A stretch of DNA of 54,255 nt from Gammaproteobacteria bacterium (GTDB taxonomy: Bacteria > Pseudomonadota > Gammaproteobacteria > Thiohalomonadales > Thiohalomonadaceae). The translations under genes were made by a program, and so were the position numbers. The notes under the pieces were generated by a model, which did no database searches, had not been told where the DNA came from, and saw only the letters and a program-made list of their open reading frames with translations. Shown in pieces: positions 1 through 54,255 of this stretch. The number at the start of each line of letters is the position of its first letter. The first letter of the stretch is position 1. Location of the stretch: positions 1 through 54,255 of the forward strand of contig QKED01000097.1 of the NCBI GenBank assembly GCA_003252455.1, read 5' to 3'.

Positions 1-144
1 TGGACGACGGCGGCGACCTGGGCGGTCTCGGCGGTCTGGACGACGGCGGCGACCTGGGCGGTCTCGGCGGTCTGGACGACGGCGGCGACCTGGGCGGTCT
101 CGGCGGTCTGGACGACGGCGGCGACCTGGGGGGCCTCGATGACC
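1..144 (+). repeat. 36-bp tandem repeat (about 4 copies)
   Basis: Units start at 1, 37, 73 and 109. The first three are identical over 36 bp and the fourth diverges in its last third. The unit length is a multiple of three, so copy-number change keeps the acidic tail of the surrounding gene in frame. The array may continue to the left of the window. Confidence 0.95.
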
Positions 145-422
145 TGGGTGGTGACATGCACGACCTGGGAGGACTTGATGACGATGGCGACCTGGGTGCC
201 CTGAGTACCCCCGCAGCCGCCACTCCGCCCACTGCAGGCCTGGGTGGGCTCGATGACCTTGGTGGTCTGGACGACAACGGACTCGACGACCTCGGTGGGC
301 TTGATGACCTGGGCGGCCTCGACGGCCTGGATGACGGTGGGATGGACATGGGTGACCTTGGCGATCTGGGTGACCTTGGAGACCTCGGTGATCTGGATGA
401 CCTGGACGACTTGAAGCTATAA
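1..422 (+). CDS. C-terminal end of an acidic Asp/Gly/Leu repeat protein (FimV-like by position), 5' truncated
   Basis: The frame is open from the left edge to a TAA at 420-422, giving about 139 residues of almost pure Asp, Gly and Leu. The first part is a 12-residue unit (LDDGGDLGGLGG) repeated in near-perfect tandem, then a short Pro/Ala/Thr spacer, then shorter GLDDLGGLDD and GDL repeats ending in DDLKL. The tail is strongly acidic and probably flexible. In many gammaproteobacteria the gene before truA encodes FimV, a LysM-containing peptidoglycan-linked protein with an acidic C-terminal half; that is a positional argument only. The usual FimV C-terminal helical domain is not visible, and the N-terminal part lies outside the window. 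Confidence 0.6.
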   Translation, partial: DDGGDLGGLGGLDDGGDLGGLGGLDDGGDLGGLGGLDDGGDLGGLDDLGGDMHDLGGLDDDGDLGALSTPAAATPPTAGLGGLDDLGGLDDNGLDDLGGLDDLGGLDGLDDGGMDMGDLGDLGDLGDLGDLDDLDDLKL

Positions 423-441
423 CCTCCCACCCCATCGTGGA

Positions 442-479
442 GCGCGAGACCGTGTCTGTGACGCGGTCTTCGCGTTTTT
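442..479 (+). terminator. Candidate Rho-independent terminator
   Basis: An imperfect hairpin (AGACCG pairs with CGGTCT, with weaker outer pairs) is followed by TTTTT. It lies between the repeat-protein gene and truA and would separate the two transcripts. Confidence 0.55.
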
Positions 480-524
480 GGGGCCGATATTCATACAACG
501 AAGTGGTATAGGAAGAGTAGGGCG

Positions 525-1307
525 ATGCGCTATGTACTCGGCGTAGAGTATGACGGCAGCGCGTTTCGTGGCTGGCAGTCGCAGAGTTCCGGTGTGCCGA
601 CGGTACAGGCCGTGGTGGAACAGGCGCTTGCACGTGTCGCCAACCATCCAGTGACGGTGATCTGCGCCGGGCGTACCGATGCCGGGGTGCACGCCACCGG
701 ACAGGTGATCCACTTCGATAGCGACGCGGTGCGCAGTGAGCGTGCCTGGGTCTACGGTGGCAATAGCCATCTACCGCCGGGGGTCGCCTTCCTCTGGGGG
801 CGAGAGCGCGACGAGGCGTTTCACGCCCGGTTCAGCGCGCGACGGCGCGCCTATCGGTACGTGATCCTCAACCGTGCCATCCGTCCCGCCGTCGGCTCAC
901 AGGCACTGGCCTGGTACTACCGCACACTCGATGTCGACAAGATGCAGCGCGCCGCGCGGGCCTTGCTCGGTGAGCACGACTTCTCAGCCTTTCGTGCCGC
1001 CGGGTGCCAGGCCGAACACCCGATCCGCACCCTCTATCGACTTGACGTCACGCGCATGGGCGAGCGGATCTACCTGGACGTGGAGGCCAACGCCTTTCTC
1101 TACCACATGGTGCGTAACCTCGCCGGGGTGCTGATGGCGATAGGGTGTGGTGACCAGCCGGAGGGGTGGGCCGCCGAGGTGCTGGCGGGGCGCGATCGCA
1201 CCCAAGCTGGGGTGACCGCCCCCCCGGGAGGACTCTACCTCACGGGCGTCGGTTATGCGCCAGAGGAGGCTCTCCCCTCTCTTCCTTCAGGCCCCACGGT
1301 TTGGTAA
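525..1307 (+). CDS. truA: tRNA pseudouridine(38-40) synthase TruA
   Basis: The 260-residue protein has the full length of TruA, which isomerises uridines 38-40 in the anticodon stem-loop of many tRNAs. The catalytic motif GRTDAGVHA is at residues 49-57, with Asp52 as the expected nucleophile. The N-terminal VEYDGSAFRGWQ and the C-terminal FLYHMVRNLAGVL segments are both typical of the family. The ATG is preceded by GGAAG at a suitable distance. It is the first gene of the conserved truA-trpF-trpB-trpA-accD order and is followed by trpF after about 30 bp. Confidence 0.97.
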   Translation: MRYVLGVEYDGSAFRGWQSQSSGVPTVQAVVEQALARVANHPVTVICAGRTDAGVHATGQVIHFDSDAVRSERAWVYGGNSHLPPGVAFLWGRERDEAFHARFSARRRAYRYVILNRAIRPAVGSQALAWYYRTLDVDKMQRAARALLGEHDFSAFRAAGCQAEHPIRTLYRLDVTRMGERIYLDVEANAFLYHMVRNLAGVLMAIGCGDQPEGWAAEVLAGRDRTQAGVTAPPGGLYLTGVGYAPEEALPSLPSGPTVW

Positions 1308-1337
1308 GGTTAGCGATTGCTAATGAATGGGGCCCTG

Positions 1338-1985
1338 ATGCGTACGCGAATCAAGATCTGCGGTATCACCCGAGCCGAGGATGCGCGTGCCGCCGTGGCC
1401 GCCGGGGCGGACGCCATCGGCCTGGTCTTTTACGCCAAGAGCCCACGTAACGTCAGCCCGGCGCAGGCCGCGGCGCTGGTCGCCACCTTGCCCCCCTTCG
1501 TGACCGCCGTCGGCCTGTTTGTCGATGCGCCGCCCGAGCAGGTCGAAGAGACCTTGCGCCAGGTCCCCCTTGGGCTGCTTCAGTTTCACGGTAACGAGTC
1601 CGCCGACTACTGTGCGGGCTTCGCCAGACCCTATATGAAGGCTGTGCGCCTGCGCCCAGAGACCGACCTGACGGCACTGCGCGCTACCTACGCGAGTGCC
1701 GCCGGACTGCTCATCGACGCCTACACCCCCGGGGTACCCGGGGGCACGGGTGAGTGCTTCGATTGGCGGCGCCTGTCCCCTGCCGAGGCCACCGACCTAG
1801 TGGTGGCCGGAGGGCTCGACCCCACCAATGTGGCCGCCGCGGTGGCCACCATGCGCCCCTATGCGGTGGATGTCAGCAGCGGCGTCGAGCACTCCAAAGG
1901 GGTCAAGGGCGCTGAGCTGATGAACGCCTTTGTGGCGGCGGTGCACCACGCTGACCATGCCCATCTTTTGCAATCCGACCTGTGA
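1338..1985 (+). CDS. trpF: Phosphoribosylanthranilate isomerase TrpF
   Basis: This 215-residue TIM-barrel enzyme catalyses the isomerisation of phosphoribosylanthranilate to CdRP in tryptophan synthesis. The motif KICGIT places the catalytic Cys at residue 8, and the catalytic Asp is Asp127 in LLIDAYTPG. An in-frame ATG exists at 1317, but ATG 1338 gives the usual N-terminus (MRTRIKICG). The stop lies 10 bp before the trpB start, so the genes are probably translated from one message. The enzyme is monofunctional here, not fused to TrpC. Confidence 0.96.
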
Positions 1986-1995
1986 GGAAACGGTT

Positions 1996-3225
1996 TTGAC
2001 CAAGCCACTCTCCCCGGAGACTATCGCCGAGCTGCTCGCCCTGCCGGACGCCCGTGGCCACTTTGGCCCCTATGGCGGGCGCTTCGTCGCCGAGACCCTG
2101 ATGCACGCCCTCGATGAGCTGCAGGAGGCGTATGAGCGCTACCTGCAAGACCCCGACTTCCAGCGCGAGTTCGATGACGACCTGCGCCACTACGTAGGGC
2201 GCCCCTCACCGCTCTACTTCGCCGAGCGGTGGACCAAGAAGGTCGGCGGCGCGCGTATCTACTTGAAGCGCGAGGACCTCAACCATACTGGCGCGCACAA
2301 GGTGAATAACACCATCGGGCAGGCCCTGCTGGCCAAGCGCATGGGTAAGAAGCGCATCATCGCCGAGACCGGCGCCGGGCAGCACGGTGTCGCCTCCGCC
2401 ACCGTGGCGGCGCGTCTGGGGCTGGAGTGTGTGGTCTACATGGGCGCCGACGACATCGAGCGCCAGGCGATCAACGTCTATCGCATGAAGCTGCTCGGGG
2501 CCACCGTGGTCGCAGTCACCTCTGGTTCGCGCACCCTCAAGGACGCCCTCAACGAGGCGATGCGCGACTGGGTCACCAACATCGACGACACCTTCTACAT
2601 CATCGGCACCGTGGCGGGCCCACACCCCTATCCGGCCATGGTGCGCGACTTCCAGTGCATCATCGGGCGTGAGGCGCGCGAGCAGATCCTGGAGCAGCAG
2701 GGTAGCCTGCCCGACGCCCTGGTCGCCTGCGTCGGTGGCGGTTCCAACGCCATAGGCCTGTTTCACCCCTTCATCGGCGACGCCGAGGTGGCCATTTACG
2801 GTGTCGAAGCGGCCGGTGACGGCATCGAGACCGGCAAGCACGCCGCCCCGTTGAGTGCCGGTCGGCCTGGGGTGCTGCACGGCAACCGCACCTATCTGAT
2901 GGAGGACCGGAACGGTCAGATCATCGAGACCCACTCCATCTCTGCCGGTCTCGACTATCCCGGTGTCGGCCCCGAGCACGCCTGGCTGAAGGACACCGGG
3001 CGCGCCAACTACGTCTCGGTCACCGATAGCGAGGCGCTGGCCGCGTTCCACGAGTTGACCCGTGTCGAGGGGATCATCCCCGCGCTGGAGTCGAGTCACG
3101 CCCTGGCCTATGCGAGCAAGCTGGCCGCGAGCATGTCGCCCGAGCAGTCCATCATCGTCAACCTCTCGGGGCGTGGCGACAAGGATATCCACACCGTCGC
3201 CCGCCTGGAGGGGATCAAGGTATGA
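1996..3225 (+). CDS. trpB: Tryptophan synthase beta chain
   Basis: TrpB condenses indole with serine to make tryptophan and forms an alpha2-beta2 complex with TrpA. The protein has 409 residues from the proposed TTG start, which follows GAGGA by 7 bases. An upstream in-frame ATG (1930) would overlap trpF by 56 bp and add a non-conserved extension. The PLP lysine is Lys102 in HTGAHKVNN, and the glycine-rich phosphate-binding loop GGGSNA follows around residues 250-255. The stop codon overlaps the trpA ATG (ATGA), which suggests translational coupling. Confidence 0.96.
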
Positions 3226-4031
3226 GCCGCATTGCTGCACGTTTCGAGGCCCTCAAGGGGGCCGGGCGCAAGGCGCTCATCCCCTTCATCACCGCTGGCG
3301 ATCCCTCCCTCGCCGCCACCGTGCCATTGATGCACAGGTTGGTGGAGGAGGGGGCCGACCTTATCGAGCTGGGCGTACCCTTCTCCGACCCGATGGCCGA
3401 CGGTCCGGTGATCCAGCGTGCCAGCGAGCGCGCGCTCAAGCACCACACCTCACTCGTCCACGTGCTGGAGATGGTCGCCGCCTTTCGCAAAGACGACGCA
3501 CAGACCCCGGTGATCCTCATGGGTTATCTCAACCCCATCGAGGTGATGGGGTTCGAGGCCTTCGCCAAGGCCGCCGGTGAGGCCGGTGTGGACGGTGTGC
3601 TCACCGTGGATATCCCCCCGGAGGAGGACGATGGCTATCTGACGGCCATGCGTGCCAACGGCCTCGCCCCCATCTTTCTGCTCTCGCCCACCACCCGCGA
3701 CGCGCGTATCGCCAAGGTGTGTGCCGTGGCCAGCGGTTTTGTCTACTACGTCTCCCTCAAGGGGGTGACTGGGGCTGGCAACGCCGCCATGGACACCACC
3801 GCCCTGGGCGAGCGTCTCGACGCGATCCGTCGCCACACCCCCCTGCCGGTCGGTGTCGGCTTCGGTATCAAGGATGGCCCCTCCGCGGCGAGTGCCGCCA
3901 AGGTGGCCGACGCGGTGATCGTCGGTAGTGCCCTGGTCAAGGTGATCGAGGCCGAGGGGGCCGACGATGACCTGCTCGACGCCGTGGGTAATCTGATCCG
4001 GGAACTGCGCGGGGCGATGGACGCCGCCTGA
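3222..4031 (+). CDS. trpA: Tryptophan synthase alpha chain
   Basis: TrpA cleaves indole-3-glycerol phosphate to indole, which is channelled to TrpB. The 269-residue TIM barrel has the catalytic Glu49 ([11 protein letters not shown]) and Asp60 (MADGPVIQ), and the late phosphate-binding glycine-rich segment [12 protein letters not shown]. The start overlaps the trpB stop by four bases. A 9-bp perfect hairpin follows the stop and may end the trp transcript before accD. Confidence 0.97.
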
Positions 4032-4036
4032 GCACC

Positions 4037-4059
4037 ACAGGGGAGTGCGCCTCCCCTGT
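4037..4059 (+). terminator. Perfect hairpin after trpA without a T-run
   Basis: ACAGGGGAG at 4037-4045 pairs perfectly with CTCCCCTGT at 4051-4059 around a 5-base loop. No T-run follows, so it may end transcription with a partner factor or simply mark the 3' end of the message. Confidence 0.5.
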
Positions 4060-4104
4060 ATCGAGTGGGTGATGATCGGCAGTGCTATGGGGTCGACGGG
4101 CTTA

Positions 4105-4113
4105 TGCTAGAAT
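4105..4113 (+). promoter_or_regulatory. Candidate extended -10 element for accD
   Basis: TGCTAGAAT is a good extended -10 box about 65 bp before the accD ATG. The -35 region (around 4085-4090) is weak, as is common with a TGn extension. It follows the trpA hairpin and suggests that accD-folC have their own promoter. Confidence 0.5.
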
Positions 4114-4177
4114 CCGGCGCTTTCGTTGAACTTGACGTCTATGGCGCCTGTGCCTGGGCGACATTTGGGGTGACGCT

Positions 4178-5086
4178 ATGACCAGTTGGCTGAAGAAACT
4201 GCTCCCCTCCCAGATCCGCACCAGCGGCGGGAACAAAAAGAACGTGCCCGAGGGGCTGTGGGCCAAGTGCCCAAGCTGTAATGCGGTGCTCTACCGTGCC
4301 GACCTCGAACGGAACATGGACGTCTGCCCCAAGTGCGCCCACCACATGCGCATCGGGGCCCGTCGCCGTCTGGAGCTGTTTCTCGACCCGGAGCCGCGTG
4401 TGGAGATCGGGGCCCACCTGATCCCGGTGGACCACCTCAAGTTCAAGGATTCGAAGAAGTACAAGGACCGCCTGGTCCAGGCGCAGAAGGCCACCGAGGA
4501 GCAGGATGCGCTGATCACCCTGATGGGGCAGGTCAACGGTGTGCCGCTGGTCGCCTCCGCCTTCGAGTTCCGCTTCATGGGTGGCTCCATGGGTTCGGTG
4601 GTGGGTGAGCGCTTCGTGCAGGCGGCCAATGCCGCCTTGGAGCACAAGATCCCCTTGGTCTGCTTCTCCGCCAGTGGCGGTGCACGCATGCAGGAGGCGC
4701 TCTTTTCGCTGATGCAGATGGCCAAGACCTCGGCTGTGCTGGCCAAGCTCAACGAGGCCGGGATCCCGTTCATCTCTGTGCTCACCGACCCGACCATGGG
4801 GGGCGTCTCGGCCAGTCTGGCCATGCTTGGCGACGTGAATATCGCCGAGCCTGGCGCGCTCATCGGCTTCGCCGGCCCGCGTGTCATCGAGCAGACGGTG
4901 CGTGAGACCCTCCCCGAGGGGTTCCAGCGCAGCGAGTTCCTGCTGGAGCATGGCGCAGTGGACATGATCGTCGACCGTCGTGAGATGCGCGCCACCCTCT
5001 CCTCACTGCTCGCCATGCTCACCTGCCAGCCCGCGCCGGCGGGGGGCAACCAACCCGCTGCCGCTGAGCCGCCCGCGGCCGACTGA
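4178..5086 (+). CDS. accD: Acetyl-CoA carboxylase carboxyltransferase beta subunit AccD
   Basis: AccD is the beta half of the carboxyltransferase that makes malonyl-CoA for fatty-acid synthesis, working with AccA (not in this window). The 302-residue protein has the N-terminal zinc ribbon (Cys31, Cys34, Cys50, Cys53) and the crotonase-fold glycine-rich segments [12 protein letters not shown] and [16 protein letters not shown]. The last 20 residues are Pro/Ala-rich and not conserved. folC starts 12 bp downstream. Confidence 0.97.
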
Positions 5087-5098
5087 GACCGTCACCCC

Positions 5099-6388
5099 AT
5101 GTCCTCGCTTGACGCCTGGCTGACTCGCCTGGCCGAGCTGCACCCCACCACCATCGACCTCGGCCTGGAGCGGGTCGGCGCCGTGTGGCGGCGACTACAC
5201 ACAGGGCTCATCCCGGTACCGGTGATTACGGTCGCCGGTACTAACGGCAAAGGCTCCAGTGTCGCCCTGTTGGAGGCGATACTCACATCCGCCGGTTATC
5301 GCTGTGGTTGCTACAGCTCCCCGCACCTAGTGAGTTACACCGAGCGCATGCGTATCGCCGGTGTCCAGGTGGGGGAGGCGGCCCTCTGTGCCGCCTTTGC
5401 TCGGGTCGATGTGGCCCGCGAAGGGGCCTCCCTCACCGAGTTCGAGTTCGGTACCCTGGCCGCCTTCCTGCTCTTTCTCCAGGCCGAGGTGGATGTGTGG
5501 GTGTTGGAGGTGGGGTTGGGTGGCCGTTTGGACGCAGTCAACCTGATCGACGCCGATGTCGCACTGCTCACCACGGTGGACCTGGACCACGCCGACTGGC
5601 TCGGCAGTGACCGTGAGGCGGTGGGGGCTGAGAAGGCGGGAGTGATGCGTCCGGGTCGACGCGCCGTCTGCAACGACCCCACCCCCCCTGCCTCAGTGCT
5701 GGCCTATGCCGAGCGTATCGGCGTGCCGTTGTGGGTGCAGGGGCGCGACTATCACGCACAGAAGGAGACAGAGGGGTGGCACTGGTACGGCCCCGATGGG
5801 GTGACCCTGCGCGACCTCCCCCACCCGGCCCTGCTCGGCACGGCACAGATGGGTAACGCCGCCGGGGTGCTGGCCGTGTTGCACTCTCTCACCGGACGTC
5901 TGCCGTGCAGCCGTGAGTCCATCGAGAACGGCCTGCGACACGTGCGCCTAGCGGGGCGGATGCAGGTGCCCATTGGGCATCCCGAGCTGTTACTGGATGT
6001 GGCGCACAACCCGCAGGCGGCACGTGAGCTGGCGGCTAATCTAGTGGCCAACCCGGTCGGTGGGCGCAACCTCGCCCTGTTCGGACTGCTCGCCGACAAG
6101 GACTTGGCGGGGGTGGTGGGGCCGTTGGCCCAGGTGATCGACCGCTGGTTTGTGCTGACGCTGAACGGCCCACGCGGACGGCGGTCAGAGGCCTTGGCCG
6201 CCGAGCTGCAGGCCATGGGGCTGGATGTCGGCGCGCGCTTCGACCGACTCCCCGAGGCGCTCTCCACCTGCCGTGCGGCCCTGCGCGATGGCGACCGTCT
6301 CGTCATCTTCGGCTCATTCTATCTGGTGGGCGACCTCCTGGCGCTGCTCGATGCAGAGGCCGGGGGGCCCAAGACACAGGAGAAGTAG
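5099..6388 (+). CDS. folC: Bifunctional folylpolyglutamate synthase / dihydrofolate synthase
   Basis: FolC adds L-glutamate to dihydropteroate and to reduced folates. The 429-residue protein has the Mur-ligase-type P-loop GTNGKGS at residues 47-53, the folate-region motif SPHLVSYTERMRI, and the conserved C-terminal domain signature DVAHNPQAA. It lies between accD and the SPOR-domain gene, its usual position. folP, which makes the dihydropteroate substrate, is at 43711. Confidence 0.95.
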   Translation: MSSLDAWLTRLAELHPTTIDLGLERVGAVWRRLHTGLIPVPVITVAGTNGKGSSVALLEAILTSAGYRCGCYSSPHLVSYTERMRIAGVQVGEAALCAAFARVDVAREGASLTEFEFGTLAAFLLFLQAEVDVWVLEVGLGGRLDAVNLIDADVALLTTVDLDHADWLGSDREAVGAEKAGVMRPGRRAVCNDPTPPASVLAYAERIGVPLWVQGRDYHAQKETEGWHWYGPDGVTLRDLPHPALLGTAQMGNAAGVLAVLHSLTGRLPCSRESIENGLRHVRLAGRMQVPIGHPELLLDVAHNPQAARELAANLVANPVGGRNLALFGLLADKDLAGVVGPLAQVIDRWFVLTLNGPRGRRSEALAAELQAMGLDVGARFDRLPEALSTCRAALRDGDRLVIFGSFYLVGDLLALLDAEAGGPKTQEK

Positions 6389-6389
6389 C

Positions 6390-7076
6390 ATGGACACGCG
6401 TGCGCGTCACCGCCTGATTGGTGCCACGGTCCTGGTCTCACTCGGGGTGATCTTCATCCCGATGATCTTCGACGATCCCCCGTTCGATAGCCAGACGGGT
6501 GAACGCCGTCCGGTCCCCGAGCCCAGTGGCGACGGTGTGACCCTGGCCATCCCCATCGCCCTGCCGGGACAACCCGCCAACGAACCCCGGGTGGTGGAGC
6601 AGTTGCCGCTGCCCGCGGCGCAGACGTCCCAACGCGAGGAGCGCGCGGTGCCCCTGGTCGCCGCCAGTGCGCCCGACTCGACGGCCGTCCCCGTGGCGCT
6701 GCCCGCATTCACGCCGACCACGGGGGGGGAGACGCCAGTGGCACCTATGGCGGCTCCGGTCAGGCCAACGGCCGAGCCCACCGTCGTGGCAGCGACGCCC
6801 TCCGCCTCGCCTGCGCCTCCCGCGCAGGAGGGGTTGAAGGGGGGATGGGTGATCCAGCTCATCAGCTACTCCAAGGCGGAGATGGCCATGGAGATGCGTG
6901 ACAAGCTGCGTAAGGCTGGTTACAGCGCCTTCGTCGAGGAGGTGCGTGGTGGTAAGGGGACCCTCTATCGGGTGCGGGTCGGGCCCGAACTACGCGACAG
7001 CGAGGCCAAGCGCTTGCGCGACAAGCTGGCCAAAGAGTTCAAATTGAACGGTCTGGTGATGCGCGCCACCCAGTGA
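6390..7076 (+). CDS. SPOR-domain membrane protein (DedD-like)
   Basis: The 228-residue protein has a short cytoplasmic start, one membrane helix (about residues 8-25, LIGATVLVSLGVIFIPMIF), a long Pro/Ala/Thr/Val-rich periplasmic linker, and a C-terminal SPOR domain (about 150-225, starting GWVIQLISYSKAEMA). SPOR domains bind denuded septal peptidoglycan, so a role at the division site like E. coli DedD is likely. The start ATG is two bases after the folC stop and matches the DedD N-terminus. The folC-dedD-cvpA-purF order is the same as in E. coli. Confidence 0.88.
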   Translation: MDTRARHRLIGATVLVSLGVIFIPMIFDDPPFDSQTGERRPVPEPSGDGVTLAIPIALPGQPANEPRVVEQLPLPAAQTSQREERAVPLVAASAPDSTAVPVALPAFTPTTGGETPVAPMAAPVRPTAEPTVVAATPSASPAPPAQEGLKGGWVIQLISYSKAEMAMEMRDKLRKAGYSAFVEEVRGGKGTLYRVRVGPELRDSEAKRLRDKLAKEFKLNGLVMRATQ

Positions 7077-7080
7077 ACGG

Positions 7081-7103
7081 CGGGTCGCGGTATCCCCGAC
7101 CCG
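7081..7103 (+). terminator. Hairpin after the SPOR-domain gene
   Basis: CGGGTCG at 7081-7087 pairs with CGACCCG at 7097-7103, directly after the stop codon. No T-run follows. Confidence 0.4.
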
Positions 7104-7280
7104 AGTCGGACCTAGGGCGACTCTCGTGTTGCATCGGGTTCGGTGAGAATCGCATCGACTATACGGCCCGGAGGGGTCCACCGATTCGGGGGCCTGGTTC
7201 GTGGGGTGAATTCTGTGCCTTGGACCTGTGATCGCCCTGGCCCTTGTGCGAAGTTGCTTTTTCACCCCTTGGGGCTTTGC

Positions 7281-7286
7281 TAAAAT
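7281..7286 (+). promoter_or_regulatory. Candidate -10 box (TAAAAT) for cvpA-purF
   Basis: TAAAAT in the context TTTGCTAAAATAGCC is a strong -10 with a GC-rich region just after it. TTGCTT at 7254-7259 is the best -35-like sequence but is 21 bp away, so the -35 is uncertain. Transcription from here would start near 7293, downstream of the only GTG-initiated longer cvpA frame. Confidence 0.5.
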
Positions 7287-7332
7287 AGCCGCTTCATCCA
7301 TCCCGGACGCCACTTGGCGTGAGGCTCGGACC

Positions 7333-7845
7333 ATAGACACCTCGGCGCTGAACTGGATCGACCTGAGCATCCTGATCATCATGGTCGCCTCGATGGTCAT
7401 CAGCCTCTTTCGCGGCCTCACCCGTGAGGTGATGGCGCTGGTCGGCTGGGGCATGGCCTTCTGGGTGGCACTCACCTACACCGCGCCACTGACGCAGGCG
7501 CTCGAACCCCACCTGGAGATGGTCGAGTTGCGTCCCATCGCCGCCTTCTCCGCGCTCTTTCTCTCCACCCTCATCATCGCCGCCATGGTCAACTTCCTCG
7601 TCTCCAAGCTGGTGGAGACCACCGGGCTGGCCGGTACCGATCGCCTGTTGGGCCTGGTGTTCGGTGCCGCGCGTGGGGCGATGCTGGTGGCGGTGTTGAT
7701 TTTGTTGGCTGGCTTCACCACTTTGCCCAAGAGCGAGGTGTGGAGCGAGGCGTTGCTGCTTGCGAACTTTCAACCCCTGGTGGAGTGGATGAGCGGCTAT
7801 ATCCCACCTGAATACATCGAGAACAGTCATCTCAAGAAGGGGTGA
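7333..7845 (+). CDS. cvpA: Colicin V production-family membrane protein CvpA (unusual start)
   Basis: CvpA is a small inner-membrane protein whose gene usually precedes purF; its biochemical role is not settled. Four hydrophobic segments are visible and the N-terminal pattern [27 protein letters not shown] matches family members. No ATG, GTG or TTG occurs between the predicted promoter and this conserved N-terminus. ATA at 7333 has GAGG 8 bases upstream and gives 170 residues, so I place the start there tentatively. Alternatives are GTG at 7228 (upstream of the -10 box) or ATG at 7381 (which removes part of the first helix). purF follows after 38 bp. Confidence 0.8.
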
Positions 7846-7883
7846 GCCCGACTTGCGTGACGCTCAACCGAGGTCTCCCTGGA

Positions 7884-9398
7884 ATGTGCGGAATCATTGG
7901 TATCATTGGTCATAGCTGTGTCAATCAGGCTATCTACGACGGCCTGACCGTCCTGCAACATCGCGGTCAGGACGCCGCTGGCATGATGACCTGTGACGGC
8001 GGTCGGCTGCAGTTGCGCAAGGACAACGGCCTGGTGCGCGACGTGTTCCAGGAGCGGCACATGATGCGCCTGCGCGGCAATATGGGGATCGGGCATGTGC
8101 GTTACCCCACTGCCGGCTGCTCCTCCTCCGCCGAGGCCCAGCCCTTCTATGTCAACTCCCCCTGGGGTATCGCCCTGGCGCACAACGGTAACCTGACCAA
8201 CGCCGCGGCGCTCAAGGCCGATGTGTTCCGCGAAGACCGCCGCCACATCAATACCAACTCCGACTCGGAGACCCTGCTCAATGTCTTCGCCCACGAGTTG
8301 ACCACCAGCGACAAGCTCAACCTGGAGCCCACCGACGTCTTTCGTGCCGTGGGCAATGTGCATAAGCGTGCCAAGGGCGCCTATGCCGTGGTGGCGTTGA
8401 TCCCCAACTTCGGCATCGTCGCCTTCCGTGACCCCTTCGGCATCCGCCCTCTGGTGATCGGCCGACGCCAGAGCGAGCAGGGGGTGGAGTATATGGCCGC
8501 CTCCGAGAGTGTGGCCATCGACGCCCTCGGTTTCGAGTTACTGCGTGATGTGGCCCCGGGCGAGGCGGTGGTGTTCGACGTGCACGGTGGCTTTCACGCC
8601 CAGCAGTGTGCCGAGGCGCCGCAGCTCTCACCGTGTATCTTCGAGCACGTCTACTTCGCCCGTCCCGATTCGATCATCGACGGGATCTCTGTCTACAAGG
8701 CGCGCCTGCGCATGGGCGAGACACTGGCGAAGAAGATCTTGCGCGTCTGGCCTGACCACGACATCGATGTGGTGATCCCGATCCCCGATACCAGCCGCAC
8801 CTCGGCCCTGCAGCTCGCCAATCGCCTAGGCGTGCTCTACCGCGAAGGGTTCATCAAGAACCGCTATATCGGGCGGACCTTCATCATGCCGGGCCAGACC
8901 CAGCGCAAGAAGTCGGTACGCCAGAAGCTCAACCCCATCGAGCTGGAGTTCCGCGGCAAGAACGTGCTGCTGGTGGACGATAGCATCGTGCGCGGCACCA
9001 CCTCCGAGCAGATCATCCAGATGAGTCGTGACGCAGGTGCCAATAAGGTCTACTTCGCCTCCGCCGCGCCGCCGGTGCGCTACCCCAATGTCTACGGCAT
9101 CGATATGCCCGCCTCCTCCGAGCTGATCGGCTCTGGGCGTGACGAGGAGGCGATCGCCGCACTGATCGGTGCCGATCGACTCATCTACCAGGACCTCGAC
9201 GACCTGGTGGGGGCGGTGCTGCACAAGAGCGCCAGTGAGGTGGTCGAGTTCGAGGCCTCGGTGTTCAACGGAAAGTACGTCACGGGCGATGTGACCCGCG
9301 ACTACCTGCAGGCGCTGGAAGATGCGCGCAATGATGGCGCCAAGCAGATCACCGAGGCCGCCGGGGGGGTCAACCTCGACCTGCATAACGTCCGCTGA
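7884..9398 (+). CDS. purF: Amidophosphoribosyltransferase PurF
   Basis: PurF makes phosphoribosylamine from PRPP and glutamine, the first committed step of purine synthesis. The 504-residue protein starts MCGIIGI, so removal of Met exposes the Cys nucleophile of the N-terminal glutaminase domain; an ATG at 7842 would mask it and is not used. The PRPP-binding loop [13 protein letters not shown] is near residue 363. It is probably co-transcribed with cvpA, as in E. coli. Confidence 0.97.
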
Positions 9399-9403
9399 TG
9401 ATT

Positions 9404-9428
9404 GTGCGGTGATTGACAATCACCGCAC
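9404..9428 (+). terminator. Perfect 11-bp hairpin after purF
   Basis: GTGCGGTGATT at 9404-9414 pairs perfectly with AATCACCGCAC at 9418-9428 around a GAC loop, six bases after the purF stop. There is no T-run. The hairpin contains the -35 box of the metZ promoter. Confidence 0.55.
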
Positions 9429-9441
9429 ACGGTTCTAATCT
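9413..9441 (+). promoter_or_regulatory. Sigma-70 promoter of the metZ riboswitch transcript
   Basis: TTGACA (9413-9418) and TAATCT (9436-9441) are separated by exactly 17 bp. The predicted start point, about 9447-9449, is the first base of the riboswitch P1 stem. Confidence 0.8.
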
Positions 9442-9446
9442 CACTC

Positions 9447-9506
9447 ACGGCGCTGATTTGAGTCTCAGCTTGCGGGGCGCCTTATAAAAAACCGCTAAAG
9501 CGAGGG
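9447..9506 (+). ncRNA. SAM-II riboswitch aptamer
   Basis: The segment matches the SAM-II class in order and spacing: P1 GGCGC (9449-9453) with GCGCC (9477-9481), the conserved TGATTT loop (9454-9459), TTGC (9470-9473), an A-rich linker (TTATAAA), and GCTAAAG (9494-9500). A pseudoknot helix can be drawn base by base: TTGC 9470-9473 with GC(T)AA 9494-9498, GC 9468-9469 with GC 9500-9501, and CTC 9464-9466 with GAG 9502-9504. T9496 is left unpaired, as for the SAM-contacting U in the known structure. SAM-II RNAs sense S-adenosylmethionine and control methionine genes, mostly in alphaproteobacteria. Here it precedes metZ. Confidence 0.9.
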
Positions 9507-9511
9507 TAAAG

Positions 9512-9548
9512 ACCTGCTTTAGCACACGTATGCAAAGCGGGTTTTTTT
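9512..9548 (+). terminator. Riboswitch-controlled terminator (expression platform)
   Basis: ACCTGCTTTaGCA (9512-9524) pairs with TGCAAAGCGGGT (9531-9542) with one bulged A and one G-U pair, followed by a T-run to 9548. A competing antiterminator pairs GCTAAAGCgAGG (9494-9505) with CCTGCTTTAGC (9513-9523). SAM binding locks 9494-9504 in the pseudoknot, so the terminator would form and metZ would be off at high SAM. Confidence 0.88.
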
Positions 9549-9581
9549 ATGCCCGCGCCGAGTGTTTACGAGGAGTAGACC

Positions 9582-10772
9582 ATGCAGCATGATCCCCTGG
9601 CGTGGGAGACGTTCGAACTGTCCACTGTGGCAGTGCGCGCCGGTGTCCATCGCACCAACGAAGGCGAGCACGCCGAGCCCATTTTTGCCACCTCCAGCTT
9701 TGTCTTCGGCTCCGCTGCGGAGGCGGCGGCCCGCTTCGGTGGCAGTGAGCCGGGCAATATCTACTCGCGCTTCACCAATCCGACGGTACGCACCTTCGAG
9801 GAGCGTCTCGCCGCACTGGAGGGGGCGGAGCGTTGTGTCGCCACCAGTTCGGGGATGGCCGCCATCCTTGCCACCTGTATGGGCCTGCTCAAGGCGGGCG
9901 ACCACATCGTCGCCTCGCGTTCGCTGTTCGGCACCACGCCGGTACTGTTCAATAACTTTCTCACCAAGTTCGGGGTGGAGGTGAGCTATGTGACCCTCTC
10001 CGAGCTGGAGAGCTGGCGCCTGGCCCTGCGCCCCAATACCCGCCTGTTGTTCCTGGAGACCCCCTCCAACCCGCTGACCGAAATGGTCGATATCACTGCG
10101 GTGGCCGAGTTGGCACATGCCCATGGCGCCCTGCTGGCGGTGGACAACTGCTTTTGTACCCCAATCCTGCAGCGCCCCCTGGACCTGGGGGCCGACCTGG
10201 TGGTGCATTCGGCGACCAAGTATCTGGATGGGCAGGGGCGTGCATTGGGCGGGGCCGTGGCGGGCTCGGCGGCGCTGCTGGAGTCGGTCTACAGCTTCCT
10301 GCGCAGTGCCGGACCGACCCTGAGTCCTTTCAACGCGTGGATCTTTCTCAAGGGGTTGGAGACGCTACCACTGCGCATGCGTGCCCACTGCGAGGGGGCT
10401 CAGGTGGTGGCCGAGTGGTTGGCGCTCCAGCCGGAGGTGGCACGGGTCTACTACCCGGGGCTCGCGTCGCACCCGCAACACGCCCTGGCCCAGCGCCAGC
10501 AGAGGGGCTTTGGTGGCATCGTTACCTTCGAGGTGAAGGGTGGCAGAGCGGTGGCCTGGCGGGTGATCGACGCCACCCGACTCTTCTCCATCACCGCGAA
10601 TCTGGGGGATGTGAAGAGCACCATCTCACATCCGGCCACTACCACCCATGGGCGCATGAGCCCGGAGGCGCGGACCCAGGCTGGGGTCACGGATGGATTG
10701 ATCCGCCTTTCCATCGGCCTAGAGGCCCCTGCCGACCTGATCTCTGATCTCGCGCTCGGGTTGAAGGGGTAG
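9582..10772 (+). CDS. metZ: O-succinylhomoserine sulfhydrylase MetZ
   Basis: MetZ makes homocysteine directly from O-succinylhomoserine and sulfide, using PLP. The 396-residue protein is a Cys/Met-metabolism fold type I enzyme with the PLP lysine Lys213 in SATKYLDGQG, the phosphate-contact SSGMAA at 89-94, and the SNPL substrate segment. Close relatives include cystathionine gamma-synthase; the MetZ call rests on overall sequence pattern and on its position after purF, as in pseudomonads. GAGGAG lies 8 bases before the ATG. The gene sits directly behind the SAM-II riboswitch. Use of free sulfide fits a sulfur-oxidising host. Confidence 0.9.
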   Translation: MQHDPLAWETFELSTVAVRAGVHRTNEGEHAEPIFATSSFVFGSAAEAAARFGGSEPGNIYSRFTNPTVRTFEERLAALEGAERCVATSSGMAAILATCMGLLKAGDHIVASRSLFGTTPVLFNNFLTKFGVEVSYVTLSELESWRLALRPNTRLLFLETPSNPLTEMVDITAVAELAHAHGALLAVDNCFCTPILQRPLDLGADLVVHSATKYLDGQGRALGGAVAGSAALLESVYSFLRSAGPTLSPFNAWIFLKGLETLPLRMRAHCEGAQVVAEWLALQPEVARVYYPGLASHPQHALAQRQQRGFGGIVTFEVKGGRAVAWRVIDATRLFSITANLGDVKSTISHPATTTHGRMSPEARTQAGVTDGLIRLSIGLEAPADLISDLALGLKG

Positions 10773-10776
10773 GGGC

Positions 10777-11994
10777 GTGCAAGCGCACGTGAGCCTGCTG
10801 CGCCTCTATGCCGCAGCGCTCGCACTCGTGCAGGGACGACGGCTGGTGCGAGAGGCGTTGGAGGCTCGGCCCCTGGCCTCTTCTGGGCCCGTGCACCTGC
10901 TGGCCGTGGGCAAGGCGGCGGGGAGCATGGCCAAGGGGGCGTTAGAGTCGCTCGGTGATGACCTGATCGATGGGTTGGTGATTACCAAGGAGGGGTATGC
11001 CGAGCCTGGGCTGCCGGTGCGCATCGAGCAGCGGGTGGCGGGTCACCCGATACCCACAGCGGCGAGCCTTGAGGCCGGTGAGCGGGTCGTTGCCTACCTG
11101 CAGCAGATGCCTGAGGGGGAACCCCTGCTGTTTCTCCTCTCTGGGGGGGCCTCGGCGCTGATGGAGCGATTGGTACCCGGGGTGAGTCTCGAACAGTGGC
11201 GAGCGGCCAACGCCTGGCTGTTGGCCAGTGGCTATCCCATCGAGGCGGTCAATGCCGTGCGGAAGCGACTCTCGCAGCTCAAGGCAGGGGGACTGTTGAC
11301 CTGGTGTGGTGGGCGCGAGGTGCGTGAGCTGGTGCTCTCAGACGTGCTGGGTAATGACTTGGGTAGTATCGGTTCGGGGCCGCTTCATCCGGGTTTGGGT
11401 CCGCTACCGCAGGGAGTGCCGGACTGGTTGCGCGTGTTGTTGGATGAATCTCGACCACTCGCGAGGGACAGGGCGTCGCTCACGACCCAACTGCTGGCCG
11501 ATAACACCGCCTTGTTGGATGCCGTCGAGCATGCGGCGCGGCGCGAGGGCCTAGTGGTGTGGCGCCATGCCGAGCCCATGCAGGGTGAGGCCGAGCTGTT
11601 CGGTCGGGGCCTGGCCGAGGGGTTGTTGGCTGCCCCGGCCGGGCTCCACCTCTGGGGCGGCGAGTGCACTGTCACACTACCTGACGCGCCGGGGGTGGGG
11701 GGGCGCTGCCAGGCCCTGGCGTTGGCCGCCAGCGAGGTGTTGGCCGGGGAGGAGGGGATTACCTTGCTGGCGGGTGCGTCGGATGGGAGTGATGGTCCTG
11801 GTGAGAGTGCCGGCGCCTGGGTGGATGGCGGGAGTTGGAGGGCACTGTTACGAGAGGGCATCGACCCACACGAGGCGCTATGCCGTGCCGATGCGGGTAC
11901 GGCACTCGGCGCGCTGGGGGCACTGATCGACACGGGTCCGACTGGAAGTAATCTCAACGACCTGTTACTCGCCTGGGTCGATCACTCCTCATAG
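10777..11994 (+). CDS. Glycerate 2-kinase / MOFRL-family protein (GckA/TtuD type)
   Basis: The 405-residue protein belongs to the family that phosphorylates glycerate to 2-phosphoglycerate; some members were first annotated as hydroxypyruvate reductase. Family segments visible are LLAVGKAAGSMAKGAL near the start, LLSGGASALME, the C-terminal MOFRL-type GGECTVTLPD, and GASDGSDGP. The GTG start is four bases after the metZ stop, so it probably shares the metZ transcript and its SAM control; a second GTG at 10789 is possible. The 3' end overlaps the convergent acyl-CoA synthetase gene by 13 bp. Confidence 0.85.
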   Translation: MQAHVSLLRLYAAALALVQGRRLVREALEARPLASSGPVHLLAVGKAAGSMAKGALESLGDDLIDGLVITKEGYAEPGLPVRIEQRVAGHPIPTAASLEAGERVVAYLQQMPEGEPLLFLLSGGASALMERLVPGVSLEQWRAANAWLLASGYPIEAVNAVRKRLSQLKAGGLLTWCGGREVRELVLSDVLGNDLGSIGSGPLHPGLGPLPQGVPDWLRVLLDESRPLARDRASLTTQLLADNTALLDAVEHAARREGLVVWRHAEPMQGEAELFGRGLAEGLLAAPAGLHLWGGECTVTLPDAPGVGGRCQALALAASEVLAGEEGITLLAGASDGSDGPGESAGAWVDGGSWRALLREGIDPHEALCRADAGTALGALGALIDTGPTGSNLNDLLLAWVDHSS

Positions 11995-13787
11995 AGACGT
12001 TCGATGGCCGTGGCGTAGTGCTCCAACACCTTGTTGCGCTTGGTCTTCATGGTCGGGGTGAGCAGGCCGTTGTCCACCGTCCACGGCTCCATGGTCAGGT
12101 GCACACGGCGCACCTTGGCGTAGCCGGGAAAGTCGTGGAGCAGGGTGGCACAGCGACGTACCACCTGGGACTTCACCTCACGTGATTCGAGGCTGTCCGG
12201 CGACATGGGGTCGAGGCCGATGTGCTGCACAAAGACCGGCCATGCCTCGGCGTTGACTACGATGAGCGCCGAAAGGTGTGAACGCCCCTCTCCGACGACC
12301 ATCACCTGTTCGAACAACGGGTCGATAGTGAGGGCCATTTCCAGGTCGCCTGGGGGCACTTTCTCGCCGTTCGAGAGCACCAGGATATCCTTGATACGAC
12401 CGGTGATGAAGATGAATCCTTTGTCGTCGATGCGTGCTTGATCGCCAGTCTTGAGCCAGCCGTCCGCCTCGATCATGCGTTTGGTAGCCGCGTGGTTATT
12501 CCAATAACCCATCATTACCCCGGGACTCTTCACCTGCAGCTCGCTCTTCTCGCCGATCCGCACCTTGATGCCGCGCAGGGCGACGCCGACGCTGGCGGGG
12601 TTGTTGTGTTCCGGGGTGTTGATGCTGATGACAGGGCTGGTCTCGGTGAGGCCGTAACCCTGCAGGATGGTCACTCCCAGGCCGATGAAGGTCTTGGCGA
12701 TCTCGAATGGCATGGCCGCCCCACCGCAGACAGCGAGACGCAGACGACCACCGAGTTTCGCTTGGACCTTGTTCGCTACCACTTTCTTGAGCAACGGCCA
12801 GAGGAGGAAACTCAGGTGCCAGCCGCGGCGTGCCTGTTGGTATTCGAACAGGGTGTAACCGACCTTCACCGTGGTGTGGAAGAGCATTCGAGCGATCGGC
12901 GTGCCTTTCTCCAGTTGTTGGCTGATGCGTCCATGTACCCGCTCGAAGATGCGCGGTACGGCGATCATCACCGTTGGTTGGACGGTGAGCAGGTCCTCGG
13001 CCAACTGCGGGATGGAGCGGGCGAAGGCAACGCTGGAACCTGCCGCCATTGGCAGATAGTAACCGCCCGTACGCTCTAACGTATGAGACAAGGGGAGGAA
13101 TGAGAGGAAGATGTCGTCGGGGTAGACCGAGACCATGGTCAGACCCGCATGGATCACTGACAGAATGTTGTGATGCGAGAGCATCACCCCCTTGGGACGC
13201 CCTGTGGTGCCGGATGTATAGACGATGGTGGCGAGGGCGTGGGGGTCGAGTTCGCGCAAGGGTGGGTTGCTGGCAGGCCCGGCGAGCCAATCATTGGCGG
13301 TGATGACGCGCGGGTCGAGGTTGTCGGTGGCGCGGTCATCCAGAACGATGATGCGTTTGAGCGCAGACTCCTCCTCGATCGATTCCAAGAGTCGCTTGAG
13401 GCGGCTGAGATCCTGTACCAGCAGTAGCTTGATATCGGCGTCCTGGAGAATATAGGCGATGCTGTCGGGTCGATCATCGGTATAAAGAGGTACGACGACC
13501 AGCCCCAGGCTGAGGGCCGCCTGCTCGAAGACGATCCACTCCGAACAGTTTCGTAACAGGACAGCGACCCGATCCCCCCGTTGTAGTTCCTCACAGGCCA
13601 TGCGCGCACGCCAGCGCTCGACTTGGAGGGACGTCTCCTCCCAAGTCAGCATCTCCCAGCGCTTCGACTCTTTATTGAAGCCATGGTAGGCCGGGGTCGA
13701 ACCAGAGCGATGAACGCGAAGGCGGAACAGACCGTCGAGGGTCTTTGCATGGTCGATATTGATGATGTCTTCGCTGTGGTGTGACAT
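11982..13787 (-). CDS. Long-chain acyl-CoA synthetase (AMP-forming)
   Basis: The 601-residue protein activates a fatty acid with ATP and CoA. The AMP-binding signature IVYTSGTTGRPKG is at residues 188-200, followed by the adenine-contact GYGLTETSPVIS and the hinge segment GWLKTGDQARID. The length and the C-terminal MKTKRNKVLEHYATAIERLYE resemble the FAA1/FadD15-type long-chain branch rather than E. coli FadD. The exact substrate cannot be read from sequence. It is a single-gene unit, convergent with the glycerate kinase gene and divergent from the exopolysaccharide genes. Confidence 0.9.
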   Translation of the reverse strand: MSHHSEDIINIDHAKTLDGLFRLRVHRSGSTPAYHGFNKESKRWEMLTWEETSLQVERWRARMACEELQRGDRVAVLLRNCSEWIVFEQAALSLGLVVVPLYTDDRPDSIAYILQDADIKLLLVQDLSRLKRLLESIEEESALKRIIVLDDRATDNLDPRVITANDWLAGPASNPPLRELDPHALATIVYTSGTTGRPKGVMLSHHNILSVIHAGLTMVSVYPDDIFLSFLPLSHTLERTGGYYLPMAAGSSVAFARSIPQLAEDLLTVQPTVMIAVPRIFERVHGRISQQLEKGTPIARMLFHTTVKVGYTLFEYQQARRGWHLSFLLWPLLKKVVANKVQAKLGGRLRLAVCGGAAMPFEIAKTFIGLGVTILQGYGLTETSPVISINTPEHNNPASVGVALRGIKVRIGEKSELQVKSPGVMMGYWNNHAATKRMIEADGWLKTGDQARIDDKGFIFITGRIKDILVLSNGEKVPPGDLEMALTIDPLFEQVMVVGEGRSHLSALIVVNAEAWPVFVQHIGLDPMSPDSLESREVKSQVVRRCATLLHDFPGYAKVRRVHLTMEPWTVDNGLLTPTMKTKRNKVLEHYATAIERLYEE

Positions 13788-14410
13788 GAGAGACTGCCCT
13801 TCGGAATTTTTATTGTTTTTCGCTGCCGTGGGTGATGACAGGAGGGTAAAACTACCACAACTAAGATGGAGGGGATATCAAATAGAGGACGGGGGCGAGA
13901 CCATACACGGCGGAGGGAACGGCACACTATTGTGACTCTTGTCACCAAAAGCGTGTCACACTGAACGCGAGCCAGAGAGCCTGTGGTATGTTACATGAGA
14001 CATGGGTAGCGATATAGGACGGCTACCGTGTGTCGTCAATGTGATGACACTTGTAACAATTCGTGTGGTAAGATTCAGGGCAATGTCCTTAATGGGAATG
14101 AGCTGTGCAGTGTCTGTTCGCGTGGCTCTTGGCCAGCTGACCGGTCATGCTGTTACGAGTGCTTCCTTGCTCTTGATATGCCAAAGATCTACTATTACAC
14201 GGTCTTTGTCATCAGGCCTTTAAGCCCCTGTTGTGGGCGAAACAGGGTCAGAAGAGGATGCTGATCCTGGGCTCGATTAAGGTGGCGATAAGGTTAAGTT
14301 GACGTAGCACGCAGGCTCTGTTGTTCCCTCTAGATGCGTTTGGCGTGCCACAAATCAGAACAACAACGTTCTTCGTTTCAAGCAATTACTGAATGGCAGG
14401 AAGTGCAGGT
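13788..14410. other. 622-bp intergenic region between acyl-CoA synthetase and exopolysaccharide genes
   Basis: No convincing gene is present. It should hold the leftward promoter of the acyl-CoA synthetase gene and the rightward promoter of the exopolysaccharide operon. Visible elements are an inverted repeat GTGACtctTGTCAC near 13932-13945 followed by GTGTCACAC, and a candidate promoter TGACAC-18-TAAGAT around 14045-14075, which would give a leader of over 300 bases. A region that is less GC-rich than the neighbouring genes covers much of 13790-14400. Confidence 0.5.
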
Positions 14411-15595
14411 ATGAATCATTGGAAGCTTTCTTCGGGTCTATTGACCATTGCGGCCCTCTCTACCGCTAACCTTGCGTTCGCCGCAGGTGGTGCAGGTGGT
14501 TTCCGCATGGGGCCGGTCAGCGTGGCACCGTCTCTGGGTGTCCTCATTCAAAACGACGACAACGTTGAGCTGAAGGCAGATGGGCTCGAAACGAGTTCCA
14601 TGGTTACGGTGATTACCCCCGCGGTGGGCTTTGGTCTGTTCAACAAGACTGACAAGTACTACCTCACCTACAAGGCCGATATCGGTCGCTACGCCGATAG
14701 CGAATCCAACGATTACGAGGATATGGAGCTTGCCCTGGGTGCCGATATGGGCTTCACCCGAAAGGCGCGCCTCTCCCTCGAAGCGCGCTACGTCGACGGG
14801 CACGATGGCGTGGGCACCACCAACCTGCCTGGTGTTATTACCCCCTCCGAGTGGCATACCTACGGGGCCAGCGGTACTTTTAGTTACGGTAGTGTCTCCT
14901 CACGCGGTTTCGTTGCTCTCACCGCTGGGCACGAGGTTCGCCGCTACGACACGAATCTCTCCCTCACGGACGTAAACAACACCGATACCCTGAGCTACGG
15001 CGTGCACTTCGCACTGCGTATGGCCAGCCGTATCTACCTGACTCTGGATGGTACCGCGACAGATGTTGATTACATCCACGTGAAGTCGACTCAGGATAAC
15101 CTGAGCACCATCGTGAGTCTGGGTATGCGCTGGACGGTGAGCGGGAAGACTACCGGCTTCTTGAAGGTTGGTTCTCAGGAGCGCGACTTTGACTCCGCAC
15201 TGCGCGATGACTATACCGGTACCTTCTGGGATGCAAGCGTCGAGTGGACTCCGGTCCGCCATAGCAAGTTTGTCCTCTCTACCGGTCAGCGCGCGACCGA
15301 CGACAGTGTGACCGATAACCTCGTGAGCAAGTATGCCGGTCTCGATTGGATCCACACCTGGAGCAGCAAGGTATCGACGACCTTGGGTGGTAAGGTGATG
15401 AATTCTACCTTCGAGGGTGGCCAAGAGGGCGGGCGTGAAGACGACATGACTCAGGCCCAGGCTCGTATCGACTATCAGATGCGCCGTTGGCTCGGCCTTG
15501 GTCTGGGTGTGCGCTCCACCGAACGCAGCTCAAGCCTGGCCGCCTATGATTACAAGCAGAACGTTGTCTTCCTCTCCATGAAGGCGACCATGTAG
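14411..15595 (+). CDS. Outer-membrane beta-barrel protein of an exopolysaccharide system (BBP2-like)
   Basis: The 394-residue protein starts with a signal peptide (MNHWKLSSGLLTIAALSTANLAFA, cleavage near residue 24), then VAPSLGVLIQNDDNVEL, typical of the beta-barrel porin 2 family found in polysaccharide clusters. The rest alternates polar and aromatic/hydrophobic residues with short turns, as expected for a large barrel. An ATG at 14393 is in frame, but ATG 14411 has AGGAAG 7 bases upstream and gives the better signal peptide. It is first in a row with a Wza-like export protein and a Wzc-like kinase, so a role as the outer-membrane pore or secretin-like partner is likely. Confidence 0.8.
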   Translation: MNHWKLSSGLLTIAALSTANLAFAAGGAGGFRMGPVSVAPSLGVLIQNDDNVELKADGLETSSMVTVITPAVGFGLFNKTDKYYLTYKADIGRYADSESNDYEDMELALGADMGFTRKARLSLEARYVDGHDGVGTTNLPGVITPSEWHTYGASGTFSYGSVSSRGFVALTAGHEVRRYDTNLSLTDVNNTDTLSYGVHFALRMASRIYLTLDGTATDVDYIHVKSTQDNLSTIVSLGMRWTVSGKTTGFLKVGSQERDFDSALRDDYTGTFWDASVEWTPVRHSKFVLSTGQRATDDSVTDNLVSKYAGLDWIHTWSSKVSTTLGGKVMNSTFEGGQEGGREDDMTQAQARIDYQMRRWLGLGLGVRSTERSSSLAAYDYKQNVVFLSMKATM

Positions 15596-15742
15596 CGACC
15601 GACCGCTTTGCGGAGTTTCTACAAAGAAGGGATGCACGCATAGAGAACTTGCCGGATGAGTGCCTGTCTATACTCAGGCAGCTGAGGCGGTTCTCGACTG
15701 TGTGTATCCTTTTTTTTGGCCTGACGAACTAGCAATATCGGG

Positions 15743-16306
15743 ATGGTGGAATCAGTGACTTACTCAAATCGAACAGTGTTGTTGGCTCTTTTCTCTCTGT
15801 TGATTCTGTGTGCTTCGCCCTGGTCTGCTGTTCAGGCAGAGGATTTGGGTAACTACCGTTTCGGTGCGGGCGATGTCATTAAGATACAGGTCTATGGGGA
15901 ACCCGAGCTGTCAATGGAGACGGTGATCCGAGATCGCGGTGTCATCTCATATCCCTTCCTAGGTGAAATTCAGATGCTGGGTCTCACCGTCGGGCAGTTG
16001 GAGAGGAAGTTGGCCGGTGAACTGTCAGCCGGCTATCTGATCGACCCTAAAGTTACTGTGACTATCAGTCAATACCGGAAGTTCTTTGTGAACGGTCAGG
16101 TGCAGTCGCCGGGGGGTTATAGTTACCAGCCCGAAATGACGGTGCGCAAGGCACTTACCATCGCTGGTGGTATTACCGATCGGGGTTCTTATAGCAATAT
16201 CACATTGGTACGAGATTCTGATCCCAGCAAATCGCCAGTGGAAGTAGGAATGGATGCAGAGGTTAACCCTGGTGACATCCTTACAGTCGAAGAGAGTTTC
16301 TTCTAG
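15743..16306 (+). CDS. Polysaccharide export protein, short periplasmic type
   Basis: The 187-residue protein has a signal peptide (cleavage near residue 32, AVQA-ED) and then a polysaccharide-export domain (YRFGAGDVIKIQVYGEPELS to about 115) and one SLBB-like repeat (FFVNGQVQSPGGYSY onward). No convincing lipobox is present and the protein ends at EESFF, so it lacks the C-terminal amphipathic helix that forms the outer-membrane pore in E. coli Wza. It therefore needs a separate outer-membrane partner, most simply the beta-barrel encoded upstream. It lies 47 bp before the Wzc-like gene. Confidence 0.88.
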   Translation: MVESVTYSNRTVLLALFSLLILCASPWSAVQAEDLGNYRFGAGDVIKIQVYGEPELSMETVIRDRGVISYPFLGEIQMLGLTVGQLERKLAGELSAGYLIDPKVTVTISQYRKFFVNGQVQSPGGYSYQPEMTVRKALTIAGGITDRGSYSNITLVRDSDPSKSPVEVGMDAEVNPGDILTVEESFF

Positions 16307-16352
16307 TCACAAGACATTCTGCGGCTATGGATCGCACTAAGAGGTAGTACAG

Positions 16353-18548
16353 GTGAGTGAGTCAGTTCAATTCGAGGAGTCCTCGATCAATCTTCAAGAT
16401 TACTTTCGCGTAATCGGGAAGTTTAAGTGGAACATTGTGGGTTTATCTGTCGTCATCACCGTCCTTGGACTGCTGGTGATCTTCTCCCTGCCGCAGATCT
16501 ATCGTTCGACCGCTACGCTCATCCTTGAGGCGGGGGCGAGCAAGGTCGTTTCAATCCCGGACCTCTTCTCCGTCGATGGGAACAAACGTGGCTTCTACTG
16601 GACCCAAGCGCAGATCCTCAAGTCTCGCGAGTTAGCAGAGCGCGTCATCGACCGCCTGAATATCTCCGAACATTACGAGTATAAGATCGAACGGCGCGGA
16701 GGTGGATTCAGTTTTAAAGACCTGCTCCCCAAAGGGATCTTGCCGCAACATGATGAGGTGAGCCTTGAGCAGAATACAGATAAGGTCAACGAGCTGATTC
16801 GTAGTTCGATCGTGGCCAAATTCTCAAGCAACCTGAGTGTGGAAGTTGTTAACAACAGTCAGGTTGTGTACATCAGTTTCGATTCCGGTGACCCAGAGCT
16901 TGCCGCTAAGGTGCCAAATGCCCTGGTTGATATCTACATTGAGAGCATTCTTGAGTCACGTTTGGAGATGACCAGAAAGGCGACCAGTTGGCTTACGTCG
17001 CGTCTGGAGAATCTACGCAAGAATCTCGAAGACTCCGAAAAGGCACTGCAGGACTACCGTGAGCGTTCCGGTCTCATTGATGTCGAAGGCGTCCGGACCA
17101 CGGTTGCAGCAAAGCTGGCTGAGCTTACTTCACGCTTAGTCGAGGCGCGTAAGCTTCGTGCGCAAGCTGAAAACATCTATAACCAAGTCAATGGTGTTAA
17201 GGACATGGAGCGCCTGGAGGCGATCCCGTCCGTACTGGGGCACCCACTGGTTAATCAGTTTAAACAGAACGAGGCGGATGCACTGCGGGTGCTCTCAGAA
17301 CTGAGGCAGCGCTACGGTGACAAGCATCCAAAGATCGTTGCAGCAGCGACAGAGCTGGAGACGATACGCGCCAATATCCGTAAGCAAATCCGCCAGATCA
17401 TCAGCGGTATCAAGTCTGAATATGATTTGGCGGTTGCTGACGAGCGAGCGATTGCTGATGATGTGCGTAAGGTCGAGTTGGAAGTTCAGGAGATTAATCG
17501 TAAGGAGTACGAGCTGCGTGTCCTTGAGCGTGACGTCGAATCTAATCGCCAGTTGTACGATATGTTCCTGACACGTTTCAAAGAGACGAGCATTGCCGAC
17601 GATATGCAGTCGCCGATCGGTCGTCTAGTAGACCCTGCACGCCCATCGTTCTCGCCCTACAAACCTAATGTACAGAATCTCTCCCTTGCGGTATTCGTCG
17701 CGAGTGTGGTCTTCAGCATTGTCTTGGCATTCGTAATGGAATTCCTCGACCACACCTTCAAGGGTATCGAAGATGTCGAGCGACGTCTGAAGTTGTCGCT
17801 GATTGGCGTATTGCCACTGATGCGCAACATGAAGGAGAACAAGTCACCGCAGAAGCAGTTCCTCTCGGACAAGCGCAGCAACTTCTCCGAGTCGGTACGT
17901 ACGATCCGCACAGGTCTGCTGCTTTCTGGCCTGGATAACCCGCATAAGGTAGTTGAGGTGACCTCATCACTGCCTGGTGAGGGTAAGAGTACTGTGGCTG
18001 TTAATCTGGCACTGGCCTTGGCGGAAATGGAGAAGGTGCTCCTGCTGGATGCGGATATGCGCCGCCCCTCGGTGGGCAAGACCTTCGGCTTTGACCCCAA
18101 GGTGACAGGCCTCTCAGCACTGGTTGCGGGTAGTGCCAAGGCCTCGGAGTGTATCCACAAGGTGGAGGACACCAACCTCTGGATCCTCCCCTCGGGCATC
18201 GTTCCGCCGAATCCTCTGGAGCTGCTCTCGTCCAAACGCTTCGCCGATGTGCTGCAACAGCTGGGTGAGGTGTATGACCGAATCGTCATCGATAGTGCGC
18301 CGACTCAGGCTGTGAGTGATGCACTGGTGCTCTCCAAACACGCCAGCGCACTGCTGTATGTGGTCAAGGCCGACACGACCCCGTATCACGTTGCTCAGCA
18401 GGGCATCAAGCGTCTGCGTGAGGTCAACGCACCCTTGTTGGGTGTGGTTCTGAACCGCGTCGACATCGAGAAGGCGACCGGCTATGGCAAGTCCGGTTAC
18501 GGATATCAGGGCTACTACAGCAGTGGCTACGGTAGCGACCCGGGCTGA
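16353..18548 (+). CDS. Polysaccharide co-polymerase with cytoplasmic tyrosine autokinase (Wzc/GumC-like)
   Basis: The 731-residue inner-membrane protein has a Wzz domain with membrane helices near residues 28-50 and about 445-465, and a long coiled-coil periplasmic part between them (residues about 200-410). The C-terminal BY-kinase domain has Walker A (LPGEGKST, near 538-546), Walker A' (LLLDADMRRPS, near 562-572) and Walker B (RIVIDSAP, near 643-650). A terminal cluster of six tyrosines (YGKSGYGYQGYYSSGYG) is the expected autophosphorylation site. A GTG start is used. The kinase and the downstream PHP phosphatase would form a phosphorylation cycle controlling polymer length and export. Confidence 0.93.
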   Translation: MSESVQFEESSINLQDYFRVIGKFKWNIVGLSVVITVLGLLVIFSLPQIYRSTATLILEAGASKVVSIPDLFSVDGNKRGFYWTQAQILKSRELAERVIDRLNISEHYEYKIERRGGGFSFKDLLPKGILPQHDEVSLEQNTDKVNELIRSSIVAKFSSNLSVEVVNNSQVVYISFDSGDPELAAKVPNALVDIYIESILESRLEMTRKATSWLTSRLENLRKNLEDSEKALQDYRERSGLIDVEGVRTTVAAKLAELTSRLVEARKLRAQAENIYNQVNGVKDMERLEAIPSVLGHPLVNQFKQNEADALRVLSELRQRYGDKHPKIVAAATELETIRANIRKQIRQIISGIKSEYDLAVADERAIADDVRKVELEVQEINRKEYELRVLERDVESNRQLYDMFLTRFKETSIADDMQSPIGRLVDPARPSFSPYKPNVQNLSLAVFVASVVFSIVLAFVMEFLDHTFKGIEDVERRLKLSLIGVLPLMRNMKENKSPQKQFLSDKRSNFSESVRTIRTGLLLSGLDNPHKVVEVTSSLPGEGKSTVAVNLALALAEMEKVLLLDADMRRPSVGKTFGFDPKVTGLSALVAGSAKASECIHKVEDTNLWILPSGIVPPNPLELLSSKRFADVLQQLGEVYDRIVIDSAPTQAVSDALVLSKHASALLYVVKADTTPYHVAQQGIKRLREVNAPLLGVVLNRVDIEKATGYGKSGYGYQGYYSSGYGSDPG

Positions 18549-18581
18549 TTGGGCATCAGGTCGAGAGAGTAAGGTTTGCGG

Positions 18582-19301
18582 ATGATCGATACCCATTGCC
18601 ACATCCTCCCAGGGATCGATGATGGTGCCCGCACACTGGAGCAGGCGGTGGAGTTAGCCCGGTATGCCGTGGAGAACGGCATCACCGAGGCGATCTGTAC
18701 CCCGCACATCCAACAGGGTGTGTACGACAACACTAAGCAGACCATCGGCGCGGCCTACACCTCACTTACACTTGCTCTCGAAGCTGAGGCGATCCCGCTC
18801 AAGCTGCACATGGGCGCTGAGGTGCGCATCAGTGGTGAACTGATGGTACAGGTGGCACAACACTCTATTCCCTTCCTTGGGCAATGGGACGGCTTCGATG
18901 TTATGCTGCTCGAGCTGCCGCATAACCACGTGCCTGTCGGCAGCGACAAGTTGGTGCGCTGGCTCATCTCTCGCAATATCCGTCCTATCATTGCCCATCC
19001 AGAACGCAATAAAGAGATGATGACTGACCTCGGCAAGCTCTACCCCTTTGTGGTGGAAGGTGCGCTATTGCAGGTCACAGCAGCCTCTCTCGCAGGCCAG
19101 TTCGGTAAGGGGCCGCAGCTCGCTGGTGTCGAGATGCTTGAGCGTGAGTGGGTTAATTTCATCGCCAGTGACGCGCACAATCTGGACTATCGTCCACCAG
19201 ACCTTGAGCAGGGGCGTAAGGTGGCAGAGCGCTTCCTCGGTGCCGAGAAGGCGTTGGCACTGGTCTACGCAAACCCGATGAAAATGTTGGGTCGCGCCTG
19301 A
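18582..19301 (+). CDS. PHP-type tyrosine-protein phosphatase (CpsB/YwqE family)
   Basis: The 239-residue protein begins MIDTHCHILPGIDDG, the metal-binding start of the PHP domain, and carries AHPERN and ASDAHN as later metal-ligand motifs. Members dephosphorylate BY-kinases in capsule systems, best known in Firmicutes; Gram-negative systems more often use a Wzb-type low-molecular-weight phosphatase. The ATG at 18582 has AAGG 7 bases upstream. It follows the Wzc-like gene by 33 bp, so it is very likely co-transcribed and acts on it. Confidence 0.9.
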   Translation: MIDTHCHILPGIDDGARTLEQAVELARYAVENGITEAICTPHIQQGVYDNTKQTIGAAYTSLTLALEAEAIPLKLHMGAEVRISGELMVQVAQHSIPFLGQWDGFDVMLLELPHNHVPVGSDKLVRWLISRNIRPIIAHPERNKEMMTDLGKLYPFVVEGALLQVTAASLAGQFGKGPQLAGVEMLEREWVNFIASDAHNLDYRPPDLEQGRKVAERFLGAEKALALVYANPMKMLGRA

Positions 19302-19326
19302 CAAATCCCGATACAATCCGTCTCCT

Positions 19327-19403
19327 GCCTCGATAGCTCAGCTGGATAGAGCATCCCCCTCCTAAGGGGAAGGTCACAGGTTCGAATCCTGCTCGGGGCG
19401 CCA
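19327..19403 (+). tRNA. tRNA-Arg (anticodon CCT)
   Basis: A 77-base cloverleaf: acceptor GCCTCGA with TCGGGGC, D stem GCTC/GAGC, anticodon stem TCCCC/GGGGA with loop CTCCTAA (anticodon CCT, reads AGG), T stem ACAGG/CCTGC-type with TTCGAAT, then encoded G73 and CCA. It lies between the phosphatase gene and the CsgG-like pair. Confidence 0.97.
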
Positions 19404-19443
19404 TCTTATGAACCTCCCATTCCCATAACTGTGCGAGGTTGCT

Positions 19444-20100
19444 ATGCCTGCCATGCGAACGCTTCTTCTTTTACTCTCCATATCCCTTCTCACCGCCTGC
19501 GGCACATCGGTCAATGTAGTCTCCAGTAGTACTGGCCCGACTATCGACGAGGCCCTCGCGGCACCCTCCGTCGGTGTTAGAAAGCGTGTTGCCGTGAGCA
19601 ACTTCGAGTCAGGCAGCGCCCCAGGGAAGCTGGGCGGGGGTCTTACCGATATGCTCAGTGACGCATTGTTCAACACCAATCGCTTTATTGTCCTGGAGCG
19701 TGATCGCCTAGATGAGGTGATGCGCGAGCAGGAGCTTACGCAAACATCGCGTTTTGACAGTGCTACGCGTGCACCGCTGGGCGAATTGGAGGGGGCCGAG
19801 TTGATCATCAAGGGGAGTGTGGTGAAGTTCGAAGAGCAGTGCCGTGGCGCATCACTGTTGCTGCTCAGTGCCAAGGAGGCGTGTATCGGCTTGAACCTGC
19901 GAATCATCGACGTGGCGACGGGACGTGTGGTCAATTCCACCACGGTGGAGGGGCGTTCCTCGACGACGGGCGTGGGGTTGGTCTTCACCACTAGCCCCTT
20001 GCCTATCGGACTCGGTGGCTGGGCCAAGACCCCGGTTGAAGAGGCCCTGCGTCAGGCGATCGAGGCCGGGGTCCGCTTTATTGTTACACAGCGTCTCTAA
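19444..20100 (+). CDS. CsgG-like outer-membrane lipoprotein, copy 1
   Basis: The 218-residue protein has a lipoprotein signal with lipobox LTAC (Cys19). The mature part has the CsgG-type pattern KRVAVSNFES, GGGLTDMLSDALFNTNRFIVLERDRLDEVMREQEL, AELIIKGSVVKFEE, and LRIIDVATGRVVNSTTVEG. CsgG forms the curli secretion channel in E. coli, but many relatives act in other surface assemblies, and no curli subunit gene is present here. The stop codon is directly followed by the ATG of the second CsgG-like gene. Confidence 0.82.
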   Translation: MPAMRTLLLLLSISLLTACGTSVNVVSSSTGPTIDEALAAPSVGVRKRVAVSNFESGSAPGKLGGGLTDMLSDALFNTNRFIVLERDRLDEVMREQELTQTSRFDSATRAPLGELEGAELIIKGSVVKFEEQCRGASLLLLSAKEACIGLNLRIIDVATGRVVNSTTVEGRSSTTGVGLVFTTSPLPIGLGGWAKTPVEEALRQAIEAGVRFIVTQRL

Positions 20101-20838
20101 ATGCGTTGGGTCGGGCTACTGTTCTGCCTGGTCTCACTGATCGGTTGCAGCGCTGCCCCGTCTAAGCCGACTTATAACGGACCACTGCAACGCCTGGTGG
20201 TCGCTGCGGTGGCTGATCATTCTGGGGGCGATGCGACTGGGCTGACGCAACAACTGGGGATGGTGACGGAGGCGAGGCGTATCGCGCCGGAGGCCTTCCT
20301 CACAGGTATTCATACCCTTCTCAGCGACGCCCTGTTCCACTCAGGACGCTATCAGATCCTCGAACGCGATCTCCTCGACGAGATCGCCTTCGAGGGCGAA
20401 CAGAGCCGAGCGAGTCTACTGGGGGCCGAACTGTTACTACTTCCCTCATTGACCGCCGTAGACCTGGGGGCGAGTGGCGGGACTACGTTACCGCTACCTA
20501 TCCGCCTCAGTGATCAAGATGTAGGGATCCTCGAACTGGAGTTTCGTACCGCCTACCTCGCCCTCGACCTGCGCCTAGTCGAGGTCAGCAGTGGCAGAGT
20601 GGTGGCGACGACCGCGGTCGAGGGGCGTGCGCGACGCATGGGGATTTCCATGAGCCAGTTTTTCTCCAGTGGGCATGGTGAGATCCGCCTGCCCGGCATG
20701 CTCGCGCTCTATGCGAACACGCCAGTGGAGGATGCGGTGGCGGAGTTGGTGAGCGCCGCCGTTGCTGCACTCTCGCCGCAGGCTGAGGTAGAGGAAGCGG
20801 AGACGGCGGCGTCGCCGCTGGATTTCTCAACTGAATGA
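20101..20838 (+). CDS. CsgG-like lipoprotein, copy 2 (divergent)
   Basis: The 245-residue protein has a lipoprotein signal with lipobox LIGC (Cys16). It repeats the CsgG-like landmarks of the gene before it: LVVAAVADHSG, TLLSDALFHSGRYQILERDLLDEI, GAELLLLPSLT, and LDLRLVEVSSGRVVATTAVEG. The two proteins look like diverged duplicates; this one has an insertion around residues 120-145 and an acidic C-terminus. The 3' end overlaps ppx by 12 bp. A two-component lipoprotein assembly is plausible but not shown. Confidence 0.75.
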   Translation: MRWVGLLFCLVSLIGCSAAPSKPTYNGPLQRLVVAAVADHSGGDATGLTQQLGMVTEARRIAPEAFLTGIHTLLSDALFHSGRYQILERDLLDEIAFEGEQSRASLLGAELLLLPSLTAVDLGASGGTTLPLPIRLSDQDVGILELEFRTAYLALDLRLVEVSSGRVVATTAVEGRARRMGISMSQFFSSGHGEIRLPGMLALYANTPVEDAVAELVSAAVAALSPQAEVEEAETAASPLDFSTE

Positions 20839-22362
20839 GAATTGATAGTGACTCTGCTCCAGGTACTCCACCTCGTGCTTGAGGTCGAGGACCGTGAGAG
20901 GGTGCTCCTCTAGCCAGCCATCCGGAAACTTCAGGCTGATGCCGTCGGCATGGGCCTTGACCTTAAGTTTGGGAACTTGGGTCTCAGTGCGGTCACGGTG
21001 GAGTAGGGCAGCGATGCGTAGTAGTAGGGAGAGGCGTTCGGCGCTACGGCGCTGATGGGAAGGTAACTCCATGAAGACCGACTGCGGAAACTTGCGCCTG
21101 TGGCTGCGTACCAGCGCGGCTAACGTGCGCTGTTCCTCTACTGAGAAGCCCGGGAGGTCGGAGTGGGTGAGCAGGTATCCGCCGTGTTTGTGATATTGGC
21201 TGTGGGCGATACCGAGGCCGATCTCGTGCAGACGCGCCGCCCAGCTGAGGAGCTGACGCTGCTCGTTGCCAGTGAGGTCCCAGGTCTCTGCCACCTGTTT
21301 GAGTAGCTTCAGCGCGCAGCCCTCGACCCATTGTGCCTGCTGTTGGTCGATGTCGAAGCGCTCGTAGAGGGCATTGATCGTACGCTCACGTACGTCCTCA
21401 AGGCGGATACGCCCGAAGAGGTCATAGAGCAGGCCCTCGCGCAGGGCCCAGTCGGAGACCTGCATCGCCTCGATGTCCAGCTCCTCGAAGATGGCCATCA
21501 GCACAGCGAAGCCACCCGCGAAGACTGCGCGACGCTCCTCCTTGAGCCCCTTGAGGTCGAGGTCGTCCATATGGTCGACCGCGAGTAGGGCCTCACGCAC
21601 CTTGTGCATCGCCTCGCGCGTGAGTGAATCGCTGCACCACTCCATCTCGCGTGCCACAGCGGCAATGGCGCGTACCGTACCCGAGGCACCGATGGCGCGC
21701 TCCCAGCCGAGGCGCTTGTAGAGTGCCTTGATCGGTTGAAGTTCCAGGCGCGCATCATATTCGGCGAGCAGATAGTTCTTTTCGCGGATCTCGCCATTAC
21801 GAAAATAGCTCTGACTGAAGCTGACACAGCCCATGTGCAGGCTCTCCAGCTGGCGCGGTTCGAATTGTTCACCGATGATGCACTCAGTGCTGCCGCCGCC
21901 GATGTCGATCACCAACTGGCGACCCTCGTTTGCCGAGACAGAGTGGGAGACACCTAGATAGAGCAGGCGTGCCTCCTCTCGGCCAGCGATGATCTCGATG
22001 GGATGGCCCAGTGCCAGGGTCGCTTCGCGGATGAATTGGCGGGCGTTGTGGGCCTTGCGCAGAGTGTTGGTCCCGACCACGCGCACACTCCCCAGGGGCA
22101 TATTGGCCAGACGCTGACCAAAGCGGCGCAGGCAGGCGAGGGCGCGTTCCTCGGCCTCGGGGGTGATGTTGTTCTTCTCGTCCAGCCCTGCCGCGAGTCG
22201 CACCATCTCGCGCAGACGGTCGATGATCTGGAGGTTCCCATCGACCATCCGTGCCACGATCATGTGGAAACTGTTGGAGCCGAGGTCCACGGAGGCCATC
22301 ACCGGAAACTCAGGGCGGTCGGTGATGTTTGACTCGTGGGGAGTATCGCTGTCTGCGCTCAT
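20827..22362 (-). CDS. ppx: Exopolyphosphatase (Ppx/GppA family)
   Basis: The 511-residue protein removes terminal phosphate from polyphosphate; GppA-type activity on pppGpp is possible in this family. The actin-like ATPase fold is shown by VDLGSNSFHMIVARM near the start and IDIGGGSTECIIG near residue 150, followed by the C-terminal HD-like domain (AARLHEIGLGIAHSQYHKHGGYL). The ATG at 22362 has GGAAGA just upstream; longer in-frame starts lack a ribosome site. sixA lies upstream on the same strand and phoU a little further, so phosphate genes cluster here. Confidence 0.92.
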   Translation of the reverse strand: MSADSDTPHESNITDRPEFPVMASVDLGSNSFHMIVARMVDGNLQIIDRLREMVRLAAGLDEKNNITPEAEERALACLRRFGQRLANMPLGSVRVVGTNTLRKAHNARQFIREATLALGHPIEIIAGREEARLLYLGVSHSVSANEGRQLVIDIGGGSTECIIGEQFEPRQLESLHMGCVSFSQSYFRNGEIREKNYLLAEYDARLELQPIKALYKRLGWERAIGASGTVRAIAAVAREMEWCSDSLTREAMHKVREALLAVDHMDDLDLKGLKEERRAVFAGGFAVLMAIFEELDIEAMQVSDWALREGLLYDLFGRIRLEDVRERTINALYERFDIDQQQAQWVEGCALKLLKQVAETWDLTGNEQRQLLSWAARLHEIGLGIAHSQYHKHGGYLLTHSDLPGFSVEEQRTLAALVRSHRRKFPQSVFMELPSHQRRSAERLSLLLRIAALLHRDRTETQVPKLKVKAHADGISLKFPDGWLEEHPLTVLDLKHEVEYLEQSHYQFSFS

Positions 22363-22508
22363 GGTGTCTTCCGTCGCTGGCATGTGTGGATGGCCGCAAG
22401 CGCGACCGAGCGGGGAGCCGGAGGCGGGTCGATTGTAAACGACTCGACCCACTAGGGCACCACCAAACCTCGCCTATCTCTGGTTTAGGGTGGCCTTTGC
22501 AGTCTTGC

Positions 22509-23012
22509 TCAAGTAGCCGAGAGGGCGCGCAGTTGCTTGGGTGTGAGCAGCCAGTGAAGATGCGCGGTAGCGACCAGGGGGGGAGAGGGGAGTTCGAGGA
22601 GCAGTGCCCCCCCTTTTTTCAGTGGCAGGTAACTCTCGCGGCTGGCGGAGAGGAGACGACTGGCGATGAGGCCGAGGTCGGGCTCGTGGCCTACTAGGGC
22701 GATGCGCGATGGGTTCAATTTACCGAGTAACTCGAACAGTGCAGCCGGCTCCTCTTCGGGGATCAGTGCCTCACAAGGTTGGAGCTTGCAACCGTAGCGG
22801 TCGTGGAGGATCTCGGCGGTCTGCAGTGTGCGTCGGTAGGGGCTGGTGAGGATCAGATCCAGTCTCGGATAGACCTTCTGTAGTCCCTTGCCGATCTGCA
22901 ACATGCGCTCGATGCCGTCGTCGGTGAGGGGGCGTTCATGGTCGGCGCGGCCTTGCTCGGCAAAGATCTCGCGATCTTCTGCACGTGCGTGGCGAACGAG
23001 GAGTAGCTCCAT
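22509..23012 (-). CDS. sixA: Phosphohistidine phosphatase SixA
   Basis: The 167-residue protein begins MELLLVRHARAED, the RHxx histidine motif of the SixA branch of the histidine phosphatase superfamily, and carries the second catalytic His in VGHEPDLG. SixA removes phosphate from His residues of phosphocarrier proteins in E. coli. The C-terminal half reads SPPLVATAHLHWLLTPKQLRALS, also typical. About 147 bp separate it from ppx, so they may share a message. Confidence 0.9.
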   Translation of the reverse strand: MELLLVRHARAEDREIFAEQGRADHERPLTDDGIERMLQIGKGLQKVYPRLDLILTSPYRRTLQTAEILHDRYGCKLQPCEALIPEEEPAALFELLGKLNPSRIALVGHEPDLGLIASRLLSASRESYLPLKKGGALLLELPSPPLVATAHLHWLLTPKQLRALSAT

Positions 23013-23172
23013 GGGTCTATTCTCTGCACTGGGCCGCCTTAATGGCGACGATTATCGGGTCTTGTGTAGGGATCTCTGATGCGGTTGCGTAGGCCATGTT
23101 ACACAGGCCGGGGCTCTGAAGGCTTGCCCTATGGTGAGATAGTGGATTATTTGCACCAAATCTCAAAACCTA

Positions 23173-23213
23173 TTGATCATCCGCAAAGAATTCGCAACTG
23201 GATCGGATAAATA
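23173..23213 (+). promoter_or_regulatory. Candidate FNR/CRP-family site and -10 box for hemerythrin gene 1
   Basis: TTGAT (23173-23177) is a perfect FNR left half-site; the right half, CGCAA (23182-23186), matches only partly. TAAATA (23208-23213) is a plausible -10 exactly 21 bases after the right half, which is class II activator spacing. The same geometry is seen before the second hemerythrin gene. Confidence 0.4.
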
Positions 23214-23249
23214 ATCCCCCTGCGTAGAACGACGGAGGATAAAAAAATT

Positions 23250-23681
23250 ATGTCAATGATGGTATGGAGTGACGACTATAGTGTCGACATTCAGGAGATC
23301 GATGAGCAGCACAAGTGCCTGGTAGAGCTGATCAACAAGCTCTATAACGCACTGGCGGCCAAGGGGCAGCGCAACGAGGTCGCCTCAGTGCTCGATCAGC
23401 TGGTGGAGTACACCAAGATCCACTTCGCGGTGGAGGAGGCGCTGATGCGCATCTTCCACTACCGTGAGTATGAGGAGCACAAATCGATCCACGACAAGAT
23501 TGTGGTTGATGTGGTCGGTTTTCAGCAGCGCTTTCATCGCGGTGATGACAGCGTCGGCATGGAGCTCCTGCAGTACCTGAAGGATTGGCTGGTCAGCCAC
23601 ATCCTGCACATCGACCGTGGTTACACCGAGACCTTTGCCAAAGGCGGTGCCAAGAGCAAATGGCTGCGTAAGTTCTGGTGA
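23250..23681 (+). CDS. Bacteriohemerythrin 1
   Basis: The 143-residue single-domain hemerythrin has all expected di-iron ligands: His21, His58, Glu62, His77, His81, His117 and Asp122. Such proteins bind O2 reversibly and are used for oxygen storage, delivery or sensing in microaerobic bacteria. No signal peptide is present, so it is cytoplasmic. GGAGG lies about 10 bases before the ATG. The C-terminus (WLRKFW) resembles that of the second hemerythrin (LLKRFW). It converges with phoU; a shared hairpin lies between the two stops. Confidence 0.93.
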   Translation: MSMMVWSDDYSVDIQEIDEQHKCLVELINKLYNALAAKGQRNEVASVLDQLVEYTKIHFAVEEALMRIFHYREYEEHKSIHDKIVVDVVGFQQRFHRGDDSVGMELLQYLKDWLVSHILHIDRGYTETFAKGGAKSKWLRKFW

Positions 23682-23687
23682 CCCTAT

Positions 23688-23714
23688 GGCCCGGGCTAAC
23701 TCTCCGCCCGGGCC
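23688..23714. terminator. Bidirectional hairpin between hemerythrin 1 and phoU
   Basis: GGCCCGGGC (23688-23696) pairs perfectly with GCCCGGGCC (23706-23714). It covers the phoU stop codon on the minus strand and follows the hemerythrin stop on the plus strand. No T-run on either side. Confidence 0.5.
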
Positions 23715-24412
23715 TCCTCCATCATCTGTTCCAGGCTGGTGTGGCGCACATCCTTGCCACGGACCAGATAGATAACGTACTCGCAGATATTGCGTGAGTG
23801 GTCGCCGATGCGCTCCAGTGCCCGGGCGGCCCACATCACATGCAGTGAACAGGTGATGGTGCGCGGGTCCTCCATCATAAAGGTGATGAGTTGGCGCATG
23901 AGGGACTCGTACTCGCGGTCGATCTCGATATCGAGTGCCGCCGTGTTGGCCGCCGCCTCCGGGTCCATGCGCGCGAAGGCATCGAGCGCGCCGCGCAGCA
24001 TGTTCTTCACCCGTTCGGCCATGTGGCGCATATCGACCAGACTGTTGCAGCTCTCCCCGGAGTCGACCAGACGCGTGGCCATGCTGCCGACGCGCTCGGC
24101 CTGATCACCGATACGCTCCAGGTCGGTGATGGTCTTGATGATCGCCACCACCAGGCGCAGGTCGCGTGCCGCGGGCTGGCGACGCGCCAAGATGCGGCTG
24201 CACTCCTCGTCGATCCCCACCTCCATGCGATTCACCTGATAGTCGGTATTGACCACCTTCTCGCCGAGCTCCTGGTCACCGGTGAAGAGGGCGGTGAGGC
24301 CATCGGTGAGTTGTTGCTCGACCAGGCCACCCATGGCCAGGACACGACTGCGAATGCCGCTCAGCTCGGCATCGTAACGGTGGGAGGTATGTGCGGTGAG
24401 TGGGGTTTCCAT
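23696..24412 (-). CDS. phoU: Phosphate signalling protein PhoU
   Basis: The 238-residue all-helical protein has two PhoU repeats, each with metal-contacting acidic helices (for example DLRLVVAIIKTITDLERIGDQAERV and the matching RALERIGDHSRNICEYVIYLVRG). PhoU links the Pst phosphate transporter to the PhoR sensor and restrains the Pho response. It usually ends the pstSCAB-phoU operon, but no pst gene is adjacent here; ppx and sixA are nearby instead. Candidate PHO-box repeats lie in its leader region. Confidence 0.94.
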   Translation of the reverse strand: METPLTAHTSHRYDAELSGIRSRVLAMGGLVEQQLTDGLTALFTGDQELGEKVVNTDYQVNRMEVGIDEECSRILARRQPAARDLRLVVAIIKTITDLERIGDQAERVGSMATRLVDSGESCNSLVDMRHMAERVKNMLRGALDAFARMDPEAAANTAALDIEIDREYESLMRQLITFMMEDPRTITCSLHVMWAARALERIGDHSRNICEYVIYLVRGKDVRHTSLEQMMEEARAES

Positions 24413-24472
24413 GGTGCTCTACTCCGTGGTGTGGGGAGGTGCGGCAGCGCTTTGGCTTTGTGAGTGGTATAG

Positions 24473-24552
24473 CCCCGCGGACCAACCGGCGGGGAGGATA
24501 TGACACTCTGCCAGGATATTATGACAGTTATAGGCGTGCCGCCGCGCGGCAC
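24473..24552 (-). promoter_or_regulatory. phoU upstream region with PHO-box-like repeats
   Basis: On the minus strand CTGTCAT (24527-24521) and GTGTCAT (24506-24500) lie 21 bp apart, two helical turns, with a weaker CTGGCA between them. The E. coli PHO box uses CTGTCAT repeats at 11-bp spacing. A perfect 7-bp hairpin GTGCCGC/GCGGCAC (24536-24552) and a G/C-rich stem at 24473-24495 flank the repeats. The remaining sequence to 24652 holds nothing I recognise. Confidence 0.4.
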
Positions 24553-24652
24553 ATCTGACGAAAATCACCCGTACTCGGGTCACTGTCGAGCCGATGAGCC
24601 GGTATCTGCGAGCGGTGATCGAGGGTTGTCGGTGGCTACCCGCGCGCGTATC

Positions 24653-25357
24653 TCATCCATGCAGCCAGCGCGGCAGCGTCCGTTCAGTAAGACGTAGGGT
24701 ACGGCGCCGCTGGAGGTGGTCGGGCAGGTAGTGGGAGACCAGGGCCCAGAAGCGCGGGGAGTGGTCCATGTGGCGGCGGTGGCAGAGTTCATGCACGAGC
24801 AGGTACTCCACACACGCCTTGGGCAAGAGGAGCGACTTGTAGTTGAGACTGATACTCCCTTGGGCCGAGCAGCTGCCCCAGCGACTACGTTGGCCGCGGA
24901 TAGTGAGGCGCGAGTAAGGGATGTCGAGCCGCGTGCTGGTCGCGTCGAGCCAGGGTGGCAGGTGTTCGGCCGCACGCTTGGCGAGCCAGCCACGCAGGGG
25001 CCCCTCCCAGCCCGCCTCGGTATAGGCGATGGTGAGGGTGTCGGCGCTGCGACTGACGCGGTTGCGTGTCGCCCCGGGTCTGAGGTTGAGTCGCCACTGT
25101 TCGTCGATGGCAGGCAGAAGGAGCTGCTCAGGTGGCGAGATGGGGGTGAGCAGGAGGGTGAGCTGGCGTGCCAACCAGGCATCGTTCTGGCGCAAGAACG
25201 CCAGTGCCTTGGCCTGACTGCAACCGGGCGGGACCCCCAACTCCACCTGACCCGGCGCGCGGACCTTGAGGCGCAGGCGTCGGGCACGGGGGTGGCTGTA
25301 GAGGCGTAAGGGTACACAGCGGCCATCGGCCAGCTGATAGTGTTCCGGGATAGGCAT
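24653..25357 (-). CDS. YgjP/DUF45-type zinc metallopeptidase
   Basis: The 234-residue protein has the zinc motif HELCH at 189-193 with a further His at 199 (HMDHS), and the family signature RWGSCSAQGSISLNYKSLLLP at about 159-180. DUF45/YgjP proteins resemble SprT and M48 metallopeptidases; their substrates are largely unknown. The protein lacks membrane segments. It is divergent from the spermidine-synthase-like gene, with 50 bp between the starts. Confidence 0.88.
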   Translation of the reverse strand: MPIPEHYQLADGRCVPLRLYSHPRARRLRLKVRAPGQVELGVPPGCSQAKALAFLRQNDAWLARQLTLLLTPISPPEQLLLPAIDEQWRLNLRPGATRNRVSRSADTLTIAYTEAGWEGPLRGWLAKRAAEHLPPWLDATSTRLDIPYSRLTIRGQRSRWGSCSAQGSISLNYKSLLLPKACVEYLLVHELCHRRHMDHSPRFWALVSHYLPDHLQRRRTLRLTERTLPRWLHG

Positions 25358-25407
25358 GCGTCTATTATCCTTGCGCGACGCGTCAGTAGAAAGAGGCAGA
25401 ATGGGTT

Positions 25408-26205
25408 ATGGGAGAGCGCCACGGCGGGCGGTTGGTCTATCTGACCCAAGATGAGTTGGGGCCCATCGAGGTCGTCGAGCAGGGACCCGAGCGGCGCCTG
25501 CACTTCGGCACCGGGGCATGCCAGAGTGCCATGCTACTGGCCCACCCGCAGACACTGGTGCTGCGCTATACCCGTGCTATGCTCGCGGCCCTGCTGCTCA
25601 ACCCCGAGCCCAGACGGGTCCTGTTGATGGGTTTGGGTGGTGGCTCGCTGGTACGGTTTCTCCTCGCACACTACCCCCAACTCTCACTGCACGCCTTGGA
25701 GCTGCGCCCTGCGGTGGCCGAGGTGGCCCGCGACTGGTTCGGTCTGCCTGAGGGCGAGCGGCTGCGCATCACCCTGGGGGATGGTGCCGACTACATCCTC
25801 TCGGCCCCACTCGATGAGGGGCACCGCTATGACCTGATCCTGCTCGATGGCTTCGATGCCGCCGGTATCGCGCCCAGCGTTGGGGGGGAGGTCTTCTTCT
25901 CCATGTGCCATGAGCGATTGCTGCCTGGCGGGGCCTTGGCCATCAACCTCTGGTGCGAGGATACCCTCGGTGTGGACGACTACCTGGAGCCCCTCGGCCT
26001 CGCCTTTGGTGACCGCCCACTGCGCCTACCGCTCGCGGGGCGCGACAACCTCATCGGCCTGGTAGGACGCGAACCCGTAGGGCGGCGGCGTTTCGAGCAG
26101 TTGGCACAGCAGGCGGCGCGCTTGGATGCCCGCCTCGACCTGGGCATGAGTGCGTTTGCCCGACAGTTGCGGCGCGAGGCGGGCGGGCGTCGGCGGGGTG
26201 ACTGA
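25408..26205 (+). CDS. Spermidine synthase-like protein
   Basis: The 265-residue protein has the Rossmann-type SAM/dcSAM-binding loop GLGGGS at 75-80, an acidic residue after strand 2 (LELR, Glu98) and the DLILLDGFDAAG segment that matches the catalytic region of spermidine synthases. The family includes true aminopropyltransferases and many proteins of unknown substrate, often encoded alone as here. No speD or other polyamine gene is nearby, so polyamine synthesis is not proven. It precedes the YihY-type gene by 57 bp. Confidence 0.82.
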   Translation: MGERHGGRLVYLTQDELGPIEVVEQGPERRLHFGTGACQSAMLLAHPQTLVLRYTRAMLAALLLNPEPRRVLLMGLGGGSLVRFLLAHYPQLSLHALELRPAVAEVARDWFGLPEGERLRITLGDGADYILSAPLDEGHRYDLILLDGFDAAGIAPSVGGEVFFSMCHERLLPGGALAINLWCEDTLGVDDYLEPLGLAFGDRPLRLPLAGRDNLIGLVGREPVGRRRFEQLAQQAARLDARLDLGMSAFARQLRREAGGRRRGD

Positions 26206-26262
26206 CCCGTTCGCGACACTGAGCGATAAGTGATGGATAATGGCGCGCAGAGCGGAGGGCCT

Positions 26263-27792
26263 ATGAACGACGAACAGACCGGGATGACCCATTTTTTCAC
26301 CTACACCCTGTGGCGCGAGCCGCACGAGGGTGAACGCCTCGTCTGGCTCAAGCGCCAGACCTACCCGCTGCTACGCATGTTTCTGCTGCTCGGCCACTCC
26401 CTGGTGGATGGGCAACTCACCTTGCGTGCCATGAGCCTGGTCTACACCACGCTCCTCTCCATCGTGCCACTGCTCGCAGTGAGCTTCTCCCTGCTCAAGG
26501 CGTTCGGTGCGCACAATCAGATCGAGCCGCTGCTCACACAGCTGCTCGCCGCGCAGCTCGGTCCAGTGATGGTCGAGGAGGTGGTAGGGCGCATCCTCGG
26601 CTTTGTCGAGAACATGAAGGTAGGCGTGCTCGGGGCGGTCGGCTTCGGCTTCCTGCTCTTCACCGTCATCTCGCTGTTGAAGAAGATCGAAGATGCCTTC
26701 AACTTCGTCTGGCGGGTCAAGCGGCGCCGTGGCATCGGGCGGCAGTTCACCGACTACCTGAGTGTCACCATGGTCGGGCCGGCCCTCATCTTTACCGCCT
26801 TGGGCATGAGTGCCTCGTTGCTGAGCAATCAGTTGGTGCAGCGTCTGGTCGAGATCGAGCCCTTTGGAACCCTGCTGCTGTTGGCTGGCAAGTTGGTGCC
26901 CTACCTCTTCGTCATCGGCGCCTTCACCTTTATCTATGTCTTCATACCCAACACCAAGGTGCGCCTGCGTTCGGCTCTGTTCGGCGCTGCCATCAGCGGT
27001 GTGTTGTGGCAGACCAGCGGCATGCTGTTCGCCATCTTCGTGCGTAACTCCACCCAGACCTTCGCCGTCTACTCCAGCTTCGCCATCCTCATCTTGTTCA
27101 TGATGTGGCTCTATATCAGCTGGTTGATCCTCCTCTTTGGCGCCACCGCCGCCTATTACCACCAGCATCCGCGCCAGATGCGCTGGGGTAGCGAGGCGCC
27201 GCGCCTGAGTAATCGCATGCTGCTCCAGGTGACCCTCCTCGTCGCCTACCTCATCGCCCGTCGTCATCACCTTGGCAAGGCGGGTCCGACCCTGGACAAC
27301 CTCGCCAGCCGTTTCCAACTCCCGGTCGACCTGGTGGAGGAGCGCCTGGCGCGCCTTATCGCCTGGGACTGGGTGGTCGAGAGCGCGGACGAGCCCCCGC
27401 GCTACCTGCCGGCGAAGGAGCCGCGCCTACTCGACCTGGAAGGCCTCTACGCCCTGGTGGCGAGTGAGGGGGAAAACGCCCTCTATGCTGAGCACAGTGC
27501 CCTGCGCCACACCCCGGTGGACGAGGTGCTGAGCGGGCTGCACACCGCCGAGGCAACGGTGTTACAGGGGCGCAATCTGGCACAGTTGGTTGCAGCGGGG
27601 GGCGACGAAGAGGAGCTGGAGCTGCCGAGCGAGGATGAGAACGAGCTTCCCCACACCTCGTCGCTCCCGCCGAATGGAGAGGAGGGGCTCGAAGGGGATG
27701 CATCTACCGCTGACCAGGGGCGAGTGCCGATGCCGTTGACGGGCGCGGTGGAGACCGACCCGGGCCCGGGTGGTCTCGGCGGTTCACGCTGA
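26263..27792 (+). CDS. YihY/BrkB-family inner-membrane protein with winged-helix-like and acidic C-terminal extension
   Basis: The 509-residue protein has the six-helix YihY membrane domain (about residues 40-310), including the family segments LRAMSLVYTTLLSIVPLLAVSFSLL and FAVYSSFAILILFMMWLYISWLILLFGA. E. coli YihY is about 290 residues; this form adds a cytoplasmic domain (about 325-415, VTLLVAYLIARRHHLG to LIAWDWVVES) that looks like a winged helix, and an acidic low-complexity tail. The family was once called RNase BN, which is a misnomer. ATG 26263 has GGAGGG close upstream; ATG 26233 is an alternative. Confidence 0.87.
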   Translation: MNDEQTGMTHFFTYTLWREPHEGERLVWLKRQTYPLLRMFLLLGHSLVDGQLTLRAMSLVYTTLLSIVPLLAVSFSLLKAFGAHNQIEPLLTQLLAAQLGPVMVEEVVGRILGFVENMKVGVLGAVGFGFLLFTVISLLKKIEDAFNFVWRVKRRRGIGRQFTDYLSVTMVGPALIFTALGMSASLLSNQLVQRLVEIEPFGTLLLLAGKLVPYLFVIGAFTFIYVFIPNTKVRLRSALFGAAISGVLWQTSGMLFAIFVRNSTQTFAVYSSFAILILFMMWLYISWLILLFGATAAYYHQHPRQMRWGSEAPRLSNRMLLQVTLLVAYLIARRHHLGKAGPTLDNLASRFQLPVDLVEERLARLIAWDWVVESADEPPRYLPAKEPRLLDLEGLYALVASEGENALYAEHSALRHTPVDEVLSGLHTAEATVLQGRNLAQLVAAGGDEEELELPSEDENELPHTSSLPPNGEEGLEGDASTADQGRVPMPLTGAVETDPGPGGLGGSR

Positions 27793-27796
27793 ACCC

Positions 27797-28228
27797 CTAC
27801 CAGAATCGTTTAAGCAGACCGCCGGGACCCTGGCTGAGAAAGTGCTCGCTATAGGCCCGATCATGCTCGCGGATGTGCCCTTCGAGCCAAGCATGGATGT
27901 ACTGTAGTAGCTCGGTGGCCGCCTCGCGGTCTCCCTGGCGAAAGCGCTCCTCCAGTTGTCGCAGGTGGCCCATGCACTGGTCGTGGATCACCTTGTGCGG
28001 GGCGTAGCCCTCGTAGCCGAGGATGCGCATCAACGACTCCTCGACCGCGAAGTGGATCCGCAGCGTGCTGAGTAGGCGGGCGATCAGCTCATCCAGGGTG
28101 TTATCGGAGTCCTGCCCCTCCAAGGCCTCGTAGAGGTCGTTGATCTGATTGAACAGCACCTGATGCTGGTCATCCAACTCTTGGACCTCGACGCTATAGC
28201 TCTTCTTGTTCCACTTGATGATGGACAT
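27797..28228 (-). CDS. Bacteriohemerythrin 2
   Basis: The 143-residue hemerythrin is equal in length to the first and has the same ligand pattern (DDQH, HFAVEESLM, PHKVIHD, HIREHD). The ATG at 28228 gives the usual start MSIIKWNKKSYSVEVQELDDQH; an upstream in-frame start would add an unrelated 23 residues and lie within the promoter. The C-terminus LLKRFW matches the first copy in style. It is convergent with the YihY-type gene, four bases apart. Cytoplasmic O2 binding is the likely role. Confidence 0.93.
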   Translation of the reverse strand: MSIIKWNKKSYSVEVQELDDQHQVLFNQINDLYEALEGQDSDNTLDELIARLLSTLRIHFAVEESLMRILGYEGYAPHKVIHDQCMGHLRQLEERFRQGDREAATELLQYIHAWLEGHIREHDRAYSEHFLSQGPGGLLKRFW

Positions 28229-28256
28229 GAACGGGAAGCTCCATGGTGTTTCTATC

Positions 28257-28297
28257 TTTATAGTGCGTTTTTCGGGGGATCTCCCCTGGTGGATCAA
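28257..28297 (-). promoter_or_regulatory. Candidate FNR/CRP-family half-site and -10 box for hemerythrin gene 2
   Basis: On the minus strand TTGAT (28297-28293) is followed, after 4 bases, a poorly matching right half and 21 more bases, by TATAAA (28262-28257). The half-site-to-minus-10 spacing is the same as before hemerythrin gene 1. Confidence 0.4.
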
Positions 28298-28353
28298 ATT
28301 ACCCTAGCTGTCGCGTCCCTGCATTGACGTCGATCTACACAAGGTGACTTCGC

Positions 28354-28866
28354 ATGACACCACCCCCCCGGCGGGTATTGTTTCATGCTGTCCGCTCACT
28401 GCTGCTCTGGCTGTTGCTCGTCTTCGCCCTCTCCAGCGCGTTGGAGTGGTGGCTATTTCGCGACCAGATCGGGCGGCCGCTGCCCGCCTACATCGGTACC
28501 ACCGTGCAGGGAGAGGCGGTCGATTGGCGTCGCGACCCACCCCGGTTGATCTACGTCTGGGCCGAGTGGTGCGGGGTGTGCCAAACCCAGCGACCCTGGG
28601 TCGAGGCGCTGGGGCGTGGGTATGAGCTGCAGACGCTGGCGATGCAGTCCGGTGAGGCACCGGCGGTGTCCGCCTACCTGACGCACAATGGGCTCGACTG
28701 GCCGACCCTGGTCGACCCGCGAGGGGAGCTGGCGCAACGCTTGGGGGTGAAGGCGGTACCTGCGCTGCTCATCGTCTCGCCCAATGGCGAGGTGCGTTGG
28801 GTAATGCGCGGGCTCAGTTCACCCTGGGGTGTGCGCCTGCGCCTCTGGTGGCTTGGCGACGCTTGA
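28354..28866 (+). CDS. Membrane-anchored thioredoxin-like protein (TlpA/ScsD type)
   Basis: The 170-residue protein has an N-terminal membrane anchor (about 12-34) and a periplasmic thioredoxin fold with the active site CGVC (Cys73, Cys76) in VWAEWCGVC and the cis-Pro segment VKAVPALLIV. ScsD/TlpA-type proteins reduce or exchange disulfides in the periplasm, for example for cytochrome c maturation or copper stress. Just downstream is a Tat-exported DsrE protein with its own promoter, so both act in the same compartment. Confidence 0.87.
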   Translation: MTPPPRRVLFHAVRSLLLWLLLVFALSSALEWWLFRDQIGRPLPAYIGTTVQGEAVDWRRDPPRLIYVWAEWCGVCQTQRPWVEALGRGYELQTLAMQSGEAPAVSAYLTHNGLDWPTLVDPRGELAQRLGVKAVPALLIVSPNGEVRWVMRGLSSPWGVRLRLWWLGDA

Positions 28867-28880
28867 GCTTGGGTTAGAAT
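28853..28880 (+). promoter_or_regulatory. Candidate promoter for the DsrE-family gene
   Basis: TTGGCG (28853-28858) and TAGAAT (28875-28880) are 16 bp apart, at the end of the thioredoxin-like gene. Confidence 0.45.
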
Positions 28881-28968
28881 GGTTCAAATAGGGAAACATC
28901 CACCCATTACGGGTGTCATAGAGGGCGCGCCCGGCGTTGGCGTGTCACACAACCCAGGAGTAGCCAAG

Positions 28969-29496
28969 ATGAGCGAAGAGAAGAAGAGTCGAGTCGCGGT
29001 GCCCTCACACGACGATAGCCGCCGCCGCCTGCTCGGTGGCCTGTTGGTGGGCGGTGGGCTAGGCCTGTTCGGGCTGCGCAAGGCGCGCGCCGAGGAGGCG
29101 TCTGGGGGAGACGAGATGCATTTCCCCGGTGACGAGCCCGAGCACAAGGTGCTCTACCAGTTCAACAAGGCCGAACCGGAGTATCAGAACCACGTGCTCT
29201 TCTCGGTGGGGGCGATGCTGCGCAAGTACGGTGACAACATCAAGATCGTCGTCACCTGCTTCGGTCCCGGTATCCACATCCTGGCGAAGAACCCTGGGCG
29301 ACCGGTGAGCGATGAGATCAAGGAGCGCGTCGCCAGCTTGGCGCAGTACGGTGTCGAGTTCCACGCCTGCGGCAATACCATGAAGAGCCTCAATTGGACC
29401 ACCGACGACCTGCTCCCCTTCGCCCAGTATGTCGAGGTGGGGGCTGCCGACCTGATGGAGCTACAAGAGCAGGGCTACGCCTACATTAGCTGGTAA
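28969..29496 (+). CDS. Tat-exported DsrE-family protein
   Basis: The 175-residue protein has a twin-arginine signal (DSRRRLLGGLLVGGGLGLFGL, residues 16-36; cleavage near ARA-EE at 41) and a DsrE/DsrF-like domain (HKVLYQFNKAEPEYQNHVLFSVGAML... to the end). Cys residues occur in VVTCFGPG and FHACGNTM. DsrE-family proteins carry sulfur or bind small ligands; the classic DsrEFH complex of sulfur oxidisers is cytoplasmic, so this one is a different, exported branch. AGGAG lies 10 bases before the ATG. Confidence 0.85.
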   Translation: MSEEKKSRVAVPSHDDSRRRLLGGLLVGGGLGLFGLRKARAEEASGGDEMHFPGDEPEHKVLYQFNKAEPEYQNHVLFSVGAMLRKYGDNIKIVVTCFGPGIHILAKNPGRPVSDEIKERVASLAQYGVEFHACGNTMKSLNWTTDDLLPFAQYVEVGAADLMELQEQGYAYISW

Positions 29497-30375
<879 letters not shown>

Positions 30376-30380
30376 GCGCC

Positions 30381-30758
30381 ATGCAGTGGGAAGAGGGTTT
30401 TAGACTAGGCCTCGGTTCCATGGACGGGGTGCATCAGCACTTCATGGCGATCCATCAGGCCTGCGTGGATGCGGTGGGCGATGAGGCGTTCAAGGCCGCC
30501 TGTACCGAGCTGCGTGCACATCTGGTCGAGCACTTCGATGGCGAAAAGCTCCAGATGGAACAGTGCGGGTTTCCCATGATCCGTATCCACATGGCCGAGC
30601 ACATCCGTGTGCTCAACGAGTTCGACCACATGATGAAAGCGCCCAAGGCGATGGCCCGCGCCTACATCAACGAGGGCATCCCCACCTGGTTCCGCCAACA
30701 TGTGGCGACCATGGACAGCGCCACCGCCGCCTGTCTGCGCCAGGCGGGGATGGATTGA
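30381..30758 (+). CDS. Hemerythrin-like protein 3
   Basis: The 125-residue protein has a reduced hemerythrin pattern: MDGVHQHF, HLVEHFDGEKLQME (HxxxE), FPMIRIHMAEHIRVL (HxxxH) and HVATMD (HxxxxD). It is shorter than the other two and more distant from them. Its ATG is 5 bases after the dapB stop, so it is most likely co-transcribed with dapB. A function in O2 binding is inferred from the ligands only. Confidence 0.85.
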   Translation: MQWEEGFRLGLGSMDGVHQHFMAIHQACVDAVGDEAFKAACTELRAHLVEHFDGEKLQMEQCGFPMIRIHMAEHIRVLNEFDHMMKAPKAMARAYINEGIPTWFRQHVATMDSATAACLRQAGMD

Positions 30759-30765
30759 GTCGGCG

Positions 30766-31275
30766 TCAGTAGCTGCGTGCCTTCGGCTCCGTGGTGCCGA
30801 TGGTCACCTCGGGGTGGTGGTCGTGGATCAGTGCCAGCATCTCGTCGAGGCGCACCTTGGGCACATCGACGATCATCAGTAGTTGCCCCGCCTCGATGGC
30901 GCTCTCGAACGCCTCCAGCTCGTGATTGGGGATCTCCTGGGCGATGATCCCCGAGACCAGGGCACCGACACCGGCACCGGCCAGGGACATGGCCAGCAGC
31001 GCACCGCCACCCAGCACCAGCCCGGCAGGTGGGAAGGTGACCGCCAACAGGCCGCCTACCAAGCCCGCCACACCCCCGGCCCCGAGCCCCAACTCCACCC
31101 CATTCTTGAAGTCGCTCTTCTGCATGAAGTTGGCCTCTGGCAGGCCATCGAGTGGGGTGGTGTGGTCGGCGAGGATGTGGATCTGCTCCTTGGGGATCCC
31201 CTGCTCGACCAGTTCAGCGGTGAGTGCATGGGTGCTCGCGAGGTCAGGGAGTAAAAAGTAGAGCCGTTTGCTCAT
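30766..31275 (-). CDS. Glycine-rich membrane protein, DUF1269-like
   Basis: The 169-residue protein begins MSKRLYFLLPDLASTHALTAELVEQGI, a predicted small alpha/beta domain, followed by one long glycine-zipper hydrophobic stretch (GVELGLGAGGVAGLVGGLLAVTFPPAGLVLGGGALLAMSLAGAGVGALVSG) and a soluble C-terminal part that looks like a short alpha/beta segment (GQLLMIVDVPKVRLDEMLALI). This layout is that of DUF1269-type proteins of unknown function. GAGGAG is 9 bases before the ATG. It is convergent with hemerythrin gene 3. Confidence 0.65.
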   Translation of the reverse strand: MSKRLYFLLPDLASTHALTAELVEQGIPKEQIHILADHTTPLDGLPEANFMQKSDFKNGVELGLGAGGVAGLVGGLLAVTFPPAGLVLGGGALLAMSLAGAGVGALVSGIIAQEIPNHELEAFESAIEAGQLLMIVDVPKVRLDEMLALIHDHHPEVTIGTTEPKARSY

Positions 31276-31346
31276 GAATGGTATCTCCTCTAAGCTTCGG
31301 GGCCACGCGGTATCATCCGCCAAAAATGCCCATGAGGAAACAGACT

Positions 31347-31964
31347 ATGAACACCTGTTGCGTGCTCTTCCACCCGGTCGGACTCATCGAGATGGGCCAG
31401 ATCGTCGGTTCCAACTTCTCTAGACTGCCAGAGAACGCACGCAGTCGGCATCGTTTCTATGCCACCCCCGAGGAGGCCGAGGCGTTGGTGCGCGAAGAGC
31501 TGGTGGAGAGTCTGGAGAGTGCCTTCGTCGGCTATGTGGTACGCGTGATGGTCGACCCGGACACCATCGGGAGCCTGGGGGAGCGGCCTCTGACCCTGGA
31601 CAACGCGGCCCTCGCCATCCTCAATGCCAACCTCGATGGTCCCCTGCGGGTGCAGTCGGCCACCTACGGTAGTGCCTACCACGGTTACATCCCCGAGGCC
31701 TTCCGCCTCGCCGGGCAGGAGGTGGGCGAGCAGTTCCTCACCCTTTGGGCACTGACCGAGGCTGGGGATGACGAGGGCCTCGCCGACGAGATCGGTGCCA
31801 ATCACCGCGCAATCTACCTCAATTACCCCTACTGGGTGGGCAAGGGTTTTGCGCAACAGGGGCTCGACGAGGTGGACCAGGAGGTGTTGTTGGCCAATAT
31901 CGAGCACTTCTGGGCCGACGCCTTCCCCGACATCATCCTCTATCGCGACGTCACGCTCCTCTAG
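31347..31964 (+). CDS. Protein of unknown function
   Basis: I do not recognise this 205-residue protein. It starts MNTCCVLFHPVGLIEMGQIVGSNF, has no signal peptide or membrane segment, and is acidic. A central part reads FYATPEEAEALVREELVESLESAFVGYVVRVMVDPDT, and the end is EHFWADAFPDIILYRDVTLL. GAGGA lies 9 bases before the ATG. Codon use resembles its neighbours, so it is probably a real gene. Its TAG stop shares the bases CTAG with the stop of the convergent antiporter gene. Confidence 0.75.
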   Translation: MNTCCVLFHPVGLIEMGQIVGSNFSRLPENARSRHRFYATPEEAEALVREELVESLESAFVGYVVRVMVDPDTIGSLGERPLTLDNAALAILNANLDGPLRVQSATYGSAYHGYIPEAFRLAGQEVGEQFLTLWALTEAGDDEGLADEIGANHRAIYLNYPYWVGKGFAQQGLDEVDQEVLLANIEHFWADAFPDIILYRDVTLL

Positions 31965-34465
31965 CCCGCCTCCTGTGAACGGCTCAGGTTCTCCTGGGCG
32001 CTGCGCTGTGCCATCACCTCCTCCAGCGCACGGCGCACATCCGGGTGCGCCGCCATCACCCGGTCCAACGCCTCACGCTTGAGCTCGTAGAGCGAGCTGG
32101 GGGTGACTGCACGCACCGTGGCGCTGCGCCGTTCGCCGCGCAGGAGTGCCATCTCACCGAAGAAGTCACCGGCCATCAGCGTGGCCAACTGGTGCTGCGT
32201 GCCGTCCGCCTCCTGGCGCTGCACACGTACCACCCCGCGGGCGATGAGGTAGAGCGAGTCGCCCGGCTCGTCCTGATGGATCACCTCGGCGTTCTCGGCG
32301 ATGGTGTGGGCCTTCATCTGCTGTGCTACGGCGGTGAACTCCGCCTCGGCGAAGGCCTGGAAGAAGGGCACCTTACGCAGCAGTTCGGTGGGTTCCACCC
32401 GTAGGGTGGCCACCTCGAAGCCGCGTAGGGCACGCAGGTCGTGGGCGATCTGCGCGAGCTCGCCCTCGCCCACATCCCGTGACAGGCGCCCCTGCTCGAC
32501 GAAGTGCTCGGTCGCCTCGGCGCGGGCGAGGAGGATGTTGCGCTCCCCCAGACGCTCCTGCATGGCGGTGACGAACTCGGGGAACTGCTCGGCGGCACTG
32601 TCCAGACTGCGGCGCGCGTTGTCGTGCCAGAGGCTGTACTGGGTGTGCAGCTCATCGTGTACCTCGGCCTCTAGGGTGCCGCTACGGGCCGCCTCATCCA
32701 GCGTCTTGAGCACCGCGCGGCTGGCCTGGTAGTGGCCCCAGGCGATCTCGTAGTCGAGGGCCACACGCGCCAGGCGCATGCGCTCGACCAACGGGGCGAT
32801 GAGCGGTGTCTGGGCCAGGCGCTGCTGCAGCGCCTCAATGCGCCGACGGCGTGCCGGTGGGGTGCTGTAGTGACCGAGGCGGTTGTCGTAGCGCACCGCG
32901 TCGAGCTGCAGGGTCAGGTTGGCCAGCAGCTCGCGATAGGCCGACTCGCTCAGGTGGCCCTTGGTGAACATCTCCCCGTACAGGGCGCGCTCCTCGGCGA
33001 AGGTATCGAGCCAGGCGATGGCGCGGTTCTGGCTCGGCCCCAGCTCATCGTGACGAAAGCGCTCCAGGCGCTCGCGCACCTGCCCCAGGTCCTGCTCACA
33101 ACGCCCTTGCAGTTGGCGCGCCACGGTGGCGGAGAAGAGACCGCCGCGCTGCAGCGAGGGGATGTGCGCCAGGGCCATCTGCGCTGCATTGAGGTCGCGC
33201 TGGATGTAGTTGTAGCGGTCGGCCGCCGGGGGCACATCGAGCCCTAGTTTGCGCATCAGCGGGGCCATGGTCAGCCCTTGGGCGAGCAGGGTGAAGAGCA
33301 CCGCGCCCATCACTAGGGCGACGAAGGTGTCGGCGTATTCGAACGCCGGCAGTGAGAGGGCGATGGCCAGGGCGATGGCCCCGCGCAGCCCGCCCCAGTA
33401 CATCACCGTCTGATAGCGCCGGTCGATGGGCTCGTGACCGGGCAGGCGACCGAGCAATGGAATGAGACCATAGGTGAGGGCGGCGCGTGCCACCAACATG
33501 GCGACGATCACCCACACCAGCAGGTCGAGGGAGTCCCACAGCGCCTGAAACTCCACCTGCAACCCGACGAGTAGGAAGATCAGCGCGTTGGCGATAAAGG
33601 CCATGTACTCCCAAAAGTGCTCCAGATAGACGCGCACCGCTGGCGAGACCTTGGTGCGGCCCCAGCCGCCGAGGGTGATACCCGCCGCCACCGTCGCCAT
33701 CACACCACTCACGTGCAGGGCGTGCTCGGCGACCCAGAAGGAGGCGTAGGCGAGTACCGTGGTGAGAGTGATCTCCATGAAGGCGTCGCTCTCCACCAGC
33801 CCGAGCAGCCAGCCGGTGACCAGGCCCATCAGCCACCCCACCAGCAGGCCACCGAAGAAGAGCACGACGAAGTCGATGGCGCCCTCCACCAGGGTCGCGC
33901 CGGAGACGCCCCCCGCCACCACCACGCCGACCAGGATGCGCGCCACCACGATGGAGGTGGCGTCGTTGAACAGGCTCTCCCCCTCCACCAGGGTGACCAG
34001 CCGCTGCGGCGCGCCGAGTTGCTTGAACAGGGCGATCACCGCCACCGGGTCGGTGGCCGAGAGGATCGCGCCGAGGAGCAGCGCAGGGGCCAGGGGGATT
34101 GGGGTGGCGGCCCAGAGGATGAGGCCGATGAGGGCGGTGGAGAGGAGCAGGCCCGGGGCGGCCAAGAGCATCACCGGGGCGAGATTGCGCCGCAGTTGGC
34201 GGGCATCCAGGTTGTAGGTCGATTCGAAGATGAGCGTCGGCAGAAATACAAACAGGATCAGCTCCGGCGAGATGCTCACGCTGTGCACCAGGTGCAGTTC
34301 ACCGGGATAGTGGTGGGAGAGGGCGTTGAGCAGCATCCCAACCAGTACCAGGGCGACGGTAAAGGGCAGGCGCAGGCGCTTGCTCAGGGCGAGGATGGCG
34401 GCGGCCACCAGCAGCAGTAGGGCCGTGCCGGCGACGATCTCGGGGACAGGTGAGGGGTGACTCAT
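31961..34465 (-). CDS. CPA1-type sodium/proton antiporter with C-terminal cyclic-nucleotide-binding domain
   Basis: The 834-residue protein has a 12-13 helix cation/proton antiporter domain (residues about 8-410) with the ion-binding ATDPVAVIALFKQLG and ESLFNDATSIVVARI motifs. A long helical cytoplasmic region follows (about 420-690), then a cNMP-binding domain (about 695-815) with the phosphate-cassette pattern FFGEMALLRGERRSATVRA. Related fusions (for example SOS1- or sperm NHE-like) sense or are gated by ligand; whether this one binds cAMP, cGMP or another ligand is not known. It is a single-gene unit between the unknown gene and carA. Confidence 0.9.
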   Translation of the reverse strand: MSHPSPVPEIVAGTALLLLVAAAILALSKRLRLPFTVALVLVGMLLNALSHHYPGELHLVHSVSISPELILFVFLPTLIFESTYNLDARQLRRNLAPVMLLAAPGLLLSTALIGLILWAATPIPLAPALLLGAILSATDPVAVIALFKQLGAPQRLVTLVEGESLFNDATSIVVARILVGVVVAGGVSGATLVEGAIDFVVLFFGGLLVGWLMGLVTGWLLGLVESDAFMEITLTTVLAYASFWVAEHALHVSGVMATVAAGITLGGWGRTKVSPAVRVYLEHFWEYMAFIANALIFLLVGLQVEFQALWDSLDLLVWVIVAMLVARAALTYGLIPLLGRLPGHEPIDRRYQTVMYWGGLRGAIALAIALSLPAFEYADTFVALVMGAVLFTLLAQGLTMAPLMRKLGLDVPPAADRYNYIQRDLNAAQMALAHIPSLQRGGLFSATVARQLQGRCEQDLGQVRERLERFRHDELGPSQNRAIAWLDTFAEERALYGEMFTKGHLSESAYRELLANLTLQLDAVRYDNRLGHYSTPPARRRRIEALQQRLAQTPLIAPLVERMRLARVALDYEIAWGHYQASRAVLKTLDEAARSGTLEAEVHDELHTQYSLWHDNARRSLDSAAEQFPEFVTAMQERLGERNILLARAEATEHFVEQGRLSRDVGEGELAQIAHDLRALRGFEVATLRVEPTELLRKVPFFQAFAEAEFTAVAQQMKAHTIAENAEVIHQDEPGDSLYLIARGVVRVQRQEADGTQHQLATLMAGDFFGEMALLRGERRSATVRAVTPSSLYELKREALDRVMAAHPDVRRALEEVMAQRSAQENLSRSQEAG

Positions 34466-34751
34466 AGGCGCGCCTGCGACAGGGGGAGGGGAGTAATGTC
34501 ACGCATGCGTTCATCATATCCCCTGCCGTGGGCCAGGGCGAACAGAGGCGTGCGGGGCGGGGGCGGTAGGCGGCAATCTGCCTCTATTTGGTGCAGCATG
34601 GCGCCACAAGTGGTGTGCTCGCGGGCTGCTGACACTCCATGAAACGCCCCTTCGGGGTCGCTGCAGCGGGCGGCGTGCAGGCTAAAATCAAACGCTTACT
34701 TCAGGCTGACGGCGATGCCCCGAGATTGGGCGATCTATCTCTCCCTGTGAA

Positions 34752-34781
34752 TGGACAGTCCGTGGAGCGCTCCTTTACAAT
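34752..34781 (+). promoter_or_regulatory. Candidate carA promoter
   Basis: TGGACA (34752-34757) and TACAAT (34776-34781) are 18 bp apart. Transcription would start near 34788, giving a leader of about 105 bases. The upstream GCTAAAAT box could be a second promoter. Confidence 0.5.
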
Positions 34782-34837
34782 AACCGAGCGCGAGCCCATG
34801 TCCAACGACAATGCACGGCTCGATCGGTTCATATTCG

Positions 34838-34868
34838 AGCGGGAGGGTCCCCACGGACTCCTCCCGCT
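34838..34868 (+). promoter_or_regulatory. Strong leader hairpin before carA (possible attenuator)
   Basis: AGCGGGAGGGTCC and GGACTCCTCCCGCT form a 13-bp stem with one bulged A and a CCAC-type loop. Only three T residues follow. It ends 24 bases before the carA start and may control carA by attenuation or by ribosome access; car operons are often controlled by pyrimidines and arginine. Confidence 0.55.
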
Positions 34869-34892
34869 TTGCGCATCTAAGTGGAGGTCATT

Positions 34893-36032
34893 TTGGGCAA
34901 ACCGGCCTTGTTGGCCCTGGAAGACGGCAGCCTCTTCTGGGGAAAATCCATCGGCAGCGAAGGGCAAACGGTCGGTGAGGTGGTGTTCAACACCGCCCTG
35001 ACCGGTTATCAGGAGATCCTCACCGATCCCTCCTACGCGCGTCAGATTGTCACCCTCACCTATCCCCACATCGGCAACACCGGCACCAACGCCGAGGACG
35101 AAGAGGCGGGCGAGATCGTCGCCTCCGGCCTGGTGATCCGCGATCTGCCGCTGCTCGCCAGCAGCTGGCGCAACACCGAGTCGCTCGGTGACTACATGGC
35201 GCGCCACAAGGTGGTCGGTATCGCCGATATCGACACCCGCAAGCTGACCCGCATCCTGCGCGAGAAGGGGGCACAGAACGGCTGTATCGTCGCCGGTGAC
35301 AACATCGATGCCGAGACCGCCCTGGCCGCTGCCCGTGGTTTCCCCGGCCTCAAGGGGATGGACCTGGCCAAGGAGGTGACCACCACCGAGCGCTACACCT
35401 GGCTCGAAGGGAGTTGGAGCCTGAAGCAGGGGCATGTGGCCCGCGACCCCGCCGAGCTGCCCTACCATGTGGTCGCCTTCGACTACGGCGTCAAGCGCAA
35501 CATCCTGCGCATGCTGGTCGACCGTGGCTGCCGCCTCACCGTGGTCCCTGCCCAGACCCCGGTGGAGCAGGTGCTCGCGCTCAATCCCGACGGCGTCTTC
35601 CTCTCCAACGGCCCCGGTGACCCGGAGCCGTGTGACTACGCCATCTCCGCTATTCAGAGCGTGCTCGAACAGCGCATCCCCACCTTCGGCATCTGCCTTG
35701 GCCACCAGCTCCTCGGCCTCGCCAGCGGCGCCAAGACGGTGAAGATGAAGTTCGGCCACCACGGCGCCAACCACCCGGTGCAGGCGCTCGATGGCGGTCA
35801 GGTGATGATCACCAGCCAGAACCACGGCTTCGCGGTGGATGAGCAGAGCCTGCCCGAGACCCTGCGCCCCACCCACCGCTCGTTGTTCGATGGTTCGCTG
35901 CAGGGTATCGAGCGCACCGACTGCCCCGCCTTCAGCTTCCAGGGGCACCCGGAGGCGAGCCCCGGCCCACACGACGTGGGCCCCCTGTTCGACCACTTCA
36001 TCGAACTCATCGAGGCCGCCCGCCAGGGCTGA
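34893..36032 (+). CDS. carA: Carbamoyl-phosphate synthase small subunit CarA
   Basis: CarA is the glutaminase subunit that supplies ammonia to CarB for carbamoyl phosphate, shared by arginine and pyrimidine synthesis. The protein has 379 residues from the TTG at 34893, which follows GGAGGT by 4 bases; GTG 34881 would place the ribosome site inside the gene. The class I glutaminase nucleophile is Cys268 in [11 protein letters not shown], and the His/Glu pair is in [12 protein letters not shown] short hairpin separates it from carB. Confidence 0.96.
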
Positions 36033-36042
36033 CCGGCAGCGC

Positions 36043-36070
36043 AACCGCCCCAGCCACGCGGGGCGGTTTC
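36043..36070 (+). terminator. Intra-operon hairpin between carA and carB
   Basis: AACCGCCCC (36043-36051) pairs with GGGGCGGTT (36060-36068), followed by TTC. The 64-bp gap and this partial terminator could lower carB relative to carA or protect an RNA end. Confidence 0.5.
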
Positions 36071-36096
36071 ACCCAGATTGACGCGGTAAAGAGCAG

Positions 36097-39314
<3,218 letters not shown>

Positions 39315-39318
<4 letters not shown>

Positions 39319-39791
39319 ACAAGACCCCGATGACCGCGCGCGGCGCAGAGAAGCTGCGCGAAGAGCTGGCCCACCTCAAGAGCGTCGAACGTCCGCGCGT
39401 GATCAAGGCGATCGCCGAGGCGCGCGAACATGGCGACCTCAAGGAGAACGCCGAGTACCACGCCGCGCGCGAGCAGCAGGGGTTCATCGAGGGGCGTATC
39501 CAGGAGATCGAGGGCAAGCTCGGCAACGCCCAGATCATCGACCCCACCACGGTTGCCGTGGCCGACAAGATCGTCTTCGGTGCCACCGTCGACCTCCTGG
39601 AGGTCGAGACCGACACCGAGGTGACCTACCAGATCGTCGGTGACGACGAGGCGGATATCAAACAGAACCGCATCTCGGTCAACTCGCCCATCGCCCGCGC
39701 CCTGATCGGCAAGGAGCTGGACGATGTAGCCCTGGTGCAGGCCCCGGGTGGGGCGCGTGAGTTTGAGATCCTCGCCATCCGCTACGAGTAA
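39315..39791 (+). CDS. greA: Transcription elongation factor GreA
   Basis: The 158-residue protein has the N-terminal coiled coil with the acidic tip ([49 protein letters not shown]) and the C-terminal FKBP-like domain. GreA rescues backtracked RNA polymerase by stimulating transcript cleavage. The start overlaps the carB stop (ATGA), so the genes are translationally coupled, an arrangement common in this group. Confidence 0.97.
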
Positions 39792-39819
39792 CCACCCAGT
39801 CACAACGAGGTAACCCCCT

Positions 39820-40404
39820 ATGTGGATGCATGTGGCCGAACGCATGGTCGTCTCTTTTTGGGTCGGCAGCCTGTGGGCCGTGGGTTACCTGGCGGTGCCC
39901 GGTCTGTTTCACCACCTGACCGATGACAAGGTGTTGGCGGGTAAGATCGCCGGTGAGATGTTCATCGTCGAGAGCTACACCGGCTTCATCTGTGCCGGAA
40001 TCCTCTTCCTGATCTATCTGACCGATCCGGTGCGCCGCTTCTTCAGCCTAGTGGTGGTGGTGGCGATGGTCGCCCTGGTGGCCTACGGCCACTTCGAGCT
40101 GCAGCCGCAGATGGCCGTACTCAAGTCTCAGGGGCTGGTAGAGGGGAGTGCGGTGATGGAGCAGTTCAAACAGCTGCACGGCATCTCCGCCGTGGCCTAT
40201 CTGCTTACCTCCATCCTCGGCCTCGGCCTGCTCGGCCTCGGTGTTTGGAGCACCATGCGTGACGGGGTGCGTGCCGCCGAGCGCAAGGCGCAGAAGGCAG
40301 CAGCCAAACAGGCCAAGCGCATGACGCGAGAGGATGGCGCGGGGAGTGGTGGGGCGTCAGACGGCACGCCGCTTGAGGGCGGCCTCCCGCAGGCGGGCGC
40401 CTGA
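39820..40404 (+). CDS. DUF4149-type membrane protein
   Basis: The 194-residue protein has four hydrophobic segments (about 10-30, 54-72, 78-97, 130-155) and a basic/Gly-rich cytoplasmic tail (ERKAQKAAAKQAKRMTRE onward). FWVGSLWAVGYLAVPGLF near the start resembles DUF4149/TMEM205-like proteins, which are often found between greA and yhbY in gammaproteobacteria. The function is unknown. An alternative start is ATG 39826. Confidence 0.78.
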   Translation: MWMHVAERMVVSFWVGSLWAVGYLAVPGLFHHLTDDKVLAGKIAGEMFIVESYTGFICAGILFLIYLTDPVRRFFSLVVVVAMVALVAYGHFELQPQMAVLKSQGLVEGSAVMEQFKQLHGISAVAYLLTSILGLGLLGLGVWSTMRDGVRAAERKAQKAAAKQAKRMTREDGAGSGGASDGTPLEGGLPQAGA

Positions 40405-40429
40405 GCGGGGGCGATGCCTTCGATCGGCC

Positions 40430-40732
40430 TCAGATTTTCGGTAGGTGGATACGTGGGGGACGGTTGCGTGGGGCGCGGTAGAGTACCGCCACGTGGCCGA
40501 TACGCTGCACCAGCTCCGCCTCGACTGCCGCGCACAGTTCGACAATCATCGCATCACGCTCCTCTCGCTCGGCACCCGTCACCCGCACCTTGAGCAGCTC
40601 GTGGTGCTCGATAGAGCTCTCCAACTCGGCCAGCACGCCGGGGGTGACGCCGGAGCCTCCGACCATCACCACGGGTTTCATCGAGTGGGCGAGCTGGCGC
40701 AGGTAGCGCTTCTGTTTTTCCTTCAGGGCCAT
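40430..40732 (-). CDS. yhbY: Ribosome-assembly RNA-binding protein YhbY (CRM domain)
   Basis: The 100-residue protein begins MALKEKQKRYLRQLAHSMKPVVMVGGSGVTPGVLAEL and has the CRM-domain GxxG-type loop (VGGSG). YhbY associates with pre-50S ribosomal particles. It is encoded opposite to rlmE, as in E. coli and many relatives. The ATG at 40732 gives the standard length; the longer frame upstream has no family match. Confidence 0.93.
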   Translation of the reverse strand: MALKEKQKRYLRQLAHSMKPVVMVGGSGVTPGVLAELESSIEHHELLKVRVTGAEREERDAMIVELCAAVEAELVQRIGHVAVLYRAPRNRPPRIHLPKI

Positions 40733-40761
40733 GGACGGGTCGTATCTCCGAGAGAGTGGTA

Positions 40762-41040
40762 TTGAAAAAAGAGCACGACAGTCTATCAGCTCGCGCCACA
40801 AAAGGCTTTAGCGTCGCCGCGAGTCCCTTCAATCCCATCAAGCGCGACCTGGGGGTGATCCTGCTGGTCGGGGTGCTATTACTGCTCTTGAGCGGGCATC
40901 TTGGTCTACGCGGGGGAGGGGAGTTGTGGTTACTGTTTACCTATGGGGTGGTCGCCGCCGTGTGGCTGGCGTGGCACACCCGTCAACGGCTCCACGCGTT
41001 GGAGCGAGAGAGAGGAGAGGGGCGCGATGGCGCGGAGTAA
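40762..41040 (+). CDS. Small two-helix membrane protein, unknown
   Basis: This 92-residue frame lies between the divergent yhbY start and rlmE. It has a short polar N-terminus, two predicted membrane helices (about 30-48 and 54-70) and a basic/acidic tail ([19 protein letters not shown]). The best start is TTG 40762 with GAGAG just upstream; GTG 40756 is possible. Its 3' end overlaps rlmE by 14 bp. I do not recognise a family, and E. coli has no gene here. Confidence 0.5.
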
Positions 41041-41650
41041 GTCGAGCGGACGCTGGCTGAAGGAACATTTCGACGATGAGTACGTCAAACGTGCCCAGCA
41101 GGAGGGCTATCGCTCGCGCGCGGCCTACAAACTCCTGGAGATCCAGGAGCAGGACAAGCTGCTGCATAAGGGCATGACGGTGATCGACCTGGGTGCCGCC
41201 CCTGGTGGGTGGTGCCAGATCATCGCCGACCTGGTGGGTGACAAGGGCTTTGTCGTTGGCCTCGATGTGCTACCCATGGATGCCCTGCCCGGGGTCGAGG
41301 TGATCGAGGGCGATTTCCGCGAGCAGTCAGTCTACGACGAGTTGATGGCCCGCCTAGAGGGGCGTCGTGTCGACCTTGTATTGTCCGACATGGCGCCCAA
41401 CATCAGCGGTATGAAGACGGTCGACCAGCCACGTGCGATGCACCTGGCCGAATTGACCCTGGAACTGGCCCGTGAGGTACTCCGCCCCGGCGGTGATATG
41501 CTCCTTAAGGTGTTTCAAGGCGAAGGCTTCGATAACTACCTACGCGACGTGCGCAGTGCCTTCGATAAGGTGAGTTCACGTAAGCCGAAGGCATCCCGCG
41601 CCCGCTCGCGAGAGGTCTATCTGCTGGCCCGCGGTTTCAGAGTGGTGTAA
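41027..41650 (+). CDS. rlmE: 23S rRNA 2'-O-methyltransferase RlmE (FtsJ/RrmJ)
   Basis: The 207-residue protein methylates the 2'-OH of U2552 in 23S rRNA. The start [36 protein letters not shown] is diagnostic and the SAM loop [13 protein letters not shown] and the catalytic segments [12 protein letters not shown] and [11 protein letters not shown] are all present. GAGGAGAGG precedes the ATG. It is followed by ftsH after 58 bp, the classic rlmE-ftsH pair. Confidence 0.97.
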
Positions 41651-41708
41651 CTTAGGTCGGAATGGCCCCCGGGCCGCCCTGCCATCCAATGAAGATCGAG
41701 GCACTATC

Positions 41709-43640
<1,932 letters not shown>

Positions 43641-43659
43641 TGGCGTAGCGGGTCGCAAG

Positions 43660-43692
43660 GCCCCACCCTCGGGTGGGGCTTTTTTCGTTTTT
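43660..43692 (+). terminator. Rho-independent terminator after ftsH
   Basis: GCCCCACCC (43660-43668) and GGGTGGGGC (43671-43679) form a tight stem followed by TTTTTTCGTTTTT. Confidence 0.92.
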
Positions 43693-43710
43693 AGAGCGTG
43701 AGTGCGTGCG

Positions 43711-44538
43711 ATGATCCTCGACTGTGGCGGCAAGCCCCTCGACCTCGGTAGACCCCAGGTGATGGGCATACTCAACCTGACCCCGGACTCCTTTTCCGAT
43801 GGTGGCCGCTTCACTGATCAGGGGCTCGCCCTGGCACACGCGCAGCAGATGGTGGACGATGGCGCCGCGATCATTGATGTGGGTGGCGAGTCCACTCGAC
43901 CGGGGGCCGAGGATGTCTCGCTGGAGGATGAACTGGCGCGCGTCATACCCGTGATCGCGCGCCTCGCCCCCTTGCTCGACGTCCCCATCTCGGTGGACAC
44001 GAGCAAGCCCGAGGTGATGCGTGCCGCCGTCGATGCTGGCGCAGGATTGATCAATGACGTCTACGCCCTGCGTCGGCCCGGTGCGCTGCAGACGGCGGCG
44101 GCGTGTGGTGTGCCGGTCTGCCTGATGCACATGCAGGGGGAGCCACGCACCATGCAGGCGGCGCCTAGCTATGCGGACGTAGTGGCCGAGGTCGCGGCGT
44201 TTCTACAAGGGCGCGAGGAGGCCGCAGTAGCGGCAGGCATCCCGCGCGAGCGCGTGCTCCTCGACCCCGGATTCGGCTTTGGCAAACGGCTGGAAGACAA
44301 TCTCCACCTCTACGCTCACCTCGACCGCCTAATCGATTCGCCGCGCTGGCTCGTCGGCGTATCGCGCAAGTCGATGATCGGGCAGGTCCTGGGGCGAACG
44401 GTGGGCGAGCGGCTGAGTGGTGGTCTGGCACTGGCGACCCTCGCCGTGCAGGCCGGGGCGCGCATCGTGCGCGTACATGACGTACGTGAGACCTACGATG
44501 CCCTGCGCATGACTCAGGCCGTGATGGAGGCCCGTTAG
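43711..44538 (+). CDS. folP: Dihydropteroate synthase FolP
   Basis: FolP joins p-aminobenzoate to the pterin precursor in folate synthesis and is the sulfonamide target. The 275-residue TIM barrel has VMGILNLTPDSFSDGG and the diphosphate-binding IDVGGESTRPGA near the start, and later DPGFGFGK and GVSRKSMIG. ATG 43711 gives the usual N-terminus; GTG 43702 is a possible alternative. It lies between ftsH and glmM, as in E. coli. Confidence 0.96.
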   Translation: MILDCGGKPLDLGRPQVMGILNLTPDSFSDGGRFTDQGLALAHAQQMVDDGAAIIDVGGESTRPGAEDVSLEDELARVIPVIARLAPLLDVPISVDTSKPEVMRAAVDAGAGLINDVYALRRPGALQTAAACGVPVCLMHMQGEPRTMQAAPSYADVVAEVAAFLQGREEAAVAAGIPRERVLLDPGFGFGKRLEDNLHLYAHLDRLIDSPRWLVGVSRKSMIGQVLGRTVGERLSGGLALATLAVQAGARIVRVHDVRETYDALRMTQAVMEAR

Positions 44539-44588
44539 AGGGCTATAGTGGACTGAAGAGTAACGCCAACCAGAGGTGAACAACGCCA

Positions 44589-45929
44589 GTGACTAGACGC
44601 TATTTCGGTACCGATGGCATCCGCGGGCGGGTCGGGGAATACCCGATCACCCCCGAGTTCATGCTCAAGCTAGGTTGGGCCGCAGGCAAGGTGCTCGCCC
44701 GTGCGGGTCGAGGAAAGGTGCTGATCGGCAAGGACACACGCCTCTCGGGCTATATGTTTGAATCGGCCCTGGAGGCGGGTCTCGCCGCCGCTGGTTGCAA
44801 CGTCTTGTTGCTTGGTCCAATGCCGACCCCCGCCATCGCCTACCTGACGCGCACCTTCCATGCCGACGCTGGCATTGTCATCAGCGCCTCACACAACCCC
44901 TTCGAGGACAACGGCATCAAGTTCTTCTCCGGCTCCGGGAGTAAGCTCCCCGATGAGTTGGAGTTGGCCATCGAGGCGGCCATCGACGAGCCCATGGGGA
45001 TGGCCGCACCGGCGGCACTCGGTAAGGCGAAGCGCGTGGACGACGCCGCCGGGCGTTACATCGAGTTCTGCAAGGGCACCTTCCCCTACGACCTCGACCT
45101 CAAGGGGCTCAAGCTGGTGCTCGATTGCGCCCATGGTGCCACCTATCACGTGGCCCCGGCGGTGTTCGCCGAACTGGGCGCCCAGGTGGAGGTGATCGGT
45201 GACGAGCCCGATGGCCTCAATATCAACGTGGCCTGTGGTTCGACCCACCCCCAGGCGCTGGCGGACCGCGTGCGTGCCAGTGGGGCCGATGCTGGTATTG
45301 CCTTCGATGGGGATGGCGACCGTGTGGTGATGGTGGATGCCGACGGCCACCTCATCGATGGCGATGAGCTCATCTACATCATCGCCCGTGGCCATCGCAA
45401 CGCCGGTCAGGCGGTACCCGGGGTGGTCGGCACCCTGATGAGCAACCTCGGCTTCGAGATCGCCCTGCGTCAAATGGGCATAGGCTTCGAGCGCGCCAAG
45501 GTCGGTGACCGTTTCGTGCTGGAGCGCATGCAAGCACTGGGCTGGCTGCTCGGGGGCGAATCCTCAGGGCATATCCTCTGTCTCGACCGTACTACCACGG
45601 GGGATGGCATCGTCGCCGCCCTCCAGGTGTTGGCCGCCTGGCGTCAGGGCGGTGGCACACTGGCCGCTATGCGTAGTGGCATGCGCAAATACCCCCAGAC
45701 CATGATCAATGTGCGACTGCGCGAGCGGGTCGACCCCGAGGGTGTACCGGCGATCCAGAATGCCGTACGTGCCGCGCAGGCGGCGCTGGGTGAGCGCGGG
45801 CGTGTGCTGTTGCGCCCCTCCGGCACGGAACCCCTGATCCGGGTCATGGTCGAGGGTGAGGATGCCGACGAGGTCGCCAACCACTGTCGTGTCCTGGCCG
45901 ATGTGGTGGAGCAGGCGGTGCGGTGCTGA
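44589..45929 (+). CDS. glmM: Phosphoglucosamine mutase GlmM
   Basis: GlmM converts glucosamine-6-phosphate to glucosamine-1-phosphate for cell-wall and LPS precursors. The 446-residue protein starts from GTG with AGAGGTG upstream. The phosphorylated catalytic Ser is Ser101 in ISASHNP, the metal loop is DGDGDR, and the sugar-binding GGESSGH and phosphate-binding RPSGTEP loops are present. Confidence 0.97.
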
Positions 45930-46035
45930 GTGAGCAACCGCTGGCGGTTACCCGGCGCCATCACCTTGGTTTGTCACTGCAGGTGGCGCGATAAGCCATT
46001 GGCGCGACGACTCTCACCTAGACGCGCACCCTGCG

Positions 46036-46064
46036 TTGACCTGTGCGTGCGGGATCTGTAATAT
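46036..46064 (+). promoter_or_regulatory. Candidate tpiA promoter
   Basis: TTGACC (46036-46041) and TAATAT (46059-46064) are exactly 17 bp apart, 40 bases before the tpiA ATG. An AACCG/CGGTT inverted repeat at 45936-45949 may mark the end of the glmM message. Confidence 0.75.
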
Positions 46065-46103
46065 GCGCGGACTCGAAAGGGCGGACCAGAATGAGGGGAA
46101 ATG

Positions 46104-46856
46104 ATGCGACGTAAACTGGTTGCTGGTAACTGGAAGATGAACGGCTCCCGTGAGAGCATCAAAGCGCTCCTCGACGGGATCAAATCCGGACTCGACAGTG
46201 TCGGCAATGCAGGTGTCGCCGTTTGCCCCCCCGCCGTCTACATCAGCGACGTGATGGCCCAGCTCGAAGGGACTGCGGTGGCGGTCGGTGCGCAGAATTG
46301 CGCCACCGAGGCCTCAGGCGCCTACACGGGCGAGATTGCGGTCGCCATGATCAAGGATTGTGGTTGCCAGTACATCATCGTCGGTCACTCCGAGCGTCGT
46401 ACCCTCTACGGAGAGGATGACGCGGTGGTGGCAAAGAAGTTCGCTGCCGTGCGTACCGCTGGCCTCACGCCCATCCTCTGTGTGGGTGAGACCCTAGCGG
46501 AGCGTGAGGCGGGGGTGACTGAGGCAGTCATTGCACGTCAGCTCGATGCCGTCATTGAGCTTGAGGGGATCGCCGCCATCGGGGATAGCGTCATTGCCTA
46601 CGAGCCCGTATGGGCCATCGGTACCGGCATGACCGCGACCCCCGAACAGGCGCAGGATGTGCACGCCTTCATTCGTGGTAAACTGGCCGGCCTCGACGCC
46701 GCCGTGGCCGAGAATGTAGTGATCCAGTACGGTGGCAGCGTGAAGGGCAGCAATGCCGCCGAGCTGTTTGCCAAGCCCGATATCGATGGCGGTCTGATTG
46801 GCGGTGCCGCCCTTGATCCCGAAGATTTCCTGGCCATCTGCCGCGCCGCTGGCTAA
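46104..46856 (+). CDS. tpiA: Triosephosphate isomerase
   Basis: The enzyme interconverts dihydroxyacetone phosphate and glyceraldehyde-3-phosphate in glycolysis, gluconeogenesis and carbon fixation. The 250-residue TIM barrel has the catalytic Asn9, Lys11, His95 (VGHSERR) and Glu167 (AYEPVWAIGTG). The ATG at 46104 is preferred over 46101 because GAGGGG is then 6 bases away. secG follows after 29 bp. Confidence 0.97.
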   Translation: MRRKLVAGNWKMNGSRESIKALLDGIKSGLDSVGNAGVAVCPPAVYISDVMAQLEGTAVAVGAQNCATEASGAYTGEIAVAMIKDCGCQYIIVGHSERRTLYGEDDAVVAKKFAAVRTAGLTPILCVGETLAEREAGVTEAVIARQLDAVIELEGIAAIGDSVIAYEPVWAIGTGMTATPEQAQDVHAFIRGKLAGLDAAVAENVVIQYGGSVKGSNAAELFAKPDIDGGLIGGAALDPEDFLAICRAAG

Positions 46857-46885
46857 TGGCATAGACGAAAAAAAGTAGTTGCATA

Positions 46886-47227
46886 ATGCATACGATTGTC
46901 CTTATCATCCACGTCCTCGCCAGCCTGGGTCTGATTGGCTTAATCATGATCCAGCAAGGCAAGGGGGCGGATATGGGCGCCGCCTTCGGTAGTGGAGCAT
47001 CCTCTACCGTGTTTGGTGCCCACGGCGCAGGTAACTTCATTACCCGCTCCACCGCTATCCTGGCGACCGTCTTCTTTGTCACCAGCCTGACCCTGGCCTA
47101 CATCTCCGGCCAAGGTGCAGTGCGTAAGAGCGTGACCGAGATGATCGCCCCGGCTGCCAGCGAGCAGCCTGCCGCGCCGGCGGTGCCGAACGGCCCCGAC
47201 CTGCCGGTTGCCCCTAAGGCCGAATAA
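46886..47227 (+). CDS. secG: Protein translocase subunit SecG
   Basis: SecG is the small non-essential subunit of the SecYEG channel. The 113-residue protein has two membrane helices (about 1-22 and 52-72) flanking the conserved QQGKGADMGAAFGSGASSTVFGAHG loop, then a Pro/Ala-rich tail. Its stop codon lies within a perfect 13-bp hairpin, and tRNA-Leu follows, the usual gammaproteobacterial arrangement. Confidence 0.95.
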   Translation: MHTIVLIIHVLASLGLIGLIMIQQGKGADMGAAFGSGASSTVFGAHGAGNFITRSTAILATVFFVTSLTLAYISGQGAVRKSVTEMIAPAASEQPAAPAVPNGPDLPVAPKAE

Positions 47228-47247
47228 TCGACCACGATTATTCGGCC
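47218..47247 (+). terminator. Perfect hairpin over the secG stop codon
   Basis: GGCCGAATAATCG (47218-47230) pairs perfectly with CGATTATTCGGCC (47235-47247) around ACCA. No T-run follows, and tRNA-Leu starts 17 bases later, so it may be a processing signal rather than a terminator. Confidence 0.6.
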
Positions 47248-47264
47248 CAGGGCAGACAGAATAC

Positions 47265-47349
47265 GCCGAAGTGGTGAAATTGGTATACGCGCTACCTTGA
47301 GGTGGTAGTGGGGCAACCCGTGCCGGTTCGAGTCCGGCCTTCGGCACCA
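47265..47349 (+). tRNA. tRNA-Leu (anticodon GAG)
   Basis: An 85-base class II tRNA: acceptor GCCGAAG with CTTCGGC, anticodon stem CTACC/GGTAG with loop TTGAGGT (anticodon GAG, reads CTC and CTT), a long variable arm (TGGGGCAACCC), T arm GCCGG-TTCGAGT-CCGGC, then A73 and encoded CCA. It is followed by a strong terminator. Confidence 0.97.
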
Positions 47350-47354
47350 ACTCC

Positions 47355-47389
47355 AAAGCGGCCAGTCTAGTGACTGGCCGCTTTTTTTT
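47355..47389 (+). terminator. Rho-independent terminator after tRNA-Leu
   Basis: AAAGCGGCCAGTC (47355-47367) pairs with GACTGGCCGCTTT (47372-47384) around TAGT, and eight T residues end at 47389. Confidence 0.95.
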
Positions 47390-47447
47390 GCGTATTAAAG
47401 CCCCTCCGCCAGCGCCGACCCCACGCGGGCGATGGGATGGGCGTGGG

Positions 47448-50039
47448 TTATAGCAGCGCCTTCAATCGATAGAGGGCCGCCAGGGCCTCACGCGGTGTGA
47501 GGTTGTCTGGGTCGATCTCGGCCATGGCGGTGCAGAGTGGGTGGTGTGGTACGGGCTGCTGAGACGGCAAGGGATGTTCTGTGCCGAACAGCGGAAGTTC
47601 CGGTTGGCCCGTCTCACGACTCAGCGCCTCGGCGCCCCGCTCCTCCAGTTCGCGCAATTTGACCCGTGCCCTCGCCACCACCCCCTTGGGTACCCCGGCG
47701 AGGGTCGCCACCTGCAGGCCGTAGCTCTGGCTCGCGGGCCCCTCCTTGATGGCATGCAGGAAGACGATGTGCTCGCCGTGCTCGACCGCATCGAGGTGCA
47801 CATTGGCACTCATCGGTAGCAGTTCGGGGAGGCTGGTGAGTTCGAAGTAGTGGGTGGCGAAGAGGGTGAAGGCGCGCAGCTCCGCCGCCAGGGTCGAGGC
47901 ACAGGCCCAGGCCAGGGAGAGGCCGTCGAAGGTGCTGGTGCCGCGACCGATCTCGTCCATCAGCACCAGGCTCTGAGCGGTGGCGTTGTTGAGGATGGTG
48001 GCGGTCTCGGTCATCTCTACCATGAAGGTCGAACGCCCGCCTGCGAGGTCGTCGGAGGCGCCGATACGGGTGAAGATGCGGTCGAAATCACCCACCCTGG
48101 CGCTGTCCGCGGGGACGAAGCTGCCGATATGGGCGAGGATGACGATGAGTGCGGTCTGGCGCATGTAGGTGGATTTACCGCCCATGTTGGGGCCGGTGAC
48201 GATGAGCATGCGTCGGGCATCGTGCAGCTCGATGTCGTTGGCCACGAAGGGGTGATCGAGCAGTTGTTCCACTACCGGGTGACGCCCCCCATGGATGCTC
48301 AGCCCCGGTTCGCGGCTCAACTCGGGGCAGGTGAGGTGCAGGGTCTCGGCGCGCTCGGCGAGGTCGACCAGGACGTCGAGGGTGGCCAGTGCGGTGGCGG
48401 TGCGTTGCAGCGCTGCGAGTGCCTCGTTGAGCCGGTCGAGCAGCCCTTCGTAGAGGAGTTTCTCTCGCGCTAGGGCGCGCTCACTGGCGGAGAGGACCTT
48501 CTCCTCGAACTCCTTCAACTCCGGGGTGATATAGCGCTCCGCCCCCTTTAGGGTCTGGCGGCGTAGGTAGTCATCGGGCACCTTGTGGGCGTGGCTGCGT
48601 CCTAGCTCGATGTAGTAGCCGTGGACCTTGTTGTAGCCCACCTTGAGGGTGCTCACCCCGGTGCGTTCGCGCTCGCGCAACTCCAGGCGTATCAGGTAGT
48701 CACCAGCGTTTTCACGCAGGGCACGCAGCTCGTCCAGCTCGCTGTCGTAGCCCTCGGCGATCACCCCGCCATCGCGGATCAGGAGCGGTGGGGTGTCGAT
48801 GAGGGCGCGCTGCAGTTGCTGGTGCAACTCGGGGTGTGTGGAGATGCTCTCGGCTAGTTTGGCAAGCAGCGGCGAGTCTAGAGGGGCGAGCTGTGCTTGC
48901 AGTGTCGGCAGTTGTGCGAGGGCGTCGCGCAGGCGTGCAAGGTCGCGAGGACGGGCGCTGCGCAGCGCCACGCGGGCGAGGATACGCTCCATGTCACCGA
49001 TGGCGCGCAGGCCCTGGTGCAGTTCGGCGTGGTGCTCGGGGATCTCCAGAATGGCGCCGATGGCCTGTTGGCGTCGCGCCAGGGCCTCGTGCTTGCGCAG
49101 TGGTCGTCCCAGCCAGCGTCGTAACAGGCGGCTACCCATGGGGGTGGCGCACCGGTCGATCACCGCCGCCAGGGTGTGCTTGGGGTTGCCGCCAATGGCG
49201 AACTCCAGCTCTAGATTGCGGCGGCTGGCGGCATCGATGACGATGGCCTCGTCGGGGGATTCGACGCGCAGTCCACGTAGGTGGGGGAGGGCGGACTTTT
49301 GCGTCTCCTGAACGTAGTGCAATAGCGCGCCTGCGGCACCGATGGCCAGCGGTAGATCGGTACAACCAAAGCCGTTCAGGTCTTGGGTACCGAACTGTTC
49401 GCAGAGTCGTCGTTCGGCGCTGTCGCGCTCGAACTGCCAGGGGAGCAGACGCTGGAGTGAGGCCTCGGGCAGCAGCTCGTGCCGTTCGAACGTCTCGCTC
49501 ACCAGGATCTCGGCAGGGTGCAGACGTGCCAGCTCGCCGGCCAGTGCCTCGTCATCCTGCCCCTCGAAGAGCACGAATCGGCCACTACCGAGGTCGAGGC
49601 TGGCGACACCAAAGCCTGCCTTGCCTGCCTGTACCGCCACCAGAAGGTTGTCCCGTCGCTCTTCGAGGAGGGACTCGTCGGTCACCGTACCGGGGGTGAC
49701 GATGCGTACCACTTTGCGCTCGACCGGCCCCTTGCTGGTGGCGGGGTCACCGATCTGTTCGCAGATGGCCACCGACTCGCCGAGGCGGATGAGCTTGGCC
49801 AGGTAGCCCTCTACCGCATGGTAGGGGACGCCGGCCATGGGGATGGGCTCTCCAGCAGAGGCGCCGCGATGGGTCTGGGTGATGTCGAGCAGTTTGGCGG
49901 CGCGCTTGGCGTCATCGTAGAAGAGCTCGTAGAAGTCACCCATACGGTAGAAGAGGAGCAGATGGGGGTAGTGCGCCTTGATGCGCAGGTACTGCTCCAT
50001 CATCGGTGTGTGCTGGGGGGCGGCTGTGCTGTTTTTCAT
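47448..50039 (-). CDS. mutS: DNA mismatch repair protein MutS
   Basis: MutS recognises mismatches and recruits MutL. The 863-residue protein has the mismatch-binding F-x-E segment ([12 protein letters not shown], near residue 33-44), connector and lever domains, and the ABC-type ATPase domain with Walker [10 protein letters not shown], the [15 protein letters not shown] Walker B and a C-terminal helical end ([18 protein letters not shown]). It is convergent with tRNA-Leu and ends 98 bp from the tRNA. The upstream region holds an inverted-repeat element. Confidence 0.98.
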
Positions 50040-50370
50040 CCGCCTAGTGTAATGGAATCACCCCGTGCGTCGCAGCGGTGACGGATATCACCGTGTGAGC
50101 AGTTACCACTGCACAGTGACATGCGGGCATGGAGGGCGGTCCGCGTCGGCACGCACCACGCGCGCCTAGCGCTGTCCAGCGATTGGGCGCCACTCTTTCG
50201 TAGGGAAACCGCCGCCGATACCCCCTTGGCAGCGGTGCAACCCCTTGAATGTCGGTCTGCGGTGAAAATACCACCCTGTACGCTTGACGGCCGCAGCCCT
50301 GCAACCACAACCGACATTCAGGGGTTACACCGCTAGTCGAAGTGGGGCGTATGGTCAGGTGTTGCGTGTC
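50040..50370. other. Intergenic region between mutS and the phosphoesterase gene
   Basis: The 331-bp gap contains a 104-bp inverted-repeat element (50231-50334), described separately. The rest should hold the leftward mutS promoter; no clear box was found. A small palindrome CACTGcaCAGTG lies near 50107-50118. Short open frames on the minus strand overlap the element but have no recognisable product. Confidence 0.6.
50231..50334. repeat. 104-bp inverted-repeat element (about 25-bp arms)
   Basis: The left arm (50231-50256) and the reverse complement of the right arm (50310-50334) match at all but one base plus one extra T. The first bases are AGCGGTGcAACCCC on the left and the arms end GAATGTCGGT. 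Inside, CTGCGG (50257-50262) pairs with CCGCAG (50291-50296). No target duplication is visible. It could be a MITE-like or REP-like dispersed repeat. Confidence 0.8.
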
Positions 50371-51174
50371 TCAGGCCGCGGCGGGCTGCAGCACCTCGGG
50401 TCGCCTTTCGCCCTGTCGCGCGGCCCGCTCCAACAACTCCCCGCTCTCCTGGGTCCAATCGATCACCTGGATCGCCCCATTGGCCTCCTCCACCAGGGCG
50501 GTACAACTCTCCACCCAGTCGCCGCAGTTGTGGTAATCGACACCGGCGATGGTGCGGATGGCGGCATGGTGGATGTGCCCGCAGACGATACCCTGAACGC
50601 CGTGGCGCTCGGCGGCATCGACCACTGCCTGCTCGAAGTTTCCGATGTAGTTGACCGCCTCTTTCACCCGCTGTTTGATGTAGAGCGAGAGGGACCAGTA
50701 GGGGAAGCCGAGTCGGCGGCGGATCTGGTTGAACCAGTGGCTGAGACGCAGGAGCGCCTCGTACCCTTTATCACCCAGGTGGGCGAGCCACTTGTTGTGC
50801 ATCACGACGCAGTCGAACTCGTCACCGTGCAGCACTAGGTGACGACGGCCGTCGGCACCTTGGTGGATCGCCTGCTGCTGGATCTCGATGCCACTGAAGT
50901 GGCAACCGATGAAGTCGCGTAGTCGCTCGTCATGGTTGCCCGGGATATAGACCACGCGGGTGCCGAGCCGTGCCCGCTCCACCATCAGCTGCACCAGGCG
51001 GTTGCAGCTCTCGGGCCAGTACCAACTGCGCAGCTTCCACAGGTCGAGGATGTCGCCTACCAGATAGATGGTATCGGCGTTGCAGTTGGTGAAGAAGTCG
51101 AGCAGGTACTCGGCCTTCGCCTCTCGGGCACCGAGGTGCGTATCGGAGATCCAGATGGTGCGGTAGTGGAGCAT
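50371..51174 (-). CDS. LpxH-like UDP-2,3-diacylglucosamine diphosphatase family phosphoesterase
   Basis: The 267-residue calcineurin-like phosphoesterase has the metal motifs ISDTHLG (Asp11, His13), GDILDLW (Asp near 42), GNHDERL and GHIHHA. The sequence resembles the LpxH-related family common in proteobacteria, members of which may lack classical LpxH activity. Possible roles are lipid A synthesis or a related nucleotide-sugar hydrolysis. ATG 51174 is chosen because the conserved MLHYRTIWISDTH starts there; the long upstream frame overlaps fccB and is not real. Confidence 0.82.
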   Translation of the reverse strand: MLHYRTIWISDTHLGAREAKAEYLLDFFTNCNADTIYLVGDILDLWKLRSWYWPESCNRLVQLMVERARLGTRVVYIPGNHDERLRDFIGCHFSGIEIQQQAIHQGADGRRHLVLHGDEFDCVVMHNKWLAHLGDKGYEALLRLSHWFNQIRRRLGFPYWSLSLYIKQRVKEAVNYIGNFEQAVVDAAERHGVQGIVCGHIHHAAIRTIAGVDYHNCGDWVESCTALVEEANGAIQVIDWTQESGELLERAARQGERRPEVLQPAAA

Positions 51175-51311
51175 CGTGGGGACTCTCGTGGCTAACGGTA
51201 ATCCGCGTAGTCTGCCTGTGGTGTGTGTTGCCCCCCTTGCACGCGGGTGACGCTTGTAGGTCACGCATGATGGTCGGCTGTCATCTCCCTGTCGTCGCCT
51301 GGTCATGGGCA

Positions 51312-51344
51312 CAAAAAAAGGGCGGGACCCGAAGGTCCCGCCCT
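51312..51344 (-). terminator. Rho-independent terminator of the sulfide dehydrogenase genes
   Basis: On the minus strand AGGGCGGGACC and GGTCCCGCCCT form an 11-bp stem with a TTCG loop, followed by TTTTTTT. It lies 25 bp past the fccB stop. Confidence 0.95.
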
Positions 51345-51368
51345 GGTGTGGCCCGAGGCGCGCGATGA

Positions 51369-52676
51369 TCAGCCGAAGGTATCGGCGGTGATATTGGCGA
51401 ACCAGGAGTGGGCGTACTTCACCTCGCGAGCATGCATCTCTGCGGTGGCGTCCATCGGGGTGAGGCCACCGGAGCCCTCGACCGGAGAGATGACACCATC
51501 GGCGCCGAGGCGGTAGATGGCGGCCACGGAGATGCCCCAATCCTTGCCGGGGATGGAGTAGCAGGTGTTGACATAGCTCGGCTCGGGGGCGGCGTCACCG
51601 TGCAGCATGGCGATGATCGCAGCGGCACACACCTTGGCCTGAGAGTTGGCGGCATAACCGGACTTGGGCATCTTGCCGGCGATGGCGGCGTCACCAATGA
51701 CGTGGATGTCCTTGTGGATGGTGGACTCGAAGGTCTTCTGATCCACGGGGCACCAGCCCTTGTCGTCGGTCAGACCCGCGACGGTGGCGATCTTGCCGGC
51801 CTTCATCGCGGGGATGACATTGAGTACGTCGGCCTGGTGCTCGGAGAGCTCTGTGTAGGCGGTCTTGGTGGCGGCGTCGATGCGCAGCACCTTACCGTCA
51901 GAGGAGGCGGGCACCCACTCGATCATGCTGTTCTCGGTGCCGTAACCGTACATGGCGGTCCAGGCCTGCTCGAACAGCCCCTTCTTGGAGAACTTGTCCT
52001 TGTTGTCCAGGATCAGCACCTTGGACTTGGGCTTGTGCTCCTTGAGGTAGTGGGCGATGAGGCTGGCGCGCTCATACGGCCCGGGGGGGCAACGGAAGGG
52101 GTTCGGCGGAGCGGAGATGACCACCAGGCCGCCGTCCTTCATCGCCTCAAGCTGCTGCTTGAGGATCTCGGTCTGCGGACCGGCCTTCCAGGCGTGGGGT
52201 ACGCTCTCGGCGGCCTCGTGGCTATAGCCCTCGACCGAGTCGTACTTCAGCTCGATACCGGGGGCGACGACGCAGCGGTCGTACTCGAAGGTCTGACCAC
52301 CGGCGGTGGTGACGGTGTGCTTGGCCGCGTCGATAGCGGTGACGGTGTCGAGGACTACCTTGACGCCATGCCCGGCCAGACCGCTGTAGCCGAACTTGAT
52401 GGAGTCCATGGTGCGTTCACCAGCCAGCACCTCGTTGCTCATGAAGCAGGTGTAGTAGTGCTCGTTGGCCTCGATCAGGGTGACCTCGACGGAGGCGTCG
52501 GCCATCTTGATGTACTTAGCGGTGGTGGCACCACCCATACCGCCACCGACGATGACGACGCGCTTCTGGCCGCCATGGTTGCTGGCACCGGCGATGCGGG
52601 TGTAACCGAGGGCAGTGGTCGCTGCGGCGATACCGCCGGTCAGCTTGACGAAATTACGACGTGAAATATTGGACAT
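51369..52676 (-). CDS. fccB: Sulfide dehydrogenase (flavocytochrome c) flavoprotein subunit FccB
   Basis: FccB oxidises sulfide and passes electrons to the FccA cytochrome in the periplasm. The 435-residue protein has a twin-arginine signal ([11 protein letters not shown]), an FAD-binding GGGMGG, Cys77 in [10 protein letters not shown] that matches the covalent FAD-linking Cys of the family, and the redox-active Cys pair Cys196 ([15 protein letters not shown]) and Cys372 (NTCYSIPG). ATG 52676 has GAGGGA 6 bases upstream. It is last in the NapC-like, fccA, fccB row. Confidence 0.95.
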
Positions 52677-52694
52677 GCTCAATCCCTCTTATGG

Positions 52695-53285
52695 TTACTT
52701 CTGGCTGGCGTAGAAGTTGACCAGCTCTTCGACACCCGCGTCGCCGTGCTTGGCGGTCATCTCTTCCATCTTCTTCTTCATCTTCTTGGGCATCTCGCGT
52801 GCGCCAGAGGCGAAGTCGGCGAAGGTGTAACCGAGGTAGGGGGCCCACTGGCCGGCCAGGATGGAGGACTCGTCGTCCACCTTGCCGCCGTCCTCGTGGC
52901 ACTTCTCGCAGAACTTCTTGTGGATCTTGGCGCCCGCCTCGGCCTTGCCGGCGTCGACGAACTGACCCTTGGCAGCGACATGCTTTTGTGCGGAGAAGTA
53001 GGTCGCCATGGCGTCGATCTCCTCGTCGGAGTAGCCCTTGGCGATACGGCCCATGATGGTGGCGGCGCGCCCCTCGTCACGGTAGGCCTTCATGGCGTTG
53101 ACCAGATAGGCCTTGGAGAGGCCGGCGATGGTGGGGGCGGCGGGGCCGTTGCTGACACCATGGGTGCCGTGGCAACCGGCGCAGGTGTTGCCGAGCATCT
53201 CACCACTGGGGGTGGCGCTGGCACCGCTCGCGAAGGCCAGGCCTCCGATAACGAGCGCGCTTTGCAGGATCTTGTTGTAGTTCAT
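52695..53285 (-). CDS. fccA: Flavocytochrome c sulfide dehydrogenase cytochrome subunit FccA (diheme)
   Basis: The 196-residue protein has a Sec signal (cleavage near residue 24, ASA-TP) and two class I cytochrome c domains with heme motifs CAGCH (35-39) and CEKCH (126-130). Met residues in TIMGRIAKGY and SGAREMPKKM could be the distal ligands. It forms the electron-accepting half of FCSD with FccB. AGGAG precedes the ATG by 5 bases. fccB starts 18 bp downstream. Confidence 0.94.
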   Translation of the reverse strand: MNYNKILQSALVIGGLAFASGASATPSGEMLGNTCAGCHGTHGVSNGPAAPTIAGLSKAYLVNAMKAYRDEGRAATIMGRIAKGYSDEEIDAMATYFSAQKHVAAKGQFVDAGKAEAGAKIHKKFCEKCHEDGGKVDDESSILAGQWAPYLGYTFADFASGAREMPKKMKKKMEEMTAKHGDAGVEELVNFYASQK

Positions 53286-53402
53286 AGTCACTCCTTTGGA
53301 TTAGCGACGGTATGGTGATGGAAGGCGGGCAATTGGCCGCACTCTTACACTGGTTGATCCAAGGTCGGATCGGTTCCCCTAATGGAACTTGCTAATGAAC
53401 CC

Positions 53403-53966
53403 TTACTCAGTCTCGGGCTCCGTGGGCTCTTCATGAGCGATACCGGCGTGGCAGTCGATACAGTTCTGGCCCTCTTCTTGGGCCTTGGCGTGCTTGCGCG
53501 TGGCCATCTTCGACTGAAGGTCCGGGTCCATGTTGGTGAAGTCGTGACAACTGCGGCACTCGCGGGAGTTGGAGGCGCGCATCTTGTCCCACACACGGTT
53601 GGCCATCGACCAACGGTGCTGTTCGTATTTTTCCGGGGTATCCACGGTGCCCATCAGCTCGTGGTAGACATCCTTGGCGGCCATGATCTTCGCGGCCAGC
53701 TTGGGCAGGAACTCCTTGGGCACATGGCAATCCGCGCAGGTCGCCTGAACACCAGAGCGGTTGCGATAGTGGATGGTCTCTTTGTACTCCTCGAAATTGG
53801 TCTGCATCGAGTGGCAGGAGATACAGAACTCCATCCGGTTGGTATACGCGAAGAAGCTGTTCATCGCCCCGAAGGAGACAAAGCCGGCAAGGAAAATCAA
53901 CAGGATGATAATAAGCGAAGGACGTTTGCGAGTGCCCGACTCGACGATTTGGATACTATCCGCCAT
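53403..53966 (-). CDS. NapC/NirT-family tetraheme cytochrome c
   Basis: The 187-residue protein has an N-terminal membrane anchor (about 17-35, LIIILLIFLAGFVSFGAM) and four heme motifs: CISCH (48-52), CADCH (77-81), CRSCH (137-141) and CIDCH (169-173). NapC/NirT proteins exchange electrons between the quinone pool and periplasmic redox enzymes. It is encoded 118 bp upstream of fccA on the same strand, so it may link sulfide oxidation to the quinone pool. No nitrate or nitrite reductase gene is nearby. Confidence 0.93.
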   Translation of the reverse strand: MADSIQIVESGTRKRPSLIIILLIFLAGFVSFGAMNSFFAYTNRMEFCISCHSMQTNFEEYKETIHYRNRSGVQATCADCHVPKEFLPKLAAKIMAAKDVYHELMGTVDTPEKYEQHRWSMANRVWDKMRASNSRECRSCHDFTNMDPDLQSKMATRKHAKAQEEGQNCIDCHAGIAHEEPTEPETE

Positions 53967-54255
53967 AACTCTGCTCAGAGCCCCTTACTATGTTGACCAC
54001 GTGGTTATTAACTAGGTTTTAGTCTTTTACGTCTCTGTGGCGACAGGATCGACCTGTATGCGGTCGATCTTTCGAGCTGCCGGGCGTGGCTCTGATGTCT
54101 CACTCGTTGCCCTGACAACCCTTTATCTAAGCGGCGTTTTTTGTATCACACCTAACCTATGTCCGTCAAAACTATGCGGGCAAATACGACGCTTTACCGA
54201 CTGATTTTATTGGTGAATTTAGGCTTCTTTAATATTTGAGACTGCTAATATTACC
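53967..54255 (-). promoter_or_regulatory. Upstream region of the NapC-like/fccAB genes
   Basis: On the minus strand TTGACG (54169-54164) and TACAAA (54145-54140) are 18 bp apart and form a plausible promoter, giving a leader of about 165 bases. Within the leader GATCGACC and GGTCGATC (54047-54054 and 54062-54069) make a perfect 8-bp inverted repeat. The last 75 bases of the window are AT-rich and hold no gene start. Confidence 0.55.

Follow-up and report, generated by a model that had tools for sequence, protein, structure and literature searches.

A very probable SAM-II off-switch ahead of metZ in a Thiohalomonadaceae genome, and its relatives in beta- and gammaproteobacteria

Does the short leader between purF and metZ in a gammaproteobacterium of the family Thiohalomonadaceae hold a riboswitch, and if so, of which kind and how widely shared? 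The DNA analysed here, called the window, is the stretch of 54,255 nt read on the forward strand of contig QKED01000097.1 (positions 1-54,255; Gammaproteobacteria bacterium, assembly GCA_003252455.1). Scanned with Rfam at default settings, the window yields two tRNAs and nothing else. A sequence-only reading of the same DNA had proposed a SAM-II riboswitch with metZ as its target, to be checked by a covariance-model search.

The metZ leader and its aptamer

That search gives a significant match to RF00521 along its full length, with E of 2.9e-5 for the whole 4.58 Mb genome and 5.8e-6 on the local stretch. It is the sole RF00521 match in this genome and lies directly upstream of metZ, whilst 14 control genomes gave none. 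Its 32.4 bits are 3.6 short of the Rfam gathering score for this family (36 bits), which is a curation threshold and not a structural trait, and this shortfall is why the default scan misses the element. The proposed target holds as well, since metZ scores above the cut-offs of both NF006003 (681.9 bits against 522) and TIGR01325; its upstream neighbour, purF, ends at 9398. The features of the leader, all on the forward strand, are the following.

9413-9439 (+), promoter-like TTGACA - 15 nt - TCTAAT, just 5′ of P1, from the sequence
9440-9515 (+), full-length match to RF00521 (SAM_alpha, the SAM-II aptamer), 32.4 bits, model positions 1-79
9449-9454 (+), P1, 5′ strand, pairing with 9476-9481
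9455-9461 (+), loop L1, GATTTGA, with T9457-9459 corresponding to U10-U12 of the SAM pocket
9464-9473 (+), pseudoknot P2, 5′ strand (P2a 9464-9466, P2b 9470-9473)
9476-9481 (+), P1, 3′ strand, pairing with 9449-9454
9494-9504 (+), pseudoknot P2, 3′ strand, with the core GCTAAA and T9496, the bulged equivalent of U44
9582-10772 (+), metZ, O-succinylhomoserine sulfhydrylase, the putative regulated gene (NF006003 681.9 bits; TIGR01325 590.8 bits)

P1 was found where it had been proposed, with five base pairs (9449-9453 with 9477-9481), and a U-G pair between T9454 and G9476 makes it six in the fold. In P2b, 9470-9473 form four pairs with 9494-9495 and 9497-9498 around the bulged T9496; P2a adds three pairs (9464-9466 with 9502-9504), and the two are separated by 9467-9469 facing 9499-9501, three oppositions of non-standard type. 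The pseudoknot register read from the letters thus stands, as P2b agrees with the contacts given in the available part of the crystallographic paper (PMC3764141), where U21-A45 and U20-A46 are paired and U44 contacts the adenine of SAM; the non-standard oppositions had gone unmentioned. Another register, with T9496 and A9497 both unpaired (93.7% of cells paired), was rejected on the crystal pairing. The same part of that paper names as the fully conserved pocket U10-U12, U20, U21, G22, C23, G42, C43, U44, A45, A46 and A47, and all 13 of these positions are kept at the locus in the same order, as TTT (9457-9459), TTGC (9470-9473) and GCTAAA (9494-9499). Folded alone with the pseudoknot ignored, the aptamer (9447-9506) is no more stable than its shuffles (z +0.36).

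The promoter-like pattern just ahead of P1 occurs once in the window and in 6 of 100 shuffles, and a promoter scan with spacings of 16-18 nt found none; counted by eye, TTGACA is present in 10 and CTAATCT in 7 of the 12 leaders of the family. Between purF and the riboswitch, and overlapping the -35-like TTGACA, there is also a perfect inverted repeat, TGTGCGGTGATT - GAC - AATCACCGCACA (9403-9429), which could be a purF terminator without a T-run, or a protein-binding site. Shorter palindromes were seen by eye at the equivalent place in some members of the family.

Putative terminator and antiterminator

Downstream of the aptamer, and partly within it, lie the elements of a possible expression platform, again all on the forward strand.

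9494-9505 (+), antiterminator, 5′ strand, formed by the same bases as P2 (fold)
9513-9523 (+), antiterminator, 3′ strand (fold, complementarity)
9512-9542 (+), terminator hairpin, arms 9512-9524 and 9531-9542
9542-9548 (+), T-run of the terminator, seven T (sequence)

The antiterminator has eight pairs between 9494-9501 and 9516-9523 and three between 9503-9505 and 9513-9515, with 9502 bulged. Its heart is the exact complementarity of the core GCTAAAGC (9494-9501) to GCTTTAGC (9516-9523), which 157 of 20000 shuffled versions of the downstream stretch also contain; a laxer complement test allowing G-U anywhere gives p 0.06 for this locus alone. The terminator has 12 pairs, with A9521 bulged. 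Both structures were found where the sequence-only reading had placed them, and both fold better than shuffled sequence: 9490-9526 at -15.8 kcal/mol, a value that none of 200 shuffles reached, and 9505-9548 at -18.5 kcal/mol, equalled or bettered by 1 of 200. A generic terminator scan found none at the locus. The two are mutually exclusive, 9513-9523 being common to both. As 9494-9504 cannot serve P2 and the antiterminator together, binding of SAM is expected to release the terminator. The segment 9447-9526 folds into P1 plus the antiterminator (-28.9 kcal/mol), and when ligand is absent and the pseudoknot disallowed, the whole 102 nt retain the antiterminator at -34.9 kcal/mol, base pairs between the A-rich linker and the T-run adding stability. 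The equilibrium fold being antiterminated without ligand, the off state depends on the ligand and on folding during transcription.

We take SAM as the ligand and infer the transcription start, the order of folding, the termination and the effect on metZ from parts whose presence, coordinates, conservation and family match are observed. In this mechanism RNA polymerase would start just 5′ of P1. With little SAM, 9494-9505 would pair with 9513-9523, the terminator would be blocked and metZ transcribed; with much SAM, the ligand would keep 9494-9504 paired to 9464-9473 in the pseudoknot, the arm 9512-9524, now free, would pair with 9531-9542, and transcription would stop in the T-run before metZ. 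We consider it highly likely that the leader is a SAM-II riboswitch acting as such a transcriptional off-switch, the mode ascribed to most SAM-II (PMC6061858). A small RNA sensor upstream of metZ, that is, very probably shuts the gene off at high SAM.

Relatives, their platforms and their target genes

RF00521 matches are found in 12 of the 20 genomes sampled from the family, the own genome included, two of them above the cut-off; the order-level sample consists of the same 20 genomes. In all of the 12 that have it, the element stands upstream of metZ. In the class sample 121 of 369 genomes match (30 above the cut-off, 91 below), and in the phylum sample 108 of 397 (88 above), where, among the matches listed, every one above 42 bits is outside the class Gammaproteobacteria. 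Genomes behind named metZ loci match in 16 of 40 and 17 of 39 cases, and the named genomes with a match include Thiolinea disciformis, Ferriphaselus sp. R-1 and Chitiniphilus eburneus.

An alignment of 60 non-redundant aptamers found by RF00521 keeps the 13 pocket positions in 59 rows, a figure to be read with the selection by RF00521, which favours conserved pockets; GCTAAA was a further requirement for entry, yet no row lacking it was reported. In the crystal register 95.8% of its cells are paired; shuffles give 91.0%, and sliding gives no more than 57.3%. Both sides change in four of the six P1 pairs and in one of the two P2a pairs, the four P2b pairs being invariant.

A covariance model built from this alignment (R1) includes the row of the window itself and its E-values are rough; having been trained on RF00521 hits, it leaves RF00521 as the independent test of the element in the window. 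R1 matches the same 12 genomes of the family, the other eight having no match with either model, and 184 of the 369 genomes of the class. Of 80 named metZ loci it picks out 29, which score 55-81 bits, with 15.5 as the next best. At the weak end of its list are 26 matches in 25 genomes, 18 of them upstream of metN-like (7), metZ (4), metY (3), metK (3) or metX (1) genes and eight upstream of no reference gene. In the metZ leaders without a model match no second conserved motif was seen by eye among 26 of the 51 listed, and in many such leaders metZ comes directly after purF.

The notion that SAM-II has been known chiefly from the alphaproteobacteria, which had made the present example seem notable, does not survive these counts of 121 (RF00521) or 184 (R1) in 369 class genomes. 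Nor was it in line with the literature: in its available part, a paper of 2007 (PMC2258182) already lists SAM-II in alpha- and gammaproteobacteria and in Bacteroidetes, sporadically in the gammaproteobacteria and with regulatory terminators most often in alpha- and betaproteobacteria, and the part available of one of 2009 (PMC2704228) places SAM-II most commonly in the alpha, beta and gamma classes.

The platform recurs in the relatives. Of 101 elements, 96 are followed by a hairpin with a T-run, which at L097 and L180 is weaker than -5 kcal/mol. The exact complement of the core, CTTTAGC, is present in 17 of 82 non-redundant leaders against a shuffled mean of 0.79 (maximum 4), a 7-base complement with G-U in 44 against 14.64 (maximum 25), and a 6-base complement in 58 against 20.25 (maximum 31). 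This motif test replaced a lax complement test with G-U anywhere (a mean run of 7.3, with 6.0 in shuffles; p <=0.05 for 30 of 101), which was set aside as too permissive. When 16 leaders are selected for having the complement, 97.3% of cells in the terminator stem are paired and two of its seven pairs vary on both sides; for the antiterminator the paired share is 92.2%, falling to 55.5% at most when slid. None of the eight antiterminator pairs in these chosen leaders changes on both sides, with no excess over shuffles, so that the antiterminator rests on complementarity and not on covariation; its 5′ strand is held fixed by the aptamer.

Downstream genes were called by tblastn with six reference proteins, namely the metZ product of the window and, named by NCBIfam, MetX (L202), MetK (L101), two of the O-acetylhomoserine sulfhydrylase type (L095, L244) and MetN (L243, whose best score, 370.1 bits to TIGR02314, is under the cut-off of 499.7). 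Of 88 hits, 83 have metZ (58), metX (16), metK (5) or metY (4) downstream, and five have none. Calling genes by the longest open frame had, through wrong or truncated frames, assigned no met-gene cluster to 10 of the 88, and was given up. The beta/gamma form of the element is also found upstream of metX(W), metY, metK and metN-like genes. In one group (f102), all eight loci, fetched because RF00521 matched, have SAM-II and a terminator upstream of metX, at 28.2-37.2 bits with two above 36; plasmids similar to this group amount to 19 records at 60-80% identity, 12 of them Azospirillum; one of them (L202) continues into MetW, by a match under its cut-off that is clipped by the end of the locus.

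Several further observations concern individual relatives. Matches to the SAM-II models precede metN-like ABC importer genes at seven loci (L240, L241, L243, L246, L252, L253, L259), one of which, L252, has no visible GCTAAA core near its match. One locus (L214) has two SAM-II elements about 100 nt apart, and ten model matches were found in G254 and six in G359, some before no reference met gene. Variants with a very short linker stand before small genes in genomes of about 1 Mb (L247, L248, L250), with a hairpin and T-run after the element, as judged by eye. Also by eye, an extra hairpin between the 3′ strand of P1 and the A-rich stretch before GCTAAA was seen at L241, L243, L246, L253, L255, L256 and L257. 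The leader of another metZ, about 140 nt upstream of the gene (L254), has a SAM-II-like P1, P2 and core, with the GATTTGA pocket loop absent.

Against this background the other explanations of the metZ leader can be weighed. The aptamer might bind SAM and act on translation, hiding the ribosome-binding site as in the rare Sargasso Sea SAM-II, a mode known in this family (PMC10907184, PMC6061858); however, the last base of its P2 strand is 9504, metZ begins only at 9582, a terminator-like hairpin occupies the space between them, and terminators are general in the relatives, all of which makes such a mode here distinctly improbable. It is scarcely probable, too, that the aptamer is a decayed relic followed by a plain terminator: the score under the Rfam cut-off would fit this, and the loss of the L1 loop at L254 means that decay does occur, but P1 and P2 pair at our locus, the pocket as given in the available part of PMC3764141 is intact and the complement of the core sits in the terminator arm. 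A SAM-V, SAM/SAH or other pseudoknot riboswitch could be suspected, since SAM-V has its fold and binding mode in common with SAM-II (PMC6061858); yet RF00521 is the best of the Rfam matches at the locus at E up to 10, SAM-V and SAM/SAH being absent from them and SAM-II long loop (RF01726) remaining below its cut-off (19.6 bits against 44, E 0.13), and we hold this to be highly improbable. Chance resemblance, suggested by the sub-threshold score, is hardly credible given the E-value, the single match in the genome, its place upstream of metZ and its conservation in family and class before met genes across genera.

The SAM-II off-switch is therefore the reading we retain. The covariance-model match, the intact pocket and the relatives speak for the aptamer identity read from the letters, as they do for its terminator/antiterminator logic, and the metZ leader very probably carries a complete SAM-II off-switch of the ordinary sort, its novelty being that of one more individual. 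Its interest lies in offering a complete, testable reading of how a gene is shut off and, more widely, in pointing to an under-annotated beta/gamma subtype of SAM-II, probably including the metXZ RNA discussed below. We think it likely that this subtype, largely under the Rfam cut-off, is a general SAM sensor of metZ, metX(W), metY, metK and the metN-like importer in about half of the class genomes sampled, that metXZ is the same subtype, and that it is altered in some lineages, through an additional hairpin in the P1-core linker or, at L254, through loss of the L1 loop, in which case it may respond to another signal or to none. With the SAM-II model or its cut-off revised, many beta/gamma genomes would gain the annotation of a methionine switch that the default scan misses.

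Comparison with known systems

The locus resembles SAM-II as first described (RF00521; Corbino et al. 2005, PMC1273637) in its P1 and pseudoknot P2, its 13 pocket positions, the promoter-like site before P1, the terminator after P2 and the methionine gene downstream; in its available part that paper reports terminators for many SAM-II and, usually, a possible start site and promoter elements a few bases before P1. It differs from the typical RF00521 member in having P1 of the form GGCGCU/GGCGCC and the CAGCTTGC...GCTAAAGCG form, common to the beta/gamma relatives, and in its score, 32.4 bits where the best matches in the phylum sample reach 50-88. SAM-II long loop (RF01726) and SAM-V have the same pocket logic and pseudoknot, but the former falls far below its cut-off at the locus, the latter is not among the matches listed there, and SAM-V is described as translational (PMC6061858).

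The metZ SAM-II riboswitch of S. meliloti (PMC9373788, 2022) is alike in aptamer class, in the name of the target gene and in predicted SAM-dependent termination; it is alphaproteobacterial and, in the part of the paper available, has some experimental support, the terminated leader RNA being higher under high-SAM conditions. It is likened to the element in the window by description.

The relatives may also be compared with the betaproteobacterial metXZ RNA (Leyn et al. 2014, PMC4239095), which in the available part of that paper stands before metXW or metZ, has a pseudoknot formed by regions 1/4 and 2/6 with a terminator and poly-U after it, and is published as separate from SAM_alpha. The metX(W) elements found here fit this text description, and no title or abstract equating metXZ with SAM-II was seen in the part of the literature searched. 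As far as that description goes, the orphan metXZ RNA is probably SAM-II, and a revised SAM-II model would probably settle what it senses.
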